A stretch of DNA of 64,000 nucleotides from Oceanicaulis sp. HTCC2633 (GTDB lineage Bacteria; Pseudomonadota; Alphaproteobacteria; Caulobacterales; Maricaulaceae). A program made the position numbers and the translations under genes. The notes under the pieces are model-generated. The model worked only from the letters and a program-made list of their open reading frames with translations. It ran no database searches and had not been told where the DNA came from. The number at the start of each line of letters is the position of its first letter. The stretch's first letter is position 1. Location: contig NZ_CH672428.1 in assembly GCF_000152745.1 (NCBI RefSeq), positions 2,061,327-2,125,326 of the forward strand, written 5' to 3'. Shown here in pieces: positions 1-64,000 of the stretch.

Positions 1-46
1 GGAACACGGCCAGACCGGCAAAAAACAGGATTTGAAGAATGTCCAT
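1..46 (-). CDS. Tim44/TimA-like protein, N-terminal fragment
   Basis: Only the first 15 codons lie in the window; the gene continues off the left edge. The peptide begins MDILQILFFAGLAVF, a hydrophobic N-terminal segment typical of alphaproteobacterial Tim44-domain proteins (TimA), which are anchored at the inner membrane. It is divergent from secB, 183 bp away, and a Tim44-type gene next to secB is the usual order in alphaproteobacteria. The assignment rests on this short hydrophobic start plus synteny, so it is tentative; another membrane protein cannot be excluded. Confidence 0.5.
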   Translation of the reverse strand, partial: MDILQILFFAGLAVF

Positions 47-229
47 GAAGACGCTCGCGCAGGATGTGTATGCGGTGTTTGTGCAGATATAGGGGTTCAT
101 GACCGCCGCGTCACGCGGGCGGTTGCGCTTGCCGCAGGCGCCCCTGCGTGCTACCCGCCCCGCTTCACCCTTAGTTGTTTGCGGGATTGTGCTTTCGCAT
201 TCTCCCGATCAAAGCTCGAGTTGACCAAC

Positions 230-733
230 ATGACCGACGCGCCCGCTACGCCGCAAGGCGGCGACCAGCCGATGCCTCCCGCCATTCGTGTGGCGGGTCA
301 GTATGTCAAAGACCTGTCGTTTGAAAATCCCGGCGCGCCCGACAGCCTGCGCGGCGCCGGCCAGCCCAATATCGATCTGAGCGTGGACGTTCAGGCCCGC
401 GATCTGGGCAATGACATGTTCGAGGTGGAGCTGATCATCGGCGCCCGCGCCCAGCGTGACTCCAACCCGGTCTTCATCGTCGAGCTGACCTATGCCGGCC
501 TGTTCCAGATCCAGAATGTGGACCCGCAATCGCGCGAAGCTTTCCTGCTGATCGAATGCCCGCGCCTGATCTTCCCGTTCGCCCGCCGCGTCCTGTCCGA
601 CGCCACCCGCGATGGCGGCTTCCCGCCGCTGATGCTGGAGCCGGTGGATTTCGCAGCGCTCTATCGTCAGCAAATGGCCCAGCGCGCCCAGGCCCAGCAA
701 GGCGCCCCGGCGACCCCGCCGTCCGACGCCTAA
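230..733 (+). CDS. secB: Protein-export chaperone SecB
   Basis: SecB is a cytosolic tetrameric chaperone that keeps preproteins unfolded and hands them to SecA. The 167-residue product shows the family core: an early YVKDLSFENP motif near residues 25-34, beta strands with NIDLSVDV, then ECPRLIFPFARRVLSD followed by the conserved GGFPPL and LEPVDF. The C-terminal tail is rich in Gln/Ala/Pro. The ATG at 230 is chosen because the conserved region begins soon after it; an upstream in-frame extension to position 32 has no family similarity. It converges on dnaQ with a 5-bp gap. Confidence 0.93.
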   Translation: MTDAPATPQGGDQPMPPAIRVAGQYVKDLSFENPGAPDSLRGAGQPNIDLSVDVQARDLGNDMFEVELIIGARAQRDSNPVFIVELTYAGLFQIQNVDPQSREAFLLIECPRLIFPFARRVLSDATRDGGFPPLMLEPVDFAALYRQQMAQRAQAQQGAPATPPSDA

Positions 734-738
734 GTTTT

Positions 739-1449
739 CTAGGCTGAAGTTTCAGCCTTCAACAGTCCCAGAGACTGCCAGAGCGGGTCGTCCATTTCCG
801 AGATAAACTCGGCGTGGGCGGCCCGTTCGCGTTCCGTGACCAGGCTGGGCAGGGATTTCGGCCGCGCTGCGCGGGTGGGATAGACCACCGTGCCATCGCC
901 GCCATCCGAGCCGGTAAAGCTCAGCGACTGCTCCCGCCCGCCATTGAGCTCGAGATAGACCTCTGCCAACAGGTAGGAGTCGATCAGCGCCCCGTGCTTG
1001 GTCCGGCTGTCGAGCGACACGTCAAAGCGTTTGCACAGAGCGTCGAGGCTTGCCGGAGCGCCCGGGAATTTCTCGCGCGCGATGGCCGCCGTATCGATGA
1101 ACCGCGCCTTGGGGATGATCGGCTTGCCGCAGCGTTCGAGCTCCATATTGATGAAGCCCATGTCGAACATGGCGTTATGGGCGACCAGCGTTGAATCCTC
1201 GATGAAGTCGAGGAACTGATCGACGATTTCCGCAAACTTCGGCTCGTCCTTGAGCATTTCCCAGGTATGCCCGGTCACGGCTGTGACCTCGGCGGGAATG
1301 TCGCGCTCGGGATTGATCAGGATGCGCAGATCCTTGCCCGTCGGGATAAGGTCGATCACCTCCACGCAACCCAGCTCGGTGACGCGGTCGCCGCCGCGCG
1401 GATCCAGTCCCGTGGTCTCGGTATCGAAAATGATCTCGCGCTTGCTCAT
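739..1449 (-). CDS. dnaQ: DNA polymerase III epsilon subunit
   Basis: Encodes the 3'-5' proofreading exonuclease of the replicase. The 236-residue protein has the DEDDh exonuclease motifs: [11 protein letters not shown] near the N-terminus (Exo I), [11 protein letters not shown] in the middle (Exo II), and [15 protein letters not shown] (Exo III, with the catalytic His and Asp). Length matches bacterial DnaQ. Its ATG overlaps the coaE stop by 4 bp, so it is the last gene of the leftward ppsR-maf-aroE-coaE-dnaQ run that leads away from the origin. Confidence 0.93.
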
Positions 1450-2051
1450 TGCGCATCCCTGCTCGTCTTCAGCTCATCCAGCAGCGCCCGCACCTGAGCC
1501 CGGGCATGCTCGACCCCCTGGCTGGTGTCGATGACATGGTCCGCCCTGGCCCGTTTTTCCGCATCAGGCGTCTGTCGCGCCAGAATGGCCTCGAACTTGT
1601 CCACGCTCATGCCCGGCCGCGCCAGCACGCGTTCACGTTGGACTGCTTCGGGCGCGGAGACCACCACCACATGGTGCACCTGGTCATGCTGACCGGTCTC
1701 GAACAGGAGCGGCACATCCAGCACCACAAGCGGCGCGCCGGCCTGTTCAGCCTCATGAAAAAACCGTCGCCGCGCCGCGCCGACCAAGGGATGAACAATG
1801 GCGTTCAGGGTTTCGAATTTTGACGGATCCGCCTGCAGGGCGGCGGTGAGCTTGGCGCGGTCCACCCCGGCCGCTTCGCTTGTGCAGCCGGGAAAGGCGC
1901 GCTCGATCAGCGGGACGGCTTCACCGCCCGGCTGATACATCTGCGCGACAGCGGCGTCTGCATCAAACACCGGCGCGCCCTGTTCCTTGAACAGGTTGGC
2001 GGTGGTGGACTTGCCCATGCCGATGGAGCCGGTGAGGCCGAGAATGATCAT
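1446..2051 (-). CDS. coaE: Dephospho-CoA kinase
   Basis: Catalyses the last step of coenzyme A synthesis, ATP-dependent phosphorylation of dephospho-CoA. The 201-residue protein opens with a P-loop, [12 protein letters not shown], followed by [15 protein letters not shown] and a later [11 protein letters not shown] motif, all typical of CoaE. It overlaps dnaQ by 4 bp downstream and aroE by 4 bp upstream, suggesting translational coupling. The coaE-dnaQ adjacency is conserved in alphaproteobacteria. Confidence 0.94.
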
Positions 2052-2872
2052 GCGCGCTGCTCCAGCGCGGCGAGCAGACCATGACGGACGCCGTCATGCT
2101 GCGGCGCTGTTGCGCCAAAGAATTGCTCAAAGGCCGGCCGCGCCTGCCCCACCAGCATGATGAGACCATCCGCCGTCCGTCGTCCCAGACGCTCAGCCTG
2201 CTCCAGAAGCCCGGTTCTGAGCGGTGCATAGACCATGTCGAACACCAGCGCGTTCTCCGATGTGGCGGACAGATCAACCGCCAGAGGCGGCTGGCCGCTC
2301 ATGCCCAGCGAGGTGGCGTTGATGACCAGGCTCGCCCCGTCAAAGGCAGTCTCATCCTCAAGACTCTGTATTTGTGCGGAAATCCCGAACTCACCAGCCA
2401 AAGCTTCAGCGCGATCCCGGCTTCGGTTGAGGATGCGAACCTCCCGGTCCTGACCCTTGAGATGATAGAGCGCGGCGCGCGCGGCGCCGCCCGCGCCGAT
2501 GAGCACGGCCGGGCCAGATCCTGAATCAGATTCAAGAGCGCGGGCGATGCCCACATGATCAGTATTGTCCGCCTCGATCCGGCCCTCACGCCACACCAGC
2601 ACATTGGCTGCGCCAATGGCGCGCGCCGCGTCCGAGGCGGCATCGGCCAGTTTCAGCGCGGCTTCCTTGTGGGGAACGGTGACATTCACCCCCACAAGGC
2701 CGGCATTGAAGCGCGCGCGGGCCGCGCTCTCAAAAGCATCCGGTTCACATTCAATGATGGCGTAATCGCCCGGCTGGCCGGTTTCATCGAGCCAGGTCTT
2801 CATGATCAGCGGGGAGAGGGAATGCTTGGCTGGCCAGCCCACCACCGCCGCTTTGGGCCATTCGCTCGCCAT
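2048..2872 (-). CDS. aroE: Shikimate dehydrogenase
   Basis: NADP-dependent reduction of 3-dehydroshikimate in aromatic amino acid synthesis. The protein (274 aa from the chosen start) carries [14 protein letters not shown] at the substrate-binding N-terminus, [11 protein letters not shown] with the catalytic Lys, an ADNTDHVGI motif, and a Rossmann GAGGAARAA loop. I place the start at the ATG at 2872, 4 bases after the maf stop, because the family begins a few residues before the VGWP motif; a longer frame to 2902 would overlap maf without similarity. Confidence 0.93.
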
Positions 2873-2876
2873 GCAC

Positions 2877-3461
2877 CTACTCCGCCAGCACGCCCTGATC
2901 ACGCAGCGCAGCGAGCACGGGGATCAGGGACAGACCCAGAATGGCGAAGTAATCGCCTTCGGTCCGCTCGAACAATTGCGCGCCCAGGCCCTCAAAGGCA
3001 TAGCAGCCCACGCCCTTGGTCAGGATATCGCCTGCCTTTTCAAGATAATCGCTCAGAAACGCGTCCGAGAAATCGCGCATTACCAGGGTCGAAGTCGCCT
3101 GATGTCGCCAGACAATGTCTCCATCGCGCGCGAAGGCGATGCCGCCCTGCAGATAATGGGTCTGCCCGCGCAGCTGGCGCAACCGCGCTTCCGCTTCCTC
3201 CACCGATCGCGCCTTGTCATAGGCCTCGCCATCAAATTCGAGCACCTGATCGGATCCCAAGACCAGCGCGCCCGGACGGCGTTTGGAGACCTCGAGCGCC
3301 TTGAGCTCGGCCAGTTTCAGCGCCAACGCCGAAGGATCGCCGGAGAAGCTGTCCTTGACCGCGCCCTCATCGATATCGGCGGGATCGACCTCGAAGGCGA
3401 CATGCGCGTTTTCAAGAATGGCGCGGCGAGACGCCGAACCGGACGCGAGAATGAAGCTCAT
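2877..3461 (-). CDS. maf: Maf-family nucleotide pyrophosphatase
   Basis: Maf proteins hydrolyse non-canonical or excess nucleoside triphosphates and have been linked to septum inhibition. The 194-residue product starts ILASGSASRRAIL, the Maf signature, and has LVLGSDQVLEFDGEAYDKA with the catalytic Asp region, followed by LRGQTHYLQGGIA. It lies 9 bp downstream of ppsR and 4 bp upstream of aroE in a leftward operon. Exact nucleotide preference cannot be read from the sequence. Confidence 0.88.
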   Translation of the reverse strand: MSFILASGSASRRAILENAHVAFEVDPADIDEGAVKDSFSGDPSALALKLAELKALEVSKRRPGALVLGSDQVLEFDGEAYDKARSVEEAEARLRQLRGQTHYLQGGIAFARDGDIVWRHQATSTLVMRDFSDAFLSDYLEKAGDILTKGVGCYAFEGLGAQLFERTEGDYFAILGLSLIPVLAALRDQGVLAE

Positions 3462-3470
3462 GACATCGCT

Positions 3471-4304
3471 CTAGAATTTGGATTTATGGTCCTGCAGAAG
3501 GTTCAGCACCTTTGCAGCGGTTTCCTCGATCGAACGCCGGGTGACGTCGATGGATGGCCAGTTATAGCGCGCAAACAGGCGCTTGGCGTGGATCACCTCC
3601 TCTTTCACCGCTTCCTCGTCCACATATTCGGTGGACCGGTCTTCCTTGAGATTGAGCAGGCGATTGCGCCGGATCTGGATGATGCGCTCGGGCGAGGCGG
3701 TGAGCCCCACGATCAGCGGCTTCTTCAGGCGGTAGAGGATTTCAGGCAGGGGCGCGCCGGGCACCAGCGGAATATTGGCGGTGCGAATGCCGCGATGACC
3801 CAGATAGATGCTGGTCGGGGTCTTGGACGTCCGGGATATCCCCAGAAGGATCACGTCCGCGCTCGCCAGATCATCGCCCTGGCCGTCATCATGGGCCATG
3901 GAATAGTTCATCGCCTCTATGCGGCGATAATAGTCTGCGTCCAGAACCCGCTGGGCGCCCGCCTTGCCCTGGACCGGCGCGCCCAGATAGCTCGACATGG
4001 TGGCCTGAATGGGATCCAGAACCGCGAGCGCCGGCATGCCCATGGATGCGCAGGCGTCCTCGAGATCGCGGCGCAGCTCGGCGTTCACAAGCGTGAACAT
4101 GACGATGCCGGGATAGGCCTGGATATGCTCCAGCGCGCGTTCGAGCTGACGCGGAGAGCGCACCAGCGCATATAGATGCTCGATCGGACGCACATTCTGG
4201 AACTGGGCGACCGAGGCGCGCATCACCTCCATCAGGGTCTCGCCCGTGGAGTCCGAGATCATGTGGACATGGAAATAGATTCCGATATCGGCGGACCGGG
4301 GCAT
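3471..4304 (-). CDS. ppsR: PEP synthetase regulatory kinase/phosphorylase (DUF299)
   Basis: Family members phosphorylate and dephosphorylate a Thr of phosphoenolpyruvate synthase or pyruvate phosphate dikinase using ADP and phosphate. The protein (277 aa) opens IGIYFHVHMISDSTGET, the family N-terminus, and has the P-loop-like LLGISRTSKTPTSIYLGHRG motif. The ATG at 4304 is chosen because GAGGAG sits 6 bases upstream; ATGs at 4325 and 4328 are alternatives. This is the homologue of the RP001-type gene that flanks the origin opposite hemE in Caulobacter and Rickettsia. Confidence 0.88.
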   Translation of the reverse strand: MPRSADIGIYFHVHMISDSTGETLMEVMRASVAQFQNVRPIEHLYALVRSPRQLERALEHIQAYPGIVMFTLVNAELRRDLEDACASMGMPALAVLDPIQATMSSYLGAPVQGKAGAQRVLDADYYRRIEAMNYSMAHDDGQGDDLASADVILLGISRTSKTPTSIYLGHRGIRTANIPLVPGAPLPEILYRLKKPLIVGLTASPERIIQIRRNRLLNLKEDRSTEYVDEEAVKEEVIHAKRLFARYNWPSIDVTRRSIEETAAKVLNLLQDHKSKF

Positions 4305-4357
4305 GCGCGGCTCCTCAGAAGTCATCATCCCCCATCGGTAGACCAGTGCGCGCAAGC

Positions 4358-4366
4358 TGTGAATAA
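4358..4366 (-). promoter_or_regulatory. DnaA box (TTATTCACA on minus strand)
   Basis: Perfect match to the TTATNCACA consensus, within the origin region near its ppsR side. A weaker box, TTGTCCACG, follows 10 bases later. Confidence 0.65.
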
Positions 4367-4563
4367 CCCAGTCTGCTTGTCCACGGCTTCCGCCGCCTCG
4401 GGGACAGAGGCGAGGGTCATCACGGTCTGGCGCCCAGTTGGCGCCCACACATTCACATCAGGGAATAAATAGGGCTCCGGGGCCGACCGATCTGTCGACA
4501 ATTTTCCGAGTCATTTTCTTGGTTTTATCGCCGATCCTGTTCACGCACTCGGCTAGGCTGCGG

Positions 4564-4588
4564 TTAACCAAAGTAAAAATTCCGTTAA
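4564..4588. promoter_or_regulatory. CtrA-like half sites in the origin
   Basis: TTAACC at 4564-4569 and TTAA at 4585-4588 flank an A-rich stretch. CtrA binds TTAA-N7-TTAA in Caulobacter; spacing here does not give a full site, so this is a partial match only. The position beside DnaA boxes parallels the Caulobacter origin. Confidence 0.35.
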
Positions 4589-4639
4589 TGTCTCATTCTG
4601 ATACGAAAGTCAGACCGTGGATGACCGGCTTTCACAGGC

Positions 4640-4683
4640 TGTGGATATCCGGCGCCAGCGATGAAGCGTCGCAGTTATCCACG
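4640..4683. promoter_or_regulatory. Pair of DnaA boxes facing each other
   Basis: TGTGGATAT (4640-4648, minus-strand ATATCCACA) and TTATCCACG (4675-4683, plus strand) each differ from TTATCCACA by one base. They point toward each other across 26 bp on the hemE side of the origin. Confidence 0.6.
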
Positions 4684-4797
4684 TTATGGGCGCCTCTACT
4701 ATCACCCCTTCTTTTCATTCAATGAAAAAGAGAGGTATGACCGGGTCTGACCTGTCCGGGGATAACCCTCGAACCCCGGCGCTGACGAGAGCCATTC

Positions 4798-5835
4798 ATG
4801 ACTGATCAGAACCAGCCCTTCCTGCGCGCCCTTGCTGGCGAGACCGTCTCTCCGCCGCCGATCTGGCTGATGCGCCAAGCGGGTCGCTATCTGCCGGAAT
4901 ATCGCGAGGTGCGCGCGCAGCAGCCGGACTTCATCAATTTCTGCCTCAATTCGGACGCTGCAGCGGAAGTGACGCTCCAGCCCATTCGCCGCTATGGCTT
5001 TGACGCCTCTATCGTGTTCGCCGACATCCTGCTGATCCCCTATGGGCTGGGCCAGAAGGTGTGGTTCGAGAAAGGCGAGGGACCCAAGCTTGAACCGCTG
5101 GCGCTTGAAAATCTCGGGGCGCTGTCTGTCGAGAGAGCGAATGAGGTCCTGCGGCCGGTCAGCGACACGATCCGCAAGGTCCGCGCAGGCCTGCCCGAGA
5201 CCTGTTCCCTGATCGGTTTCGCCGGTTCGCCCTGGACCGTGGCGACCTACATGATCGAGGGCGGCGGATCCAAGGACCGGATCAATGCGCGCACCCTCGC
5301 CTGGAGCCAGCCGGACGCGTTTGACACCCTGCTCGATCTTCTGGCCGAGGCGAGCGCCCAGTATCTCAAGGCGCAAGCGGATGCCGGCGCGAATGCGCTC
5401 AAGCTGTTCGATTCCTGGGCTGAAGGCCTGCCGGACCCCCTGTTTGACCGGGTGATCATCCGTCCGACCAAGCGGATCATTGATCGCTTGCGCCAGATGG
5501 GCGTGACCTTGCCGGTCATCGGCTTCCCGCGCGGCGCCGGGCCTCAGGCGGTCCGCTACGCCAAAGAGACCGGCATCCAGTGCCTCGCGCTGGATCACGG
5601 GCTGGACACGGACTGGGCGCGCGGGGCCTTCCCCAAGGATCTGCCGCTTCAGGGCCAGCTCGATCCGGCGGTGCTGCGCGCGGGGGGCGACGTGCTGGAT
5701 TCCGAGATCGACCGGCTCCTTTCCGCCTGGGCGGGCCGGCCCTATGTCTTCAATCTCGGACATGGCATTCATCTCGACACGCCCCCTGAAAACGTCACGC
5801 GCCTGATCGAGCGCGTGCGCGGTTTCAAGGGTTAA
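4798..5835 (+). CDS. hemE: Uroporphyrinogen decarboxylase
   Basis: Converts uroporphyrinogen III to coproporphyrinogen III in haem synthesis. The 345-residue protein has the N-terminal signature PPIWLMRQAGRYLPEYRE, then FADILLIPYGLGQKVWF with the catalytic Asp, and LIGFAGSPWTVATYMIEGGG. Length is typical. The ATG at 4798 directly follows the origin region. It starts a rightward haem cluster (hemE, hemH, hemJ). In Caulobacter, hemE transcription starts within the origin; the same arrangement is likely here but no promoter was verified. Confidence 0.95.
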   Translation: MTDQNQPFLRALAGETVSPPPIWLMRQAGRYLPEYREVRAQQPDFINFCLNSDAAAEVTLQPIRRYGFDASIVFADILLIPYGLGQKVWFEKGEGPKLEPLALENLGALSVERANEVLRPVSDTIRKVRAGLPETCSLIGFAGSPWTVATYMIEGGGSKDRINARTLAWSQPDAFDTLLDLLAEASAQYLKAQADAGANALKLFDSWAEGLPDPLFDRVIIRPTKRIIDRLRQMGVTLPVIGFPRGAGPQAVRYAKETGIQCLALDHGLDTDWARGAFPKDLPLQGQLDPAVLRAGGDVLDSEIDRLLSAWAGRPYVFNLGHGIHLDTPPENVTRLIERVRGFKG

Positions 5836-5874
5836 GACTCTTCAGCGTGATCGGTTTCAGACAGGAGTAGGCGC

Positions 5875-6933
5875 ATGGCGCGGCGAATTGCAGTGGTGCT
5901 GTTCAATCTGGGCGGGCCGGACAAGCCCGAGAATGTGCGCCCCTTCCTGCGCAATCTTTTCCGCGATCCGGCGATCATTGGCGCGCCGGGCCTGATCCGG
6001 GAGTTCCTGGCCTGGCTGATTTCCACCACGCGGACCAGGGAAGCGACCGAGAATTACGCCAAGATGGGCGGCGGCTCGCCCATCGTGCCTGAAACCGAGA
6101 AACAGGCGCAGGCGCTGACTGCTGCGCTTCGGGAGCGGCTGGGCGCTGACGATGAGGTGCGATGCTTTCTCGCCATGCGCTACTGGCATCCCTTCGTGGA
6201 TGAGGCGGTGAAGGCGGTGAAAGCCTACCAGCCTGATGAAATTGTACTTTTGCCGCTCTATCCGCAGTTTTCCACCACCACGACAGGATCGTCCTTCAAG
6301 GCCTGGCGAGATGCGGGCGGGCCCGAGGCGCGGGCCATCTGCTGTTATCCCGAGGAAGCGGATTTCATCACGGCGCACGCCCGCCTGATCGAGGCGGAAT
6401 GGGAGAAGGCGGGCAAGCCCGAGAATACGCGCGTGCTCTATTCGGCCCATGGCCTGCCGGAAACCATCATCAAGAAGGGCGACAGCTATCAATGGCAGGT
6501 CGAACAGACGGTGGCGCAGGTGAATGCGCGTCTGCCTGAACACCTGCAAAACCACGAGATCTGCTTCCAGTCGCGCGTCGGCCCGCTCAAATGGATCGGC
6601 CCCTCCACCGAAGAGGCGATCGAGCGCGCTTGTCAGGACGACAAGCATATCTTGCTCACCCCGATCGCTTTCGTGTCCGAGCATATCGAGACCCTGGTCG
6701 AGCTTGACGAGGAATACGCCGAGCTGGCCGAAGAGCATGGCGCGAAGGGCTATGACCGGGTTCCGGCGCTGGGTGACCAGCCTGACTTCATCGCGGCGCT
6801 GGCGCGGGTGACGGTCGATGCGCTAGAGGGGGGGAACGGGCTCAAGCCGCCGCAGGGTCAACCGATCTGCCCGGGCAAGTTCGGCCGCTGCCCCTGTCTT
6901 GAAGCGGGTCTGAAACAGGAGAGCGCCGCATGA
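5875..6933 (+). CDS. hemH: Ferrochelatase, probable [2Fe-2S] type
   Basis: Inserts Fe2+ into protoporphyrin IX to make protohaem. The 352-residue protein has VVLFNLGGPDKPENV at the N-terminus and YSAHGLPETIIKKGD with the catalytic His. Near the C-terminus is C332-x6-C339-x-C341 (CPGKFGRCPC), plus cysteines at 156-157. This spacing matches the cluster ligands described for Caulobacter and mycobacterial ferrochelatases, so an iron-sulfur cluster is expected. Start ATG has AGGAG 7 bases upstream. It overlaps hemJ by 4 bp. Confidence 0.95.
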   Translation: MARRIAVVLFNLGGPDKPENVRPFLRNLFRDPAIIGAPGLIREFLAWLISTTRTREATENYAKMGGGSPIVPETEKQAQALTAALRERLGADDEVRCFLAMRYWHPFVDEAVKAVKAYQPDEIVLLPLYPQFSTTTTGSSFKAWRDAGGPEARAICCYPEEADFITAHARLIEAEWEKAGKPENTRVLYSAHGLPETIIKKGDSYQWQVEQTVAQVNARLPEHLQNHEICFQSRVGPLKWIGPSTEEAIERACQDDKHILLTPIAFVSEHIETLVELDEEYAELAEEHGAKGYDRVPALGDQPDFIAALARVTVDALEGGNGLKPPQGQPICPGKFGRCPCLEAGLKQESAA

Positions 6934-7385
6934 TCGATTTTCTGCTTCCCGGCTCCATCGGTTATCTGGTGGTCAAGAGCCTTCATATCATTGCGGTGAT
7001 CTTCTGGATGGCGGGCATGCTCTATCTGCCGCGCCTGTTCGTTTATCATCACCAGGCTGTAGCCGGGGGCGAGCTTGAAGGCGCGCTGCTGATCCAGGAA
7101 CGCAATCTTCTCAAGATCATCGTCAATCCGGCCATGATTGCGGTCTGGCTTCTGGCGATCACCATGATCATCGCCAATCCGGCGCTGTTCACTCAGGGCT
7201 GGTTCCATTTCAAGCTTTTGCTAGTGCTGTTGATGTCCGGCATTCACGGATTTTACGCGGCCAGCGCCAAGAAGTTCGCCAAGGGCGAGCGTCCGCGCAC
7301 GGAAAAGTTCTGGCGGATCATGAATGAGGGCCCGGCCATCCTGGTGATCCTCATCGTGCTTCTGGCTGTCGTTAAGCCGTTCTGA
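6930..7385 (+). CDS. hemJ: Protoporphyrinogen oxidase HemJ
   Basis: Membrane-bound oxidase converting protoporphyrinogen IX to protoporphyrin IX, the step before ferrochelatase. The 151-residue product is hydrophobic with about four membrane segments and starts with YLVVKSLHIIAVIFWMAGM, containing the conserved HxxAVxxWxAG-type motif, followed by LYLPRLFVYHHQ; a central KLLLVLLMSGIHGF segment and a C-terminal PAILVILIVLLAVVKPF complete the family pattern. Its start overlaps the hemH stop (ATGA), so the two are probably translated together. Confidence 0.9.
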   Translation: MIDFLLPGSIGYLVVKSLHIIAVIFWMAGMLYLPRLFVYHHQAVAGGELEGALLIQERNLLKIIVNPAMIAVWLLAITMIIANPALFTQGWFHFKLLLVLLMSGIHGFYAASAKKFAKGERPRTEKFWRIMNEGPAILVILIVLLAVVKPF

Positions 7386-7613
7386 GCCTCGAAATTCATT
7401 GACGTTGAGCGCCGTGCGTGGCAGGGATGAGGGGACTCCTTTGCAAGGATCCCCTCCAACGGCTGCGGGCCGCGCCGACGTCCTCGTCTGACAGCGCCCG
7501 GGCTAACACCCAATCCCATAGTCGATCCGCGCCGGCCTGGCGCAGTTCGTCGTCTGGTGTTCACCAGGGCCTGAACCGATCAGGTCTTGTGAACCGAGCT
7601 GTCTGAGAAACTC
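7386..7613 (+). promoter_or_regulatory. Structured leader between hemJ and rho
   Basis: The 228-bp gap holds three inverted repeats. The first, 7429-7456, pairs GAGGGGA-c-TCCTT with AAGGATCCCCTC around a 3-base loop. The second, 7554-7567, is CTGGTG-tt-CACCAG. The third, 7570-7584, is CCTGA-accga-TCAGG. No run of T follows the first, so it is not a classic terminator. Rho is known to attenuate its own leader in other bacteria; a similar role here is inference. Confidence 0.35.
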
Positions 7614-8936
7614 ATGACTGATACCCCTGAAACCGAGCCGCAGGACGGCAGCGAAACCAAAACCGCTTCGACCCGTCGCATGTCGCTTCAGGAACTGAAG
7701 GAAAAGTCGCCCGCCGAGCTGGTGGAGCTGGCTGAAAGCCTCGATATCGAGAACGCCTCCTCCCTGCGCAAGCAGGGCATGATGTTCGCCATCCTCAAGG
7801 CGCTGGCCGATGAGGGCGCGGAGATTTCCGGCGGGGGCACGCTGGAAGTGCTGCAGGACGGTTTCGGCTTCCTGCGCGCGCCGGAATCCAACTATCTGCC
7901 GGGCCCGGACGACATCTATGTCTCCCCCAGCCAGATCCGTCGCTTTGGCTTGCGCACCGGCGACACCGTGGAAGGCGAGATCCGGGCGCCGCGGGACAAT
8001 GAGCGTTATTTCGCGCTCCTGAAGGTCTCCTCGATCAATTTCGAGGAACCGGAGAAATCCCGCCACAAGGTTCACTTCGATAACCTGACCCCGCTCTATC
8101 CCGATGAGCGGTTCAACATGGAAATCCAGGATCCGACCAAGAAAGACCGGTCGGGCCGGGTCATCGATATCGTGTCGCCGTTGGGCAAGGGCCAGCGCGC
8201 CCTGATCGTGGCGCCGCCGCGGACCGGCAAGACCGTTCTGATGCAGAACGTCGCCCATGCGATCGAGACCAACCATCCTGAATGCTATCTGATGGTGCTG
8301 CTCATCGACGAGCGCCCCGAAGAAGTGACCGACATGCAGCGCACGGTGAAGGGCGAGGTCGTGGCCTCCACCTTTGACGAGCCGGCGACGCGTCACGTTC
8401 AGGTGGCCGAGATGGTGATCGAGAAGGCCAAGCGCCTCGTCGAGCACAAGCGCGATGTGGTGATCCTTCTGGATTCCATCACGCGTCTGGGCCGCGCCTA
8501 CAACACTGTGGTGCCGAGCTCCGGCAAGGTGCTGACCGGCGGTGTCGACGCCAACGCCCTGCAACGCCCCAAGCGCTTCTTCGGCGCGGCGCGGAATATC
8601 GAGGAAGGCGGCAGCCTGACCATCATCTCGACCGCGCTGATCGACACCGGGTCTCGCATGGACGAAGTGATCTTTGAAGAGTTCAAGGGCACCGGCAACT
8701 CCGAGATCATTCTCGACCGCAAGGTCGCCGACAAGCGCGTCTTCCCGGCCATCGACATTCTCAAGTCGGGCACCCGGAAGGAAGAGCTTCTGGTGCCCAA
8801 GCAGGATCTGCAGAAAACCTATGTGCTGCGCCGGATCCTCAATCCGATGGGCACCCAGGACGCGATCGAATTCCTCTTGTCCAAGCTCAAGGAAACCAAG
8901 AACAACGCCGAGTTCTATGACTCCATGAACACCTGA
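7614..8936 (+). CDS. rho: Transcription termination factor Rho
   Basis: Hexameric RNA helicase that ends transcription. The 440-residue protein has an N-terminal Rho domain ([20 protein letters not shown]), a cold-shock RNA-binding fold ([22 protein letters not shown]), and a RecA-like ATPase with [13 protein letters not shown] near residue 200, [13 protein letters not shown], and [16 protein letters not shown]. It lacks the long N-terminal insertions of some Rho proteins. A strong hairpin terminator follows at 8962. The hemE-hemH-hemJ-rho order is conserved beside alphaproteobacterial origins. Confidence 0.96.
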
Positions 8937-8961
8937 TCCTTCAGGCGTTTGAGTGTTCCAG

Positions 8962-8993
8962 CGGCCGCCCTTCGGGGCGGCCGTTTGCTTTTG
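8962..8993 (+). terminator. Terminator after rho
   Basis: Nine-bp stem CGGCCGCCC / GGGCGGCCG closed by a TTCG tetraloop and followed by TTTGCTTTT. It begins 26 bp after the rho stop. Confidence 0.85.
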
Positions 8994-9059
8994 GGGCTAG
9001 CGTTCCAAGCGTCAGATATGAAAGGATGCTTAAAAGCTAAAGTATCGGGGAGGAAACCC

Positions 9060-9701
9060 ATGTCTGAACCCAATATCACCCTCTATCACGCGCCCATGTC
9101 CCGCTCGGTCCGGGTGCGCTGGTGTCTTGAGGAAATGGGTTTGCCGCACACGCTCGAGAATCTCGGTCCGATCACGGCGAACCAGCGCGGCAATATGGGG
9201 GGAGAGGCCTTCAAGGCCATCAATCCCATTCAGAAAATCCCCGCCATGACCGATGGCGACCGGGTGATGCTGGAATCGGTCGCCATGGTGGAATACCTCG
9301 TCACCAAATACGGCCCGACCGAGCTCGCCGTGACCCCGGACGAACCCGATTATGATCGCTATCTCGAATGGATGCATTTCAGCGAGGGCACCATGTCCAT
9401 GGCGGTCAATCTGACCCTCGCGCACACAACGCTCCTGCCCGAGGACCAGCGCAATCCGGCGCTCGCCAAATGGGCGCGCGCGGAGCTCGACAAGCAATTC
9501 AAGCTGATCGCCGAGCGTGGTCTGGGCGAGGGTCGCGAATATCTGGCCGCGAACCGGTTCACGGCCGCCGATATCGCGCTGGGCTATCTGTTCTACCTGT
9601 TGAAGATCGTCAAACAGTTCGACAGCGCGCCGGAGCCGGTGAAAGCCTATTTTGATCGCCTTAAACAGCGCCCCGCCTGGCAACGCGCGAGCGCGGACTG
9701 A
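9060..9701 (+). CDS. Glutathione S-transferase family protein
   Basis: Probable cytosolic glutathione transferase (213 aa). The N-terminal thioredoxin-like domain starts ITLYHAPMSRSVRVRWCLEE, with a candidate catalytic Ser in the PMSRSVRV turn, and has INPIQKIPAMTDGDRVMLESVAMVEYL, where IPAM and ESVA match the cis-Pro and glutathione-binding ES motif. The C-terminal helical domain includes NRFTAADIALGYLFYL. The ATG at 9060 follows GGGGAGG at 9048-9054; a longer frame from 8949 overlaps the rho terminator and is rejected. Substrate is unknown. The stop overlaps the next gene by 1 bp. Confidence 0.85.
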   Translation: MSEPNITLYHAPMSRSVRVRWCLEEMGLPHTLENLGPITANQRGNMGGEAFKAINPIQKIPAMTDGDRVMLESVAMVEYLVTKYGPTELAVTPDEPDYDRYLEWMHFSEGTMSMAVNLTLAHTTLLPEDQRNPALAKWARAELDKQFKLIAERGLGEGREYLAANRFTAADIALGYLFYLLKIVKQFDSAPEPVKAYFDRLKQRPAWQRASAD

Positions 9702-10207
9702 TGGCCCGGCTCCGTCTGTTCTTGCAGCGAGCGTGCGCCTACGGCGTCGATTTCGTTCTTATCGGACTCTACGCACTGGCGCTCTGGGGGGTGGTGCAAG
9801 CGCTTGTTCCCGAGCCGCCATCCTCCAAGCTGGCGGGATATGCGATCGCGGTCGTGACCCTGACGGGCCCCGCCATCCTCATTTTCAGCCTTCTGGAAGC
9901 GGGTTGGGGCGCAACGCCCGGCAAGGCCCTGATGGGACTTCGCGTGAGGCGGCAGGGTGCGCGGCCGGGGCTGGGCCGCGCACTCGTTCGGAACCTTGGA
10001 AAATTCCTGCCCTGGGAAATCGCCCATATCGGGATATGGACCATTCCCGGCCAGCCCTTCGTTGATCCTCCGGGCCTCGTCAATGTCACGCTCTGGACCG
10101 TGTCCTATGGTCTTCTGGCGTTACAGATCGGGCTGGTGCTGATCTTCAGGGCCGGCTTTCATGACTGGATGGCCGGTCTGCGTGTTCAGCCAAAGACCCA
10201 AGCCTAG
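9701..10207 (+). CDS. RDD family membrane protein
   Basis: A 168-residue membrane protein with about three hydrophobic helices. It begins ARLRLFLQRACAYGVDFVLIGLYAL, where an Arg and an Asp in the first helix fit the RDD signature, and continues with EAGWGATPGKALMGLRVRRQGARPGLGRAL, a motif found in RDD proteins. Function of most RDD proteins is unknown; some are linked to ion transport. Its ATG overlaps the GST stop (TGATG), so they are probably co-transcribed. The TAG stop shares a CTAG with the convergent GDPD gene. Confidence 0.75.
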   Translation: MARLRLFLQRACAYGVDFVLIGLYALALWGVVQALVPEPPSSKLAGYAIAVVTLTGPAILIFSLLEAGWGATPGKALMGLRVRRQGARPGLGRALVRNLGKFLPWEIAHIGIWTIPGQPFVDPPGLVNVTLWTVSYGLLALQIGLVLIFRAGFHDWMAGLRVQPKTQA

Positions 10208-11154
10208 CCCTGGGCGGCGGGGCAGGCTTCAAGCAGGGCTCGGGATGCGTCATGGGCGTCGAGCGCCGCCGCAGCCGCAGGAACATCATCGACCGAGATC
10301 ACCTCGGCGCCGTTCTGATTGAGCAGGGTGTAATCGACCGTGCCGTTCCGCTCGCCGCCGAAATCACCAAAGCTCGTCTCGATCCCAAGATTGGCGAGCA
10401 CCGCATCCCATTCGGGCTGACCCGTGCCGACGCCCAGCCAGATCGTGGTCAGGCCCAGATCCACGCCGCCCTGTTCAAGGCGCTCGAGATCTTCCGCCGA
10501 GCGCGCGCCGGTCGACAGCGCCACATCGGGCAGGATGCCCGACAGGGTGATGGCGTCATCAATGGAATAGGTGATGACCACCGCGCGGTCGACAGCATCA
10601 GCCGCCACGAGCGCCGCTCCGATCTCGTCAAAGGTCGTATCCTTGAGATCCACCTGGGCGAAGCCGCGGCCATCAAGAAAGGCGAGGGCGTCCGAGAAGG
10701 TGGGCACGCCTTCATCGAGCTCATGGCCGTCCACATCCACAAGGCGCAGTTCGGAGATCTGCGCATAGGTCATCTCGTCCACGCGGCCCGTGCCGTTCGT
10801 CGTGCGGTCCACGGTGTCGTCATGCATCAGGATGAGCACGCCGTCAGAGGTCTTTGCGACGTCCATCTCCATGAAGAGCGCGCCATCATCGAGCGAGGCC
10901 TGCATGGCGCCGATGGAGTTTTCCGCGGCGCCCGGACGATCGCCGGTGCGGTGCGCCTGCAACAAGGTGACGCTCTGCTCGCGCGCGCAATCGAGATAGG
11001 CCGGAAGGTCCACACCCGTCAGCCAGAGATCCGCGGCGGCGGTCTGTGCAGGCGGGGCCTGCATGTCCGTCCTTTCGGCGGCCCGGTCGGGAGCGGGCGC
11101 TTCCGCAGTACAGGCGGCAAGGGCGAAAAGGCTGACGCCAACAAGGAAACGCAT
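10204..11154 (-). CDS. Glycerophosphodiester phosphodiesterase lipoprotein
   Basis: Hydrolyses glycerophosphodiesters to an alcohol and glycerol-3-phosphate. The 316-residue protein starts with a lipoprotein signal ending LFALAAC (Cys15), so it is likely anchored in a membrane facing the periplasm. The GDPD core shows LLQAHRTGDRPGAAENS (His-Arg and Glu), ALFMEMDVAKTSDGVLILMHDDTVDRTTNG (Glu, Asp and His), and DVDGHELDEGVPTFSDAL. Key catalytic residues appear present. It lies 10 bp downstream of the dienelactone hydrolase gene on the same strand. Confidence 0.85.
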   Translation of the reverse strand: MRFLVGVSLFALAACTAEAPAPDRAAERTDMQAPPAQTAAADLWLTGVDLPAYLDCAREQSVTLLQAHRTGDRPGAAENSIGAMQASLDDGALFMEMDVAKTSDGVLILMHDDTVDRTTNGTGRVDEMTYAQISELRLVDVDGHELDEGVPTFSDALAFLDGRGFAQVDLKDTTFDEIGAALVAADAVDRAVVITYSIDDAITLSGILPDVALSTGARSAEDLERLEQGGVDLGLTTIWLGVGTGQPEWDAVLANLGIETSFGDFGGERNGTVDYTLLNQNGAEVISVDDVPAAAAALDAHDASRALLEACPAAQG

Positions 11155-11164
11155 GCGTGTGATC

Positions 11165-11845
11165 CTATTTCAGGTTCTTATTCAAGAAGTTGAGTGACCG
11201 ACCATTCGCCAGTTCCGCATCGTCGGCGTCATAATGAGCGCCGCCGGGGCGGGCGAAGGCGTGATCCCGCTCTGGATAATGATGAATCGTGACAAGTCCA
11301 TGCTTTGACAGCGCATCCATGATCTTTCCCTGCGCCTCGGCGGGCACGAACTCGTCCTTGCCGGCAATATGCAGCATCAGGGGATGAGAAATCCGGCTGG
11401 CTTCATCCAGGCGCTCCTGGATATTGACGCCGTAATACCCGACGCAGGCGTCCGCATCCGTGCGACAGGCGGTCAGATAGGCGAGCTGGCCGCCCAGGCA
11501 GTATCCCACGGCGCCAACCTTGTCCGCGCCCTCGGCGCGCATCTGGGCGATCGTAGCGGCGACGTCGCGAATGCCGGCGTGCACGTCGAACTTGCCGAAC
11601 AGCTCGAAGGCCTGCTTCCATTCCTCTTCAGTCTTGTCCGTGATCTGAATACCGGGCTCGATCCGCCAGAACAGGTCCGGGCAGACGGCGGTAAATCCCT
11701 GCGCCGCGTACTCATCGCACAGATCACGCATGACCTGGTTCACGCCGAAGATCTCCTGCAGGACGATCAACACCGGGCCTTCGCCGGTCTTGTAGGCGGA
11801 GAAATCGCCGTCCGGGCCGTGAATGATGATGTCTTGTCCTGCCAT
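11165..11845 (-). CDS. Dienelactone hydrolase family protein
   Basis: An alpha/beta hydrolase of the DLH family (226 aa). Visible motifs are LIVLQEIFGVNQVMRDLCDEYAAQGF, VGAVGYCLGGQLAYL with the nucleophile Cys in GYCLGG, LMLHIAGKDEFVPAEAQGKI with the acidic residue, and a His in YPERDHAFARP. The ATG at 11845 is chosen because AAGGAGA lies 6 bases upstream; a nine-codon extension has no support. The natural substrate cannot be told from sequence. The GDPD gene follows 10 bp downstream, suggesting one transcript. Confidence 0.85.
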   Translation of the reverse strand: MAGQDIIIHGPDGDFSAYKTGEGPVLIVLQEIFGVNQVMRDLCDEYAAQGFTAVCPDLFWRIEPGIQITDKTEEEWKQAFELFGKFDVHAGIRDVAATIAQMRAEGADKVGAVGYCLGGQLAYLTACRTDADACVGYYGVNIQERLDEASRISHPLMLHIAGKDEFVPAEAQGKIMDALSKHGLVTIHHYPERDHAFARPGGAHYDADDAELANGRSLNFLNKNLK

Positions 11846-11957
11846 GAGAAGTCTCCTTGCGTGTCTGAGCACTCGGCTTTGTCATGCGCTCTGAGGCGGC
11901 GTAGACTGAACCTTGAATGCTCCGCGTTCAGCGTGGCGAGACTGAGGCGAGGCCCCC

Positions 11958-12209
11958 ATGAAGGTCAACATCAATATCGAATGCACTCCCGAAGAAGCGC
12001 GGACCTTCATGGGTCTGCCGGATGTGACGGGGCTGAACGCCCAGCTGGTCGAAGAGATGGGCAAGCGCATGAGCGCCAATATGGACGCGATGGAGCCGGA
12101 CACCCTGATGCGATCCTGGATGACCATGGGCGGGGAATGGCAGAAGCACGTCATGGGTCTGATGAGCCAGGCTGCCTCCGGCGGGTCATCCAAGTCCGAC
12201 AAGAGCTGA
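11958..12209 (+). CDS. Small conserved protein (DUF6489-like)
   Basis: An 83-residue protein of unknown function starting MKVNINIECTPEEARTFMGLPD, a sequence I associate with a small family found in Caulobacter relatives and other alphaproteobacteria. It has no signal peptide or membrane segment. The middle reads GLNAQLVEEMGKRMSANMDAM and is probably helical and Met-rich, with a Gly/Ser tail. Its stop lies 9 bp before mnmE, so it probably shares that transcript. The name is from memory of the family pattern. Confidence 0.65.
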   Translation: MKVNINIECTPEEARTFMGLPDVTGLNAQLVEEMGKRMSANMDAMEPDTLMRSWMTMGGEWQKHVMGLMSQAASGGSSKSDKS

Positions 12210-12218
12210 TCTGAAGTC

Positions 12219-13550
12219 ATGAGCGAGACGATCTTTGCACTGGCGAGCGCGCCGGGCCGGTCCGGCGTGGCGGTTATCCGTGTGAGCGGTCCCGAAACGG
12301 GGGCGGTTCTGGATGCGGTGGCCGGCTTGCCGCGACCCAAGCCGCGACTTGCCGCCTTGCGCGCCTTCCGGACCGGTGAAGGCGCGGTGATCGACCAGGG
12401 TCTGGCGCTGTGGTTCGAGGGGCCGGCGAGTTTCACGGGTGAGAACTGCGCCGAGTTTCACGTGCATGGCGGAACCGCCGTGATCGAGGCGATGGCGGAG
12501 CGGTTTCTGGAGCTGGGCGTGCGCCCGGCCGAGGCGGGCGAGTTCACCCGCCGCGCCTTCCAGAACGGCAAGATGGATCTCACTGAAGCCGAAGGCCTCG
12601 CTGATCTGATTGATGCGGAAACCGAAGGCCAGCGCGAGCAGGCGCTGTCGCAGATGACCGGCGCCTTGCGCAGCCTCTATGAAGACTGGCGTGAACAGCT
12701 GATCTCAGTCTTGGCCGCCATCGAAGGCGAGGTGGATTTTCCCGATGAGGAGGATGTGCCCGAGACGCTGTCGGAAACGGCGGGGCCGCCGCTCGCAATG
12801 CTCAGTGACGCTCTCACGGCCCATCTCGAAGACGGGCGGCGGGGCGAGCGGGTGCGCGAGGGCTTCTCGATTGCCCTCATCGGCGAGCCCAATGCCGGCA
12901 AGTCGACGCTTCTGAATGCCCTGGCGCGTCGTGATGCGGCGATTGTCACCGATATTCCGGGCACCACGCGCGATGTGGTGGAAGTGCGGCTCGTGCTCGC
13001 GGGCTTCCCTGTAATCGTCGCCGATACCGCGGGTTTGCGGGACGCCGCCGACCAGGTGGAGGCGGAGGGCGTGCGACGGGCGCTGGACCGGGCGCAGAAT
13101 GCCGATTTGCGTCTGGGGGTCGTCGATGTTTCACGTGAAACACTTCCGGCCAAACTGCTGGAGACGCTCACGGATGCGGACGCGCTGATCCTGAACAAGA
13201 TGGATCAGGGCCAAACCCTTCACCTATCGGATGAGCTGGGTATGACCCGCTTCGAGCTGAGCGCGAAGTCCGGGCTGGGTTTGCCAGCGCTGGAAGGCTG
13301 GTTGGAAGAGGTTGTGCGAGACCGTCTGAGCCGACGTGAAGCGCCGGCGCTGTCTCGCGCGCGTCACCGTCAGGCGGTGGAGCGCGCGCTCGATCATCTG
13401 ATGGCGGCGCAGTCGCAATTGGCGCGCGCGCCGGAGCTGGCGGCGAGCGATGTGCATCTGGCGATCAGGGCGCTCGAAAGCCTGACCGGGCGGATCGACG
13501 TGGAAGATGTGCTCGACCGGGTGTTCAGCCAGTTCTGCATCGGAAAATAG
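12219..13550 (+). CDS. mnmE: tRNA modification GTPase MnmE
   Basis: With MnmG, makes the cmnm5U wobble modification of tRNA. The 443-residue protein has the tetrahydrofolate-binding N-terminus (TIFALASAPGRSGVAVIRVSG), GEFTRRAFQNGKMDLTEAEG, a P-loop GEPNAGKST at 222-230, DTAG and NKMD G-motifs, and the C-terminal CIGK with the essential Cys. A perfect parS site lies at 13127-13142 and is read as VSRET at residues 304-308. The gene heads the mnmE-mnmG-rsmG-parA-parB series. Confidence 0.96.
   Translation: MSETIFALASAPGRSGVAVIRVSGPETGAVLDAVAGLPRPKPRLAALRAFRTGEGAVIDQGLALWFEGPASFTGENCAEFHVHGGTAVIEAMAERFLELGVRPAEAGEFTRRAFQNGKMDLTEAEGLADLIDAETEGQREQALSQMTGALRSLYEDWREQLISVLAAIEGEVDFPDEEDVPETLSETAGPPLAMLSDALTAHLEDGRRGERVREGFSIALIGEPNAGKSTLLNALARRDAAIVTDIPGTTRDVVEVRLVLAGFPVIVADTAGLRDAADQVEAEGVRRALDRAQNADLRLGVVDVSRETLPAKLLETLTDADALILNKMDQGQTLHLSDELGMTRFELSAKSGLGLPALEGWLEEVVRDRLSRREAPALSRARHRQAVERALDHLMAAQSQLARAPELAASDVHLAIRALESLTGRIDVEDVLDRVFSQFCIGK
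13127..13142. promoter_or_regulatory. parS site 1 (in mnmE)
   Basis: Perfect 16-bp palindrome TGTTTCACGTGAAACA, the canonical ParB-binding centromere sequence, inside the mnmE coding sequence about 3.9 kb upstream of parB. Confidence 0.95.
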
Positions 13551-13660
13551 GCGCCATAATCAGGCCGCGAAATCCGGCTAATCCCTCGACTCCGAATACC
13601 GGGCGCCTTATGTAAGCCGCCCCGGCGCGACGCAGCGAACCCGCGCCCGAGAGTTGACCC

Positions 13661-15553
13661 ATGAGACTTGATCAGACCCAAGCCCAGGCCCGGCCCTGGG
13701 ACGTGATTGTTATCGGCGGCGGCCATGCCGGCTGTGAGGCCGCGAGCGCGTCGGCGCGCCTGGGCGCGCGCACACTGCTGCTGACCCATAAAGCCTCCAC
13801 GATTGGCGAGATGTCCTGTAACCCCGCCATTGGCGGTCTGGGCAAAGGGCATCTGGTGCGTGAAGTGGATGCGCTGGATGGCGTGATGGGGCGTGTGGCT
13901 GATGCCTCCGGCATCCAGTTCCGCCTGCTCAATCGCTCCAAGGGCCCGGCGGTGCGCGGCCCGCGCACCCAGTCTGATCGCAAGCTCTATCGTGAAGCCA
14001 TGCAACAGGCGCTGTCTGAGCAGGCCAATCTCAGCATTGTCGAGGCGGCGGCCGAGGATCTGATCATCGAGAACGGGCGCTGCTGCGGCGTCATTGATGG
14101 CGCGGGTCGGGCCTATCGCGCGGGCGCTGTGGTGCTGACCACGGGCACTTTCCTGAAGGGCGTGATCCATCGCGGTCATGAACGCATCCCGGCGGGCCGT
14201 CATGGCGAAGCGCCGGCCAATGGCCTGTCTGAAACGCTTTATGGTCTGGGCCTGCGCATGGGCCGTCTGAAGACGGGCACGCCGGCGCGTCTCGACGGCT
14301 CGACCATTCATTGGGATCAGCTTGAGATGCAGGCGGCGGACGAGACTCCGGTGCCGTTCTCCTTCCTCAATGATCAGATCCATGTCCGGCAGATCGCCTG
14401 CGGCATCACCCGGACGACGGAAGCGACCCACAAGATCATCGCCGACAATCTGGATCAGTCCGCGGTTTATGGCGGGGCGATCTCGGGGCGTGGGCCGCGG
14501 TATTGCCCCTCGATCGAGGACAAGGTGGTGCGCTTTGCAGACCGCAGCCAGCATCAGGTCTTCCTGGAGCCCGAAGGTCTGGATGACGACACCGTCTATC
14601 CCAATGGCATTTCCACCTCGCTGCCCGACGCGGTGCAGGACGCTTTCCTCAAGACCATTCCGGGGCTCGAGGATGTGAAGGTGCGCCGCTATGGCTATGC
14701 CATCGAATACGACTATGTGGATCCGCGGGAACTGAGCGCGGCTCTGGAAGTCAAGGCCATGGCGGGCCTGTTCCTGGCCGGACAGATCAATGGCACGACC
14801 GGCTATGAAGAGGCGGCGGCCCAAGGCCTGATGGCGGGCTTCAATGCCGCGCTGAAAGCGTCCGGTTCTGATCCCTTCATCCTCGATCGCTCCGAAGCCT
14901 ATATCGGGGTGATGATCGATGATCTGATCACGCGCGGCGTCACCGAACCCTATCGCATGTTCACCTCGCGCGCCGAGTACCGTCTGACGCTGCGGGCCGA
15001 CAATGCGGACCAGCGTCTGACGGACAAGGCGATTGCCCTGGGCGCGGCCAGTGTTTCACGTGAAACATCCTGGCGTCAGCGTCAGGCCGATCTCGCCCGC
15101 GCCCGTGAACAGGCGACGACCCTGACCCTGACCCCGGCTGAGGCCAAGCGCCATGGCATCAAGGTCAATGAAGACGGCAAGCGCCGCTCTGTGATGGAGT
15201 TGTTGAGCTATCCCGACATCGGCTGGTCCGACATGGTGCGCATCTGGCCGGAGCTCGGTGAGATCAAACCGCGGGTGGCCGAGCAGGTTGAAATTGACGC
15301 CGTCTATCATGGCTATCTCGACCGTCAGCAATCGGACATCCTGGCGTTCCGCCGCGATGAGGGCGTCCGCATTCCCGCAGATTTCGATTACGCGCAGGTG
15401 GGCGGCCTCTCCAATGAAGTGCGTGAGAAGCTGATCAAGGCGTCTCCCGATACGCTGGGTCAGGCGGCCCGGATCGAGGGCGTGACGCCAGGCGCGCTGA
15501 CCGCACTTCTGGCCTATCTCAAGCGCCGCCCGGCCGGAGCGCAGACGGCATGA
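13661..15553 (+). CDS. mnmG: tRNA uridine 5-carboxymethylaminomethyl enzyme MnmG
   Basis: FAD-dependent partner of MnmE in wobble-uridine modification. The 630-residue protein has the dinucleotide-binding [14 protein letters not shown] at 16-27, [48 protein letters not shown] and the C-terminal helical domain with [10 protein letters not shown]. Length is usual. A perfect parS site at 15052-15067 is read as VSRET at residues 465-469. The stop overlaps rsmG by 4 bp. The mnmE-mnmG-rsmG-parA-parB order is the classic origin-proximal cluster. Confidence 0.96.
15052..15067. promoter_or_regulatory. parS site 2 (in mnmG)
   Basis: Perfect TGTTTCACGTGAAACA palindrome within mnmG, 1,925 bp after parS site 1. 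Confidence 0.95.
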
Positions 15554-16188
15554 GCGAGACGGCGTACGGGCCTGAGCAGTTTCAGGCCGAAACCGGTGTT
15601 TCACGTGAAACACTGGAGCGGTTCGAGACCTGGCGGCGGCTTCTGGAAGAGACGAGCGCTCACACCAATCTGGTGGGGCGGGGGACTTTGACCGAGTTCT
15701 GGCATCGCCATGCGCTCGATAGCTGGCAGGTGTTCGAGTTGATGCCGGAGGCCAGACGCTGGGCGGATCTGGGCGCCGGCGCGGGTTTTCCGGGTCTCGC
15801 CATCGCCTTCGCCCTGATGGAGCGTCATGCGGGCAAGGGCCATGTGCTGATGGTGGATTCCGTCGCCAAGAAGATGGCCTTCGTCAATCAGGTCATCCGG
15901 GAAACCAAAGCCCCTGCGATTGCGCGTGCCGACCGGGTGGAATCGATCCATCCTGTCCCGGAGGTCGATGTGGTCACCGCGCGCGCCATGGCGCCGCTTG
16001 GTAAATTACTCGGTTACGTTCATCCTTTTGTGGATAAAGGGGCTGTGGCCCTGCTTCCCAAGGGCGCACGCTATAAAGAGGAATTGACCGAGGCGCGGAA
16101 AAGCTGGACCTTTGAGGCAGAGGTCTTGCCGAGCCGGACATCGCCCGAGGCCGCTATTCTCAAAATCAGGGGGCTTGCCCGTGTCTGA
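15550..16188 (+). CDS. rsmG: 16S rRNA (guanine-N7) methyltransferase RsmG
   Basis: Methylates G527 (E. coli numbering) of 16S rRNA with S-adenosylmethionine. The 212-residue protein has [21 protein letters not shown], then the SAM-binding [16 protein letters not shown], and [16 protein letters not shown]. The third parS site (15597-15612) encodes VSRET at residues 17-21; this peptide is common in RsmG proteins that carry parS. It overlaps mnmG by 4 bp and parA by 8 bp. Confidence 0.95.
15597..15612. promoter_or_regulatory. parS site 3 (in rsmG)
   Basis: Perfect TGTTTCACGTGAAACA palindrome near the 5' end of rsmG, 545 bp after parS site 2 and 1.4 kb before parB. Confidence 0.95.
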
Positions 16189-17017
16189 AGAATCCCGCAT
16201 CGCGCCGCCCAAGGTCATAGCCGTGGCGAACCAGAAGGGGGGAGTGGGCAAGACCACGACCGCCATCAATCTGGCGACCGCGCTCGCCGCCATTGGTCAA
16301 CGGGTTGTTGTTCTGGATCTCGATCCCCAGGGCAACGCGTCCACCGGGCTGGGGGTTGCGCGGGCGGATCGCCGGGCGACCTCCTATGACGTACTGGTGG
16401 GCGAGCGCCCGCTGCAGGATGCGCTCATCGATACGGACGTGCCGGGCCTTGCGATCATTCCCTCTGATGTGGATCTGTCCGGCGCCGAGCTCGAATTGTC
16501 GGATGCGCCGCGCCGGTCCTATCGCCTGCGCCACGCCATTGATCGTTTCCGCCGGACATTGTCGGGCATGGGCGAGCATTGCGATTACATCCTGATCGAT
16601 TGCCCGCCCTCGCTGAATCTTCTGACGGTGAACGCCATGACCGCGGCGGATTCCGTGCTGGTGCCGCTGCAGACGGAGTTCTTTGCCCTCGAGGGTCTGA
16701 CCCAATTGATGCGCACCATCGAGCTGGTGCGGGGCAACCTCAACAAATCTTTGGAAATCCAAGGGGTTGTGCTGACAATGTATGACCGCCGCAACAATCT
16801 GTCCTCCCAGGTGGCGGCGGATGTGCGCGAGCATTTCGGCGACAAGGTGTATAACACGGTCATACCACGCAATGTGCGCGTCTCCGAGGCGCCGAGCTTC
16901 GGCAAGCCGGTGCTCCTGTACGATCTCGAATGCGCCGGCGCGCAAGCCTATCTGAAACTGGCCAGTGAAGTGGTCAAACAGGAGCGGCGCGCAGCTGACG
17001 CGCTGACCCCCGCATGA
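16181..17017 (+). CDS. parA: Chromosome partitioning ATPase ParA
   Basis: ATPase that moves ParB-parS complexes during segregation. The protein (278 aa) has the deviant Walker A KGGVGKTTT at 19-27, LDLDPQGNASTGLGV (Walker A'), and YILIDCPPSLNLLTVNA. The GTG at 16181 is chosen since homologues begin shortly before the PKVIAVANQKGG strand; an upstream ATG at 16112 would extend deep into rsmG without similarity. The coding sequence overlaps rsmG by 8 bp and parB by 4 bp. Confidence 0.95.
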   Translation: MSEESRIAPPKVIAVANQKGGVGKTTTAINLATALAAIGQRVVVLDLDPQGNASTGLGVARADRRATSYDVLVGERPLQDALIDTDVPGLAIIPSDVDLSGAELELSDAPRRSYRLRHAIDRFRRTLSGMGEHCDYILIDCPPSLNLLTVNAMTAADSVLVPLQTEFFALEGLTQLMRTIELVRGNLNKSLEIQGVVLTMYDRRNNLSSQVAADVREHFGDKVYNTVIPRNVRVSEAPSFGKPVLLYDLECAGAQAYLKLASEVVKQERRAADALTPA

Positions 17018-17952
17018 GTGCAGACGAACGCAAACCGAGCCGCGGCCTGGGCCGGGGCCTGTCCGCCTTGCTGGGCGAGGGCGAAGAGGCTGAAGCGGTC
17101 CGCGCGGACGCCAGCAACGCCCAGCGTTCGAGTTCAAACCGCAATGGCGTCCAGACCCTGCCGATCGAACTGATCGAGCCCAATCCCGATCAGCCGCGCA
17201 AGGTGTTCACCGAAAGCGATCTGGCCGAGCTCGCGGACTCCATCGCGACCAAGGGCCTGCTGCAGCCCATCCTGGTCCGTCCGATGCGCGGTGAGACCGA
17301 GCGCTACCAGATTGTGGCCGGCGAACGCCGCTGGCGGGCGGCGCAACGCGCCCAGCTGCATGAAGCGCCGTGTCTGGTTCGTGAGCTAACCGATCGCGAA
17401 ACTTTGGAAATCGCGATCGTCGAGAACGTCCAGCGCGCCGATCTCAACCCGGTTGAAGAGGCTCGCGCCTTCCGCCAGCTGGTGGAGACTTTTGGTCATA
17501 CCCAGGAAGAAGTGGCCAAGGCCGTAGGCAAGTCGCGCGCTCATGTGGCCAACACCCTGCGTCTTCTGGCCATGCCGAAGGCCGTGCTCGCCTATCTTGA
17601 AGAGGGCGCCATCACGGCGGGGCACGCCCGCTCCATTGCGACCGCGCCCAATCCCGAGGCGCTGGCCGAACAGATTGTGCGGGAAGGGCTGTCCGTGCGC
17701 GCGGCCGAAGCGCTGGCGCGGACTGCGTCGGGCGGTGGATCGTCTCCCGAGCGCAAGTCGGCCTCCAGCGCGCCTCAGACCAAGGATGCGGACACCCGCG
17801 CGTTGGAAGCGGATCTGTCCTCGCGTCTGGGTCTGGCGGTCGAGATCAAGGCGAAGGGCGAGCAGGGCGAGCTGCGCGTGAAGTTTTCCAACCTCGAACA
17901 GCTCGACGATGTCTGTCGCCGGCTGAGTCAGATGGGTTCTGGCGCTTTCTAG
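17014..17952 (+). CDS. parB: Chromosome partitioning protein ParB
   Basis: CTP-dependent clamp that loads at parS and spreads. The 312-residue protein starts with the conserved KPSRGLGRGLSALLGEG, thought to contact ParA. It has the CTPase-domain motifs LIEPNPDQPRKVF, GLLQPILVRP and GERRWRAAQ, then an HTH region (HTQEEVAKAVGKSRAHVANTLRLLAMP and ITAGHARSIAT), and a C-terminal dimerisation region. Three parS targets lie 1.4-3.9 kb upstream. It converges on holA with a 108-bp gap holding a large palindrome. Confidence 0.96.
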   Translation: MSADERKPSRGLGRGLSALLGEGEEAEAVRADASNAQRSSSNRNGVQTLPIELIEPNPDQPRKVFTESDLAELADSIATKGLLQPILVRPMRGETERYQIVAGERRWRAAQRAQLHEAPCLVRELTDRETLEIAIVENVQRADLNPVEEARAFRQLVETFGHTQEEVAKAVGKSRAHVANTLRLLAMPKAVLAYLEEGAITAGHARSIATAPNPEALAEQIVREGLSVRAAEALARTASGGGSSPERKSASSAPQTKDADTRALEADLSSRLGLAVEIKAKGEQGELRVKFSNLEQLDDVCRRLSQMGSGAF

Positions 17953-17970
17953 GCTTCAAAACCCCGCGTG

Positions 17971-18034
17971 TGAGAGCGCCTGAAGCGTAGACGGATACGC
18001 TGTTTCCAATTTCAGGGGCTCTCAGCGCGATTTT
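17971..18034. terminator. Nested palindrome between parB and holA
   Basis: Outer arms TGAGAGCGCCTGAA (17971-17984) and TTCAGGGGCTCTCA (18011-18024) match with one mismatch. Between them GCGTA-gacgga-TACGC forms an inner hairpin. The right side is followed by ATTTTCTT. It sits between convergent genes, so it may terminate both; a protein-binding role is also possible. Confidence 0.5.
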
Positions 18035-18060
18035 CTTGTAAATAGCTGAAAAGAAAAGCT

Positions 18061-19107
18061 TTATCGACGCGCCTGAGCGGCGGCGCGAGACAGGCGCAGA
18101 ATCAGGTCGCCGACAATGGCCTCGGCGGGCGCGCCGGAGCGCTTCACGGCGCGTTCGGCGTCAAAGGCGTATTTGCGCGCCTGGTCGAGCCGCCGTCCGG
18201 TCCAGAGCTTGGCCGAGCGTTTGAACTGGTCTGCCGGAGGTCCGAAGCGCGGCGCGCCCGCGCGCGCCAGGGCGCCCGCATCTCCGCCGCCCGAATGGAA
18301 GGTGTCGAACTGATCGATCCGACGCTGAAGCCCGCGCAGCACGCCGACGGGGTTGAGGCCGGCTGACAAGCCCCGGGCATAGGCGGCGTCCGCCGCGCGA
18401 ATGTCGCCGCCCAGGGCCGGGTCGAGGATCTGGTCCATGGCCGCTTCTGAGCCCACCGCTGAGATGTCGGCGATATCCTGACGGGTGATCACATCGTCCT
18501 GGCCCTCGCGCTGATCGGCGAGACCCTTATAGAGGATCAGCTTATCGATCTCGCTGCGCGCCAGGGCGCGATCGCCTTCCAGAAACGGAGCCAGCATGGC
18601 GCGCGCCTCGGGTTCGAGAGTCAGGTGCTCCGCCCGGAACATGTCTTCGGCCAGCGTGATGAGATCACGCGCCGTATCCGCATAACAGGGTGCGGCAAGC
18701 GTGCGTTTGCCATCCTCGGCCGCCTTGCGCAGCTTGGACGTCTTCTTCAGATCACCCGATTCAATGACCAAGGTTGCTTCAGAGGGCGTAACCCCCTCAT
18801 CCACTTCCGCAATGAGCTTCGCGACAGGTGCGGAATCCCCGGAAAGCCGCAAGCGCACGAGCCGGGGGTCACGCGTGAGCGACAGGGCGGCGAGGGCGTC
18901 GGCCAGGGCGGCCGGATCCGCCTTTATGTCTTCATCGGTGAGACGCGTGACAGAGAAAGGATCGTCGGGATCCTTCACGAGCGCTTTTGACAGCGTGTCA
19001 GCGCGCTCGCGCACCATGCCGCCGTCCGGTCCGTAAATGAGATAGACCGTGTAGGAGCCGTCAGGCTGGGCAAGCGCCCGGTCCGCATCCCGGGTCTTGA
19101 GTTTCAC
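18061..19107 (-). CDS. holA: DNA polymerase III delta subunit
   Basis: Clamp-loader subunit that opens the sliding clamp. The 348-residue protein has the HolA N-terminal pattern YTVYLIYGPDGGMVRERADTLSKAL, a central TLVIESGDLKKTSKLRKA strand, LEGDRALARSEIDKLILY, and a C-terminal helical part with GLNPVGVLRGLQRRIDQ. Conservation in this family is low, but length, these motifs and the lptE-holA-parB neighbourhood agree. It overlaps lptE by 4 bp. Confidence 0.9.
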   Translation of the reverse strand: MKLKTRDADRALAQPDGSYTVYLIYGPDGGMVRERADTLSKALVKDPDDPFSVTRLTDEDIKADPAALADALAALSLTRDPRLVRLRLSGDSAPVAKLIAEVDEGVTPSEATLVIESGDLKKTSKLRKAAEDGKRTLAAPCYADTARDLITLAEDMFRAEHLTLEPEARAMLAPFLEGDRALARSEIDKLILYKGLADQREGQDDVITRQDIADISAVGSEAAMDQILDPALGGDIRAADAAYARGLSAGLNPVGVLRGLQRRIDQFDTFHSGGGDAGALARAGAPRFGPPADQFKRSAKLWTGRRLDQARKYAFDAERAVKRSGAPAEAIVGDLILRLSRAAAQARR

Positions 19108-19607
19108 CGCGCTGAATTCGCTTCGCGCTGACGCAGCGCAACGGCGATCTCCCGCACCAGCCGTTCCGCCATGGCCTCGGAGGCCTGTTCTTCAGCGTTC
19201 GAGGCGCCAGATACGAGGGTGTAGGGGTCAGATCCGGCGTCGAAGAGCGATTCCTCGCGCAGCCGACCTTCGGCGATGACGGCGCCGGTCGCATCCGTCA
19301 GCGTGTAATCGGTCGTGATGACCAGCGCATACTGACGTGCAATGCCCGTAGCGCTCAGGCCCAGCGAACGTTGCGCCGTCTCATTGGCGAGGGTCAGGCG
19401 AAACGGACTGCGGCCATCGCCCAGGAAGTCGCGCAGGGCGTCCTCGATGAGATAATCCACGCGATCCTGTCCGCGACTGATCTCGACACCGGGGAGCTGG
19501 TTGAAGCCTGCGCCGCCATAGAGCGGCTGGAAGCCGCACGCGGACAGACTCACCAGGGCCGCCGCGAGGACGCCGGTGCGAATCAGGGAAGGGCGCAGGG
19601 ACAGCAT
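19104..19607 (-). CDS. lptE: LPS-assembly lipoprotein LptE
   Basis: Outer-membrane lipoprotein that plugs LptD and helps insert lipopolysaccharide. The 167-residue protein has a lipoprotein signal ending SLSACGFQPLYGG (Cys24); CGFxPLY is the LptE hallmark. It is followed by short beta-strand segments such as DYLIEDALRDFLGDG and YALVITTDYTLTD. The stop overlaps holA. In many alphaproteobacteria leuS lies directly upstream; here a DUF3576 gene takes that place. Confidence 0.9.
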   Translation of the reverse strand: MLSLRPSLIRTGVLAAALVSLSACGFQPLYGGAGFNQLPGVEISRGQDRVDYLIEDALRDFLGDGRSPFRLTLANETAQRSLGLSATGIARQYALVITTDYTLTDATGAVIAEGRLREESLFDAGSDPYTLVSGASNAEEQASEAMAERLVREIAVALRQREANSAR

Positions 19608-19616
19608 GGACCGTGC

Positions 19617-20096
19617 CTAGTCCTGGATGGTCTGGATGCGCAGCTGACGCGCGCGCGTCAGAATGGCGTTCTCGACCTGGATGCGCGTTGCGGGATCAAC
19701 CTCGGCATCGGCCCAGTCGCCGGCTTCGGTGCGGACCTGCTTGAACAGTTGTACCGACAGGGCGTCCGCGCGCAGGCGCGTATCGAGAATGTAGACGGTC
19801 GCCTTGAAACGCTCGTTCTGGATTTCCGGGTTGGCGTACCAGTCCGTGATGATCACGCCGCCGAACGGGTCCACTTCGGACAGCGGCATGAAGGACAACA
19901 CTTCCAGGGAGGAGCGCCACAGGAAGCTGTTCACGCCGATGCCGGCTTCGGGCGCATCGCTGACCTGGCCGCCGCCGCCGAACACGCCGCCGAGCAGCCC
20001 GCGATCCTGGGAATTGTCCCCGCGCGAGGCGCAAGCAGCCAGGCTGAGAACACAGGCGGTGACGGCGAACGGAGTGATCAAACGGCGAAACAACAT
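19617..20096 (-). CDS. DUF3576 lipoprotein
   Basis: A 159-residue lipoprotein with a signal ending LSLAACAS (Cys22). The mature part contains GIGVNSFLWRSSLEVLSFMPLSEVDPFGGVIITDWY, the characteristic DUF3576 block, then FKATVYILDTRLRADALSVQLFKQ. Function is unknown; it is probably periplasmic and membrane-anchored. Its stop lies 9 bp before lptE on the same strand, so the three genes DUF3576-lptE-holA form one leftward unit. In related genomes this gene usually precedes leuS. Confidence 0.85.
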   Translation of the reverse strand: MLFRRLITPFAVTACVLSLAACASRGDNSQDRGLLGGVFGGGGQVSDAPEAGIGVNSFLWRSSLEVLSFMPLSEVDPFGGVIITDWYANPEIQNERFKATVYILDTRLRADALSVQLFKQVRTEAGDWADAEVDPATRIQVENAILTRARQLRIQTIQD

Positions 20097-20347
20097 TTAG
20101 GCGGCTCCCGGCCAAGCGGTTCTGCGCCGGGTTCCGGCGCGTCTTTGTCTTATTGCTCTATAGCATGCCGGTGCAGGGACGCCAGTCTTGAGGCTGGCGC
20201 TCTGTATGGAACAGCTGTTGTTTTCATGTCACAAATAATCAGTTCTGCGGCCAGACCGGCGCCGTCAGCTTGACGGTTCGGGGCTGATAGTCGGAGAAAA
20301 CAAGGGCACGTCCGGGGGGACGGGGCCGTTCGGCGAGGCCACGAGTT

Positions 20348-21532
20348 ATGACCTGTTTCCGTAAGACGCTGGTATCATGCGTCTTCTCAGGCGGGCTCGT
20401 GGCCGCGCCGACAGCAGCCTGGGGCCAGGACCCATCATGGCGTCCCAGTTTTCTCACTCAGACCGAAGTCGAATTCGAAGCCGATCTCGATCTGTTGATC
20501 GGCGTCGGGGCGTCACAGGCGCCGCGTGATGTTCCGTACGCAGACATGCGGTTGCAGGGCTCGTCTGAGACGCTGACCGACCGGGGCTGGCGATATGGCG
20601 TTGAGGGGCAGGTGCGTCTGACCACGGGCGACGGCCGTCGCGGCCTGGCGCGACCGGGTCTGACAGGTCCGGTACGAAACGGTCTGCCGGTCACCGGGCT
20701 TCTGACCGGATTATCGGCGGATCCGGGTCTGGATGCGTCCAGTTCGCGTCTCTTTGTCGATAAAGCGCAGATTTACCTGCAAACCCGCTGGGTGAAACTG
20801 CGGGCCGGACCCGGGGAGACCGCTGCGGTTCAGGAAGCGTCCCGACCGCTCCATGCCTTTCGCCTCACGCGCGCCCAGGGCGGGGTGATCGATCCGACAG
20901 GCCTCAATCTTGCCGATACCTCGCTCACCCTGGCGGAGGGCGCGGCGGGATTGTCGGTCCAGAGCCAGCGCATTGTCGGGCTCAGACTGTCCGCCTCCTT
21001 TGCGCCGGACGCGGATCCGTGCGCCCAGCAGTGTCATCCCGCGGGAGCGCAGGTATTGCGTGCGGATCTGGGTTCAGTCTGGTCTCTCGCGGCGAGTTTT
21101 GACCGACGTATTCCGACATCCGGCGTGCGCTGGAGCGCTTCGCTCGGTTACGAGACGGCCCGCGCGGACGACCTGATGGGGCTCTCCTTTGACGATCCAT
21201 GGCTGGTCCGCGCCGATCTGGTTCGCGAGGCCGGGAACCTGACGGTCAACCTCTCCGGTCTGACCGGGTCTGACGGCTATCTGGGCGCCGATTACGACAG
21301 CCTGGGCCTGAACATCGCCTATGAGCAAGGCGACTGGGTTTACGGGCTGGAGCTGGGGTATGGCCAGAGTGATCTGGTGCAGACCCGGACCCGAAGCGTC
21401 CAGCTGGGCGCGTCACGACTGGTCGGCGCGCGCGGCGTACTGGGACTGGCGATCCTGCATGTGGAGGAAAACCGGCCTAGCGCGGATCAGGATGCGCTCC
21501 AACTTCTTGTGGAGACAGGGTTGCGTTTTTGA
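20348..21532 (+). CDS. Porin-like outer-membrane protein
   Basis: A 394-residue secreted protein with an N-terminal signal peptide (cleavage probably near AAWGQD, about residue 27) and many alternating strands, ending in VETGLRF; a terminal Phe is typical of outer-membrane barrels. Segments such as YGVEGQVRLTTGDG, DKAQIYLQTRWVKLRAGPGE and LGLNIAYEQGDWVYGLELGYGQ look like porin strands. A Cys pair in DPCAQQCHP could form a disulfide. Substrate is unknown. About 250 bp of gene-free sequence precedes it. Confidence 0.65.
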   Translation: MTCFRKTLVSCVFSGGLVAAPTAAWGQDPSWRPSFLTQTEVEFEADLDLLIGVGASQAPRDVPYADMRLQGSSETLTDRGWRYGVEGQVRLTTGDGRRGLARPGLTGPVRNGLPVTGLLTGLSADPGLDASSSRLFVDKAQIYLQTRWVKLRAGPGETAAVQEASRPLHAFRLTRAQGGVIDPTGLNLADTSLTLAEGAAGLSVQSQRIVGLRLSASFAPDADPCAQQCHPAGAQVLRADLGSVWSLAASFDRRIPTSGVRWSASLGYETARADDLMGLSFDDPWLVRADLVREAGNLTVNLSGLTGSDGYLGADYDSLGLNIAYEQGDWVYGLELGYGQSDLVQTRTRSVQLGASRLVGARGVLGLAILHVEENRPSADQDALQLLVETGLRF

Positions 21533-21630
21533 CACGCCCACGACCGATTGTGCGGGATCAGCGCTTGGGGCGCCTTACAAGCGTCATAAGGCTGGGCTAT
21601 ATCTGATCGTGAACTTGTCTGGATGGGCTC

Positions 21631-22194
21631 ATGCGTATCAACACGCTTCTTGCGACACTGCTGTGCACCGGCGCGCTCTGCGCCGGCGGTTCGGCGTATG
21701 CGCAGGAATCCGCCCAGGACAATGCGTTTGCACTGACGGGCGGGGCCAGCCTCGCTCCGGTGCTGGAGCCCTTCACCTTGTCCTTGCGCGGCTTGGACGC
21801 CCCGGGCGAAACGGCGGAAGCGGCCCGGACCAATGTCAGCACGCCCGCGCGTCCGGTCCTCATCGAAGATCGCGGCTCCGCGTCGGCTCTGCCCTGGTAT
21901 GAGCGTTTCACGCTGGCGCCGTCCGAAACCCGTTCGGTTTGGGCTCAGCCGTCTGACGAATTCCACCTGCAGGCCGGCGATCGCTGGGGCGTGACTCTGG
22001 GCTATGTGGCTCCGGCTCGCGGCGCGCAGGGCGTTGATCTTGAAGACTTCAGCGCGGGCGCATTCTACGAGTTCTCCGAGCATTTCCGCTTTGGCGGTGA
22101 AGTCCGCTTCACCTCGCCCGAAGAGCAGGTCTTTGGCGAGGATGGCCAGGACAAGGCTCCGGAAATCCGGTTTGAGTCCGCGTTCCGCTTCTAG
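21631..22194 (+). CDS. NtrZ-like periplasmic protein
   Basis: A 187-residue protein with a signal peptide (cut near GGSAYAQ). The C-terminal half, WGVTLGYVAPARGAQGVD then LEDFSAGAFYEFSEHFRFGGEVRF and a final RFESAFRF, matches my recollection of the NtrZ family, periplasmic proteins that inhibit the NtrY kinase in Caulobacter. The terminal Phe could instead mean a small outer-membrane barrel. It follows the porin-like gene by 98 bp on the same strand. Confidence 0.5.
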   Translation: MRINTLLATLLCTGALCAGGSAYAQESAQDNAFALTGGASLAPVLEPFTLSLRGLDAPGETAEAARTNVSTPARPVLIEDRGSASALPWYERFTLAPSETRSVWAQPSDEFHLQAGDRWGVTLGYVAPARGAQGVDLEDFSAGAFYEFSEHFRFGGEVRFTSPEEQVFGEDGQDKAPEIRFESAFRF

Positions 22195-22198
22195 GCGG

Positions 22199-22810
22199 TC
22201 ACCGGCTCACGGTCAGGGCTCCGACAGCGCCCGCTCCTGAAATTCCCAGATTTTCCAGTCGCCTGATCGTGCGGGACGTCATGCCGCCCAGAGCATAGAC
22301 CGGCAGCGTGCTGCGCGCGGCATGGGCCGCCAGTCTGAACGGTCCCATGGGCCGTGTCGCGCTGGGGCTGTGCGACGGGAAAACGGTTGAAACAAAAGCG
22401 AGATCGGCAAGACGCCCGGCTCGGCGCAGGGCTTGGGGCGAATGGGCACTGGTTGACACCAGCCCTTGGGTTCGCCGGACATTCGCGCCTGTCAGCAGGC
22501 GTTCGGGCCAGTGAACGCCATCCGCCCCGGCCTGTCTCGCCAGATCGGGATCTGCAGAGATCAGGCACATCCCGCCCGCCTGATGTCGCAGCCTCACCAC
22601 ATCATCCGCCTGCTGGCGGATCTCCGGCTTGCCGAAGGTGCGAAGAATGAGGCCGACCCCGGCCGGAAGAGCATGCGCCAGCGCCATCAGATCCGGTGTG
22701 CGATCGGGATCGCTGAGGCAGAAGAGGGCCGGCAAAGGGCCGCGCGGCCCTTCGAGCCGTGCAGCCCGACTTGCCAGCCGGGCAGTATCGTCATACCCCC
22801 TCATTCCCAT
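22199..22810 (-). CDS. Thiamine phosphate synthase/TenI family protein
   Basis: A TIM-barrel protein of the ThiE/TenI family (203 aa). Recognisable parts are ALPAGVGLILRTFG, CLISADPDLARQAGADGVHWPERL, LVSTSAHSPQALRRA, FVSTVFPSHSPSATRPMGPF and VYALGGMTSRTIRRL. The GVHWPE motif replaces the GVHLGQxD of authentic ThiE, and the pyrophosphate-binding residues look reduced, so it may be TenI-like rather than a true synthase. The ATG at 22810 overlaps the divergent YggS start; ATG 22804 is an alternative. Confidence 0.7.
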   Translation of the reverse strand: MGMRGYDDTARLASRAARLEGPRGPLPALFCLSDPDRTPDLMALAHALPAGVGLILRTFGKPEIRQQADDVVRLRHQAGGMCLISADPDLARQAGADGVHWPERLLTGANVRRTQGLVSTSAHSPQALRRAGRLADLAFVSTVFPSHSPSATRPMGPFRLAAHAARSTLPVYALGGMTSRTIRRLENLGISGAGAVGALTVSR

Positions 22811-23504
22811 GACAGACCTTTATCCCACTTCCCCGGACGGCGTCGCCGCCGCGCGCGCCGAGATTTTGAACCGGATCGCCAGAGCGGCCAAGCAGGCCGG
22901 GCGGTCCGCTGACGAAATTGATCTGGTAGCGGTCTCCAAGGTTCAGCCTGACGACCGCGTGGACGCCATGCTGGCCGCCGGGCAGCGCATTTTTGGCGAG
23001 AACCGGGTACAGGAAGCGCAAAAGCGCTGGGCAGGCCGTCGCGAGACCTATCCGGACCTGCAATTGCGTCTGATCGGGCCGCTGCAGTCGAACAAGGCGG
23101 ACGACGCCTGCGCCCTGTTTGACGTCATCGAGACGCTGGACCGGGAAAAGCTTGCAGGGGCGCTGGTGAAGGCCATGGAGAAGACCGGGCGTCGCCCCGC
23201 GCTCTATGTGCAGGTCAATACCGGCGATGAACCCCAGAAGGCGGGGCTGGCGGTCAATGAATGCGTGGAATTCGTGCGCCATTGTCGACGCGATCTTGAT
23301 CTGCCCGTTGAAGGCCTCATGTGCATTCCGCCGGTGGAGGAGCCCGCCGCGCCGCACTTCGCCCTGCTGGCCAAGCTGGCCGCCCGGGCGGATGTCGCCC
23401 GGCTCTCCATGGGAATGAGTTCGGATTTCGAACTGGGCGTGCAGCTGGGCGCGACCTCGATGCGAGTGGGATCCGCCCTGTTTGGCGAACGGGAGGCGCG
23501 CTAG
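22809..23504 (+). CDS. YggS/PROSC pyridoxal-phosphate homeostasis protein
   Basis: PLP-binding protein of the YggS family, thought to control vitamin B6 pools. The protein (231 aa) has LVAVSKVQPDDRV with the Schiff-base Lys, FGENRVQEAQKRW, LIGPLQSNKADDAC, YVQVNTGDEPQKAGL, GLMCIPP and LSMGMSSDFELGVQLGATSMRVGSALFG, the full family set. The ATG at 22809 is preferred because homologues start there; an in-frame extension upstream is antisense to the ThiE-like gene. Its TAG shares a CTAG with the convergent L,D-transpeptidase. Confidence 0.92.
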   Translation: MTDLYPTSPDGVAAARAEILNRIARAAKQAGRSADEIDLVAVSKVQPDDRVDAMLAAGQRIFGENRVQEAQKRWAGRRETYPDLQLRLIGPLQSNKADDACALFDVIETLDREKLAGALVKAMEKTGRRPALYVQVNTGDEPQKAGLAVNECVEFVRHCRRDLDLPVEGLMCIPPVEEPAAPHFALLAKLAARADVARLSMGMSSDFELGVQLGATSMRVGSALFGEREAR

Positions 23505-24010
23505 GGCGCGACCTCGATCCAGTCCTGCGACGTCAAGCGTCCGACCAGCTCGATCAGTCGGGACCGCTCGATCGCCACGCACCCCTCGGTGGGTTTGAAG
23601 TCCGGCGAGGCGCAGTGCAGGAAGATGGCGGACCCGAGTCCCGGCCGGGGCGGGTCATCATTATGGCCCAGGACCACCACAAGGTCGTACAGACCGTCCT
23701 CGCGCGTCATGGTTTCACAAGAGGCCGGATAGGGCAGGCGCACGGGCTGGTTATAGGCCGGGTCGCCGGGCGCATCGCACCAGCCGTCATCGGAGCGGAT
23801 GGGATCGATCACAAGAGAGGTCTCGGGCCGGTCGAGGCGATCGGCGCGCCAATAGGCGCGCCGGACCCGCCAGCATCCCAGCGGGCTCATGCCGTCCCCT
23901 TCGGTCTTGTCCTGGGCTGCAATCACGCCGGAACGACCGATCGCGCACGTCGCCGTGAAGTCGGATCCTTGAAGCTGTTTGCGGCTGGCGCTGGCGACAT
24001 AAACCGTCAT
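23501..24010 (-). CDS. L,D-transpeptidase (YkuD) family protein
   Basis: Catalytic YkuD domain protein (169 aa). The active-site block reads AIFLHCASPDFKPTEGCVAI, with the conserved His and the nucleophile Cys in GCVAI. Earlier, IAAQDKTEGDGMSPLGCWRV fits the family's KxEGDxxTPxG motif. No signal peptide is evident, so either it is cytosolic, uses a noncanonical route, or the start lies further upstream. Members cross-link or remodel peptidoglycan, but many stand-alone short forms are uncharacterised. Confidence 0.82.
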   Translation of the reverse strand: MTVYVASASRKQLQGSDFTATCAIGRSGVIAAQDKTEGDGMSPLGCWRVRRAYWRADRLDRPETSLVIDPIRSDDGWCDAPGDPAYNQPVRLPYPASCETMTREDGLYDLVVVLGHNDDPPRPGLGSAIFLHCASPDFKPTEGCVAIERSRLIELVGRLTSQDWIEVAP

Positions 24011-24335
24011 GGCGAGGTCCGGCGGGCTTAGGGGAAACCCCTTACATGTAACATTCGCCGCGAACCGTGCGGGGTCGGCGACGGAGACTTCTGCACCTTG
24101 CGAGCAAGGCGTTGAGGGTCTCCGGTCGCCTCCCCCACCACGGCGGGCGGCCTCACGAAAAAATTCGCGAGGCTCACAAAGCCGTCAGGCAAGTTTCACG
24201 CCGTTTGGAGTACATCGGTTTTGCAACGAGATTGCGCGTTTGCCATTGCGCAATCGGGTGCGGACAGGCAAGGCTTGCCGGTAGACTTCGACCGGTGGGC
24301 ACAGTTTGTCAGGCCGCCCGACTGGAGACAGACCC
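24011..24335 (+). promoter_or_regulatory. cenR upstream region with a hairpin
   Basis: A 325-bp gap between divergent genes. The one clear element is the inverted repeat GATTGCGC (24230-24237) and GCGCAATC (24248-24255) around a 10-base spacer, about 80 bp before cenR. It could be an operator or an RNA hairpin. I see no convincing gene here. Confidence 0.35.
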
Positions 24336-25022
24336 ATGACGAACAAGAAGACGATCCTGCTGGTTGATGACGATGATGACCTGCGCGAGGCGCTGGCCGA
24401 GCAATTCGGATTTGAGGACGATTTCAACGTCCTGACCGCCAATGCGGCGAAGCCGGGCATGGAGCTCGCCCGGTCCGAGCCCGTGGACATCATCATTTTT
24501 GATGTCGGATTGCCGGACATGGACGGACGCGAGGCGTGCCGCCATCTGCGCAAGGACGGCGTGAGCACCCCCATCCTCCTCCTGACGGCCCAGTCCGGCG
24601 ATGCCGACCATGTTCTGGGGCTGCGCTCGGGCGCCGATGACTTCCTGGCCAAGCCGATTAGCTTTGTGGTGCTGCTCGAGCGGGTGCAATCCCAGCTGCG
24701 TCGTCACCAGCAAAGCGAGGATGCGGTGCTCCAGGTCGGGCCCTACCGGTTCAAGCCGTCCATGAAGATCCTGATCGATGCAGAGGATCGCAAGACCCGG
24801 CTGACCGAGAAAGAAACCAATATTCTCAAATACCTCTACCGTGCCGGTGGTCAGCCTGTGGCGCGGGAGGAGTTGCTCGATCAGGTCTGGGGCTATCACC
24901 GCGAGGCCAATACCCACACGCTGGAAACGCATGTCTATCGCCTGCGTCAGAAGATCGAGTCCGATCCCCAGCACGCGCGTCTGCTGATCACCGAGAGCGG
25001 CGGCTACCGGCTGCAGATGTAG
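24336..25022 (+). CDS. cenR: OmpR-family response regulator, CenR-like
   Basis: Two-component transcriptional regulator (228 aa). The receiver domain starts KKTILLVDDDDDLREALAEQ, with phospho-acceptor Asp56 in IIIFDVGLPDMDGRE, Thr in LLLTAQS and Lys in FLAKPIS. The C-terminal winged helix has LTEKETNILKYLYRAGG and HTLETHVYRLRQKIE. The pattern and origin-proximal location match CenR, an essential regulator of cell-envelope functions in Caulobacter. The ATG at 24336 follows GGAG; the sensor kinase is not in this window. Confidence 0.8.
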   Translation: MTNKKTILLVDDDDDLREALAEQFGFEDDFNVLTANAAKPGMELARSEPVDIIIFDVGLPDMDGREACRHLRKDGVSTPILLLTAQSGDADHVLGLRSGADDFLAKPISFVVLLERVQSQLRRHQQSEDAVLQVGPYRFKPSMKILIDAEDRKTRLTEKETNILKYLYRAGGQPVAREELLDQVWGYHREANTHTLETHVYRLRQKIESDPQHARLLITESGGYRLQM

Positions 25023-25136
25023 GTGATTCGTAAATCAAGTCTCAAATTGAGTTTCATACCGCACCCAAACAGATGAATCTCAGCGACTAAAGCTCAATTA
25101 AATCAAAGCTTTGTTTCATTAGCCGTGGATAACTAG

Positions 25137-25309
25137 TTTGGCCTAGTAGACTCATACTGCGGAGCGGAGTCAGAATTAGGGCATGCAGTACTTGAACTAC
25201 TGCATGCCCTAGTCAGTTTTGAGCTCTTGAGTAATCTTGGGCTGGCTAGCAGCCCGGTTGCGGGTCCCGTAAAGGAGGGCAGCGCAAAGCGCTGTCCTCT
25301 CTTTGTTTG
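25137..25309 (+). ncRNA. Candidate structured RNA with three hairpins
   Basis: Hairpin 1 has perfect 14-bp arms TAGGGCATGCAGTA (25177-25190) and TACTGCATGCCCTA (25198-25211), followed by GTCAGTTTT. Hairpin 2 is GGGCTG-gctag-CAGCCC near 25240-25256. Hairpin 3 pairs GAGGGCAGCGC (25275-25285) with GCGCTGTCCTC (25289-25299) and is followed by TCTTTGTTT, a good intrinsic terminator. The T tracts favour the plus strand. No known RNA family is recognised; hairpin 1 or 3 could simply terminate cenR. Confidence 0.35.
25275..25309 (+). terminator. Intrinsic terminator downstream of cenR
   Basis: Eleven-bp stem with one G-U pair, AAA loop, then TCTTTGTTT. It would end cenR transcription or an RNA encoded in the gap. 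Confidence 0.7.
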
Positions 25310-25356
25310 AAACATGCGATACTGATTCTGCGTGGTCAAGACGAAGCTAGTTAAGG

Positions 25357-26166
25357 TCAGCCCAAGCGCAGGGTGACCGGGGCATGGTCTGACGGCTTTT
25401 CCCAGTCCCGGGCGTTATCCCAGATCCGGAAGCTGTCGCGGCCGTCCTTGAGGGCGGCGTCCTTCAGGGCCGGGCTGACCCAGATATGATCGAGACGCCG
25501 GCCCCGATTGGAAGCGCGCCAGTCCTTGCTGCGATAGCTCCACCAGGTGAAGAGCTTCTCCGGTTCGTCGATCAGTTCACGGGCCACGTCGATATACTCG
25601 CCGGCCTCAAGCCAGGCGTTCAGCGCCTCCACCTCGACCGGGGTATGGGAGACTACTTTAAGAAGCTGCTTGTGGGACCACACATCGTGTTCGCGCGGAG
25701 CGATGTTGAAATCGCCCACCAGCACGAGCGGCGCGTTTTCCTTGGCGCGATCCGCCGCATAACCCTTCAGGCGCTCGAGGAATTCAAGCTTGTGCGCGAA
25801 GCGCGGATTGATCTCCGGGTCCGGCTCGTCGCCGCCCGCGGGAATGTAATAGTTCTGAAGCTCCACGCCGTTGACCCGGACCCGCTGGAAACGCGCTTCC
25901 CCGCGCGGGCAGAGCTTGTCCTGATCGAGCGGCTCGATGGGCGTGCGCGAGGCGATGGCGACGCCATGCAGGCCCTTCTGACCGACGATATGCAGATGGG
26001 GGAAGCCCATCTCCTCGAATTCCTTGCGGGGGAACTGGTCGGGCAGACACTTGATCTCCTGCAGGGCGATCACGTCAGGCTGGGCCTCCTTCACGAAACT
26101 CGCCACATGAGGCGCGCGCAGACGGACAGAATTGATGTTCCAGGTGGCGAGCGTGAACGGGGTCAT
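25357..26166 (-). CDS. xthA: Exodeoxyribonuclease III (AP endonuclease)
   Basis: Base-excision-repair nuclease cutting at abasic sites (269 aa). Motifs are FTLATWNINSVRLRAPHV, VIALQEIKCLPDQFP with the metal-binding Glu, LVLVGDFNIAP with Asp and Asn, RLDHIWVSPAL and the final KPSDHAPV with Asp-His. The ATG at 26166 is preferred over a TTG two codons earlier because AGGA lies 8 bases upstream. The unknown gene at 26199 lies 32 bp upstream on the same strand. Confidence 0.93.
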   Translation of the reverse strand: MTPFTLATWNINSVRLRAPHVASFVKEAQPDVIALQEIKCLPDQFPRKEFEEMGFPHLHIVGQKGLHGVAIASRTPIEPLDQDKLCPRGEARFQRVRVNGVELQNYYIPAGGDEPDPEINPRFAHKLEFLERLKGYAADRAKENAPLVLVGDFNIAPREHDVWSHKQLLKVVSHTPVEVEALNAWLEAGEYIDVARELIDEPEKLFTWWSYRSKDWRASNRGRRLDHIWVSPALKDAALKDGRDSFRIWDNARDWEKPSDHAPVTLRLG

Positions 26167-26198
26167 GGGCAATCCTGAGTGAAGGGCGGTCAGCGATA

Positions 26199-26825
26199 TC
26201 AGAGAATGTTGTAGGTGGCGCCGGCGACGCCGACCGGCCAGCGGCCGCGCACATAGAGCCGCCAGCGGGCGAGGAAGGGGTGGGGCGGCTCGTCATCCTC
26301 GGCTTCCGCCAGAAGCACCAGAACCGCGCCATGGGCGGCCTGGACCAGGCCGCCGGCGGCGGCGTTGATCACCGCTTCATCATACATGTCGTCCATCGAG
26401 GCGCTGGCCTCGGCGGCCTGTTTGGCGAGTTCGCCGATCTTGGAGGCGACCAGCGTCAGGGCCGCTTGCAGCGCCTGTTCGTCCAGCCGCTCAAGCGCGC
26501 GTTCGACCAGAGCGGCGCGCTGCATCTCCTCGGCCTCCCAGGCCCAGGGATCGCGATCAAGCGTTTCGGCGGCGGCGATGGCGTCGGACCAGTCGCCCAT
26601 TTCCGCCGGTTCCGCCTCGGGAATGCCCAGACCATCGAGATAGGCGCGCGCCAGTGCGATCTCGCGCGAATCCAGCGGCTCGCCCAGGCGCGAGAAGAAG
26701 GCCGGATCGCCCACCGATTCGGCAAAGGCGCGGGCCTTGTACAGAAGCGGGATTTCTTCAAGCAGGCGCGCGATCTCGTCTTCGGCGCCGGCTGAGTCAG
26801 ACGGGGAGGGATCAAAATCGGTCAT
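26199..26825 (-). CDS. Conserved hypothetical protein
   Basis: A 208-residue acidic protein I do not recognise. It has no signal peptide or clear membrane helix. The sequence is mostly predicted helical: EDEIARLLEEIPLLYKARAF, DSREIALARAYLDGLGIPE, RAALVERALERLDEQALQAA and ASKIGELAKQAAEASASMDD. The C-terminal part (FLARWRLYVRGRWPVGVAG) is more basic. It reads in the same direction as xthA 32 bp downstream, suggesting a joint transcript. A strong hairpin lies upstream of it at 26892. Confidence 0.6.
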   Translation of the reverse strand: MTDFDPSPSDSAGAEDEIARLLEEIPLLYKARAFAESVGDPAFFSRLGEPLDSREIALARAYLDGLGIPEAEPAEMGDWSDAIAAAETLDRDPWAWEAEEMQRAALVERALERLDEQALQAALTLVASKIGELAKQAAEASASMDDMYDEAVINAAAGGLVQAAHGAVLVLLAEAEDDEPPHPFLARWRLYVRGRWPVGVAGATYNIL

Positions 26826-27130
26826 GATCCCTGTTTAACCCGGCTGAAGCGGGAGCGACAGGGAGCGGTGTAGCGCGATCGTGGAATAAAGAACGCCCGG
26901 CGACCTGGGGTGAAGTCGCCGGGCGTTTTGCCTCGCGCTCATCAGGGACGGAGCGCCGTCATGACGCTGGGGGGAACGTCATGACATCCTGAAGCGTCGG
27001 GGGGACGGCGCGCTATCAGGAGCAGCCCTCAGCTGCAGGTGTAAGAATGCCACAAAATCCAAGAAAAGCGAATTAAAAAGTTGAAAGGCCTTGTGCGTGA
27101 TATTTGTGAATCACGCAACTGTGATCCGGG
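26826..27130. other. Intergenic region rich in inverted repeats
   Basis: 305 bp between two leftward genes. Besides the terminator at 26892-26927 it holds GACGG-agcg-CCGTC (26947-26960), an overlapping GTCATGACG (26958-26966) / CGTCATGAC (26977-26985), and TGCGTGAT (27094-27101) / ATCACGCA (27110-27117). The first two share bases 26958-26960, so they cannot both form. The last could end transcription of the GGDEF-EAL gene. No gene is seen. Confidence 0.5.
26892..26927 (-). terminator. Strong terminator hairpin
   Basis: Perfect 13-bp stem AACGCCCGGCGAC / GTCGCCGGGCGTT with a 10-base loop. On the minus strand it is followed by CTTTATTCC. It would end the leftward GGDEF-EAL transcript before the 26199 gene. 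Confidence 0.75.
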
Positions 27131-29224
27131 TTATCCCGCAACACTCTGCTCGCCGCCTGGAGCCGCAAAGGCTTCCAGCTCCGCGAACGGCATGGGACGA
27201 CCGAACAGATAACCTTGGGCCAGGGTCGCGCCCAGGGCGCGCAGCGCGCGATACTGGTCGTTGGTTTCCACGCCTTCGGCCACGGTTTTCAGCTTGAGTG
27301 ATTTGGCCATCGCCAGAATGGTCTCAACCACGATGCGCGCATGCTCGTCCTGGCTCATGTCGCGGACAAAGCTCTGGTCGATCTTGAAGACATCGAACGG
27401 CATGCGCGTCAGATAGGACAGCGAGGAGTGGCCGGTGCCGAAATCGTCAATGGCGAAGGTGACGCCCAGACGACGCAGCGGTTCGATCTGCTCGATCACG
27501 CGTTCAGGCTCGCGCATGGCGGTGGATTCCGTCAGCTCCAGCTCGAGAAGCTCCGGCGGCAGGCCGGAATCCTGCAAGGCTTCGAGCACGGTCTGGGAGA
27601 AGCCTTCGCTTTCGAACTGCATGGCCGAGACATTGACCGCGACCGGAATATTCATGCCGCGCTCGCGCAGGATCTGCGCTTCGTGACAGGCGCGACGCAG
27701 CACCCAGTCGCCGATTTCCCCGATCAGACCGCATTCCTCGGCCGCCTGGATGAAGGCGCCCGGCGACAGAAGGCCCGCCGTCGGGTGACGCCAGCGCACC
27801 AGCGCCTCGGCGCCGGCGATGGAGCCGTCCACCATGGAGACCTTGGGCTGGTAGAACACCACCAGCTGGTCGTCGCGCACCGCTTCGCGCAGCTCGTTCT
27901 CCAGCACCAGACGCTCGAAGGCGCTCTGGTTCATGGAGCTTTCGAAGAATTCGCAGGCATTGCCGCCGGCGCGCTTGACCGAGGCCATGGCGAGATCCGC
28001 GTGGCGCAGCAGGGTTTCCGGATCAGAACCGTCGCGCGGGAAGCAGGCGATGCCTGCGGAGATGCCGAGGAAGACCTGGTGCCCGGAAATCTCGAACGGG
28101 CGGCGTACGGAATCCACGATGCGGCGCGCCAGGCGTGCGGCGTCCGCGCTGTCGCGCAGGCGCGGCAGCAACACGGTGAATTCATCCCCGCCCAGACGGG
28201 CGACCATGGACGGTTCCTTGGTCAGCTCGCCCTGGGACAAATCCCAGCCGCGCACGGCTTCGCGCAGGCGGCGGCCCACCGCTTCGAGCAGGCGGTCGCC
28301 TTCGCCAATGCCGAGGGAGTCGTTGACGCGTTTGAAACGGTCCAGATCGAGGAACAGGATAGCGCCCTGTTCACCGGATTCAGTGGCTTCCCGGGCGACG
28401 CGCTCGACTTCCTTGCGGAAGCGTTCGCGGTTGGGCAGCTCGGTGATCATGTCCACATAGGCAAGGCGGTGGACGCGTTTCACAGAGGCGTCGAGCCGCG
28501 CGAACATGCGGTTGAAGGCGTTCGCCAGCACTTCCAGTTCATCGCCGGTATTCACCTCGATGCGCAGGTCCAGCTTGCGCGAGGAGGCGAGACGGGCGGC
28601 TTCGGTCAGGCGGCGCACCGGACCCAGCGCCTTGCGGACGATCAGCGCGACCACAGGCAGGAAGATGATCAGGGCGACCGCGGCGATGATGACCTGGCGC
28701 GTGATGATGTCGATGGCGGGCGTGACGACGGCGGACATGGGCACGGTGGCGACAACAGCGCCGATCAGGCGGCCATTGTAGAAAACCGGTTCGGCCACGC
28801 GGATCTCGTCGCCCACCATCTCGACCCGGGTATCCACCGCGCCGACGGCGGACTGGACCAGATGATCGGCGGCGCGATCGCCGATTTCATAGGGCACGTC
28901 GCCATAGGAGGCGATGACGCGGCGATTGACGTTGGCCACATAGACCGAGCTGACATCGTCGCGCTCGCCAAAATCCGTCAGAAGGCGATTGGTCAGACCT
29001 TCCATGTCGCTGACGGCAATGGCGTTGGCGGCTGTGGTGGTGAACAGTTCGGTGATCAGTTCGGCGTGGACCAGGCCGGCGGCCTTGTTGTCCTGAGCCT
29101 TGAGCTGGTATTCGACGGCCATGAGCGCAGTCGTGGCGACGACGAGGATCACCCCGCAAAGCAGAGTGAATTTCATCACCAGAGATCGCATCACTCTGGA
29201 AATTGCATGTCGGATCGGCGCCAT
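27131..29224 (-). CDS. Membrane GGDEF-EAL cyclic-di-GMP protein
   Basis: Bifunctional-type c-di-GMP enzyme (697 aa). From the ATG at 29224: a membrane helix near 17-39, an extracytoplasmic sensing region of about 135 residues, a second helix near 177-197, a HAMP-like linker, a GGDEF domain with RLGGDEFTVLLP (motif at 345-349), and an EAL domain with GAEALVRW (Glu473), NVSAMQF, IDDFGTGHSSL and VAEGVE. Both motifs look intact. An RxxD inhibitory-site sequence (RGWD) is separated from GGDEF by about 11 extra residues. A GTG at 29272 is an alternative start. Confidence 0.9.
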   Translation of the reverse strand: MAPIRHAISRVMRSLVMKFTLLCGVILVVATTALMAVEYQLKAQDNKAAGLVHAELITELFTTTAANAIAVSDMEGLTNRLLTDFGERDDVSSVYVANVNRRVIASYGDVPYEIGDRAADHLVQSAVGAVDTRVEMVGDEIRVAEPVFYNGRLIGAVVATVPMSAVVTPAIDIITRQVIIAAVALIIFLPVVALIVRKALGPVRRLTEAARLASSRKLDLRIEVNTGDELEVLANAFNRMFARLDASVKRVHRLAYVDMITELPNRERFRKEVERVAREATESGEQGAILFLDLDRFKRVNDSLGIGEGDRLLEAVGRRLREAVRGWDLSQGELTKEPSMVARLGGDEFTVLLPRLRDSADAARLARRIVDSVRRPFEISGHQVFLGISAGIACFPRDGSDPETLLRHADLAMASVKRAGGNACEFFESSMNQSAFERLVLENELREAVRDDQLVVFYQPKVSMVDGSIAGAEALVRWRHPTAGLLSPGAFIQAAEECGLIGEIGDWVLRRACHEAQILRERGMNIPVAVNVSAMQFESEGFSQTVLEALQDSGLPPELLELELTESTAMREPERVIEQIEPLRRLGVTFAIDDFGTGHSSLSYLTRMPFDVFKIDQSFVRDMSQDEHARIVVETILAMAKSLKLKTVAEGVETNDQYRALRALGATLAQGYLFGRPMPFAELEAFAAPGGEQSVAG

Positions 29225-29319
29225 CAGGACCCCAGCTGCAGGCGAAAGGCGTGCGGAATGCACACGAGACACCGTGAGCCTGAACTGATGTGCTAAAAAT
29301 CAGGTTAAGGACGGACTGA

Positions 29320-29353
29320 AAAACAAAAAGGACCCTGCAACAGCAGAGTCCTT
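29320..29353 (-). terminator. Terminator after the PfkB kinase gene
   Basis: On the minus strand AAGGAC-t-CTGC-tgtt-GCAG-g-GTCCTT is followed by TTTGTTTTTC, a classic intrinsic terminator 44 bp past the kinase stop. Confidence 0.85.
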
Positions 29354-29397
29354 GATGAATCTTTCGAAGATTTTGGCGTCCGATTTCAAGCTCGGAA

Positions 29398-30399
29398 CTA
29401 ATCCAGAGAGACGCCTTTGCTCGCGGCCAGATCCTTGAGGGAGACCAGCGGCCGCGCGCCCATATGGGAGATCACTTCCGCCGCTGCGATCACGCCCAGC
29501 CGGCCGCAGGTGTAAAGGTCCGCCCCACGCGAATACCCCGCCAGGAAGCCGGCGGCGAACTGGTCGCCTGCGCCCGTGGTGTCCACCACATGCTCGACGG
29601 GGTCGGCGTCCACACGCACTTCCTCGTCGCCGGACACGATCACGGCGCCCTTTTCGGAGCGGGTAATGGCGGCGACGCGGGTTTCGGCGCGGACCTTGGC
29701 GAGTGCGGTCTCGAAATCTTCGACCTCATAGAGCGCCTTGATCTCGGCCTCGTTGGCGAACAGCACGTCGATATGGTTCTTCACCAGATGGCGGAAGCTG
29801 TCGCGGTGACGATCCACGCAGAACAGGTCCGACAGGGTCAGCGCGACGCGGCGGTCGGCGGCCTGGGCGATTTCCGACGCGCGGACGAACGCCGCTTTGG
29901 CTTCCGGGCGGTCAAACAGATAGCCCTCGAGGAAGGTGACGGTGGCGGACTTGACGAGATCGGCGTTGATATCGTCCTCATCCATCATCGTGGACGCGCC
30001 CAGGAAGGTGTTCATCGCCCGACGCGCATCGGCGGGCACGGCGATCAGGCAGCGCGCCGTGGACGGGCCGTCTTTCAGAGGCTTGGTGTCGTAATGCACG
30101 CCGATCGAGCGCAGGTCATGGGCGAACACTTCGCCCAGCTGGTCATCGGCGACCTTGCCGATATAGGCGCCGCGGACGCCCAGGCTCGCCACGCCGGCCA
30201 GCGAGTTCGCCGCCGAGCCGCCCGAGATTTCCTGCGCCGGCGGGAAGGCTTCATACAGCGCTTCGGCCCGCTCCTCGTCGATCAGCAGCATGGCGTCCTT
30301 GGCGAGGCCGTGCTGCTCGATGAAGGCGTCGTCCACAGAGGCGAGCACGTCCACAATGGCGTTGCCGACGCCAAGAACGTCGAAGCGGGTATCGGTCAT
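29398..30399 (-). CDS. PfkB-family kinase, probable adenosine kinase
   Basis: Sugar/nucleoside kinase (333 aa). The N-terminus reads FDVLGVGNAIVDVLASVDD; PfkB signature 1 is visible in EISGGSAANSLAGVASLG, and signature 2 in VVDTTGAGDQFAAGFLAGY with the catalytic Asp. These features and length resemble alphaproteobacterial proteins annotated as adenosine kinase, which phosphorylate adenosine to AMP, but substrate cannot be fixed by sequence alone. It is divergent from the ATP-grasp gene. Confidence 0.82.
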   Translation of the reverse strand: MTDTRFDVLGVGNAIVDVLASVDDAFIEQHGLAKDAMLLIDEERAEALYEAFPPAQEISGGSAANSLAGVASLGVRGAYIGKVADDQLGEVFAHDLRSIGVHYDTKPLKDGPSTARCLIAVPADARRAMNTFLGASTMMDEDDINADLVKSATVTFLEGYLFDRPEAKAAFVRASEIAQAADRRVALTLSDLFCVDRHRDSFRHLVKNHIDVLFANEAEIKALYEVEDFETALAKVRAETRVAAITRSEKGAVIVSGDEEVRVDADPVEHVVDTTGAGDQFAAGFLAGYSRGADLYTCGRLGVIAAAEVISHMGARPLVSLKDLAASKGVSLD

Positions 30400-30537
30400 G
30401 AGCGGAACTTCCTGAAGCTGAAATCGGGGCGCGTGTACCGCGCAGCGTGCGCAAACTCAACCCGCAGAGAGGTTCTGGTAAAGCGCGAGGAGGCGCGGTA
30501 AGCGGAGGCGCCAGCGCCATCAGCTTTGAGGAAGCCC

Positions 30538-31434
30538 ATGACCCGTATCTGTTTTCTGACCTCGGCCGACATGATGAAGGACCGTCCCGGCGCACGGGAG
30601 GACTGGTTCGAGTTCGATCTGGAGTTCGGGGCCCTGTCCAAGGCCTGTGAAGCGGCGGGGATTTCGCTGGAAGCCTGCATCTGGGACCAGGACTTTGACG
30701 CGTCGGTCTATGACGGCTTCATGGTGGGCACGGTCTGGGATTATCCGCCCAAGCTCGACAATTTTCTCAAGACGCTGGATCGGCTCAACGCCATCGCGCC
30801 GGTCTGGAACAGCCCGGCGCTGGTGCGCTGGAATATCGAGAAGACCTATCTGCGGGAACTGGATGAAGCCGGCGCGCCCTCCATCCCGACCCTGTGGGCG
30901 GACAAGGCGGATGACGCCGCGATCGCGCAAGGCTTTGAGCGCTTTGGCGGCGACAAGCTCGTGGTGAAGCCGCTGGTGGGCGGCGGCGCCTGGCGTCAAG
31001 CCCTGGTCAGGAAGGGCGAACCCCTGCCGGCTGCGGACGAGCTGCCGCTGGGCGCCTGCCTGATCCAGCCCTTCCTGCCCGGCGTGCCTGAAGAGGGCGA
31101 ATACTCGATGATCTTCTTCGGCGACCGCTTCTCTCATGGCCTCAACAAGCGCCCCAAATCCGGCGATTACCGGGTGCAGTCGCTCTATGGCGCGACCGAG
31201 GCGGTCTGGACGCCGGGCGAGGACGAGCTGGCCCTGGCGCGCAAGGTGCTCTCAACGGCGCAGGACATTACCGGAGAGGACGCCTTCCTCTATGCCCGCG
31301 TGGACATGGTGCGCGGTCTGGATGGCGAGCTGGCGCTGATGGAGCTCGAGATCATCGAGCCCTATCTCTATCCAGAGCAGGGCCCGGATCTGGGCAAGGT
31401 CTTTGTCGAGGCCCTGAAGGAGAAGCTGGGCTAG
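30538..31434 (+). CDS. ATP-grasp domain protein of unknown substrate
   Basis: A 298-residue protein with an ATP-grasp fold. The N-terminus is RICFLTSADMMKDRPGAREDW; ATP-binding elements include GDKLVVKPLVGGGAWRQALV, LIQPFLPGVPEEGEYSMIFFG, GDYRVQSLYG and the metal-binding ALMELEIIEPYLYPE. It resembles glutathione-synthetase-like ligases, so it probably joins a carboxylate to an amine, but the substrate is unknown. The ATG at 30538 has GAGGAAG upstream; a TTG four codons earlier is rejected. The stop shares a CTAG with the convergent membrane protein. Confidence 0.75.
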   Translation: MTRICFLTSADMMKDRPGAREDWFEFDLEFGALSKACEAAGISLEACIWDQDFDASVYDGFMVGTVWDYPPKLDNFLKTLDRLNAIAPVWNSPALVRWNIEKTYLRELDEAGAPSIPTLWADKADDAAIAQGFERFGGDKLVVKPLVGGGAWRQALVRKGEPLPAADELPLGACLIQPFLPGVPEEGEYSMIFFGDRFSHGLNKRPKSGDYRVQSLYGATEAVWTPGEDELALARKVLSTAQDITGEDAFLYARVDMVRGLDGELALMELEIIEPYLYPEQGPDLGKVFVEALKEKLG

Positions 31435-32015
31435 TCGGTTTTCGGAACCGCCCTGAAGCGGGTGATCAGGCCTTCGGGGTCATAGGGCACGGGCCGTCCG
31501 GGCCGGAAGACAAAGGCCAGATAGCCGCCAATGGCGGCGAAGGGCAGACCGGCGAGCGCCATTATGGCGCTCTGCTCTTTCAGCATCATCCAGCCCATAT
31601 AGCTGACCGCCATGCTGGTCATCACCACGCCGATCCCGCCCATCAGCAGCCGGAAGCCCAGGGTCTGGCCTTCGGTGAAGCGCACCGCGCCGAACCGGGG
31701 CCGCAATGCCTCATGCACGTGCACGAGAAGCGTCTGGAAATCGAGCGCATTGTCCTCCCACACCCCGGGGCTGACAGCCTTGCGGCTACCGAAGACGATC
31801 TCGCCGGACGGTCCGGCGACCCGGCAGACCACCTGGCTCTGCTGCCCGGCCAGTTCGACCGAGAGCCGCACGCTGGTAACCGCATCCAGCGCGATGCGGC
31901 GCTCCAGCCGACCCTCCTCGACCCATTCGATCCGGTCGGGATAAAGGATCACCTCGCGCGCCGGGTTGATCGGGTTGCGGCGGTCTTTGAGCCGGGCGAG
32001 CGGAGCGTCAGTCAT
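31431..32015 (-). CDS. Hypothetical membrane protein
   Basis: A 194-residue protein I do not recognise. The first 115 residues look soluble and beta-rich, with VILYPDRIEWVEEGRLERRIALD and VVCRVAGPSGEIVFGSR, similar in feel to PH-like domains. Two hydrophobic helices follow: RLLMGGIGVVMTSMAVSYM and MALAGLPFAAIGGYLAFVF. A short basic tail ends the protein. It converges on the ATP-grasp gene, overlapping by 4 bp, and is divergent from the stress-protein gene. Confidence 0.55.
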   Translation of the reverse strand: MTDAPLARLKDRRNPINPAREVILYPDRIEWVEEGRLERRIALDAVTSVRLSVELAGQQSQVVCRVAGPSGEIVFGSRKAVSPGVWEDNALDFQTLLVHVHEALRPRFGAVRFTEGQTLGFRLLMGGIGVVMTSMAVSYMGWMMLKEQSAIMALAGLPFAAIGGYLAFVFRPGRPVPYDPEGLITRFRAVPKTD

Positions 32016-32086
32016 GTCAATCTGTCTCAGAGGGTGTGGTTACACGCCCTCTTGCCGGAAATGACGGAACGCGGCAACGTTCGCCC

Positions 32087-32563
32087 ATGAGCGCACCCCG
32101 TAAATTCCTGCTGATCGCCGACGGCACTGAAGAAAGCCGGTCGGCCGCCTATTTCGCCGCGCGCCGCGCCCGCAATACGGGCGGCGTGGTCACCGTGCTG
32201 GCCGTCGTGAACACCGAAGGCGGGTTCGAGCACTGGCTGGGCGTGGGCGAGACCATGCGCGCCGAAGCCCGCGCCGCTGCCGAGGAGGCCCTGGAAAGCC
32301 TGTCCGAGGATGTGGAAGAGGTCACCGAGACCCGGCCTGAAGTCATCCTGAAGGAAGGCGATCTGATCGAGGCGTTGCGCGAGCTTCTGGAAACCGATCC
32401 CGCCATCTCGATCCTGGTTCTGGGCGCTGCGGTCGGCAAGGACGGCCCCGGCCCGCTCGTCAATGCGCTGGGCCGCGGCAAGGGCCTGTTCGAGGACAGG
32501 ACCATTCCCGTGACCGTGGTGCCGGGCAATCTGTCGCGTGAGGATATCAAGGCGCTGACCTGA
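32087..32563 (+). CDS. Universal stress protein family
   Basis: A 158-residue UspA-like protein. It opens KFLLIADGTEESRSAAYFAARRA, the first strand and helix of the fold, and ends with LVLGAAVGKDGPGPLVNAL and IPVTVVPGNLS; the glycine-rich stretch resembles the Usp ATP-binding loop (GxxGxGxxxx). It is cytosolic. The ATG at 32087 is chosen because the family begins a few residues before the first strand; the longer frame from 32036 has no similarity. Role in stress is inferred from the family only. Confidence 0.75.
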   Translation: MSAPRKFLLIADGTEESRSAAYFAARRARNTGGVVTVLAVVNTEGGFEHWLGVGETMRAEARAAAEEALESLSEDVEEVTETRPEVILKEGDLIEALRELLETDPAISILVLGAAVGKDGPGPLVNALGRGKGLFEDRTIPVTVVPGNLSREDIKALT

Positions 32564-32652
32564 GGCGAGGCTTGCCCCTACTGCCTCTGGGGTTGAACGC
32601 GCCCGTCCTGCAGGCCATTTCAAGGGCCAAACCAGCGCCCGGAAAGCCCGTC

Positions 32653-33213
32653 ATGTTTATCCAGACCGAAGACACCCCGAACCCTGACACGCTGAAATTC
32701 CTGCCCGGCCAGTCCGTCTCTCTGGACGCCCCGCGTGATTTTGCGACCCCGGAAGAGGCCGAGAGCTCCTATCTGGCGCGCGAACTGTTCCGCGTGGAGG
32801 GCGTGATCCGGGTCTTCGCCGGTCAGGACTTCATCTCGGTCACCAAGGCGGAAGGCGTGGACTGGCCCCATATCAAGCCCGCCGTGCTGGGCGCGATCAT
32901 GGATTGCCTGGAGAGCGGCAAGTCGCTCTTTTCTGATGCCGATGATGACGGTCATGCCGCCTATGAGGGCGAAGCCGCCGGGATCGTGAAGGAGATCAAG
33001 GATGTCATCGACACTCGCGTCCGTCCGGCCGTGGCGCGCGATGGCGGCGATATCGTCTTTCACAGCTATGACGAGGCGACGGGCGTGGTGAATCTGCACA
33101 TGCGCGGCGCCTGCGCGGGCTGCCCCTCCTCCACGATGACGCTCAAGCAGGGCATCGAGAACCTGCTCAAGCACTATGTGCCTGAAGTGAGCAGCGTCGA
33201 GGCTGTGCTTTAA
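32653..33213 (+). CDS. Iron-sulfur scaffold/carrier protein, Nfu type
   Basis: Carrier that passes [4Fe-4S] clusters to target proteins (186 aa). The N-terminal Nfu domain reads MFIQTEDTPNPDTLKFLPGQSV, and the C-terminal NifU-like domain has VARDGGDIVFHSYD and GACAGCPSSTMTLKQGIE with the CxxC cluster ligands. The ATG at 32653 is the family start; an upstream extension has none. It follows the stress-protein gene by 89 bp. Confidence 0.93.
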   Translation: MFIQTEDTPNPDTLKFLPGQSVSLDAPRDFATPEEAESSYLARELFRVEGVIRVFAGQDFISVTKAEGVDWPHIKPAVLGAIMDCLESGKSLFSDADDDGHAAYEGEAAGIVKEIKDVIDTRVRPAVARDGGDIVFHSYDEATGVVNLHMRGACAGCPSSTMTLKQGIENLLKHYVPEVSSVEAVL

Positions 33214-33303
33214 TCGCTTTAGAACCAAATCACGTGATGGTCGTTTCAAAGACGACCCGATCCTGTGTCTGATCCATATCCCTTACCGAACCCGGAGCCT
33301 CCC

Positions 33304-33942
33304 ATGTCTGACAGCCAAGCCCCGCTCGCCCTGGACGATCGCCATTCGGTTCTGAGCGACCATGCGCTCGATCAGCTGTTCCGCGGCGCCCGGACCTTTT
33401 ATTCGTGGGAAGACAAACAGGTGTCGGAAACCACGATCCGCGCGCTCTACGAGCTCCTGCAATATGGTCCGACCAGCGCCAACCAGTCGCCCGCGCGCTT
33501 CCTGTTCCTGACGGGCGAGAGCCAGCAGCGTCTCAAGCCGCACCTCATCGAGTCCAATGTCGAGAAGACCCTGACGGCGCCCCTGACCGTGGTGCTGGCC
33601 TGGGACTGGAACTTCCATGAGAAGATCCCCCAGCTCTTCCCGCACGCCCCGGAAGCGAAAGACTGGTTTGAATCCGATGAAGCCCGCTTCGAGAACGGCT
33701 TCCGCAACAGCACCCTGCAAGGCGCCTATCTGATCATGGCCGCGCGCGCGCTGGGGCTCGATTGCGGCCCGATGTCCGGTTTTGACAAGGACGGCGTGGA
33801 TGAGGAATTCTTCAAGAATGATCCGGAAATGGGCGCCTGGCGGTCCAACTTCCTGATTAATGTGGGCTATGGCACCACCGAGAAACTGTTCCCGCGTCTG
33901 CCGAAGCTCGCCTTCGAACAGGGCGCCAAGCTGTTGAAGTAA
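33304..33942 (+). CDS. Nitroreductase family protein, RutE/HadB-like
   Basis: FMN-dependent reductase (212 aa) resembling malonic semialdehyde reductase RutE. Family features are RTFYSWEDKQVSETTIRALYELLQYGPTSANQSP with the FMN-binding segment, VVLAWDWNFHEKIPQLFPH, NSTLQGAYLIMAARALGLDCGPMSGFD and FLINVGYG. No other rut genes are nearby, so a role in pyrimidine breakdown is not supported by context. The ATG at 33304 has GGAG upstream. tsaB begins 3 bp after the stop. Confidence 0.82.
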   Translation: MSDSQAPLALDDRHSVLSDHALDQLFRGARTFYSWEDKQVSETTIRALYELLQYGPTSANQSPARFLFLTGESQQRLKPHLIESNVEKTLTAPLTVVLAWDWNFHEKIPQLFPHAPEAKDWFESDEARFENGFRNSTLQGAYLIMAARALGLDCGPMSGFDKDGVDEEFFKNDPEMGAWRSNFLINVGYGTTEKLFPRLPKLAFEQGAKLLK

Positions 33943-33945
33943 GAC

Positions 33946-34593
33946 ATGACCCAACCCGCCTTGCTGGTGGTGGACACAATTGGTCCTTGGTGCGCCTGTG
34001 CGGTGAAGGCCGGGGACAGCGTGTTTGAACGCGCTGAAGAGATTGGCCGCGGCCATGCCGAACGGCTGGCGCCCATGGCGGCCGAGCTTCTCGAGGAGGC
34101 GGGGATCCGCCCGCAATCGCTGGACCGGATCGGGGTCAATATCGGCCCCGGCGGCTTCGCCGGCACGCGCGTCGGCGTCGCCTTCGCGCGTGGACTTGCG
34201 CTGTCCACGGGCGCGAAGGCGCTGGGCGTGTCCAATCTTGACGCCCTCGCCTTGCGTTCGGACCCGGACGGCGCCCGCACCGTCATGGCGATCCATGACG
34301 CCAAACGCGGCGATCTGGTCTGGCGGATCTTCACCCATGGACGGCCCGTTACGGATGTCAGCCATGGCGATGCGCGTGACGCTGCAGACGAATTTGAAGC
34401 GTTCGGGGATGTGATCCTGACCGGGTCGGGCGCCGTGCATCTGGGCGCGGACCCCCACCATTTTGATCCCGCGCCGCCTCTGCGCGCGCTTCTGGCTCTG
34501 ACCGAGCGCGCGCCCGCCGATGCGCCCGCCCCCTCTCCGCTCTATGCGCGTCCGCCGGACGCCAAACTGCCTGGCGGCAAGACCCCGGCATGA
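33946..34593 (+). CDS. tsaB: tRNA t6A synthesis protein TsaB
   Basis: Partner of TsaD in threonylcarbamoylation of A37 in ANN-decoding tRNAs (215 aa). The N-terminus PALLVVDTIGPWCACAVKAG and the block IGVNIGPGGFAGTRVGVAFARGLAL are the TsaB hallmarks. The Ser of the usual GPGSFTG motif is replaced by GPGGFAG. It overlaps rimI by 4 bp; tsaB-rimI pairs are common in proteobacteria. Confidence 0.92.
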   Translation: MTQPALLVVDTIGPWCACAVKAGDSVFERAEEIGRGHAERLAPMAAELLEEAGIRPQSLDRIGVNIGPGGFAGTRVGVAFARGLALSTGAKALGVSNLDALALRSDPDGARTVMAIHDAKRGDLVWRIFTHGRPVTDVSHGDARDAADEFEAFGDVILTGSGAVHLGADPHHFDPAPPLRALLALTERAPADAPAPSPLYARPPDAKLPGGKTPA

Positions 34594-35033
34594 GCCTGCC
34601 CGAGATTTTCGAGGCGGGTCCGGAAGCGGCGGACCTTTATGCCGCGCTTCATGCGCAATGTTTTCCCGACCCCTGGAGCGAAGCCGACTTTGCAAGGCTG
34701 CTGGCCTCGTCAGGGGTTCAGGGTCTGATCGCCCGCGCTCAGGACGACCCCCAGGGCCTGTCGCTCATTCGCAGCGTGGCGGGCGAATGCGAGCTACTGA
34801 CCATAGGCGTTCTGCCCGCTGCGCGCCGCACCGGCGTGGGCGCGTTCCTGTTGGCGCAGTCGGAGATCGCCGCCCGCCGCGCCGGGTCCAAACGCCTGTT
34901 TCTGGAAGTGTCCGAACGCAATGCGCCCGCCGGCGGGCTCTATGAGCGCGAAGGCTATCGCCAGATCGGATTGCGCAAGGGCTATTATCGCGATGGCGCC
35001 GCCGCACGGGTTCTGGCGCGCGATCTGGTCTGA
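34590..35033 (+). CDS. rimI: Ribosomal protein S18-alanine N-acetyltransferase-like
   Basis: GNAT-family acetyltransferase (147 aa). The acetyl-CoA-binding segment is LLTIGVLPAARRTGVGAFLLAQSEI, and the C-terminal EVSERNAPAGGLYEREGYRQIGLRKGYYRDG matches RimI, including the Tyr-rich end. It is coupled to tsaB by an ATGA overlap, which supports the RimI assignment over other GNATs. It ends about 100 bp before fur. Confidence 0.88.
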   Translation: MSLPEIFEAGPEAADLYAALHAQCFPDPWSEADFARLLASSGVQGLIARAQDDPQGLSLIRSVAGECELLTIGVLPAARRTGVGAFLLAQSEIAARRAGSKRLFLEVSERNAPAGGLYEREGYRQIGLRKGYYRDGAAARVLARDLV

Positions 35034-35136
35034 ATTTGATCCTGAGTTAGAGTCGCGCGACATATGGACACGGCCCGCCGAGGCTGGGTATCAAGTCAGG
35101 GACGGGGTTCACGCCCCACAGCCAAGGGAGATGGCG

Positions 35137-35553
35137 ATGCCGGACCGTATCGAGAAGCTGTGCGTGGAAAAAGGCCTGCGCATGACCGAGCAGCGCCGCG
35201 TCATCGCGCGCATCCTCTCCCAGGCTGAAGACCATCCTGACGCGGAAGAACTGCATCGCCGCGCTTCGGAAGTGGATGCCCGCATCTCGCTCGCCACGGT
35301 CTACCGCACGGTGCGCCTGTTTGAAGAGGCTGGCATCATCGAGCGCCACGACTTCCGCGACGGCCGCTCGCGCTATGAAGAGGCCTCTGACGACCATCAC
35401 GACCATCTCATCGATCTGAAGACCGGCGATGTGGTCGAATTCATGGATGAAGAGATCGAGCGCCTGCAGGAAGCCATCGCCAAGCGCCTGGGCTACAAGC
35501 TCGTCGATCACCGGCTCGAGCTCTATGGCGTGAAGATCGAGGACGGCAAATAG
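35137..35553 (+). CDS. fur: Ferric uptake regulator family protein
   Basis: Metal-responsive DNA-binding repressor (138 aa). The winged helix includes KGLRMTEQRRVIARILSQAEDHPDAEELHRRA and ISLATVYRTVRLFEEAGII; the metal site has RHDFRDGRSRYEEASDDHHDHLIDLKTG. The CxxC pairs of E. coli Fur are replaced by Asp and Thr, as in other alphaproteobacterial Fur/Mur proteins, so no structural zinc site of that type is expected. The ATG at 35137 is chosen since AAGGGAG ends 6 bases before it. Confidence 0.9.
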   Translation: MPDRIEKLCVEKGLRMTEQRRVIARILSQAEDHPDAEELHRRASEVDARISLATVYRTVRLFEEAGIIERHDFRDGRSRYEEASDDHHDHLIDLKTGDVVEFMDEEIERLQEAIAKRLGYKLVDHRLELYGVKIEDGK

Positions 35554-35678
35554 GGGCGCGTTAACCGCGCGAGAGGCAGCCGATCTTCAAGCGGCGCCTT
35601 GCATCCGCCCCACTCTATCCCCATAACCCGTCCTCCCTTATCCACAGTTCATCGCCGCCAGGGAGGCCGGCTCCGCCC
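35554..35678 (+). promoter_or_regulatory. fur-miaB gap with a consensus DnaA box
   Basis: 125 bp containing TTATCCACA at 35638-35646, a perfect DnaA box, 33 bp before the miaB start, and GTTAACC near 35569 resembling a CtrA half site. The box may allow DnaA to regulate miaB; this is inference. Confidence 0.45.
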
Positions 35679-37085
35679 ATGACCGATATCATTCGCGACG
35701 CCGAGACCACGGGAAAAGAGCGCAAGCGCCTGTTCATCAAGACCTATGGCTGTCAGATGAACGTGTATGATTCCGAGCGCATGCGCGATGTGCTGGCGCC
35801 GCTGGGCTATGAGCCGGCGGACGAGCCCGATGGCGCGGATCTTGTGATCCTGAACACCTGCCATATCCGCGAGAAAGCCGCCGAGAAGGTCTATTCCGAG
35901 CTCGGGCGTCTGAAGACGCTCAAGGAAGAAAAGGCCTCCACCGGCAAGCCCATGACTATCACGGTGGCGGGCTGCGTGGCGCAGGCGGAAGGCGCGGAGA
36001 TCCAGCGCCGGGCGCCGGTGGTGGATCTGGTGGTGGGTCCGCAGACCTATCACAAGCTGCCTGAACTGATTGCAAATGTGCACCGTGAACGCGGCGAAGC
36101 GCTCGATACCGAGTTCGAGGTCGAAGAGAAGTTTGACGCTCTCGCCACGCCTGAGCGCCATGTGGATGGCTTTACCGCCTTCGTGACCGTGCAGGAAGGC
36201 TGCGACAAGTTCTGCACCTTCTGCGTCGTGCCCTACACCCGCGGTGCGGAATGGTCCCGCCCGGTCGATCAGATCGTCGCCGAAGTTCGCGCATTGGCCG
36301 CCAAGGGCGTGCGCGAGGTCACCTTGCTGGGCCAGAACGTCAACGCCTTCCATGGCGAAGCGCCCAAGGGCGATCCCGAAGGCGGGGTCTGGGGTCTCGG
36401 GCGGCTCGTGCGCCATCTGGCGAAGATCGGCGGCATTGAACGCATCCGCTTCACCACCTCTCACCCCAAGGACATGGATGACGACCTCATCCAGGCCTTT
36501 GCGGACGAGCCCAAGCTGATGCCCTATTTCCATCTTCCGGTGCAGGCGGGATCGGACAAGATTCTCAAGAGCATGAACCGCTCGCACACGGCGGCGGAGT
36601 ATCTCGACATCATCGCGCGCCTGCGCGCAGCCCGTCCCGACATCGCCATTTCCGGCGACATGATCGTCGGCTTCCCCGGCGAGACCGAAGCCGATTTCGA
36701 GGCGACCATGGAGCTGGTGCGCCAGGTCAATTACGCGTCGTGTTTCTCGTTCAAGTACTCCAAGCGTCCCGGCACGCCGGGCGCGGCCATGTTCAACCAG
36801 ATCGATGAAACCGTGAAAGGCGAGCGTCTGGCGCGCTTGCAGGCGCTTCTGACCGAACAGCAGGTCGCTTTCAACCAGTCCATGATCGGCAAGACCCTGC
36901 CGGTTCTGTTCGAGCGCGAAGGTCGTTTCGAGGGGCAATTGTCCGGTCGCAGCCCCTATCTGCAGGCGGTTCATTGCGAGGGCCCGGTTGAACTCATCGG
37001 TCAGATCGCCAATGTGGAGATAACCGGGGCGACCAAGAACGCCCTGTCTGGACGTCTGGCTACAAAGGAAAGCGCCGCCGCGTGA
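35679..37085 (+). CDS. miaB: tRNA methylthiotransferase MiaB
   Basis: Radical-SAM enzyme adding a methylthio group to i6A37 of tRNA (468 aa). The N-terminal cluster cysteines are in [24 protein letters not shown] and [10 protein letters not shown]. The radical-SAM site is [17 protein letters not shown] with CxxxCxxC, and a C-terminal TRAM domain ends the protein. It is followed by phoH with a 4-bp overlap, the usual miaB-phoH-ybeY-corC-lnt order. Confidence 0.95.
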
Positions 37086-38095
37086 GCCGCTCATCAAAAC
37101 CGCGCCGCCCCCGCAAGGCGGCGTCCGAAACGCTTCATTTTGAAGATTCCGATCTTGTTCGCATCATCGCCGGACCCGGTCACGAGAACTTCGCCACGCT
37201 CGAGCGCGAACTGGAGGTTCAGCTCGAGGCGCCGGGCGGTGGGCAGATCGTGATCACCGCCGAGGAGGCTCGCACGCGCATCGAGGCGCGCCGGGTGCTC
37301 AATGCGCTCTATGGCCGCGCCAGCGAGGGCCTGCCGATCGATCCGCCTGCCGCGCGCGCCGCCTGCCTGATGGCCGATGACGATGCGGGTGAAGAGATCG
37401 ACGCCGTCATCCGCGTGCCGCGCGGCGCAAGCTTCGCCGCGCGCACCAATGGCCAGCAAAGCTATGTGAAGGCGCTCAAGAACGACCGCGCCTATGACAT
37501 GATCTTCGGCGTCGGGCCCGCCGGCACCGGCAAGACGCTGCTCGCGGTCGCCTATGGCGCCTCGCAACTGGCGCTGGGCGCAGTGGAGCGTCTGATCATC
37601 ACGCGACCGGCCGTTGAAGCGGGCGAGCGTCTGGGTTTCCTGCCCGGCGACCTGACCGAGAAGATCGATCCCTATCTGTTGCCGATCTGGGACGCGCTGC
37701 GCGATTCCCTGGGTCAGCGCATCAGCGAGAAGATGCGCGAGGAAGGCCGGGTCGAAGTGGCCCCGCTCGCCTTCATGCGCGGCCGGACGCTGAACAAGGC
37801 CTTCGTCATCGTGGACGAGGCGCAGAACGCCACCATTCCGCAAATGCGCATGGTCCTGACCCGTCTGGGCGAGGGCTCGCGCATGGCGGTGACGGGTGAT
37901 CCGACCCAGACCGATCTGCGTCGCGGCGAACCCTCGGGCCTGCCACATGCCTTACGCCTTCTTCAGGATGAAGAGCGGATCGCCGTGCACCGGTTTGACC
38001 GATCTGATGTGGTGCGTCACGGTCTGGTGGCGCGCATCGTGGACGCTTACGAGCGCGATGATGCGGCCCGCAAGGATGAGCCTGGTCATGACTGA
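37082..38095 (+). CDS. phoH: PhoH-like ATPase/RNA-associated protein
   Basis: PhoH/YbeZ-type P-loop ATPase (337 aa), thought to act with YbeY in RNA processing. After a variable N-terminus comes [37 protein letters not shown] with the Walker A motif, [42 protein letters not shown] with Walker B, and [10 protein letters not shown]. It starts with GTG overlapping miaB by 4 bp and overlaps ybeY by 8 bp. Confidence 0.93.
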
Positions 38096-38564
38096 TGTGG
38101 TGATTGAAGACGAACGCGTTGAATTCGTTGTTGAAGCAGACGCCTGGTCTGGCCATGACGGCTTGATGAGGGCCTGTCTTCAGGCCATCGAGGCAGGCCT
38201 GAACGCGATCGAGGATCCGCGCGCAGGCGCGGCGGTGATCCTGTTTTCCGACGACGCCACCGTGCACGAGCTCAATCGCCGCTTCAGGGACAAGGACAAG
38301 TCCACGAATGTGCTGTCCTTCCCTGCGCCCGAGCGCGAGGGCTATCCCGGCGATGTGATCCTGGCGTACGAGACCTGTGCGAAAGAAGCACAGGCGGCCG
38401 CCATTTCGCTTATCGATCATGCGGCGCATCTGGCGCTGCATGGCGTTTTGCATTTAAACGGGTTTGACCATCAGGAGGAAGACGAGGCCGCCGCGATGGA
38501 AGCGCTGGAAACAGCGGTTCTGACCGGCCTGGGGATCCAGGATCCCTACCTCGTACAGGAATAG
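38088..38564 (+). CDS. ybeY: Endoribonuclease YbeY
   Basis: Metal-dependent endoribonuclease for 16S rRNA 3'-end maturation and ribosome quality control (158 aa). The zinc site HGVLHLNGFDH follows HxxxHxxxxxH exactly, and the NRRFRDKDKSTNVLSFP block is the second family signature. The ATG at 38088 lies inside the end of phoH; a longer frame from 37896 is within phoH and rejected. corC starts 2 bp after its stop. Confidence 0.93.
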   Translation: MTDVVIEDERVEFVVEADAWSGHDGLMRACLQAIEAGLNAIEDPRAGAAVILFSDDATVHELNRRFRDKDKSTNVLSFPAPEREGYPGDVILAYETCAKEAQAAAISLIDHAAHLALHGVLHLNGFDHQEEDEAAAMEALETAVLTGLGIQDPYLVQE

Positions 38565-38566
38565 GC

Positions 38567-39496
38567 ATGAACGACGATCCGTCTTCGCGAAGTCTTGTGG
38601 CCCGTCTGAAACGGGCCTTTAACGGGACGCGTCCAGAGGACGTCCCCCAAATTGACGAGCCGATCGTGAACGGCGCGCCCGATCCCATCGACGCCAGCGC
38701 CTTCCTGGTCAATATGCGCGAGTTCCAGGACATGCGCGTGGACGATGTCATGGTGCCGCGCGCCGATATCGTCGCCATCGAGATCGAGACCCCGCTCAAG
38801 GAGCTGGCGCGCGTCTTCGGCGAGGCCACCCATTCGCGCCTCCCGGTCTTCCGCGAAACCCTCGATGATCCGGTGGGTCTGGCCCACATCAAGGACGTGC
38901 TGGGCTATATGTCCCGCTTCGCCGAGGAAGGCGCCGGCGCGGGCCCGGACAGCTGGGCGGACATGCGCATCCTGCCCGCCATTCGCCGGCCGCTGCTGTA
39001 TGTGCCCGCTTCCATGCGGGCCTTTGACCTGCTGCTCAAGATGCAGTCGCGCCGCATGCACATGGCGCTTGTGGTCGACGAGTTCGGCGGCACGGACGGG
39101 CTGGTGACGCTGGAAGACCTGATCGAACCCATTGTGGGCGATATCGAGGACGAGCATGACGAGGCGGAGACGCCCAACATTCTCGCCAAGGGCCCGCATT
39201 GCTGGGAAGCGGATGCGCGCGCCATGATCGAGGATCTCGAGGAGATCGTCGGGTGCGACATCGCCAGCGAAGAGGAAGAAAACGACGTCGACACGCTCGG
39301 CGGTCTGGTCTTCCACCTGGCGGGACGCGTGCCCGAGCGCGGCGAAGTGCTGGCGCACCCGTCCGGATTCGAGTTCGAAGTGCTCGATTCCGATCCCCGT
39401 CGCATCAAGCGTCTGCGCGTGAAGCCCGGCGCAGGCTCCACACTGGCGGGGGACGAGGCAAGCCGGGTGGCCGCCGGCGCCATCAGTCCGGACTAG
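38567..39496 (+). CDS. CorC/HlyC family CBS-domain protein
   Basis: Cytosolic protein (309 aa) with two CBS domains and a C-terminal CorC_HlyC domain. The first CBS covers the RVDDVMVPRADIVAIEIETPL region, the second includes MHMALVVDEFGGTDGLVTLEDLIEPIVGDIEDEHD, the family signature. The C-terminal part has LGGLVFHLAGRVPERGEVLAH. Members are linked to Mg/Co transport or nucleotide sensing. lnt starts directly at the next base after its stop. Confidence 0.9.
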   Translation: MNDDPSSRSLVARLKRAFNGTRPEDVPQIDEPIVNGAPDPIDASAFLVNMREFQDMRVDDVMVPRADIVAIEIETPLKELARVFGEATHSRLPVFRETLDDPVGLAHIKDVLGYMSRFAEEGAGAGPDSWADMRILPAIRRPLLYVPASMRAFDLLLKMQSRRMHMALVVDEFGGTDGLVTLEDLIEPIVGDIEDEHDEAETPNILAKGPHCWEADARAMIEDLEEIVGCDIASEEEENDVDTLGGLVFHLAGRVPERGEVLAHPSGFEFEVLDSDPRRIKRLRVKPGAGSTLAGDEASRVAAGAISPD

Positions 39497-41128
39497 ATGG
39501 TGACGGGTCTTCTGCATCGTGCGCGCCGCTTTCGCGCGGCGTATCGCGCTTTGTCAGGCTGGCGTCTCTTTCTTCTCCTGTTCTTTCTGGGCGGGTTCAG
39601 TGTACTCGGTCATGCACCCTTCTTCGCATGGCCCGCCTATGCTGTGGGGCTGAGCGCCCTGGTGCTGGCGCTGGATGACGCCAAATCGCGACAACGTCCG
39701 CTTCGAAGCGGTTTCATCCGCGGCTTCTGGTTCGCCAGCGGCGCATTCCTGGCCGGCACCGGCTGGGTCGCCAACGCCTTCCTGGTCAGCGCCGAGGATT
39801 ACGCCTGGCTGATCTGGGCGCCGTTGATCGTGCTGCCGGCCGGCCTCGCGCTGTTCTGGGGCGCGGCGGGAGCGCTCTATGTGCGCTTCGCCCCCCGTCA
39901 TGCGGGCCGGATCGGCGTCTTCACCGTGATCGTGATGGCGCTGGAATTCCTGCGCAGCACCATTCTGTCGGGCTTTCCCTGGAATCTGCCCGGTCATGTC
40001 TTCGAGGCCGGCGGCGCGATCAGTCAGACCGCCAGCCTGATCGGCGCCTATGGCCTGTCCGTGCTGGCCCTGTTCGTGTTCTCCGCGCCGGCCGCGCTCA
40101 GTGGTCGCGGTCCGCGCCTGGCGCGCGGAATTCCGCTTGTGATGGGCGTCTGCCTCCTCTTGGCGAGCTGGGGCTACGGGATCACGCGCCTGTCCGGGGC
40201 GGACGATATCGCGCGGACCGACAACCAGGTGCTGCTGGTCTCCCTGAACCTGCCCCAGACTGAGAAACGCTATGCCGCCCGGCATGACATTCTGGAACAG
40301 TATCTGGCCCTGAGCCGGACGGGTGATCTGTCCCGTGTGGAGGCGGTGATCTGGCCTGAGGGCGCCATTCCCGCCATGCTGCTTGATTCTCCGGACCTGC
40401 TGGCGGAGCTGTCCGACGGTCTGCCGCCGGGGACTCGGCTGATCACGGGAACAGCCCGTGCGGAGTATGGGCTGGGCGGGCGACCCCGCGCCTATTTTAA
40501 TTCACTGGTCTCGATATCTTTGGAAGAAAATGGCGCTGTGCTTGAGGCACAGTACGATAAATCCCGACTGGTCCCGTTCGGTGAAAGCAATCCGTTACGC
40601 CTGCTGACGGAATGGATTGGTTTCGACAGTTTGTCGGAGTTGGCGCCGTACTACTCTCCAGGCGCGGGCGCCCGGACGCTCAATCTTGAGGGATTGCCGG
40701 GGCTGGCGCCGCTGATCTGCTATGAGGCCGTGTATCCGAGGTATTCGCCAAGACAGTCAAATAGACCAGATTGGTTGTTGAATATTTCTAATGACTCCTG
40801 GTACGGGAATTCATCTGGACCTCAACAATTGCTTAACCAAACCCAATATCGCGCCATAGAAGAAGGCCTACCCCTGGTAAGAGTAGCGGCGGCTGGAGTC
40901 TCAGGACAGATCGATCCTTATGGTAGGCTCATTGAATCCATTCCTTCAAAATCAACTGAAGTATTGATGATTACATTGCTTGAAGGATTGCACGAGACGC
41001 CGTATGGGAAGTATGGAAATGCACTCTGGGTAATTGTTTTGCTGGTTTTGGCTGCAGTAGCGCATTTTCTATCGGTTGTGGCGACTACGCATTTAGGTAG
41101 AGCGCTGCAGCCCACCGAGGGGCGTTGA
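39497..41128 (+). CDS. lnt: Apolipoprotein N-acyltransferase
   Basis: Inner-membrane enzyme that adds the third acyl chain to lipoproteins (543 aa). Several hydrophobic helices precede a nitrilase-like domain with the catalytic triad: Glu in VIWPEGAIPAML, Lys in YDKSRLVPFGESNP and Cys in PLICYEAVYPRYS. The last third, about 40740-41100, is much AT-richer than the rest (two 60-base blocks at 35-38% GC), although the frame stays open and the family pattern continues; this suggests a recombined segment. Confidence 0.93.
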   Translation: MVTGLLHRARRFRAAYRALSGWRLFLLLFFLGGFSVLGHAPFFAWPAYAVGLSALVLALDDAKSRQRPLRSGFIRGFWFASGAFLAGTGWVANAFLVSAEDYAWLIWAPLIVLPAGLALFWGAAGALYVRFAPRHAGRIGVFTVIVMALEFLRSTILSGFPWNLPGHVFEAGGAISQTASLIGAYGLSVLALFVFSAPAALSGRGPRLARGIPLVMGVCLLLASWGYGITRLSGADDIARTDNQVLLVSLNLPQTEKRYAARHDILEQYLALSRTGDLSRVEAVIWPEGAIPAMLLDSPDLLAELSDGLPPGTRLITGTARAEYGLGGRPRAYFNSLVSISLEENGAVLEAQYDKSRLVPFGESNPLRLLTEWIGFDSLSELAPYYSPGAGARTLNLEGLPGLAPLICYEAVYPRYSPRQSNRPDWLLNISNDSWYGNSSGPQQLLNQTQYRAIEEGLPLVRVAAAGVSGQIDPYGRLIESIPSKSTEVLMITLLEGLHETPYGKYGNALWVIVLLVLAAVAHFLSVVATTHLGRALQPTEGR

Positions 41129-41184
41129 GCGTATCGCATCCGGCCAAACTATGGTTGTATGCCTGCGTAGATAAGGAATTCGAA

Positions 41185-41619
41185 ATGACTGCCAATCCGA
41201 GAGGCCCGAATGCGGTGGATCGCCATGTGGGATCACGTATCCGGCTTCGGCGTCAGCTTTTGAATCTGAGCCAGGAGAAGCTGGGCGAAGAGCTCGGCGT
41301 GACCTTCCAGCAGGTTCAGAAATACGAGCGCGGCACCAATCGGGTCGGGGCGGGCCGTTTGTGGAACCTCGCCAAGGTTCTGGATGTGCCGGTGTCGTTT
41401 TTCTATGACGGCGTGGCGGAAACCGTGGGCCAGCCGGGCTTCTCTGAAGGCGACCAGACGCCCATCGTGGATGATTTCATCCAGTCCGCGGACGGGGTGG
41501 CGCTGGCGCAGGCTTTCGCCCGCATCAAGGACTCCAAGGTGCGCCGCCGTATTCTCGAACTGGTGCGCACGCTGGCGGCTGAGGAAGCCGAAGCCACCGC
41601 GACCGGGGCTGCATCTTAA
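41185..41619 (+). CDS. XRE-family transcriptional regulator
   Basis: A 144-residue DNA-binding protein. The helix-turn-helix spans about residues 15-70: VGSRIRLRRQLLNLSQEKLGEELGVTFQQVQKYERGTNRVGAGRLWNLAKVL. The C-terminal part ends SADGVALAQAFARIKDSKVRRRILELVR. Similar small regulators sit between lnt and metK in many alphaproteobacteria. The ATG at 41185 is chosen for the AAGGA upstream and the HTH position; a frame from 41125 overlapping lnt is rejected. Target genes are unknown. Confidence 0.85.
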   Translation: MTANPRGPNAVDRHVGSRIRLRRQLLNLSQEKLGEELGVTFQQVQKYERGTNRVGAGRLWNLAKVLDVPVSFFYDGVAETVGQPGFSEGDQTPIVDDFIQSADGVALAQAFARIKDSKVRRRILELVRTLAAEEAEATATGAAS

Positions 41620-41674
41620 AAACACTGTGACCGGACGGGCCTTGCTTTCCGCGCGCCAATAGGGTTTAAGCCCG

Positions 41675-41698
41675 CCATATAAAGATCGCTTTATATGG
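41675..41698. promoter_or_regulatory. Palindromic operator before metK
   Basis: Perfect inverted repeat CCATATAAAG-atcg-CTTTATATGG ending inside the metK Shine-Dalgarno. The ATATAAAG / CTTTATAT form resembles sites reported for S-adenosylhomocysteine-responsive ArsR-type regulators (SahR) of methionine-cycle genes, but I cannot confirm the regulator. Confidence 0.6.
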
Positions 41699-41706
41699 AG
41701 CACGCG

Positions 41707-42879
41707 TTGGCCCGTTCGTCCTATCTCTTCACCAGTGAAAGCGTGTCCGAGGGTCACCCGGACAAGGTATGCGACCGCATCTCCGATGCGATTCTGGACC
41801 TGTTCCTGAGCAAGGATCCGGTTGCGCGCGTGGCGTGCGAAACCCTGACCACCACGAACCGCATCGTTCTGGCCGGCGAAGTGCGCTGCGCGGGCGAGAT
41901 CAATGATGACGAGATCGAGTCCGTGGTCCGTCGCGCCGTGCGCGACATCGGATACGAGCAGGACGGCTTCCACTGGAACACCGCAGAGCTGCACAACTTC
42001 CTGCACGAGCAATCGGCCGATATCGCCCAGGGCGTCGATGAGGGCGCGGGCTCGTTTGTGGATGAAGGCGCGGGCGACCAGGGCATCATGTTCGGCTTCG
42101 CCTGTGACGAGACGCCGGAGCTGATGCCGGCGCCGATCACCTATTCGCACCAGATCCTCAAGGAAATGGCGCGCCTGCGCAAAACCGGCGAACGCCCCGA
42201 GTTCGAGCCGGACGCGAAATCCCAGGTCACCCTGAAATATGAGAACGGGCGTCCGGTGGGCGTGACCTCCGTGGTGGTCTCCACCCAGCACAAGGATGGC
42301 GTCAGCCTTGATGATGTCCGCGAGCTGGTGCGCCCGGTGGTGCAATCGGTTCTGCCCGACGGCTGGTTCCCGCCCGAAGACGAGTTCTACGTCAACCCGA
42401 CCGGCAAGTTCGTCATTGGCGGTCCGGATGGCGACGCCGGCCTGACCGGTCGCAAGATCATCGTGGACACCTATGGCGGCGCAGCCCCCCATGGCGGTGG
42501 CGCGTTCTCGGGCAAGGACCCGACGAAGGTGGACCGCTCCGCGGCCTATGTGGCGCGCTATCTCGCCAAGAACGTCGTGGCGGCGGGTCTGGCGCGCAAA
42601 TGCACCATCCAGCTCAGCTACGCCATCGGCGTGTCCAAGCCGCTGTCTGTCTATGTGGACACCCACGGCACCGGCGATGTGGATGAAGCCAGGCTGGAAA
42701 ACCGCCTGCGCGAGCTGGTCAATCTCAGCCCGCGCGGCATCCGCACCCATCTGGGCCTGAACAAGCCGATCTTCGAGCGCACCGCCGCCTATGGCCATTT
42801 CGGCCGCACGCCGGACGCGGATGGCGGTTTCTCCTGGGAGAAGACCGACCTCGTCGATCAGCTCAAGGACTTCGCCTGA
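41707..42879 (+). CDS. metK: S-adenosylmethionine synthetase
   Basis: Makes SAM from methionine and ATP (390 aa). It begins [28 protein letters not shown], and has [41 protein letters not shown] and [18 protein letters not shown]. The TTG at 41707 is the likely start: GGAG lies 6 bases upstream and the family begins a few residues before YLFTSES. An ATG at 41695 lies within the operator palindrome. A terminator follows at 42904. Confidence 0.95.
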
Positions 42880-42903
42880 TTCTAAAGGCTTTGACCGAAC
42901 AGG

Positions 42904-42937
42904 GAGCCGGGTTGTTTCAGCCCGGCTCTTTGTTTTT
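42904..42937 (+). terminator. Terminator after metK
   Basis: Eight-bp stem GAGCCGGG / CCCGGCTC with a 9-base loop, followed by TTTGTTTTT. Confidence 0.85.
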
Positions 42938-42963
42938 CAGGAGAGGGCGGGTAAAGGGCCGTC

Positions 42964-43644
42964 ATGACCGAGACCCGACCCCAGAACCGACGCCTCTACG
43001 GCCGCGCCAGCGGGCACAAGCTGACCGATCGCCAGCAGGCGCTCGTGGAGACGCAACTGCCTGCGCTGAGCTGGGCGGATGAAGGCCCGCTCGACCCCAA
43101 AGCTCTTCTGCCCGGCTTTGAGCGCTATGTGCTGGAAGTGGGTTTTGGCGGGGCCGAGCATCTGGTGGGTCAGGCGGACCGGGCGCGGAAAACCGGCTTT
43201 CTCGGGATCGAGCCCTTTCTCAATGGCGTCGCCAAGGCGCTGGTGGGGATCGAGGATCATGAGCTTGAGAATGTGCGGGTGAAGCGCTCCGATGCGCGCG
43301 ACGAGATGGTGCGCATGCCTGATGGCGCGTTTGACCAGATCTATCTTCTGTTCCCCGACCCCTGGCCCAAGAAGCGTCACGCCAAGCGGCGTTTCGTGCA
43401 GCCTGATACGGCGGCGGAGTTTGCGCGGCTTCTCAAATCCGGCGGACGCCTGCGCGTGGCGACCGATGTGCGCGCCTATGCCGATCACGCCTTGCCGATC
43501 CTGATGGCGGCCGAGGGCTTGAGCTGGACGGGCGAGCAGGCGACCGACTGGACGCAGAACCCGGCCGATCACATCGTCACCCGCTATCAGTCCAAGCATC
43601 TGGGCGATATCGACCCGGTCTTCTTTGATTTCGTGAAGATCTAG
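42964..43644 (+). CDS. trmB: tRNA (guanine-N7) methyltransferase TrmB
   Basis: Methylates G46 of tRNA using SAM (226 aa). Features are RLYGRASGHKLTDRQQALVE, the SAM loop VLEVGFGGAEHLVGQ, FLGIEPFLNGVAKAL, and the catalytic-region motif IYLLFPDPWPKKRHAKRRFVQ. Length is typical. It comes after the metK terminator, so it may have its own promoter. Its TAG shares a CTAG with the convergent secreted protein gene. Confidence 0.94.
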   Translation: MTETRPQNRRLYGRASGHKLTDRQQALVETQLPALSWADEGPLDPKALLPGFERYVLEVGFGGAEHLVGQADRARKTGFLGIEPFLNGVAKALVGIEDHELENVRVKRSDARDEMVRMPDGAFDQIYLLFPDPWPKKRHAKRRFVQPDTAAEFARLLKSGGRLRVATDVRAYADHALPILMAAEGLSWTGEQATDWTQNPADHIVTRYQSKHLGDIDPVFFDFVKI

Positions 43645-44282
43645 CTCTCGCACTGGCTGGAATAGGCCTCGGCGTAAGGGCGGTCCCAGCATGTCAGCAG
43701 CCGATCCACGACGCCCAGATTCTGCGGCTGTTCCACAAAGCCCTGGGGCATGGTGATGTGCGGGTTCTCGGCCAGGAATTGACGTCGTGAGGCCATTTCT
43801 TCCTCACTGGGCGTCATGGTCGCCAGCTCGGCCCGCGCCGCCTCGGCTGCGGCGCGATCGCGTTGCAGGAAGGCGATGGTGGCGTCGACATAGAGATTCC
43901 AGTCGGCAGTGCTGAAGCGGGCGGCGTCTAAATAGGCGATGGCTTGTTCGGGTTCGTCGCTCATGGCGAGCATTTGTCCCGCATGCCAGCCGATCACGCC
44001 TGGCTGTTCCGGATTGAAGTGCGGGGAATGATCCATGTAGGCGATCAGAAGGTCCGCTGCGGCCCGTTCGCAGCCCGGCTCATCGCCCACAGGTCGCCAG
44101 CCGCCTGAAAAGTCCTGATCGAAGCTCTGGGGATCCAGCGCCATCAGGGCGTCGAAACGCTCTGCATCGACCTCACAGGCCATCAGGCGCTCGCGCGCAT
44201 CAGGGCCGAGTTGAGCATAGGCGTCGCCCGTATCGCCCTGCAGGGCCGCGAGTGCGACCGTGACGGCAAGAGCGTTGAACAT
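43641..44282 (-). CDS. Secreted hypothetical protein, TPR-like
   Basis: A 213-residue protein of unknown function. The ATG at 44282 gives a signal-peptide-like start, MFNALAVTVALAALQGDTGDA, with GGGGAGA upstream; a longer frame to 44405 is rejected. The mature part is helical and Ala-rich, with HAGQMLAMSDEPEQAIAYLDAAR and LYVDATIAFLQRDRAAAEAARAEL, which look like two tetratricopeptide-type repeats. Four Cys residues are present. It is divergent from rimP by about 220 bp. Confidence 0.6.
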   Translation of the reverse strand: MFNALAVTVALAALQGDTGDAYAQLGPDARERLMACEVDAERFDALMALDPQSFDQDFSGGWRPVGDEPGCERAAADLLIAYMDHSPHFNPEQPGVIGWHAGQMLAMSDEPEQAIAYLDAARFSTADWNLYVDATIAFLQRDRAAAEAARAELATMTPSEEEMASRRQFLAENPHITMPQGFVEQPQNLGVVDRLLTCWDRPYAEAYSSQCES

Positions 44283-44432
44283 GGTAAGGTCTCCCCTGAC
44301 GGTGAGATCATGACCCAGCCCGTCGTGCTTCAGGATTAAACTTTGGAGAGCTTGCTGAGCGCCCCCCGTTGCCAATCGGGGGCTGAAGGCGTATAAGCGC
44401 CTCAAAGTTCGATATGTCGGATGACATGTTCG

Positions 44433-44461
44433 AGCGGCTCGGGGTCCCGGGCCGCTTTTTT
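44433..44461 (+). terminator. Leader terminator upstream of rimP
   Basis: AGCGGC (44433-44438) pairs with GCCGCT (44451-44456), and the stem extends inward to about 10 bp with one G-U, followed by six T. It sits 40 bp before the rimP start, so read-through or attenuation control of the rimP-nusA-infB operon is plausible. Confidence 0.65.
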
Positions 44462-44500
44462 CGTACCCGCATCCGGCCCAGACGCAGATACACGACGCCC

Positions 44501-45037
44501 ATGAAAGCCAACAGCCCGCAAGACAAGCGCATCCTCGAGATCGCCGAGCCTCTGGCCGAGACCCTCGGGCTTGAAATCGTGCGTGTGCGGGTGATGGGCG
44601 GCAAGAAGACCACGGTGCAGATCATGGCCGAGCGCCATGACGGCACGATGGTGGTTGAAGACTGTGCGCGGCTGTCGCGCGCCCTGTCGGAAGTTTTTGA
44701 TGAGGCTGATCCGGTCTCGGGCGAGTATGATCTTGAAGTATCCTCGCCCGGCATTGACCGGCCTCTGACCGCGCTCTCTCATTTTGAGCGCTGGGAAGGG
44801 TTCGAGGCCAAGATCGAGCTCGATCGGCTGGTGGAGAACCGCAAGCGCTTTCGCGGCATGCTCGCCGGGATCGAGGACGACAACGTACTGATGGATCTGG
44901 CGGGCGAGGACGACACGGCTGTCATCCCGTTCGAGTGGATCGCAGACGCCAAGCTGGTCATGACCGACGCTCTCGTGGAGGCGAGCCTGAAGGCTCGTGG
45001 TCCCATCGAGGGTGAAGACGGTCAGGCCGACGAGTAG
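44501..45037 (+). CDS. rimP: Ribosome maturation factor RimP
   Basis: Required for 30S subunit maturation (178 aa). The protein starts KANSPQDKRILEIAEPLAETLGLEIVRVRVMGGKKTTVQIMAER, followed by EDCARLSRALSEVFDEAD and YDLEVSSPGIDRPLT, the RimP signatures. The ATG at 44501 fits the family start; the longer frame from 44414 would translate through the leader terminator hairpin and is rejected. It is first in the rimP-nusA-ylxR-infB operon. Confidence 0.92.
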   Translation: MKANSPQDKRILEIAEPLAETLGLEIVRVRVMGGKKTTVQIMAERHDGTMVVEDCARLSRALSEVFDEADPVSGEYDLEVSSPGIDRPLTALSHFERWEGFEAKIELDRLVENRKRFRGMLAGIEDDNVLMDLAGEDDTAVIPFEWIADAKLVMTDALVEASLKARGPIEGEDGQADE

Positions 45038-45056
45038 AACGAGAAGGAACGCGGAT

Positions 45057-46793
45057 ATGGCCATCGGGGTCAGCGCCAACAAGCTGGAAATCCTGCAAAT
45101 CGCCCGCGCGGTGGCGCAGGAGAAGATGATCGATGAGTCGATCGTGCTGGAAGCCATTGAAGAGGCGATCCAGAAGGCGGCCCGCTCGCGCTATGGCGCG
45201 GAGCTCGACATCCATTGCAAGATCAACCCCAAGACCGGCGAGATGCGTCTGACCAGCCGCACCACCGTCGTGGAAGAGGTCGAGAACGAAGCGCACCAGA
45301 TCACGCTCGACGAAGCGAAGAAGCGCGATCCGGAAGCCGAGATCGGTTCCTTCTACGAAGAAGAGCTGCCGCCGATCGAGTTCGGCCGCGTCGCGTCCCA
45401 GACCGCCAAGCAGGTGATCACCCAGAAGGTTCGCGAAGCCGAGCGCAAGCGCCAGTTCAACGAGTACAAGGACCGCATCGGCGAGATCGTCAACGGTATC
45501 GTCAAGCGCGTCGAATACGGCAATGTCATCATCGACCTGGGCAAGGCCGAAGGCATTATCCGTCGTTCGGACGGCATTCCGCGCGAAAGCCTGCAGGTCA
45601 ATGACCGCGTGCGCGCCTATATCTATGACGTGCGTGAGGAGACCCGCGGCCCGCAGATCTTCCTGTCGCGCGCCCATCCCGACTTCATGGCCGCCCTGTT
45701 CGCGCAGGAAGTGCCGGAAGTCTACGAAGGCGTCATCGAGATTCCGCGCGTGGCGCGCGATCCGGGTTCCCGTGCGAAAATCGCCGTCATTTCCAATGAC
45801 AGCTCCATCGATCCCGTGGGCGCCTGCGTCGGCATGCGCGGCAGCCGCGTGCAGGCCGTCGTGAACGAGCTGGCGGGCGAGAAGATCGACATCATTCCGT
45901 GGAATCCCGATCCGGCGACCTTCATCGTCAACGCGCTGCAGCCGGCCGAAGTCGCCAAGGTGGTGCTCGATGACGAGGCCGAGCGCATCGAAGTCGTCGT
46001 GCCCGACGATCAGCTGTCGCTGGCGATCGGTCGTCGCGGCCAGAATGTGCGTCTGGCCAGCCAGCTGACCGGCTGGGCCATCGACATCCTGACCGAGGAA
46101 GAAGAATCCGAGCGTCGCCAGAAGGAATTCTCCGAGCGCACCTCGACCTTCATGAACGCGCTGGATGTGGACGAGGTGATCGCCCAGCTGCTGGCCACCG
46201 AAGGCTTCGCCGAAGTTGAAGACATCGCCTTTGTCGAGCTCGACGAGATCGCCGTCATCGAAGGTTTCGACGACGACACGGCCCAGGAAATCCAGACCCG
46301 CGCCCGCGAATTCCTCGAAAAGCGCGCCGCCGAGCAGGATGCCCGCCGCAAGGAGCTGGGCGTGGAAGATGCGGTCCTGGATGTGGAAGGCGTCGACCTG
46401 CCGATGGCGGTCAAGTTCGGCGAGAACGAGGTCTGCACCATCGAGGATCTGGCGGGCCTGACGCCTGACGATCTGCGCGGCTGGTACGAGACCCGCGATG
46501 GCGAGCGCGTGCGCGAGCCGGGCATTCTCGAAGGCTCTGACATGTCGCCCGAAGACGCCGAAATGCTGATCATGCGCGCGCGTGTGATTGCAGGCTGGAT
46601 TTCCGAAGAGGATCTGCCCCAGGCCGAGGTCGAAGTGGAAGAGGTTGAGGACGAGACCCTTGACGAAGAGGCTTCCGATGTCGATCTGGAAGACATCGAT
46701 CTCTCCGATCTTGAAGCTGAAGCCGAGAAGCTGGGCGTGGACCTGGCCGATCTGCTGGACGCTGACGCGACGGAGGAAGACGAGCAGTCGTGA
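45057..46793 (+). CDS. nusA: Transcription termination/antitermination factor NusA
   Basis: Binds RNA polymerase and RNA to control pausing and termination (578 aa). Domains in order: N-terminal domain ([18 protein letters not shown]), S1 ([21 protein letters not shown]), two KH domains ([21 protein letters not shown] and [21 protein letters not shown]), then helix-hairpin repeats and an acidic tail ([18 protein letters not shown]). The ATG at 45057 follows AAGGA. It overlaps ylxR by 4 bp. Confidence 0.95.
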
Positions 46794-47431
46794 GCCGCGG
46801 GGCGCGTCATGGCCGATCCAAGCCGGTGCGCGAACGCCGTTGCGTCGCCACCGGTGAGGTGAAGGGGGAGGACGACCTCCTCCGTGTCGCGCTCAGCCCT
46901 GAAGGCCGCGTGACGCCGGATGTGGCGGCGCGCCTTCCCGGTCGGGGCGGCTGGGTCAGCGCCGACCGGGCGCTGGTCGACAAGGCGGTTAAGAAGCGCC
47001 TGTTCAATCGGGCCTTCGAGCAGCCGGTCGAGGCGCCGGAAGATCTGGCGGACCAGTTCGAGGCGCTGATCAGGGCGCGTCTTCTGAGCCTTCTGGGTCT
47101 GGCGCGCCGGGCCGGACGCGTGGAGCTGGGATCGGATGCGGTGCGCATGGCGCTGCAATCGGACCCGGAGCCGGCGTGGAGAATTGAAGCCAGCGACGCG
47201 GCGCCTGACGGGCGCAAGAAGCTGGATCACCTGGCCAAGGCCGTGGAATGCACGGCGCCGGTGCTGGGATGTTTTGACGCTGAAACCCTGAGCGGGGCCC
47301 TCGGCGTCGGGAATGCGGTCCATGCGGTTCTGGCCGATGGACCTGAAGCGGCGGGGTTTTCCGCCCTCGCGTTCAAGCTTGCAGGCTTCGTTAACCTCGA
47401 TCCTGCGGGCGGAGACGCACAGAAGAGTTGA
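46790..47431 (+). CDS. YlxR-type RNA-binding protein (DUF448 plus L7Ae-like)
   Basis: Putative RNA-binding protein (213 aa). The N-terminal DUF448/YlxR domain has RERRCVATGEVKGEDDLLRVALSPEG and LPGRGGWVSADRALVDKAV (GRGxW motif). The rest, from about residue 85, resembles the L7Ae/L30e fold: LLSLLGLARRAGRVELGSDAVRMAL. The two-domain form is common in alphaproteobacteria between nusA and infB. Its precise role is unknown. Confidence 0.88.
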   Translation: MSRGARHGRSKPVRERRCVATGEVKGEDDLLRVALSPEGRVTPDVAARLPGRGGWVSADRALVDKAVKKRLFNRAFEQPVEAPEDLADQFEALIRARLLSLLGLARRAGRVELGSDAVRMALQSDPEPAWRIEASDAAPDGRKKLDHLAKAVECTAPVLGCFDAETLSGALGVGNAVHAVLADGPEAAGFSALAFKLAGFVNLDPAGGDAQKS

Positions 47432-47568
47432 AACGCCTTGGAAGCTGGCTAGTTTAGCGGGCCTTCAGGCCGGGGCTTCCCGGAGGCGACCTGAACAGAT
47501 GACGGACCCTCGCGCACGCGGCGGCGGGGCTCCGCCCGAAGATATGTAAAGCCGCGGCAAGGACGCTT

Positions 47569-50166
47569 ATGAGCGACGCTGACGAACGCAACAACTCGGG
47601 CCGCAAGCCTCTCTCCCTCGGTGGACGTTCCTCTGGGACCGTGCAGCAAAGCTTTGCGCGCGGACGTCAGAAGTCTGTCGTTGTCGAGAAGAAGCGCAAG
47701 CGCCCGGGCGGGCCTGCCGGCAAGGACGCCGCGACAGGCAAATCCGGCGCGCCCCAGAGCCAGAAGGACAAGGCGCGCGCTGCGCTGGCCGCCAAGGCCA
47801 AGCAGCTGGGCCTGTCCGAAGAAGAACTGATCAAGCGCCAGCAGGCCATTCTGCGCGCGCGCGCCGAACAGGAAGAGCGCGCCGCCAAGCAGAAGGCGGA
47901 AGAAGAGGCCCGCCGCGCCCGCGAGGACGAGGAGCGCCGCGCGCTCGAGGACATGCGCAAGCGCGAGGAAGAAGAGCGCCAGCGCCGCGAAGAGGAAGAG
48001 CGCCGTGCGGTGGCTGAAGCCGAAGCGGCTCGCCTCGCTGCGGAACAGGCCAAGAAATCCAAGAAAGCGGCGCCCGCCGCGGATACGGCTGAAGAGCCGT
48101 CCGTGAAGGCGCCGTCTCGCAAGGCTGACAAGAGCAAGGACAAGACTGAGCGCGAGGAGTCTGACGACAACCGCAACATTCTTGAGTCCATGGGCGGCCG
48201 CGTGAAATCCAAGAAGGTCGCGCCGGGCGGGGACAAGGCCCAGCCTTCGCGCACCAAGGAGCCCAAGCGCCGTCAGGGCAAGCTGACCATTCAGAACCTC
48301 GTCGAGGATGATGAAGGTCGTCAGCGCTCCCTGGCCTCCATGCGCCGGGCCCGTGAACGTGAAAAGCAGCGTCGCCAGCAAGGCGGCCAGTCCCGTGACA
48401 AGGTGTCCCGTGAAGTGGTCGTGCCCGAAGCGATCTCCGTGCAGGATCTGGCCCAGCGTATGGCCGAACGCGCCGCGGACGTGGTGAAATACCTGATGAC
48501 CCAGGGTCAGATGGTGCGCGCCAATGACATGCTGGACGCCGATATCGCCGAGCTGATCGTCGAGGAATTCGGCCACACCATCAAACGCGTGTCGGAATCC
48601 GACGTGGAAGAGGGCTTCATCTCCGAGGAAGACACCGAAGAGAGCAAGCTGCCCCGTCCGCCGGTGGTGACCGTCATGGGTCACGTCGACCACGGCAAGA
48701 CCTCGCTGCTGGACGCCCTGCGCTCCACCGATGTGGCGGCGGGCGAAGCCGGCGGCATCACCCAGCATATCGGCGCGTATCAGGTGGCGCTGAAATCGGG
48801 CGAGAAGATCACCTTCCTCGACACCCCGGGCCACGCGGCGTTCTCCTCCATGCGCTCTCGCGGCGCGCAGGCGACCGATATCGTGATCCTGGTGGTGGCG
48901 GCCGATGACGGCGTCATGCCGCAGACCATCGAGGCGATCAGCCACGCCAAGGCGGCGAACGTGCCGATGATCGTGGCGGTCAACAAGGTCGACAAGCCCG
49001 ACTCCGATCCGCAGAAAGTGCTTCAGGAACTGCTTCAGTACGAAGTGTTCGTGGAGGACATGGGCGGCGACGTTCAGGCGGTACCGGTCTCGGCGCTGAA
49101 GAAGACCGGTCTTGATGAGCTGACCGACGCCATCAACCTGCAAGCTGAAATGCTGGAGCTGAAAGCCAATCCGAACCGCTCTGCGGAAGGCGTGGTGATC
49201 GAATCCCAGGTCGACAAGGGCCGCGGCCCGGTCGCGACCTGCCTTGTGAAGCGCGGCACGCTCAAGCGCGGCGATATCGTCGTGGCGGGCGCGCAATGGG
49301 GCAAGGTGCGGGCTCTGGTGAACGAGCGCGGCCAGCAGATGAAAGAGGCGGGTCCGTCCCTGCCGGCCGAGATTCTCGGCCTGGACGGCGCGCCCGAGCC
49401 GGGTGAAGTCTTCGCCGTGGTGGAGTCCGAAGCCCGCGCCCGTGAGCTGGTGGAATACCGCGAGCGCGTCAAGCGCGACAAGGCGGCGGCGGCCCGGACG
49501 GGCGGCGGCGCCTCGCTCGAGCAGATGATGGCCAAGCTCAAATCCAACGAGGTTCAGGAGCTGCCGCTTCTGGTCAAGGCGGACGTGCAAGGTTCGGCCG
49601 AAGCGATCATTGGCGCTCTGGAAAAAGTCGGCAACGAGGAAGTCCAGGCCAAGATCATTCACTCCGCCGCCGGCGGCGTGTCCGAAAGCGATGTCCTTCT
49701 GGCGCAAGCCTCCGGCGCGCCGATCTTCGCGTTCAACGTCCGCGCCAACAAGCAGGCGCGCGATCTGGCCGAGCGTGAAGGCGTGGAGATCCGGTATTAT
49801 TCGGTGATCTACGATCTGATCGACGACGTGAAGAACACGCTCGAGGGCATGCTGGCGCCGGAGAAACGCGAAACCTTCATCGGCTACGCGCAGATCCTGG
49901 AAGTCTTCAACATCACCAAGGTGGGCCGCGTTGCGGGCTGCCGCGTGACCGAAGGCGTGGTGAAGCGCGGCTGCGGCGTGCGTCTGCTGCGCGACGACAC
50001 GGTGATCCACGAAGGCCATCTGTCCACGCTCAAGCGCTTCAAGGACGAGGTTCCCGAAGTGCGCGCCGGCACCGAGTGCGGCATGGCGTTCGAGAACTAT
50101 CACGACATTCAGGTCAATGACGTGATCGAATGTTTCGAGGTCCAGGAAATCCAGCGTTCGCTGTAA
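47569..50166 (+). CDS. infB: Translation initiation factor IF-2
   Basis: GTPase that places initiator tRNA on the 30S subunit (865 aa). A long charged N-terminus with Glu/Arg/Lys-rich coiled coil (about residues 60-170) precedes the IF2-N domain ([22 protein letters not shown]). The G domain has [31 protein letters not shown] and [10 protein letters not shown], then beta-barrel domains and the C-terminal YRVTEG-type domain ([21 protein letters not shown]). SD AAGGA precedes the ATG. A bidirectional terminator follows. Confidence 0.96.
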
Positions 50167-50187
50167 TCCCGGTCTTCAGACACAAAC

Positions 50188-50215
50188 AAAGGGCGGCTCG
50201 ATGAGCCGCCCTTTT
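50188..50215. terminator. Bidirectional terminator after infB
   Basis: Perfect 12-bp stem AAAGGGCGGCTC / GAGCCGCCCTTT with a GAT loop, flanked by T-rich sequence on both strands. It serves infB and the convergent dioxygenase gene. Confidence 0.88.
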
Positions 50216-50233
50216 TCGTGCGCGTTTCACAGC

Positions 50234-51067
50234 CTAGTCCAGCAGACGATTGGGATGCATGCCGTTCACATGGCCCATGAAGGGCGGGTGGATCTGATAG
50301 CCCAGCAACGAGGGCAGCGGCGCCTTGAGCGTGCGGACGATCTGGGGCGGAACCGCCAGGCTCATATTCTCCTGCGTGCGCAGCCAGGGCGCGCAATATT
50401 GCGCGGTCAGGGCCAGCCGCCCCTGCTGCGTGGCGTTCTCTCCGCCCGCATGCCAGAGCCCGCCATGGAAGACCAGCGCATCGCCGGGCTCCATCACGGC
50501 GGGACGCCAGACATCGGTGTCCTCGGGCTCCCGCCCGGACCGCCAGAGATGGGAGCCGGGCCAGGTGCGGGTGGCGCCATTGTCCCGGGTAAAGGGGTCA
50601 AAGGCCCAGATCACCGACAGGCCGTGACGGGCGTCTGGACGCATGTCCGGATAGAATCCGTCATCCGCATGGGGCATTTGCGGGGTCTCGCCCGGACCGA
50701 TATTGATGCCCAGACAGGCCGATAGAAGCGGCTGGGCATGCAGGCGCGCCTTGAGAAGTCCCAGGATCTGCGGATGGGCGATCAACGGGTCCAGGGCCCG
50801 GGTCTTCGCCAGAAGGGCATAGGCGCGCTGGGTGCTGAACCCTTCAAAATTGTTCCGCCCCGTGGGCCCCAGAAGATCGCGCAGAGCGGTATCGGCGGCC
50901 TTCAGAACCTCCGCGCTCAGCAATCCCCTGAGGATGACATAGCCATTGCTGTCATAGCTGGCGAGGGTATCGGAGCCGGGGGTGATGCTCTCGGTTTCAG
51001 AGCGCTTATGCGTGCCCGCCAGATCCTGGGTGAACAGGTCGGAGGGTTTTTTCAGGGTCGGCGTCAT
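50234..51067 (-). CDS. Phytanoyl-CoA dioxygenase family protein
   Basis: Non-haem Fe(II)/2-oxoglutarate-dependent oxygenase (277 aa). The metal site is seen in MPHADDGFYPD (HxD) and a distal His in GLWHAGGENATQQGRLAL, with a downstream Arg fit for 2-oxoglutarate. Other parts: ASYDSNGYVILRGLLSAEV and GLSVIWAFDPFTRDNGATRTWPGSH, which match the PhyH fold. Substrate is unknown. It is co-directional with and overlaps the TetR gene by 4 bp, so TetR may control it. Confidence 0.85.
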   Translation of the reverse strand: MTPTLKKPSDLFTQDLAGTHKRSETESITPGSDTLASYDSNGYVILRGLLSAEVLKAADTALRDLLGPTGRNNFEGFSTQRAYALLAKTRALDPLIAHPQILGLLKARLHAQPLLSACLGINIGPGETPQMPHADDGFYPDMRPDARHGLSVIWAFDPFTRDNGATRTWPGSHLWRSGREPEDTDVWRPAVMEPGDALVFHGGLWHAGGENATQQGRLALTAQYCAPWLRTQENMSLAVPPQIVRTLKAPLPSLLGYQIHPPFMGHVNGMHPNRLLD

Positions 51068-51699
51068 GACTTGCTCCCCACTCTCAGGCCCAGGCTCTGG
51101 GCGATCAGGATCCAGACGTTGCAGGCGAGCTGCTCGGCGTCCGGGTTCGGGTCATCCAGCAACGCCAGCGTCATGGCCTGGCGCAGGCCGCCCAGCACGA
51201 AGGCGGCGGCGATTTGCGGGTCGGCCTGTCGCGGCAGGTCGCCGTCCGCCTGGCCCTGGGCGATATTGCGGGCGCCGCGCGCCACGAGGTCCGCCATGCA
51301 ACGCGATTCTGCATGCACGACCGCACTGGACCGGCCCAGCGGCCCGAACAGGGTGCGGGTAAAGGGTTCGTCGATGAAGAAGCGCACGACGGCCTGCACG
51401 CGCTGCGCTTCACGCTGAGCCCAGGTTTCACCGCGAAAATGCGTGTTGGCGACCCGGACATAGCGGTCATAGAACTCCTCGACCACGGCCGAGAGAAGCC
51501 CGTCCTTGGAGCCGAAATGATGATAGGCCAAACCGGCCGAGACGCCGGCGCGCCGGGCGATGTCGGTGATCTCGGCGGCGCCCTCCCCCTCGATGAGCGC
51601 GCCGCGCGCCGCATCAATGAGCTTTTCGCGCGTCTGCCGCCCGCGCGGCGTCGGCGCGGCATTGTCATTCGGCGGGGCGTCGTGAAGGGGTGTGTTCAT
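51064..51699 (-). CDS. TetR-family transcriptional regulator
   Basis: Ligand-responsive repressor (211 aa). The N-terminal HTH is TREKLIDAARGALIEGEGAAEITDIARRAGVSAGLAYHHFGSKDGLLSAVVEEF, typical TetR. The C-terminal ligand domain is unassigned. The start lies 25 bp from an 18-bp perfect palindrome at 51725-51742 that is a candidate operator. It forms a two-gene unit with the dioxygenase, which suggests local regulation of that enzyme. Confidence 0.9.
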   Translation of the reverse strand: MNTPLHDAPPNDNAAPTPRGRQTREKLIDAARGALIEGEGAAEITDIARRAGVSAGLAYHHFGSKDGLLSAVVEEFYDRYVRVANTHFRGETWAQREAQRVQAVVRFFIDEPFTRTLFGPLGRSSAVVHAESRCMADLVARGARNIAQGQADGDLPRQADPQIAAAFVLGGLRQAMTLALLDDPNPDAEQLACNVWILIAQSLGLRVGSKS

Positions 51700-51724
51700 G
51701 GGGTTTCATCTCCTGACAACAGGC

Positions 51725-51742
51725 TGAATTGAATTCAATTCA
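51725..51742. promoter_or_regulatory. Candidate TetR operator
   Basis: Perfect palindrome TGAATTGAATTCAATTCA between the TetR start and the divergent trkH-like gene. Its position suggests autoregulation of the TetR-dioxygenase pair. Confidence 0.65.
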
Positions 51743-51876
51743 AATGCAAGTCTGATGCAGGGGGCGCGCTGCAGTCAGGACGGACTTGAACCGCAGGGAT
51801 CAGAGGTATACAGACGCCGCCTTATCGCACATGGCCGATCCCCGGGGTTTCCGGGCAGGGCTCTGGAGGTGCGCGC

Positions 51877-53331
51877 ATGATGACTCGCATTCGCAATGTC
51901 GCCCTGATCTGGGGCGTGCTGTGTCTGGGTCTCGCGGCGCTGGCTTTCCTGCACATGCTGGCGTCCCACCTTCTGATCCATGACGGCGCCGGCGAGGGGT
52001 TCGCCGCCTGCGTGCTGATCTCCGGATTTGTAGGCGGCGTGCTGACGCTGGTCGGACTGGGCGAGCGCGCGCATCTGGGCTTTCGCGGCGCGGTGATCCT
52101 GACGCTCGGGGCCTGGTTCGGCCTGCCGCTCCTGATGGCCATTCCCCTGCACGAGGATGCCGTGGGTCTGAGCATCACCGACGCCATCTTCGAGACCGTG
52201 TCCGGTCTGACCACGACGGGATCGACCGTCATCAGCAATCTTGACGCCCAGCCGCCCACCCTTCTGGTCTGGCGCGCTTTGCTGCAATGGATAGGCGGGA
52301 TCGGCATCATCGGCATCTCCATCGCCGTCCTGCCGCTCCTGCGCTCGGGCGGGATGCAGCTTTTCCATCTGGAATCCTCGGACCGGTCGCCGGAAAAGCT
52401 GATCGCTCGTCCCGGCCATCTCGCCAGCGTCATCGCCGGGCTTTATCTGGGCCTCACCTGCCTGTGCGCGCTGGGCTATGTCCTGTCCGGCATGAGCGGC
52501 TTTGATGCGGTCCTGCACGCCCTCACCACGGTGTCGACAGGCGGGTATTCCACCACCGACCAGTCCATGGGCGGGTTCTCGGCCGGCGCGCAATGGGTGG
52601 CCATCGTGTTCATGCTGGCCGGGGCGATCCCGTTTCTCGCCTATGTGCGGGCGGTCAGCCGCCATGAGGGTCGACGTCCGGGCGCCTTTGAGGAAATCGT
52701 CGGACTTCTGGTGATCGTGGCGCTGGCGAGTCTTCTGCTGTTCGCCGCCGAGCTGGGCGGGCCGCCCGAGCATCCGGACGCGGTGCGGCTCGCCATCTTC
52801 AACACCGTCTCTGTGCTGACCACCACCGGCTATGCGGCGGGCGACTATCAGCTCTGGGGGCCGCTGGCCATGGCCACCATCTTCATCCTGACCTTTCTGG
52901 GCGGGTGCGCGGGATCGACGGCCGGCGGCTTCAAGGTGTTCCGCATCCAGATCATGCTCAAATCCACCTGGGCGAGTCTGCAGGCGGCGTCCTCCCCGCA
53001 TGCGATCACGGTGGCGCACCATGCCGGACGGCGGCTGACAGCGTCGGACAGCGCCTCGGTGGCGCTGTTCGCGGGTTTGTATGTCGCCTGTTTCGCCATT
53101 GGCGCCGTCGCCCTGTCCGCCTTCGGCCTCGACTTCCTGACCGCCGTGACCGCGTCCGCCACGGCCATCGCCAATGTGGGCCCGGGCCTTGGCGACATCA
53201 TTGGACCGGCGGGCAATTTCGCTACACTGCCCGACCCGGCCAAATGGCTGCTCTGCGTGCAGATGTTGCTGGGCCGCTTGGAAATCCTCGTGGCGCTCTA
53301 TGTCTTCACGCCCCGCTTCTGGATGCGCTGA
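51877..53331 (+). CDS. TrkH-family potassium transporter
   Basis: Integral membrane K+ uptake protein (484 aa) with about ten hydrophobic helices and the four pore-loop motifs of the Trk/Ktr family: ETVSGLTTTGSTVIS, TTVSTGGYSTTD, NTVSVLTTTGYAAGDY and ATAIANVGPGLGDIIGP. A conserved LGGCAGSTAGGFKVFR precedes the last part. The regulatory TrkA subunit is not in this window. The ATG at 51877 follows GGAGG; a second ATG follows at once. Confidence 0.92.
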   Translation: MMTRIRNVALIWGVLCLGLAALAFLHMLASHLLIHDGAGEGFAACVLISGFVGGVLTLVGLGERAHLGFRGAVILTLGAWFGLPLLMAIPLHEDAVGLSITDAIFETVSGLTTTGSTVISNLDAQPPTLLVWRALLQWIGGIGIIGISIAVLPLLRSGGMQLFHLESSDRSPEKLIARPGHLASVIAGLYLGLTCLCALGYVLSGMSGFDAVLHALTTVSTGGYSTTDQSMGGFSAGAQWVAIVFMLAGAIPFLAYVRAVSRHEGRRPGAFEEIVGLLVIVALASLLLFAAELGGPPEHPDAVRLAIFNTVSVLTTTGYAAGDYQLWGPLAMATIFILTFLGGCAGSTAGGFKVFRIQIMLKSTWASLQAASSPHAITVAHHAGRRLTASDSASVALFAGLYVACFAIGAVALSAFGLDFLTAVTASATAIANVGPGLGDIIGPAGNFATLPDPAKWLLCVQMLLGRLEILVALYVFTPRFWMR

Positions 53332-53351
53332 TCCAAGCTGAAGGACCGCCC

Positions 53352-53813
53352 ATGTCGCTGAACGCTGTCGCCCCTTACGTGCTGACGCTGGTCGCGGGCG
53401 CCATGGTGGCCGCCCAGCCGGCCTTCAACGGCCAGCTGTCGGGCCATCTGGGCTCGCCGATCCGCGCCGCGCTGGTCAGTTTCACGGCCGGCGCGCTGAT
53501 CATGCTGGCGACCGTCTCCGTGGTCGCCTTCCGGTCCGGCTGGCCCAGCCCCGAGCGGATCATGAACACGCCGCCGCATCTGTTCGTGATCGGAGGCGCG
53601 CTGGGCGCCCTGTTCGTCACCACCGCCGCCTGGGCCACGCCGAAGATCGGCACGGGCTCCTTCTTCGCCCTGCTGTTCGCAGCCCAGCTGATCGCCGCCA
53701 TGGCGATCGACCATTTCGGCCTCTTCGGCATCGAGGAACGGTCGGTGACGCTGATGCGGCTTCTGGGCGCGGGGCTTCTGACCCTGGGCGCCTGGCTGGT
53801 GGTCAATCACTAG
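53352..53813 (+). CDS. DUF606/DMT-type membrane protein
   Basis: A 153-residue membrane protein with about five helices. The N-terminal VLTLVAGAMVAAQPAFNGQLS is typical of DUF606 (YdcZ-like), a half-size relative of drug/metabolite transporters, followed by GSPIRAALVSFTAGALIML and GGALGALFVTTAAWATPKIGTGSFFALLFAAQLIAA. Half-size members probably dimerise; the substrate is unknown. It starts 20 bp after trkH on the same strand. Confidence 0.8.
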   Translation: MSLNAVAPYVLTLVAGAMVAAQPAFNGQLSGHLGSPIRAALVSFTAGALIMLATVSVVAFRSGWPSPERIMNTPPHLFVIGGALGALFVTTAAWATPKIGTGSFFALLFAAQLIAAMAIDHFGLFGIEERSVTLMRLLGAGLLTLGAWLVVNH

Positions 53814-53924
53814 AGCGGGGCCGCCCTTGCAATAGGGGCGCAGGCGCCGTACACCCGCGCCCTTCGCAATCTCGATGCGTTCCGGTTGGACTCCGGCCGC
53901 GTCCAGGCGACCCAAGAGGAATTC

Positions 53925-54308
53925 ATGAAAGCCCAGTCCCAACGCCAGCTGCGCGCCGGTGAGCTCGTGCGTCGTGCGGTGTCCGACATTATCCGCGAAG
54001 GCCGCGTGCACGACCCGCATGTGAACACCGCCGCCGTGACCATCACCGAAGCGCGCGTCAGCCCCGATCTGCGCCACGCCACGGTCTATGTGGATCTTCT
54101 GGGCGGGGGCGATCGCGAGGCCGTGGCCACCGCGCTCAACCATGCCGCCGGCTTCATCCAGCGCGAGCTGGGCCGTCAGATCGAGCTCAAGTTCACGCCC
54201 AAGCTGCGCTTCGCCGTCGATGACCGCATCGACGATGTGCGCGAAGTGGATGCGCTGCTCGACCGGCCCAGCGTCAAGCGCGACCTTGAAGACGGGGATG
54301 AGGACTGA
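53925..54308 (+). CDS. rbfA: Ribosome-binding factor A
   Basis: Assists 30S maturation and cold adaptation (127 aa). It reads [29 protein letters not shown], then [23 protein letters not shown] and the KH-like core with [22 protein letters not shown]. The ATG at 53925 is chosen for AAGAGGA just upstream; an earlier in-frame start is rejected. The stop overlaps truB by 1 bp (TGATG). Confidence 0.93.
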
Positions 54309-55261
54309 TGGCCCGTCGCAAGAAGGGCGAGAAGATCCATGGCTGGCTGATCCTCGACAAGCCGCTGGAAATGACCTCCACCCAGGCCGTGTCCAAGACG
54401 CGCTGGCTGCTGAATGCGCAGAAGGCGGGCCATGCGGGCACGCTGGATCCGCTGGCGTCGGGCGTGCTGCCGATCGCGTTCGGCGAGGCCACCAAGACCG
54501 TGCCGTTCGCCCAGGAGAGCTCCAAGGCCTACAAGTTCACCCTGCGCTGGGGCCGGTCCACGACCACGCTCGACGCCGAGGGCGAGGTGACGGGCGAGAG
54601 CGATGTGCGTCCGAGCCGGGATGCGATTGAAGAGGCGTTGGGTCAGTTCATCGGCGAGATCGAACAGGTGCCGCCGAAATTCTCCGCCATCAAGATCGAT
54701 GGCGAACGCGCCTATGATCTGGCGCGCGCCGGGGAAGAGGTGGAGCTCGCCTCCCGCCCTGTGCGCATTGACGATCTGCGCCTGCTGGACGCGCCGAGCC
54801 CCGATCTCGCCGTGCTCGAGATGAAATGCGGCAAGGGCGCCTATGTGCGCTCGGTGGCGCGCGATCTGGCGATGGCGCTGGGGGCGGAAGGCCATGTGGC
54901 CGCGCTGCGCCGCACCAGGGTCGGCCCGTTCAGCGCCGCACAGGCTGTTTCACTGGACGTATTTGAGGATTTGGTCCATAAGGGCCACGCGCTGGAGGCC
55001 CTGCTTCCGGTCGAGACCGCGCTGGACGACATCCCGGCGACGGCCGTGACCGAGGACGAGGCGTTTCAGTTGAGGCAAGGACGCTCGATCGTACTGCCTC
55101 CCCGGCGAGCTTCAGAGCTGCGCGACCTTCGCCAACCCCGCGACATTGCAGGGAAGGATTTCTCGAAGGCTGTCGTGGCCATGGGGACGGACCGGGCTAT
55201 TGCGATCGGCGAAGCACGCGCGGGCAAACTCTCGCCTGTTCGTGTCTTTCAATGGGATTAG
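54308..55261 (+). CDS. truB: tRNA pseudouridine(55) synthase TruB
   Basis: Makes pseudouridine 55 in the tRNA T-loop (317 aa). The N-terminus [20 protein letters not shown] and the catalytic motif [23 protein letters not shown], with the catalytic Asp, define the family. The [22 protein letters not shown] block follows, then a PUA-like C-terminal part. It overlaps rbfA and precedes rpsO by 15 bp in a conserved rbfA-truB-rpsO-pnp order. Confidence 0.95.
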
Positions 55262-55276
55262 GAGCCCGAATAGACG

Positions 55277-55546
55277 ATGTCGATTACGGCAGAACGTAAA
55301 GCCGAACTGATCAAAGAGTACGCCCGGGGCGAAAACGACACCGGGTCGGCTGAAGTGCAAGTGGCGGTGCTGACCGAGCGTATCGCGAACCTGACCGAGC
55401 ACTTCAAGACTCACAAGAAAGACAACCACTCTCGCCGTGGCCTGCTGAAGCTGGTCTCCCAGCGTCGGCGTCTTCTCGATTATCTCAAGAAAATCGATGA
55501 AGATCGCTACAAGGCGATTGTTCAAGCCTTGGGTCTGCGCCGCTAA
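55277..55546 (+). CDS. rpsO: 30S ribosomal protein S15
   Basis: Primary 16S-binding ribosomal protein (89 aa, standard length). It has the conserved [25 protein letters not shown] block and [22 protein letters not shown]. The following gap to pnp is 105 bp. In E. coli S15 represses its own translation; that cannot be judged here. Confidence 0.97.
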
Positions 55547-55651
55547 GCGCAATCCAGAGGGACGCCGGCCGCCAATGGGCGCGCCGGCGTTTCCTTATCC
55601 GGCGTTCGCAATCCGGCGACGCCGAATTACGACCGTACGAACGAGAGATAC

Positions 55652-57781
<2,130 letters not shown>

Positions 57782-57811
57782 TCCTCACCCCTCTGATCGC
57801 AAGATCAGAAG

Positions 57812-57844
57812 AAACCCCGCCGGAGCGATCCGGCGGGGTTTTTT
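57812..57844 (+). terminator. Terminator after pnp
   Basis: Thirteen-bp stem AAACCCCGCCGGA / TCCGGCGGGGTTT, GCGA loop, then a run of T. The same stem occurs at 62697-62726 with a different loop. Confidence 0.9.
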
Positions 57845-57989
57845 GTTTGTCTCTGGCGGCTCAGGTCAGCTCCATCGCCTGGGCAGGCTGCGCGTGTCCG
57901 CCTCCCTTACCAATCCGTCATTCTGCGGACAGGCAAAGCTCCGTTAAACTCCCTCCCGAATGCGAAAACGCAAGTCAGGGGAGGGCTTT

Positions 57990-60440
57990 ATGTCCACACT
58001 TATTCGCGCCGCTCTGGGCGGCGTTCTGGTGCTGAGCGTCAGCGCCGGAGCCGCCATGGCTCAGGACGGCTATCGCCTGCCGCCGCAGGATATCGTTGAT
58101 ATCGTTGACGCGCCGCCATCGCCCTTCACCACGCTGTCGCCGGACAAGCGCCATCTCTTGCTGCTGCATCGCGAAGGCTTGCCGCCGGTCTCCGAACTGG
58201 CGCGCCCGATGGAGCGCCTGGCGGGTCTGCGGCTGGATGCCGAGACCAATGGTCGTCACGGCCCGCGCTCGGTGGTCGGCCTGTCCGTGATCGATCTGGA
58301 TACGGGCGAAGAAACCGAGATCAGAACGCCTGAGGATGCGGGCCTGTCGGGCTTCACCTGGTCGCCGGACGGCTCCAAAGCCGCTTTCCTGGTCACCGAC
58401 GCAGACTCCATTGGCGTCTGGGTGGCGGACATGGCCACCGGTCGCGCCCGCGTGATCATCCCCGAGGGCGTCAACGCCGTCTTCTCGGCGCTCGACTGGA
58501 TGAATGACAACGAGACCCTTCTCGTGACCCTGGTGTCTGATGAGCGCGGCCCGCGCCCCGAGCGCGCCCGCGTGCCCGATGGCCCGGTGATCCAGCAGGC
58601 GAACGGCTATGAAGCGCCGGTGCGCACCTATCAGGATCTCCTGGGCGATGCCGAGGACGCCGCGCTGTTCGCCTGGCTGGCGGAAAGCCAGATCGTCTCC
58701 GTGGATGTGACCGCGCGTCGTCCGCGTCCGCGGCCCATTGGCGAGCCGGGGCTTTACTATTCGGTCGAACCGTCGCCGGGCGGGGAGTACCTGCTGATCG
58801 ACGAGCTGAACGCGCCCTTCTCCTATGACGTGCCGTGGTCGAGCTTTGCCGAGACCACCGAGGTCTGGACCATGGGTGGCGAGCTGGTCGCCGAAATCGC
58901 CGATCACCCCATAGCGGACGGCGTGCCGATTGGCGGCGTCATCACCGGTCGCCGCAATATCGAATGGCAGGCGTCCGCCGCTGCGCGCCTGATCTGGGCC
59001 GAAGCGCTCGATGGCGGTGATCCGCGAGTGGAGACCGATCAACGCGACAGCGTCTGGGCGCTCGATGCGCCGTTTGACGGCGAACCGGTCGAGATCGCCC
59101 GCTTCGAGGATCGCTATTACGGCACGACCTTCACCTCCGAAGGCCAGTTCGGCATGGCGGTGGAATATGACCGCGATACGCGCGAGGTTCGCAACTGGCT
59201 GATCGACTTTGCCCCGAACGGCGCCGAACCGCGCCTGTTCGAGGAGCGTTCCATCCAGAACAGCTATGCCGATCCCGGCTCGCCGCTGACCATCCGCAAC
59301 GGGTTCGGCCAGTCCGTCGCGGCTGTGATCGATGGCGCGATGTATTTCACCGGTGACGGCGCGAGCCCCGACGGGGACCGCCCCTTCCTCAACCGTGTGG
59401 ATTTCAACACCTTCGAGACCACCGAGCTGTGGCGCAATGCGGGCGAGAACTATGAGGAGGTCATCGACATCCTGTCTGATGACGGCGCGCGCTTCCTGAC
59501 CTCCTATGAGGACCCGGAAACCCCGCCGAACGTCTATCTGCGCGAGGGCGACGAGATGCGGGCGATCACCGCGTTCGAGAACCCCTATCCCCAGCTCAAC
59601 GCCATCCGCAAGGAGCTGATCACCTATGAGCGCGAGGATGGCGTGCCGCTGTCGGCCACCCTCTACCTGCCGGCGGATTACCAAGAGGGCGATAAACTCC
59701 CGCTTCTGATCTGGGCCTATCCGCTGGAGTACAATTCCGCCTCGGACGCGGGTCAGGTGCGCGGTTCGCAATACCGCTTCTCACGGGTGGCGGGCACCAG
59801 CCCCCGCTTCATGGTGACCCAGGGCTATGCGCTGCTGGAAGACGCCACCATGCCCATTGTCGGCGATGATCCGGAAACCGTGAATGACACCTTCGTGCAC
59901 CAGCTGGTGCTGTCGGCGGAAGCCGCAATCGCGGACAGTGTGGAGCGCGGCTATGGCGATGGCGAACGGGTCGCGATCGCGGGCCATTCCTATGGCGCGT
60001 TCATGACCGCACACCTGCTGGCGGGATCGGACCTGTTCCGCGCGGGCATCGCCCGCTCGGGCGCCTACAACCGCACCCTGACGCCGTTCGGCTTCCAGTC
60101 CGAGCGCCGCACCTATTGGGAAGCGCCGGAATCTTACTATCGGCTCTCGCCCTTCATGCACGCCAATGACATTGATGAGCCCATGCTCATGATCCATGGC
60201 CAGATGGACAACAATTCGGGCACCTATCCGATCCAGTCCGAGCGCATGTTCGCAGCGGTCAAGGGCAATGGCGGCACGGCCCGGCTCGTCATGCTGCCCT
60301 ATGAAAGCCATGGCTATCGGGCGCGCGAGAGCGTGCTGCACGTGCTTGCGGAATCCATCGACTGGCTGGATACGTATGTGAAGCCCGAAGAGCCGGTGGT
60401 CCCCCATGTGCCCGATCAGGGCGAACGCGAAGCGGAGTAG
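57990..60440 (+). CDS. S9-family (prolyl oligopeptidase) secreted peptidase
   Basis: Exported serine peptidase (816 aa). The signal peptide is MSTLIRAALGGVLVLSVSAGAAMAQ. A beta-propeller-like region of about 550 residues precedes the alpha/beta-hydrolase domain with the nucleophile in IAGHSYGAFMTAHLL, an acidic residue in LMIHGQMDNNSGTYP and His in LPYESHGYRARES. It is larger than many S9 enzymes but fits the dipeptidyl-peptidase-like group. The ATG at 57990 has GGGGAGG upstream. A hairpin follows the stop. Confidence 0.88.
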   Translation: MSTLIRAALGGVLVLSVSAGAAMAQDGYRLPPQDIVDIVDAPPSPFTTLSPDKRHLLLLHREGLPPVSELARPMERLAGLRLDAETNGRHGPRSVVGLSVIDLDTGEETEIRTPEDAGLSGFTWSPDGSKAAFLVTDADSIGVWVADMATGRARVIIPEGVNAVFSALDWMNDNETLLVTLVSDERGPRPERARVPDGPVIQQANGYEAPVRTYQDLLGDAEDAALFAWLAESQIVSVDVTARRPRPRPIGEPGLYYSVEPSPGGEYLLIDELNAPFSYDVPWSSFAETTEVWTMGGELVAEIADHPIADGVPIGGVITGRRNIEWQASAAARLIWAEALDGGDPRVETDQRDSVWALDAPFDGEPVEIARFEDRYYGTTFTSEGQFGMAVEYDRDTREVRNWLIDFAPNGAEPRLFEERSIQNSYADPGSPLTIRNGFGQSVAAVIDGAMYFTGDGASPDGDRPFLNRVDFNTFETTELWRNAGENYEEVIDILSDDGARFLTSYEDPETPPNVYLREGDEMRAITAFENPYPQLNAIRKELITYEREDGVPLSATLYLPADYQEGDKLPLLIWAYPLEYNSASDAGQVRGSQYRFSRVAGTSPRFMVTQGYALLEDATMPIVGDDPETVNDTFVHQLVLSAEAAIADSVERGYGDGERVAIAGHSYGAFMTAHLLAGSDLFRAGIARSGAYNRTLTPFGFQSERRTYWEAPESYYRLSPFMHANDIDEPMLMIHGQMDNNSGTYPIQSERMFAAVKGNGGTARLVMLPYESHGYRARESVLHVLAESIDWLDTYVKPEEPVVPHVPDQGEREAE

Positions 60441-60463
60441 GCGCTTCAGCTCCCCACAAACAG

Positions 60464-60494
60464 CGCCCCGTCGGGTCCTCCGGCGGGGCGTTGT
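60464..60494 (+). terminator. Probable terminator after the S9 peptidase
   Basis: Eleven-bp stem CGCCCCGTCGG / CCGGCGGGGCG (one G-U pair) with GTCCT loop; the trailing sequence TTGTG is only weakly T-rich. Confidence 0.6.
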
Positions 60495-60574
60495 GCATGG
60501 TACGCATGCTTCAAACGCTATTAACGAGAACGGATTTCACATTCGGCTTCAGACCCATGTCGTGAGGAGCCAGG

Positions 60575-62677
60575 ATGCGGAATCTGCTTGGAAGCTCACT
60601 TGAAAAACAGGCGCTTGAACAGGCGATCGACGCCGTCGTCACCATTGACCCGAACAACAGGATCATCTTCTTCAACGCCGCCGCCGAGCAACTCTGGGGG
60701 CTCAAGCGTTCGGAAGTCATGGGCCAGAACGTCAAGATTCTGGTGCCGCCCCATTTGCAGGCGGGTCATGACGGGCTGATCAACGCCAACCGGCAGGGCG
60801 CCAAGGACAAGATCGTCGGCACTTCGCGCGATATCGAGCTTGAACGCCGTGACGGCGTGAAACTCTGGGTCAATCTGGCGCTGTCGCGGGTGAAAAGCGG
60901 CTCGAAGGTCTATTACACGGCTTTCGTGAAGGATGTGAGCGCCGAGCGCGAAGCGCGCGAGACGACACGCCAGATCCTGGACCAGGCGCTGGACGCCGTC
61001 GTCTCCATCAACGACCAGAACATCATCACCTATTTCAATCGCTCCGCCGAGCAGTTGTGGGGTTATGAGGCGGACGAGGTGGTCGGCCAGAACGTCAAGA
61101 TGCTGGTGCCCCGGGAGTTCCGCGCCAATCACGACACCTTCGTCAACGCCAACCGCACGACCGGCCAGGACAAGATCGTGGGGACGTCCCGCGATGTGGA
61201 GATCGAGCGCAAGGATGGCGAGCGGATCTGGGCGAACCTGTCACTCTCCAAGGTGCGCGCCGGCGAGAAGATCTTCTACACCGCCTTCGTCAAGGACATC
61301 ACCGAACAGCGTCGCAGCCGGGAGACCATCACCCAGACCCTGTCCCAGGCGCTCGACCCCGTGGTCACCATCAATGCGCGCAATGAAGTCACCTTCTTCA
61401 ACGCCGCGGCGGAACGCTTCTGGGGGTACAGGGCCGAGCAGGTGCTGGGTCAGAACGTGAAGATGCTCGTCCCGTCCGAAATCCGGGACAAGCACGATGA
61501 TTATGTGAACGCCAACCGGACCACGGGGGTGGACAAGATTGTCGGGCGCTCGCGCGAGGTGCTGGTGGAGCGCGCGGACGGCCAGCGCGTCTGGGGCTCG
61601 CTGTCGCTGTCCAAGATCCGCGTTGATGGCGAGGTGTCCTACACCGCCTTCGTCAAGGATGTGGACGCGGAGGTCCGCAATCGCGAGCAGTTCAAGCTCT
61701 TGTCCCTGGTGGCCGACGAGACGGACAATCTCGTCATCATCACCGATGCCCAGGGCCTGATCGAATACGTCAATCCGGGCTTTGAAAAGCTGACCGGCTA
61801 TACGTCCGAAGAGGTGATGGGCCGCAAGCCGGGCGAGTTCCTTCAGGGGCCTGAGACCAGCGCGGAGACCCGCGCCAAGATCCGCCAGCAACTGCATGCG
61901 GGCGCGCCCTTCTATGACGAGATCCTGAACTACACCAAGTCGGGCGAGCCCTACTGGATCTCCATGTCGATCAACCCGGTGCGCAACGACGCCGGAGAGC
62001 TTGTCCGCTTCATCTCCGTTCAGGCCAACATCACTGACGTCAAGCTCAAGGCCAAGGAGTTCGAGACCCGCATGGCCGCGATCACCGAATCCAATGTCGT
62101 GCTGGAATGGGCGGCGGATGGCGCGCTCACGCAGGGCAATGACAAGCTCAATCAGGTGATGGAGCGGATCGGTCTCAAGGACCGCAAGACGATGTCGCTG
62201 GACGCTCTGTTCACGTCTGAACAGGTCGAGCAGATGAAGCGCGGCCAGACCGTGACCGATGAGATCATGGTGAAGGGGGAGCGGGATACCGCCTGGCTCT
62301 CGGGCGCGGTCCAGGTATTGCTGGGCTTTGGCGGACGGGTGGAGCGCTTCACCATGTACGCCACCGATTCCACGGCCCAGAGAAAGGCCAGCGCCGAGAC
62401 CCGGACGATTGTCAGCGGCGTGCTCGAACAGGTCAGCAAGATGGCGGAAAGCCTGCGCGACATTTCCGAACAGACCAATCTTCTCTCGCTGAACGCCAGC
62501 ATCGAGGCGGCGCGTGCGGGTCAGCATGGCGCGGGCTTCGCCGTGGTCGCGACCGAGGTGCGGGAGCTGGCGGACCGCTCGTCCAAGTCGACAGACGAGA
62601 TCGCGCGCGTGGTGGTCTCCACCCAGGCCAAGCTCACCGAGCTGGAGCAGGGCAAGGGGCTGGACAAGGCGTCCTGA
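60575..62677 (+). CDS. Soluble multi-PAS chemoreceptor-like sensor
   Basis: A 700-residue cytosolic protein without membrane helices. Three near-repeats with a 121-residue period (about 18-122, 138-242, 259-363) are PAS domains, each with GQNVK-LVP and a His-Asp followed 20 residues later by Arg (H65/R85, H186/R206, H307/R327), the spacing of the haem ligand His200 and Arg220 in FixL. PAS4 (about 375-490) is LOV-like ([10 protein letters not shown]) but lacks the photoactive Cys. A degenerate PAS-like stretch precedes a short MCP tip, [27 protein letters not shown] supports the start. Gas or redox sensing is inferred. Confidence 0.82.
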
Positions 62678-62696
62678 TCGCCTGCTCGCAAACAGA

Positions 62697-62726
62697 AAAC
62701 CCCGCCGGATCGCTCCGGCGGGGTTT
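62697..62726. terminator. Bidirectional terminator
   Basis: Stem AAACCCCGCCGGA / TCCGGCGGGGTTT with TCGC loop between the sensor gene and the convergent barrel gene. The arms are identical to those after pnp. Confidence 0.85.
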
Positions 62727-62747
62727 GTCTTGCGCGGCTGTGAGCGC

Positions 62748-64000
62748 CTAGAAGCTCGCCTGGACCCCCAGGGTGAACACATTGGTGCTCGCATCGCTTT
62801 CCGACCAGCTCTCGCCCGTGGGCAGATTGCCGCCGGACAGGAAGTTGAGCGGCACCCAGCCTTCGGTCCGGATCAGCTCGCCGAAGAGATTGACCGACGG
62901 GCTGATGAAATAGGATCCGCCCAGAACCCACTGGTCCTGCTTTTCCCAGGGCGCGCCGTCATCGCCGGACACAAAGCGGCTGAATTCGAACGACACCGCG
63001 AAGTCCTCGGTCGCGTTGAGGTCAAACCAGTAGCGACCGCCCAGGGTGAAGGCGCTCGGCGCCACGGCTTCGAACGCAGAGTAGATCGGCACCGGCGAGG
63101 CCGTGCCCGGCCAGTCCTCGGTGGTCGCCGCATACTCGCCCAGCAGTTCGAGCCGGCCCAGATCCGCCTGGGCATAGACGGCCCAGCCCGGATTGTTGTC
63201 GTCGCACGGATTGAAGTGGAAGACCGGATAGGCCTGGCAATAGGCGGTGGCCTCGGTATAGCTCGCGCCCGCCATCAGGGTGCGGCCCTCGGCCAAAGCG
63301 GCGGTGTAGTTCACGTCCACCGCGAAATTGTTCACCCGGCTGGGGACATTGGTGTCCTCGACCGGAGCGTTGTGGGCGCGGAATTGCGAGCCGCCCTGGA
63401 TCGCCATGGCGCGCACGTGCAGGCCATTGTTGTAATAGCCGACCATGCCGCCCGTCGCGAGACCGGCGAAGGCGTGCCAGTTGGTGGAGTTGGTGAACGG
63501 GCTGACGGTGTCGTTCAGGCCGAAGGGCGTGTCCATCTTGCCGATGGCGGCGTACCAGGGGGTGCGCTCGAGATCGCCGAACAGCACGAAGGCGCGGCGC
63601 AGCTGGATCTGGTTGCGGTTGAGATCGGTCAGCGTGCCCGACCCGAAGCTCTGCTCGGGATCGTAGAGCATTTCCGAATACAGCGTGATGGAGTCCGTCA
63701 TCCGGCCGGTCACGGCCAGCTGGGCGGAGTGCACCACGAATTCCGACACCGTCTCGCCGATCTGGTTGGCCGAGGTCGGGTGCCGCATCAGCCAGCCGAA
63801 CTTGGTGTTGGAATTGCTTTCCTGATAGTTCGCCAGCGCAGTGACATCCCCGCTGAGGGTGACGCGGCGATCGAGCTCGCCATTGCGCGCGGCGTTCAGG
63901 ATGGTCAGCGGGCGGGTGTTCACGCCTTCGGCGTGATCAAGCACCTGATAGCCGTATTCAGGGCTGATCCCGACCAGATTCTGATGGAAGTCATCGCCAT
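62748..64000 (-). CDS. Outer-membrane beta-barrel protein, 5' truncated
   Basis: The frame is open to the right edge, so the N-terminus is outside the window; at least 416 residues are visible. It has alternating strands such as LRRAFVLFGDLERTPWYAAIGKMDTPFG, HVRAMAIQGGSQFRAHN and GGRYWFDLNATEDFAVSFEFSRF, and ends VFTLGVQASF with terminal Phe, as in outer-membrane porins. A Cys pair (YCQAYPVFHFNPCDD) may form a disulfide. Transport substrate is unknown. It converges on the sensor gene over a shared terminator. Confidence 0.75.
   Translation of the reverse strand, partial: GDDFHQNLVGISPEYGYQVLDHAEGVNTRPLTILNAARNGELDRRVTLSGDVTALANYQESNSNTKFGWLMRHPTSANQIGETVSEFVVHSAQLAVTGRMTDSITLYSEMLYDPEQSFGSGTLTDLNRNQIQLRRAFVLFGDLERTPWYAAIGKMDTPFGLNDTVSPFTNSTNWHAFAGLATGGMVGYYNNGLHVRAMAIQGGSQFRAHNAPVEDTNVPSRVNNFAVDVNYTAALAEGRTLMAGASYTEATAYCQAYPVFHFNPCDDNNPGWAVYAQADLGRLELLGEYAATTEDWPGTASPVPIYSAFEAVAPSAFTLGGRYWFDLNATEDFAVSFEFSRFVSGDDGAPWEKQDQWVLGGSYFISPSVNLFGELIRTEGWVPLNFLSGGNLPTGESWSESDASTNVFTLGVQASF

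Follow-up and report, generated by a model that had tools for sequence, protein, structure and literature searches.

Haem-binding PAS domains are found in FixL, a histidine kinase, and in Escherichia coli DosP (EcDOS), which has one haem-type PAS domain and ends in an enzyme part. Chemoreceptors can also carry such domains. The Aer2 proteins are chemoreceptors that sense O2 and have tandem haem PAS domains, three in Vibrio vulnificus and two in V. cholerae, together with HAMP domains (PMC13401364, in part). Because both the triple and the dual Aer2 have been described, the concept of a multi-haem chemoreceptor is already known. IcpB of Azorhizobium caulinodans, a cytoplasmic receptor for aerotaxis, has a haem PAS domain at its N-terminus (PMC13401364, in part); it is described as relatively simple in domain composition, and we liken it to our receptor by description only. 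The same holds for BdlA and McpS of Pseudomonas aeruginosa, in each of which an unusually short MCP domain is combined with two PAS domains that are predicted to bind FAD (PMC8694187, in part).

The receptor described here combines elements of these systems. It was found in a window of 64,000 nucleotides from Oceanicaulis sp. HTCC2633, whose genome assembly comprises 3 contigs and 3.17 Mb with a completeness score of 100%. The features of the locus, in window coordinates, are the following.

60575..62677, + strand: whole gene, encoding a 700-residue soluble chemoreceptor-like protein (coordinates, length and frame all verified)
60599..60958, + strand: PAS repeat 1, residues 9-128, with His65, Thr83 and Arg85
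60767..60769, + strand: codon of His65, predicted proximal haem ligand
60962..61321, + strand: PAS repeat 2, residues 130-249, with His186, Thr204 and Arg206; AlphaFold2 model with pLDDT 91.8
61130..61132, + strand: codon of His186, predicted proximal haem ligand
61325..61684, + strand: PAS repeat 3, residues 251-370, with His307, Arg325 and Arg327; aligns together with PAS4 to DosP PAS-A/PAS-B
61493..61495, + strand: codon of His307, predicted proximal haem ligand
61700..62044, + strand: PAS4, residues 376-490, LOV-like fold without Cys
62063..62371, + strand: PAS5, residues 497-599, predicted degenerate PAS domain, delimited by AlphaFold2 secondary structure
62372..62674, + strand: chemoreceptor hairpin tip, residues 600-700, with arms of about 50 residues and no methylation helices
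62697..62726, no strand assigned: 13-pair hairpin in the interval that separates the receptor gene from the convergent porin-like gene; the scan lists it as a terminator-like site of the - strand

The protein had been predicted to be soluble, and a peak 19-residue mean hydropathy of 0.78 agrees with this, as no stretch is hydrophobic enough for a membrane helix. Pfam and NCBIfam detected four PAS stretches and the MCP hairpin, whereas the AlphaFold2 model of the full protein, built with 37 aligned sequences, contains five PAS folds followed by a long helical end. With a mean pLDDT of 81.8 and a pTM of 0.40, the individual folds of this model can be trusted but not their mutual arrangement. Foldseek matches to the full-length model were at the domain level, the long alignments having large r.m.s.d. 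The nearest named relative, from Oceanicaulis sp. MMSF_3324, is 89% identical across the whole protein. By eye, the flanking genes read as truB, pnp, a peptidase and a porin, of which the peptidase and the porin, rather than che genes, adjoin the receptor on its two sides. Close matches to all four occur at the related locus L013, and to truB, pnp and porin but not the peptidase at L014. The porin-like gene (62748-63944, - strand) is convergent with the receptor gene, and close matches to it lie near the receptor in both of these relatives. Between 60380 and 62800, the terminator scan found 2 sites against 1.8 expected in shuffles, and the promoter scan found none against 0.3 expected. FNR-type boxes with two mismatches numbered 17 in the window against 13.5 expected, none of them directly upstream of the receptor gene.

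The tandem arrangement put forward in the original prediction is borne out in detail. The His-Asp pairs stand at residues 65, 186 and 307, exactly 121 residues between successive ones, and each is followed 20 residues after His by an Arg (85, 206 and 327), a spacing equal to that of His200 and Arg220 in FixL. The RKDG-like segments (RRDG, RKDG and RADG) and the YTAFVKD segments are likewise found in the repeats. Gapless pairwise comparison of the repeats gives 62, 68 and 73 identical residues out of 121 (51-60%), and the triple HD..R motif at this spacing never appeared in 20,000 residue shuffles of the protein. All three repeats contain Asn at His+7, Ile at +15 and Leu at +36 and +38. Together with the Arg at His+20, the hydrophobic distal positions resemble those of FixL/DosP-type haem PAS domains; for some distal-pocket residues of the repeats we presume the roles. 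Those of the others are taken from PMC4263535 (in part).

The original prediction had proposed structure prediction and alignment with known haem PAS domains as a check, and for repeat 2, the one repeat modelled singly, the closest fold was indeed that of DosP and FixL. In the PDB sequence search with repeat 2, the top 13 sequences were all DosP or FixL (E 4e-32 to 1e-20), with DosP as the first and FixL as the second solved relative, twelve orders of magnitude before the next match, 10jx (E 1e-8), which is titled as the haem-binding PAS of FG214. With the repeat-2 model, ranks 1-33 in Foldseek and ranks 1-23 in VIA (Z 16.8-19.9) were all haem PAS domains, the first other chain in VIA being 3lyx (Z 15.7). 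The model superimposes on oxygen-bound EcDOS (1vb6_B) with Z 19.9 and 1.1 Å across 110 residues, and on FixL (8js5_F) with Z 19.2 and 1.4 Å over 125 residues at 34% identity. His59 of the model lies in helix 53-69, the position of the F-alpha His, and His65, His186 and His307 align without gaps on the haem-ligand His of DosP.

The comparison with DosP extends beyond a single domain. DosP was the best PDB match of the receptor, residues 255-497 aligning to residues 25-266 of the DosP chain over both PAS domains and the linker (E 2e-47). The FixL likeness originally proposed thus fits as regards the type of haem PAS domain, but among solved relatives EcDosP PAS-A/PAS-B, and not FixL, comes closest. 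Proximal His, distal Arg and the Asn at His+7 are common to DosP and the receptor, whereas at the position of DosP Met95 (His+18) repeats 1 and 2 have Thr and repeat 3 has Arg. DosP also has one haem-type PAS domain instead of three, and the receptor ends in a chemoreceptor tip instead of an enzyme part. Unlike FixL, the receptor has three repeats and no kinase domain in the Pfam scan. The family models agree with these differences, as the scores remained below the cut-offs for the DosP equivalog NF008467 (452.7 bits; cut-off 857), the FixL equivalog NF041777 (240.1 bits; cut-off 850) and the Aer2 equivalog NF041847 (70 bits, from the tip only; cut-off 1200). Aer2 resembles the receptor in being a chemoreceptor whose haem PAS domains, two or three in number, stand in tandem (PMC13401364, in part), but its haem PAS domains belong to an unrelated PAS cluster with the His placed elsewhere, whereas the repeats are of the FixL/DosP type, cluster 3 (PMC10468136, in part). 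The HAMP domains of Aer2 have no counterpart among the Pfam matches of the receptor up to E 0.01.

Behind the repeats, the predicted domain set of a LOV-like PAS domain and a tip was found as expected, except that a fifth PAS domain between them had been overlooked. PAS4 is LOV-like without the adduct-forming Cys, as predicted, with GRKPGEFLQ in place of the GRNCRFLQ segment; indeed, it cannot have this Cys because the whole protein contains no Cys. Gln of FLQ, Asn of LNY and the late Gln are retained, residues for which we assume the roles that they have in LOV domains. A flavin-binding LOV domain is unlikely, as substitutions affect the Cys, its flanking residues and the Asn of FWN. PAS5 probably has a PAS fold, judging from the AlphaFold2 model, in which its strands lie between residues 508 and 598 and the block has a pLDDT mostly of 87-92. 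By sequence it matched nothing in the PDB up to E 1, and its identity is the lowest of all domains against both near relatives, 77% for L013 and 39% for L014.

Homologs provided the main test of the haem pocket. The genome scan returned 92 relatives, of which 80 were retained. Among 134 FixL-like repeats in 85 homolog ORFs, a count that omits the window protein (L001) and the apparent second copies of L013 and L014 (L009 and L010) and includes one repeat of L012, both His and Arg are kept in 132, and all of these 132 have Leu at +36 and +38. In the two exceptions, the first repeat of L065 and the second of L059, the His, the Arg and the intervening stretch are lost together, while the neighbouring repeats are intact. 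One repeat alignment had pre-selected HD-bearing repeats, and its invariant His is partly a result of that choice; the count of 132 in 134 is free of it. None of the 62 named His-repeat proteins (L001 and L009-L012 left out) was found with an HD-bearing search peptide as its sole pattern. As a control, we took 27 FixL-like PAS domains from further proteins of the same bacterial family, the best-scoring hits of a profile with His fixed and those to which loci had been assigned; His is present in all 27 and Arg in 16, which makes His alone a weak haem marker. The full pocket set, kept together in 132 of 134 repeats, appears to say more than His alone. Eleven FixL-like PAS domains (L136, L140-L143, L146-L148 and L150-L152) keep the His with the distal Arg replaced (GQRIEI and similar).

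Position His+18 is Thr in 94, Ser in 28, Lys in 4, Arg in 3, Gln in 2 and Ala in 1 of the 132 repeats. Substitution of Ala, Leu or Ile for Met95 of EcDOS lowers the Kd for O2 from 20-21 µM to below 1.5 µM (<0.73 µM for M95A, 1.4 µM for M95I and 20-21 µM for the wild type in Table 1 of PMC4263535, seen in part). Carried over from EcDOS, Thr or Ser in 122 of 132 repeats would predict a higher affinity for O2, with a five-coordinate ferrous haem and a Kd closer to 1 µM than to 20 µM. Within its own genome, the repeat profile gave one further, much weaker match (L099, E 1e-14). Neither L099 nor L098, the best FixL-like kinase of the genome, has an HD..R motif by eye, which leaves the receptor as the only clear FixL-type haem candidate found there. 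L098 (C1:2193580-2194689, - strand), which has the top FixL-model score of the genome, is a PAS-PAS histidine kinase that adjoins a gene reading as a FixJ-like response regulator.

Proteins like the receptor are present in many other bacteria. A full-length match at E 1e-60 was found in 3 of 15 genomes of the genus, and family-wide in 4 of 137, the fourth with a partial match. Most of the named loci are from gammaproteobacteria; others come from beta- and alphaproteobacteria and from Bacteroidota. Three intact repeats occur in nine of them (L013-L018, L060, L065 and L066), and two in most others. In L065, from Oceanobacter mangrovi, a degenerate repeat and three intact ones lead directly into a short tip and leave no space for PAS4 and PAS5, which shows that the repeats can be joined to such a tip without these domains. 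In a tree of 84 repeats from 37 proteins with DosP as the outgroup, all 37 last repeats fall into one clade of 48 tips (support 0.86), along with 11 earlier repeats from seven proteins that have three or more. Repeats 1 and 2 of the window protein group with repeats that come first in other proteins, in clades of 17 (support 0.82) and 18 (support 0.76). As to the order in which the repeats were duplicated, the tree is no more than suggestive. Against L013 and L014, dN/dS is 0.05-0.24 for the repeats, 0.06-0.14 for the tip and below 0.45 for every domain, the highest values being 0.44 for PAS5 against L014 and 0.11 for repeat 1 against L013. Repeat 1 is 86% identical to its counterpart in L013, compared with 95 and 94% for repeats 2 and 3, and 68% in L014, compared with 75 and 73%. 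With the receptor and three large clusters resembling its antisense reading frames set aside, the widest of 25 listed neighbour clusters were found at 11 of 92 loci, mostly relatives of Alteromonas and Marinobacter. On a Salinivibrio kushneri plasmid, the homolog L105 has an FAD-dependent oxidoreductase gene on one side and two YeeE/YedE genes on the other, and a second PAS chemoreceptor is encoded past these.

The short tip without methylation helices, also part of the original prediction, was confirmed. The MCPsignal match (PF00015, 88.4 bits; cut-off 34.6) is confined to positions 32-101 of the 172 in the profile, and the chain ends 51 residues after the hairpin glycine. Of 18 chemoreceptors in the genome, 17 could be measured (rows of neighbouring genes counted once); in the other 16, 119-318 residues follow the glycine, and the short tip is unique to the window protein. 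Among homologs, the hairpin is present in 61 of the 62 named His-repeat proteins counted without L001 and L009-L012, the exception L064 having no tip as its reading frame reaches the end of the available sequence. The glycine is followed by 46-67 residues in 54 of them, exactly 50 in 29 of these, and by 128-174 in 7. A short tip in 54 of 61 proteins points to a conserved architecture rather than local truncation or decay, and the receptor would be best filed as a tip-only protein rather than a methyl-accepting one.

Whether the tip talks to CheA is less directly indicated. The residues that we take to be equivalent to Tsr N381, E385, R388, F396 and V398, with the roles presumed for these, are kept in the window protein and in 35-37 of 37 aligned proteins. 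The Oceanicaulis hairpin has diverged, however, to GQHGAGF. Gln replaces Glu at the first and Ala replaces Arg at the fifth changed site, positions that are usually fixed and have E and R in 30 and 32 of 37 aligned proteins; the other measured tips of the genome read G(E/D)AG(K/R)GF. Coupling to the host CheA is thereby made less certain. A single CheA is encoded in the genome, and genes next to it read as CheW, CheY, CheB and CheR. We located che genes near homologs by BLAST with queries from this genome and a plasmid. The Bacteroidota homologs L060 (Agaribacillus) and L066 (Pseudochryseolinea) have genes similar to the CheY, CheB and CheA of Oceanicaulis within about 1 kb downstream, and the betaproteobacterial L061 is followed by CheR and CheB genes, but all three carry full-length tips, not the short one. 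On plasmid pHP-187 of Marinobacter adhaerens, the gene directly downstream of L104 is annotated as a chemotaxis protein and was read as CheV. L104 itself is annotated as a PAS domain S-box protein, with a start that falls inside a repeat. The predicted signalling through CheA without usual adaptation is thus favoured by the conservation of the short tip and by the che clusters of the three homologs, although their tips are full-length, and it stays a prediction. We consider CheA a likely partner of the receptor, and the absence of adaptation is probable.

Other readings of these data have to be weighed against a multi-haem receptor. If the His-Asp/Arg pair were structural, the repeats could bind another ligand or none; 11 of the 27 control domains do keep His without Arg, and Xing et al. 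infer, rather than show, haem for the His-bearing 60% of the PAS cluster (PMC10468136, in part). The pocket positions are, however, conserved together and lost together, and the closest solved relatives are all haem proteins; we regard the absence of haem as very improbable. Haem might also be bound in some repeats only, the others serving for dimerisation or as spacers and owing the motif to their ancestry. The three haem PAS domains of V. vulnificus Aer2 differ in their signalling role (PMC13401364, in part), repeat 1 is less conserved than repeats 2 and 3, and each of two homologs has one repeat without the motif. Such a division of labour seems unlikely, as every checked pocket residue is kept in all three repeats of the window protein and the loss of the motif elsewhere is both rare and total. 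The tests that could be run thus favour haem PAS domains of the FixL/DosP type, as the original prediction of a multi-haem sensor requires, although His alone is a weak marker and haem is predicted. The haem reading as a whole is well supported but not proven, and at least one repeat very likely binds haem. If so, O2 is quite likely to be the main ligand.

The output could differ from chemotaxis even with haem in place. A tip that docks on other proteins in the manner of BdlA or McpS might set a biofilm or c-di-GMP state. BdlA acts in biofilm dispersal and McpS has a negative effect on chemotaxis, and these PAS-PAS proteins have the shortest MCP domains of PAO1 (PMC8694187, in part); DosP itself is a c-di-GMP phosphodiesterase (PMC4263535, in part), and no other measured chemoreceptor of the genome has so short a tip. 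Yet comparable PAS arrays with full-length tips adjoin cheA or cheB/cheR, and the kept hairpin residues are, in the roles that we presume for them, those that contact CheA/CheW and form trimers. We therefore find an output of this kind distinctly unlikely, and we favour, as fairly likely, a soluble gas receptor with several haems, whose ligand is most probably O2 and which works via CheA/CheW arrays without adaptation.

In this multi-haem receptor, each N-terminal PAS repeat would bind one haem b via the F-alpha His, and the Arg at His+20 would hold the bound O2 as do Arg220 of FixL and Arg97 of EcDosP. Repeat 3 and PAS4 might act as a DosP-like PAS-A/PAS-B unit, from which ligand-dependent changes would pass through PAS4 and PAS5 to the two-stranded hairpin, whose tip would insert into CheA/CheW arrays. 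As the arms are too short for methylation sites, we propose that the receptor's output would follow the absolute level of O2, not the change in it. A bolder and rather doubtful extension is a non-adapting, graded oxygen meter, in which three DosP/FixL-type haems in one chain, their distal pockets tuned differently by Thr, Thr and Arg at the Met95 position, would widen the O2 range and the tip-only output would let the array read absolute O2 and not its change, the two-repeat form having come first and the third repeat having been acquired on several occasions. Were this so, the proteins would constitute a separate class of chemosensory receptor.

In summary, the protein is well conserved and is probably an O2 receptor that joins several haems to a minimal chemosensory tip. 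The concept is known, but the combination is probably new; among the matches listed in the open-access literature, judged by titles and abstract openings, we found no study of DosP/FixL-type repeats in a tip-only receptor. In many marine bacteria, the family would couple a DosP/FixL-type haem sensor to a chemotaxis output through a conserved tip for which no adaptation is expected. Such proteins might offer a simple system for the integration of several haems per chain and for the function of arrays with a receptor free of methylation sites.
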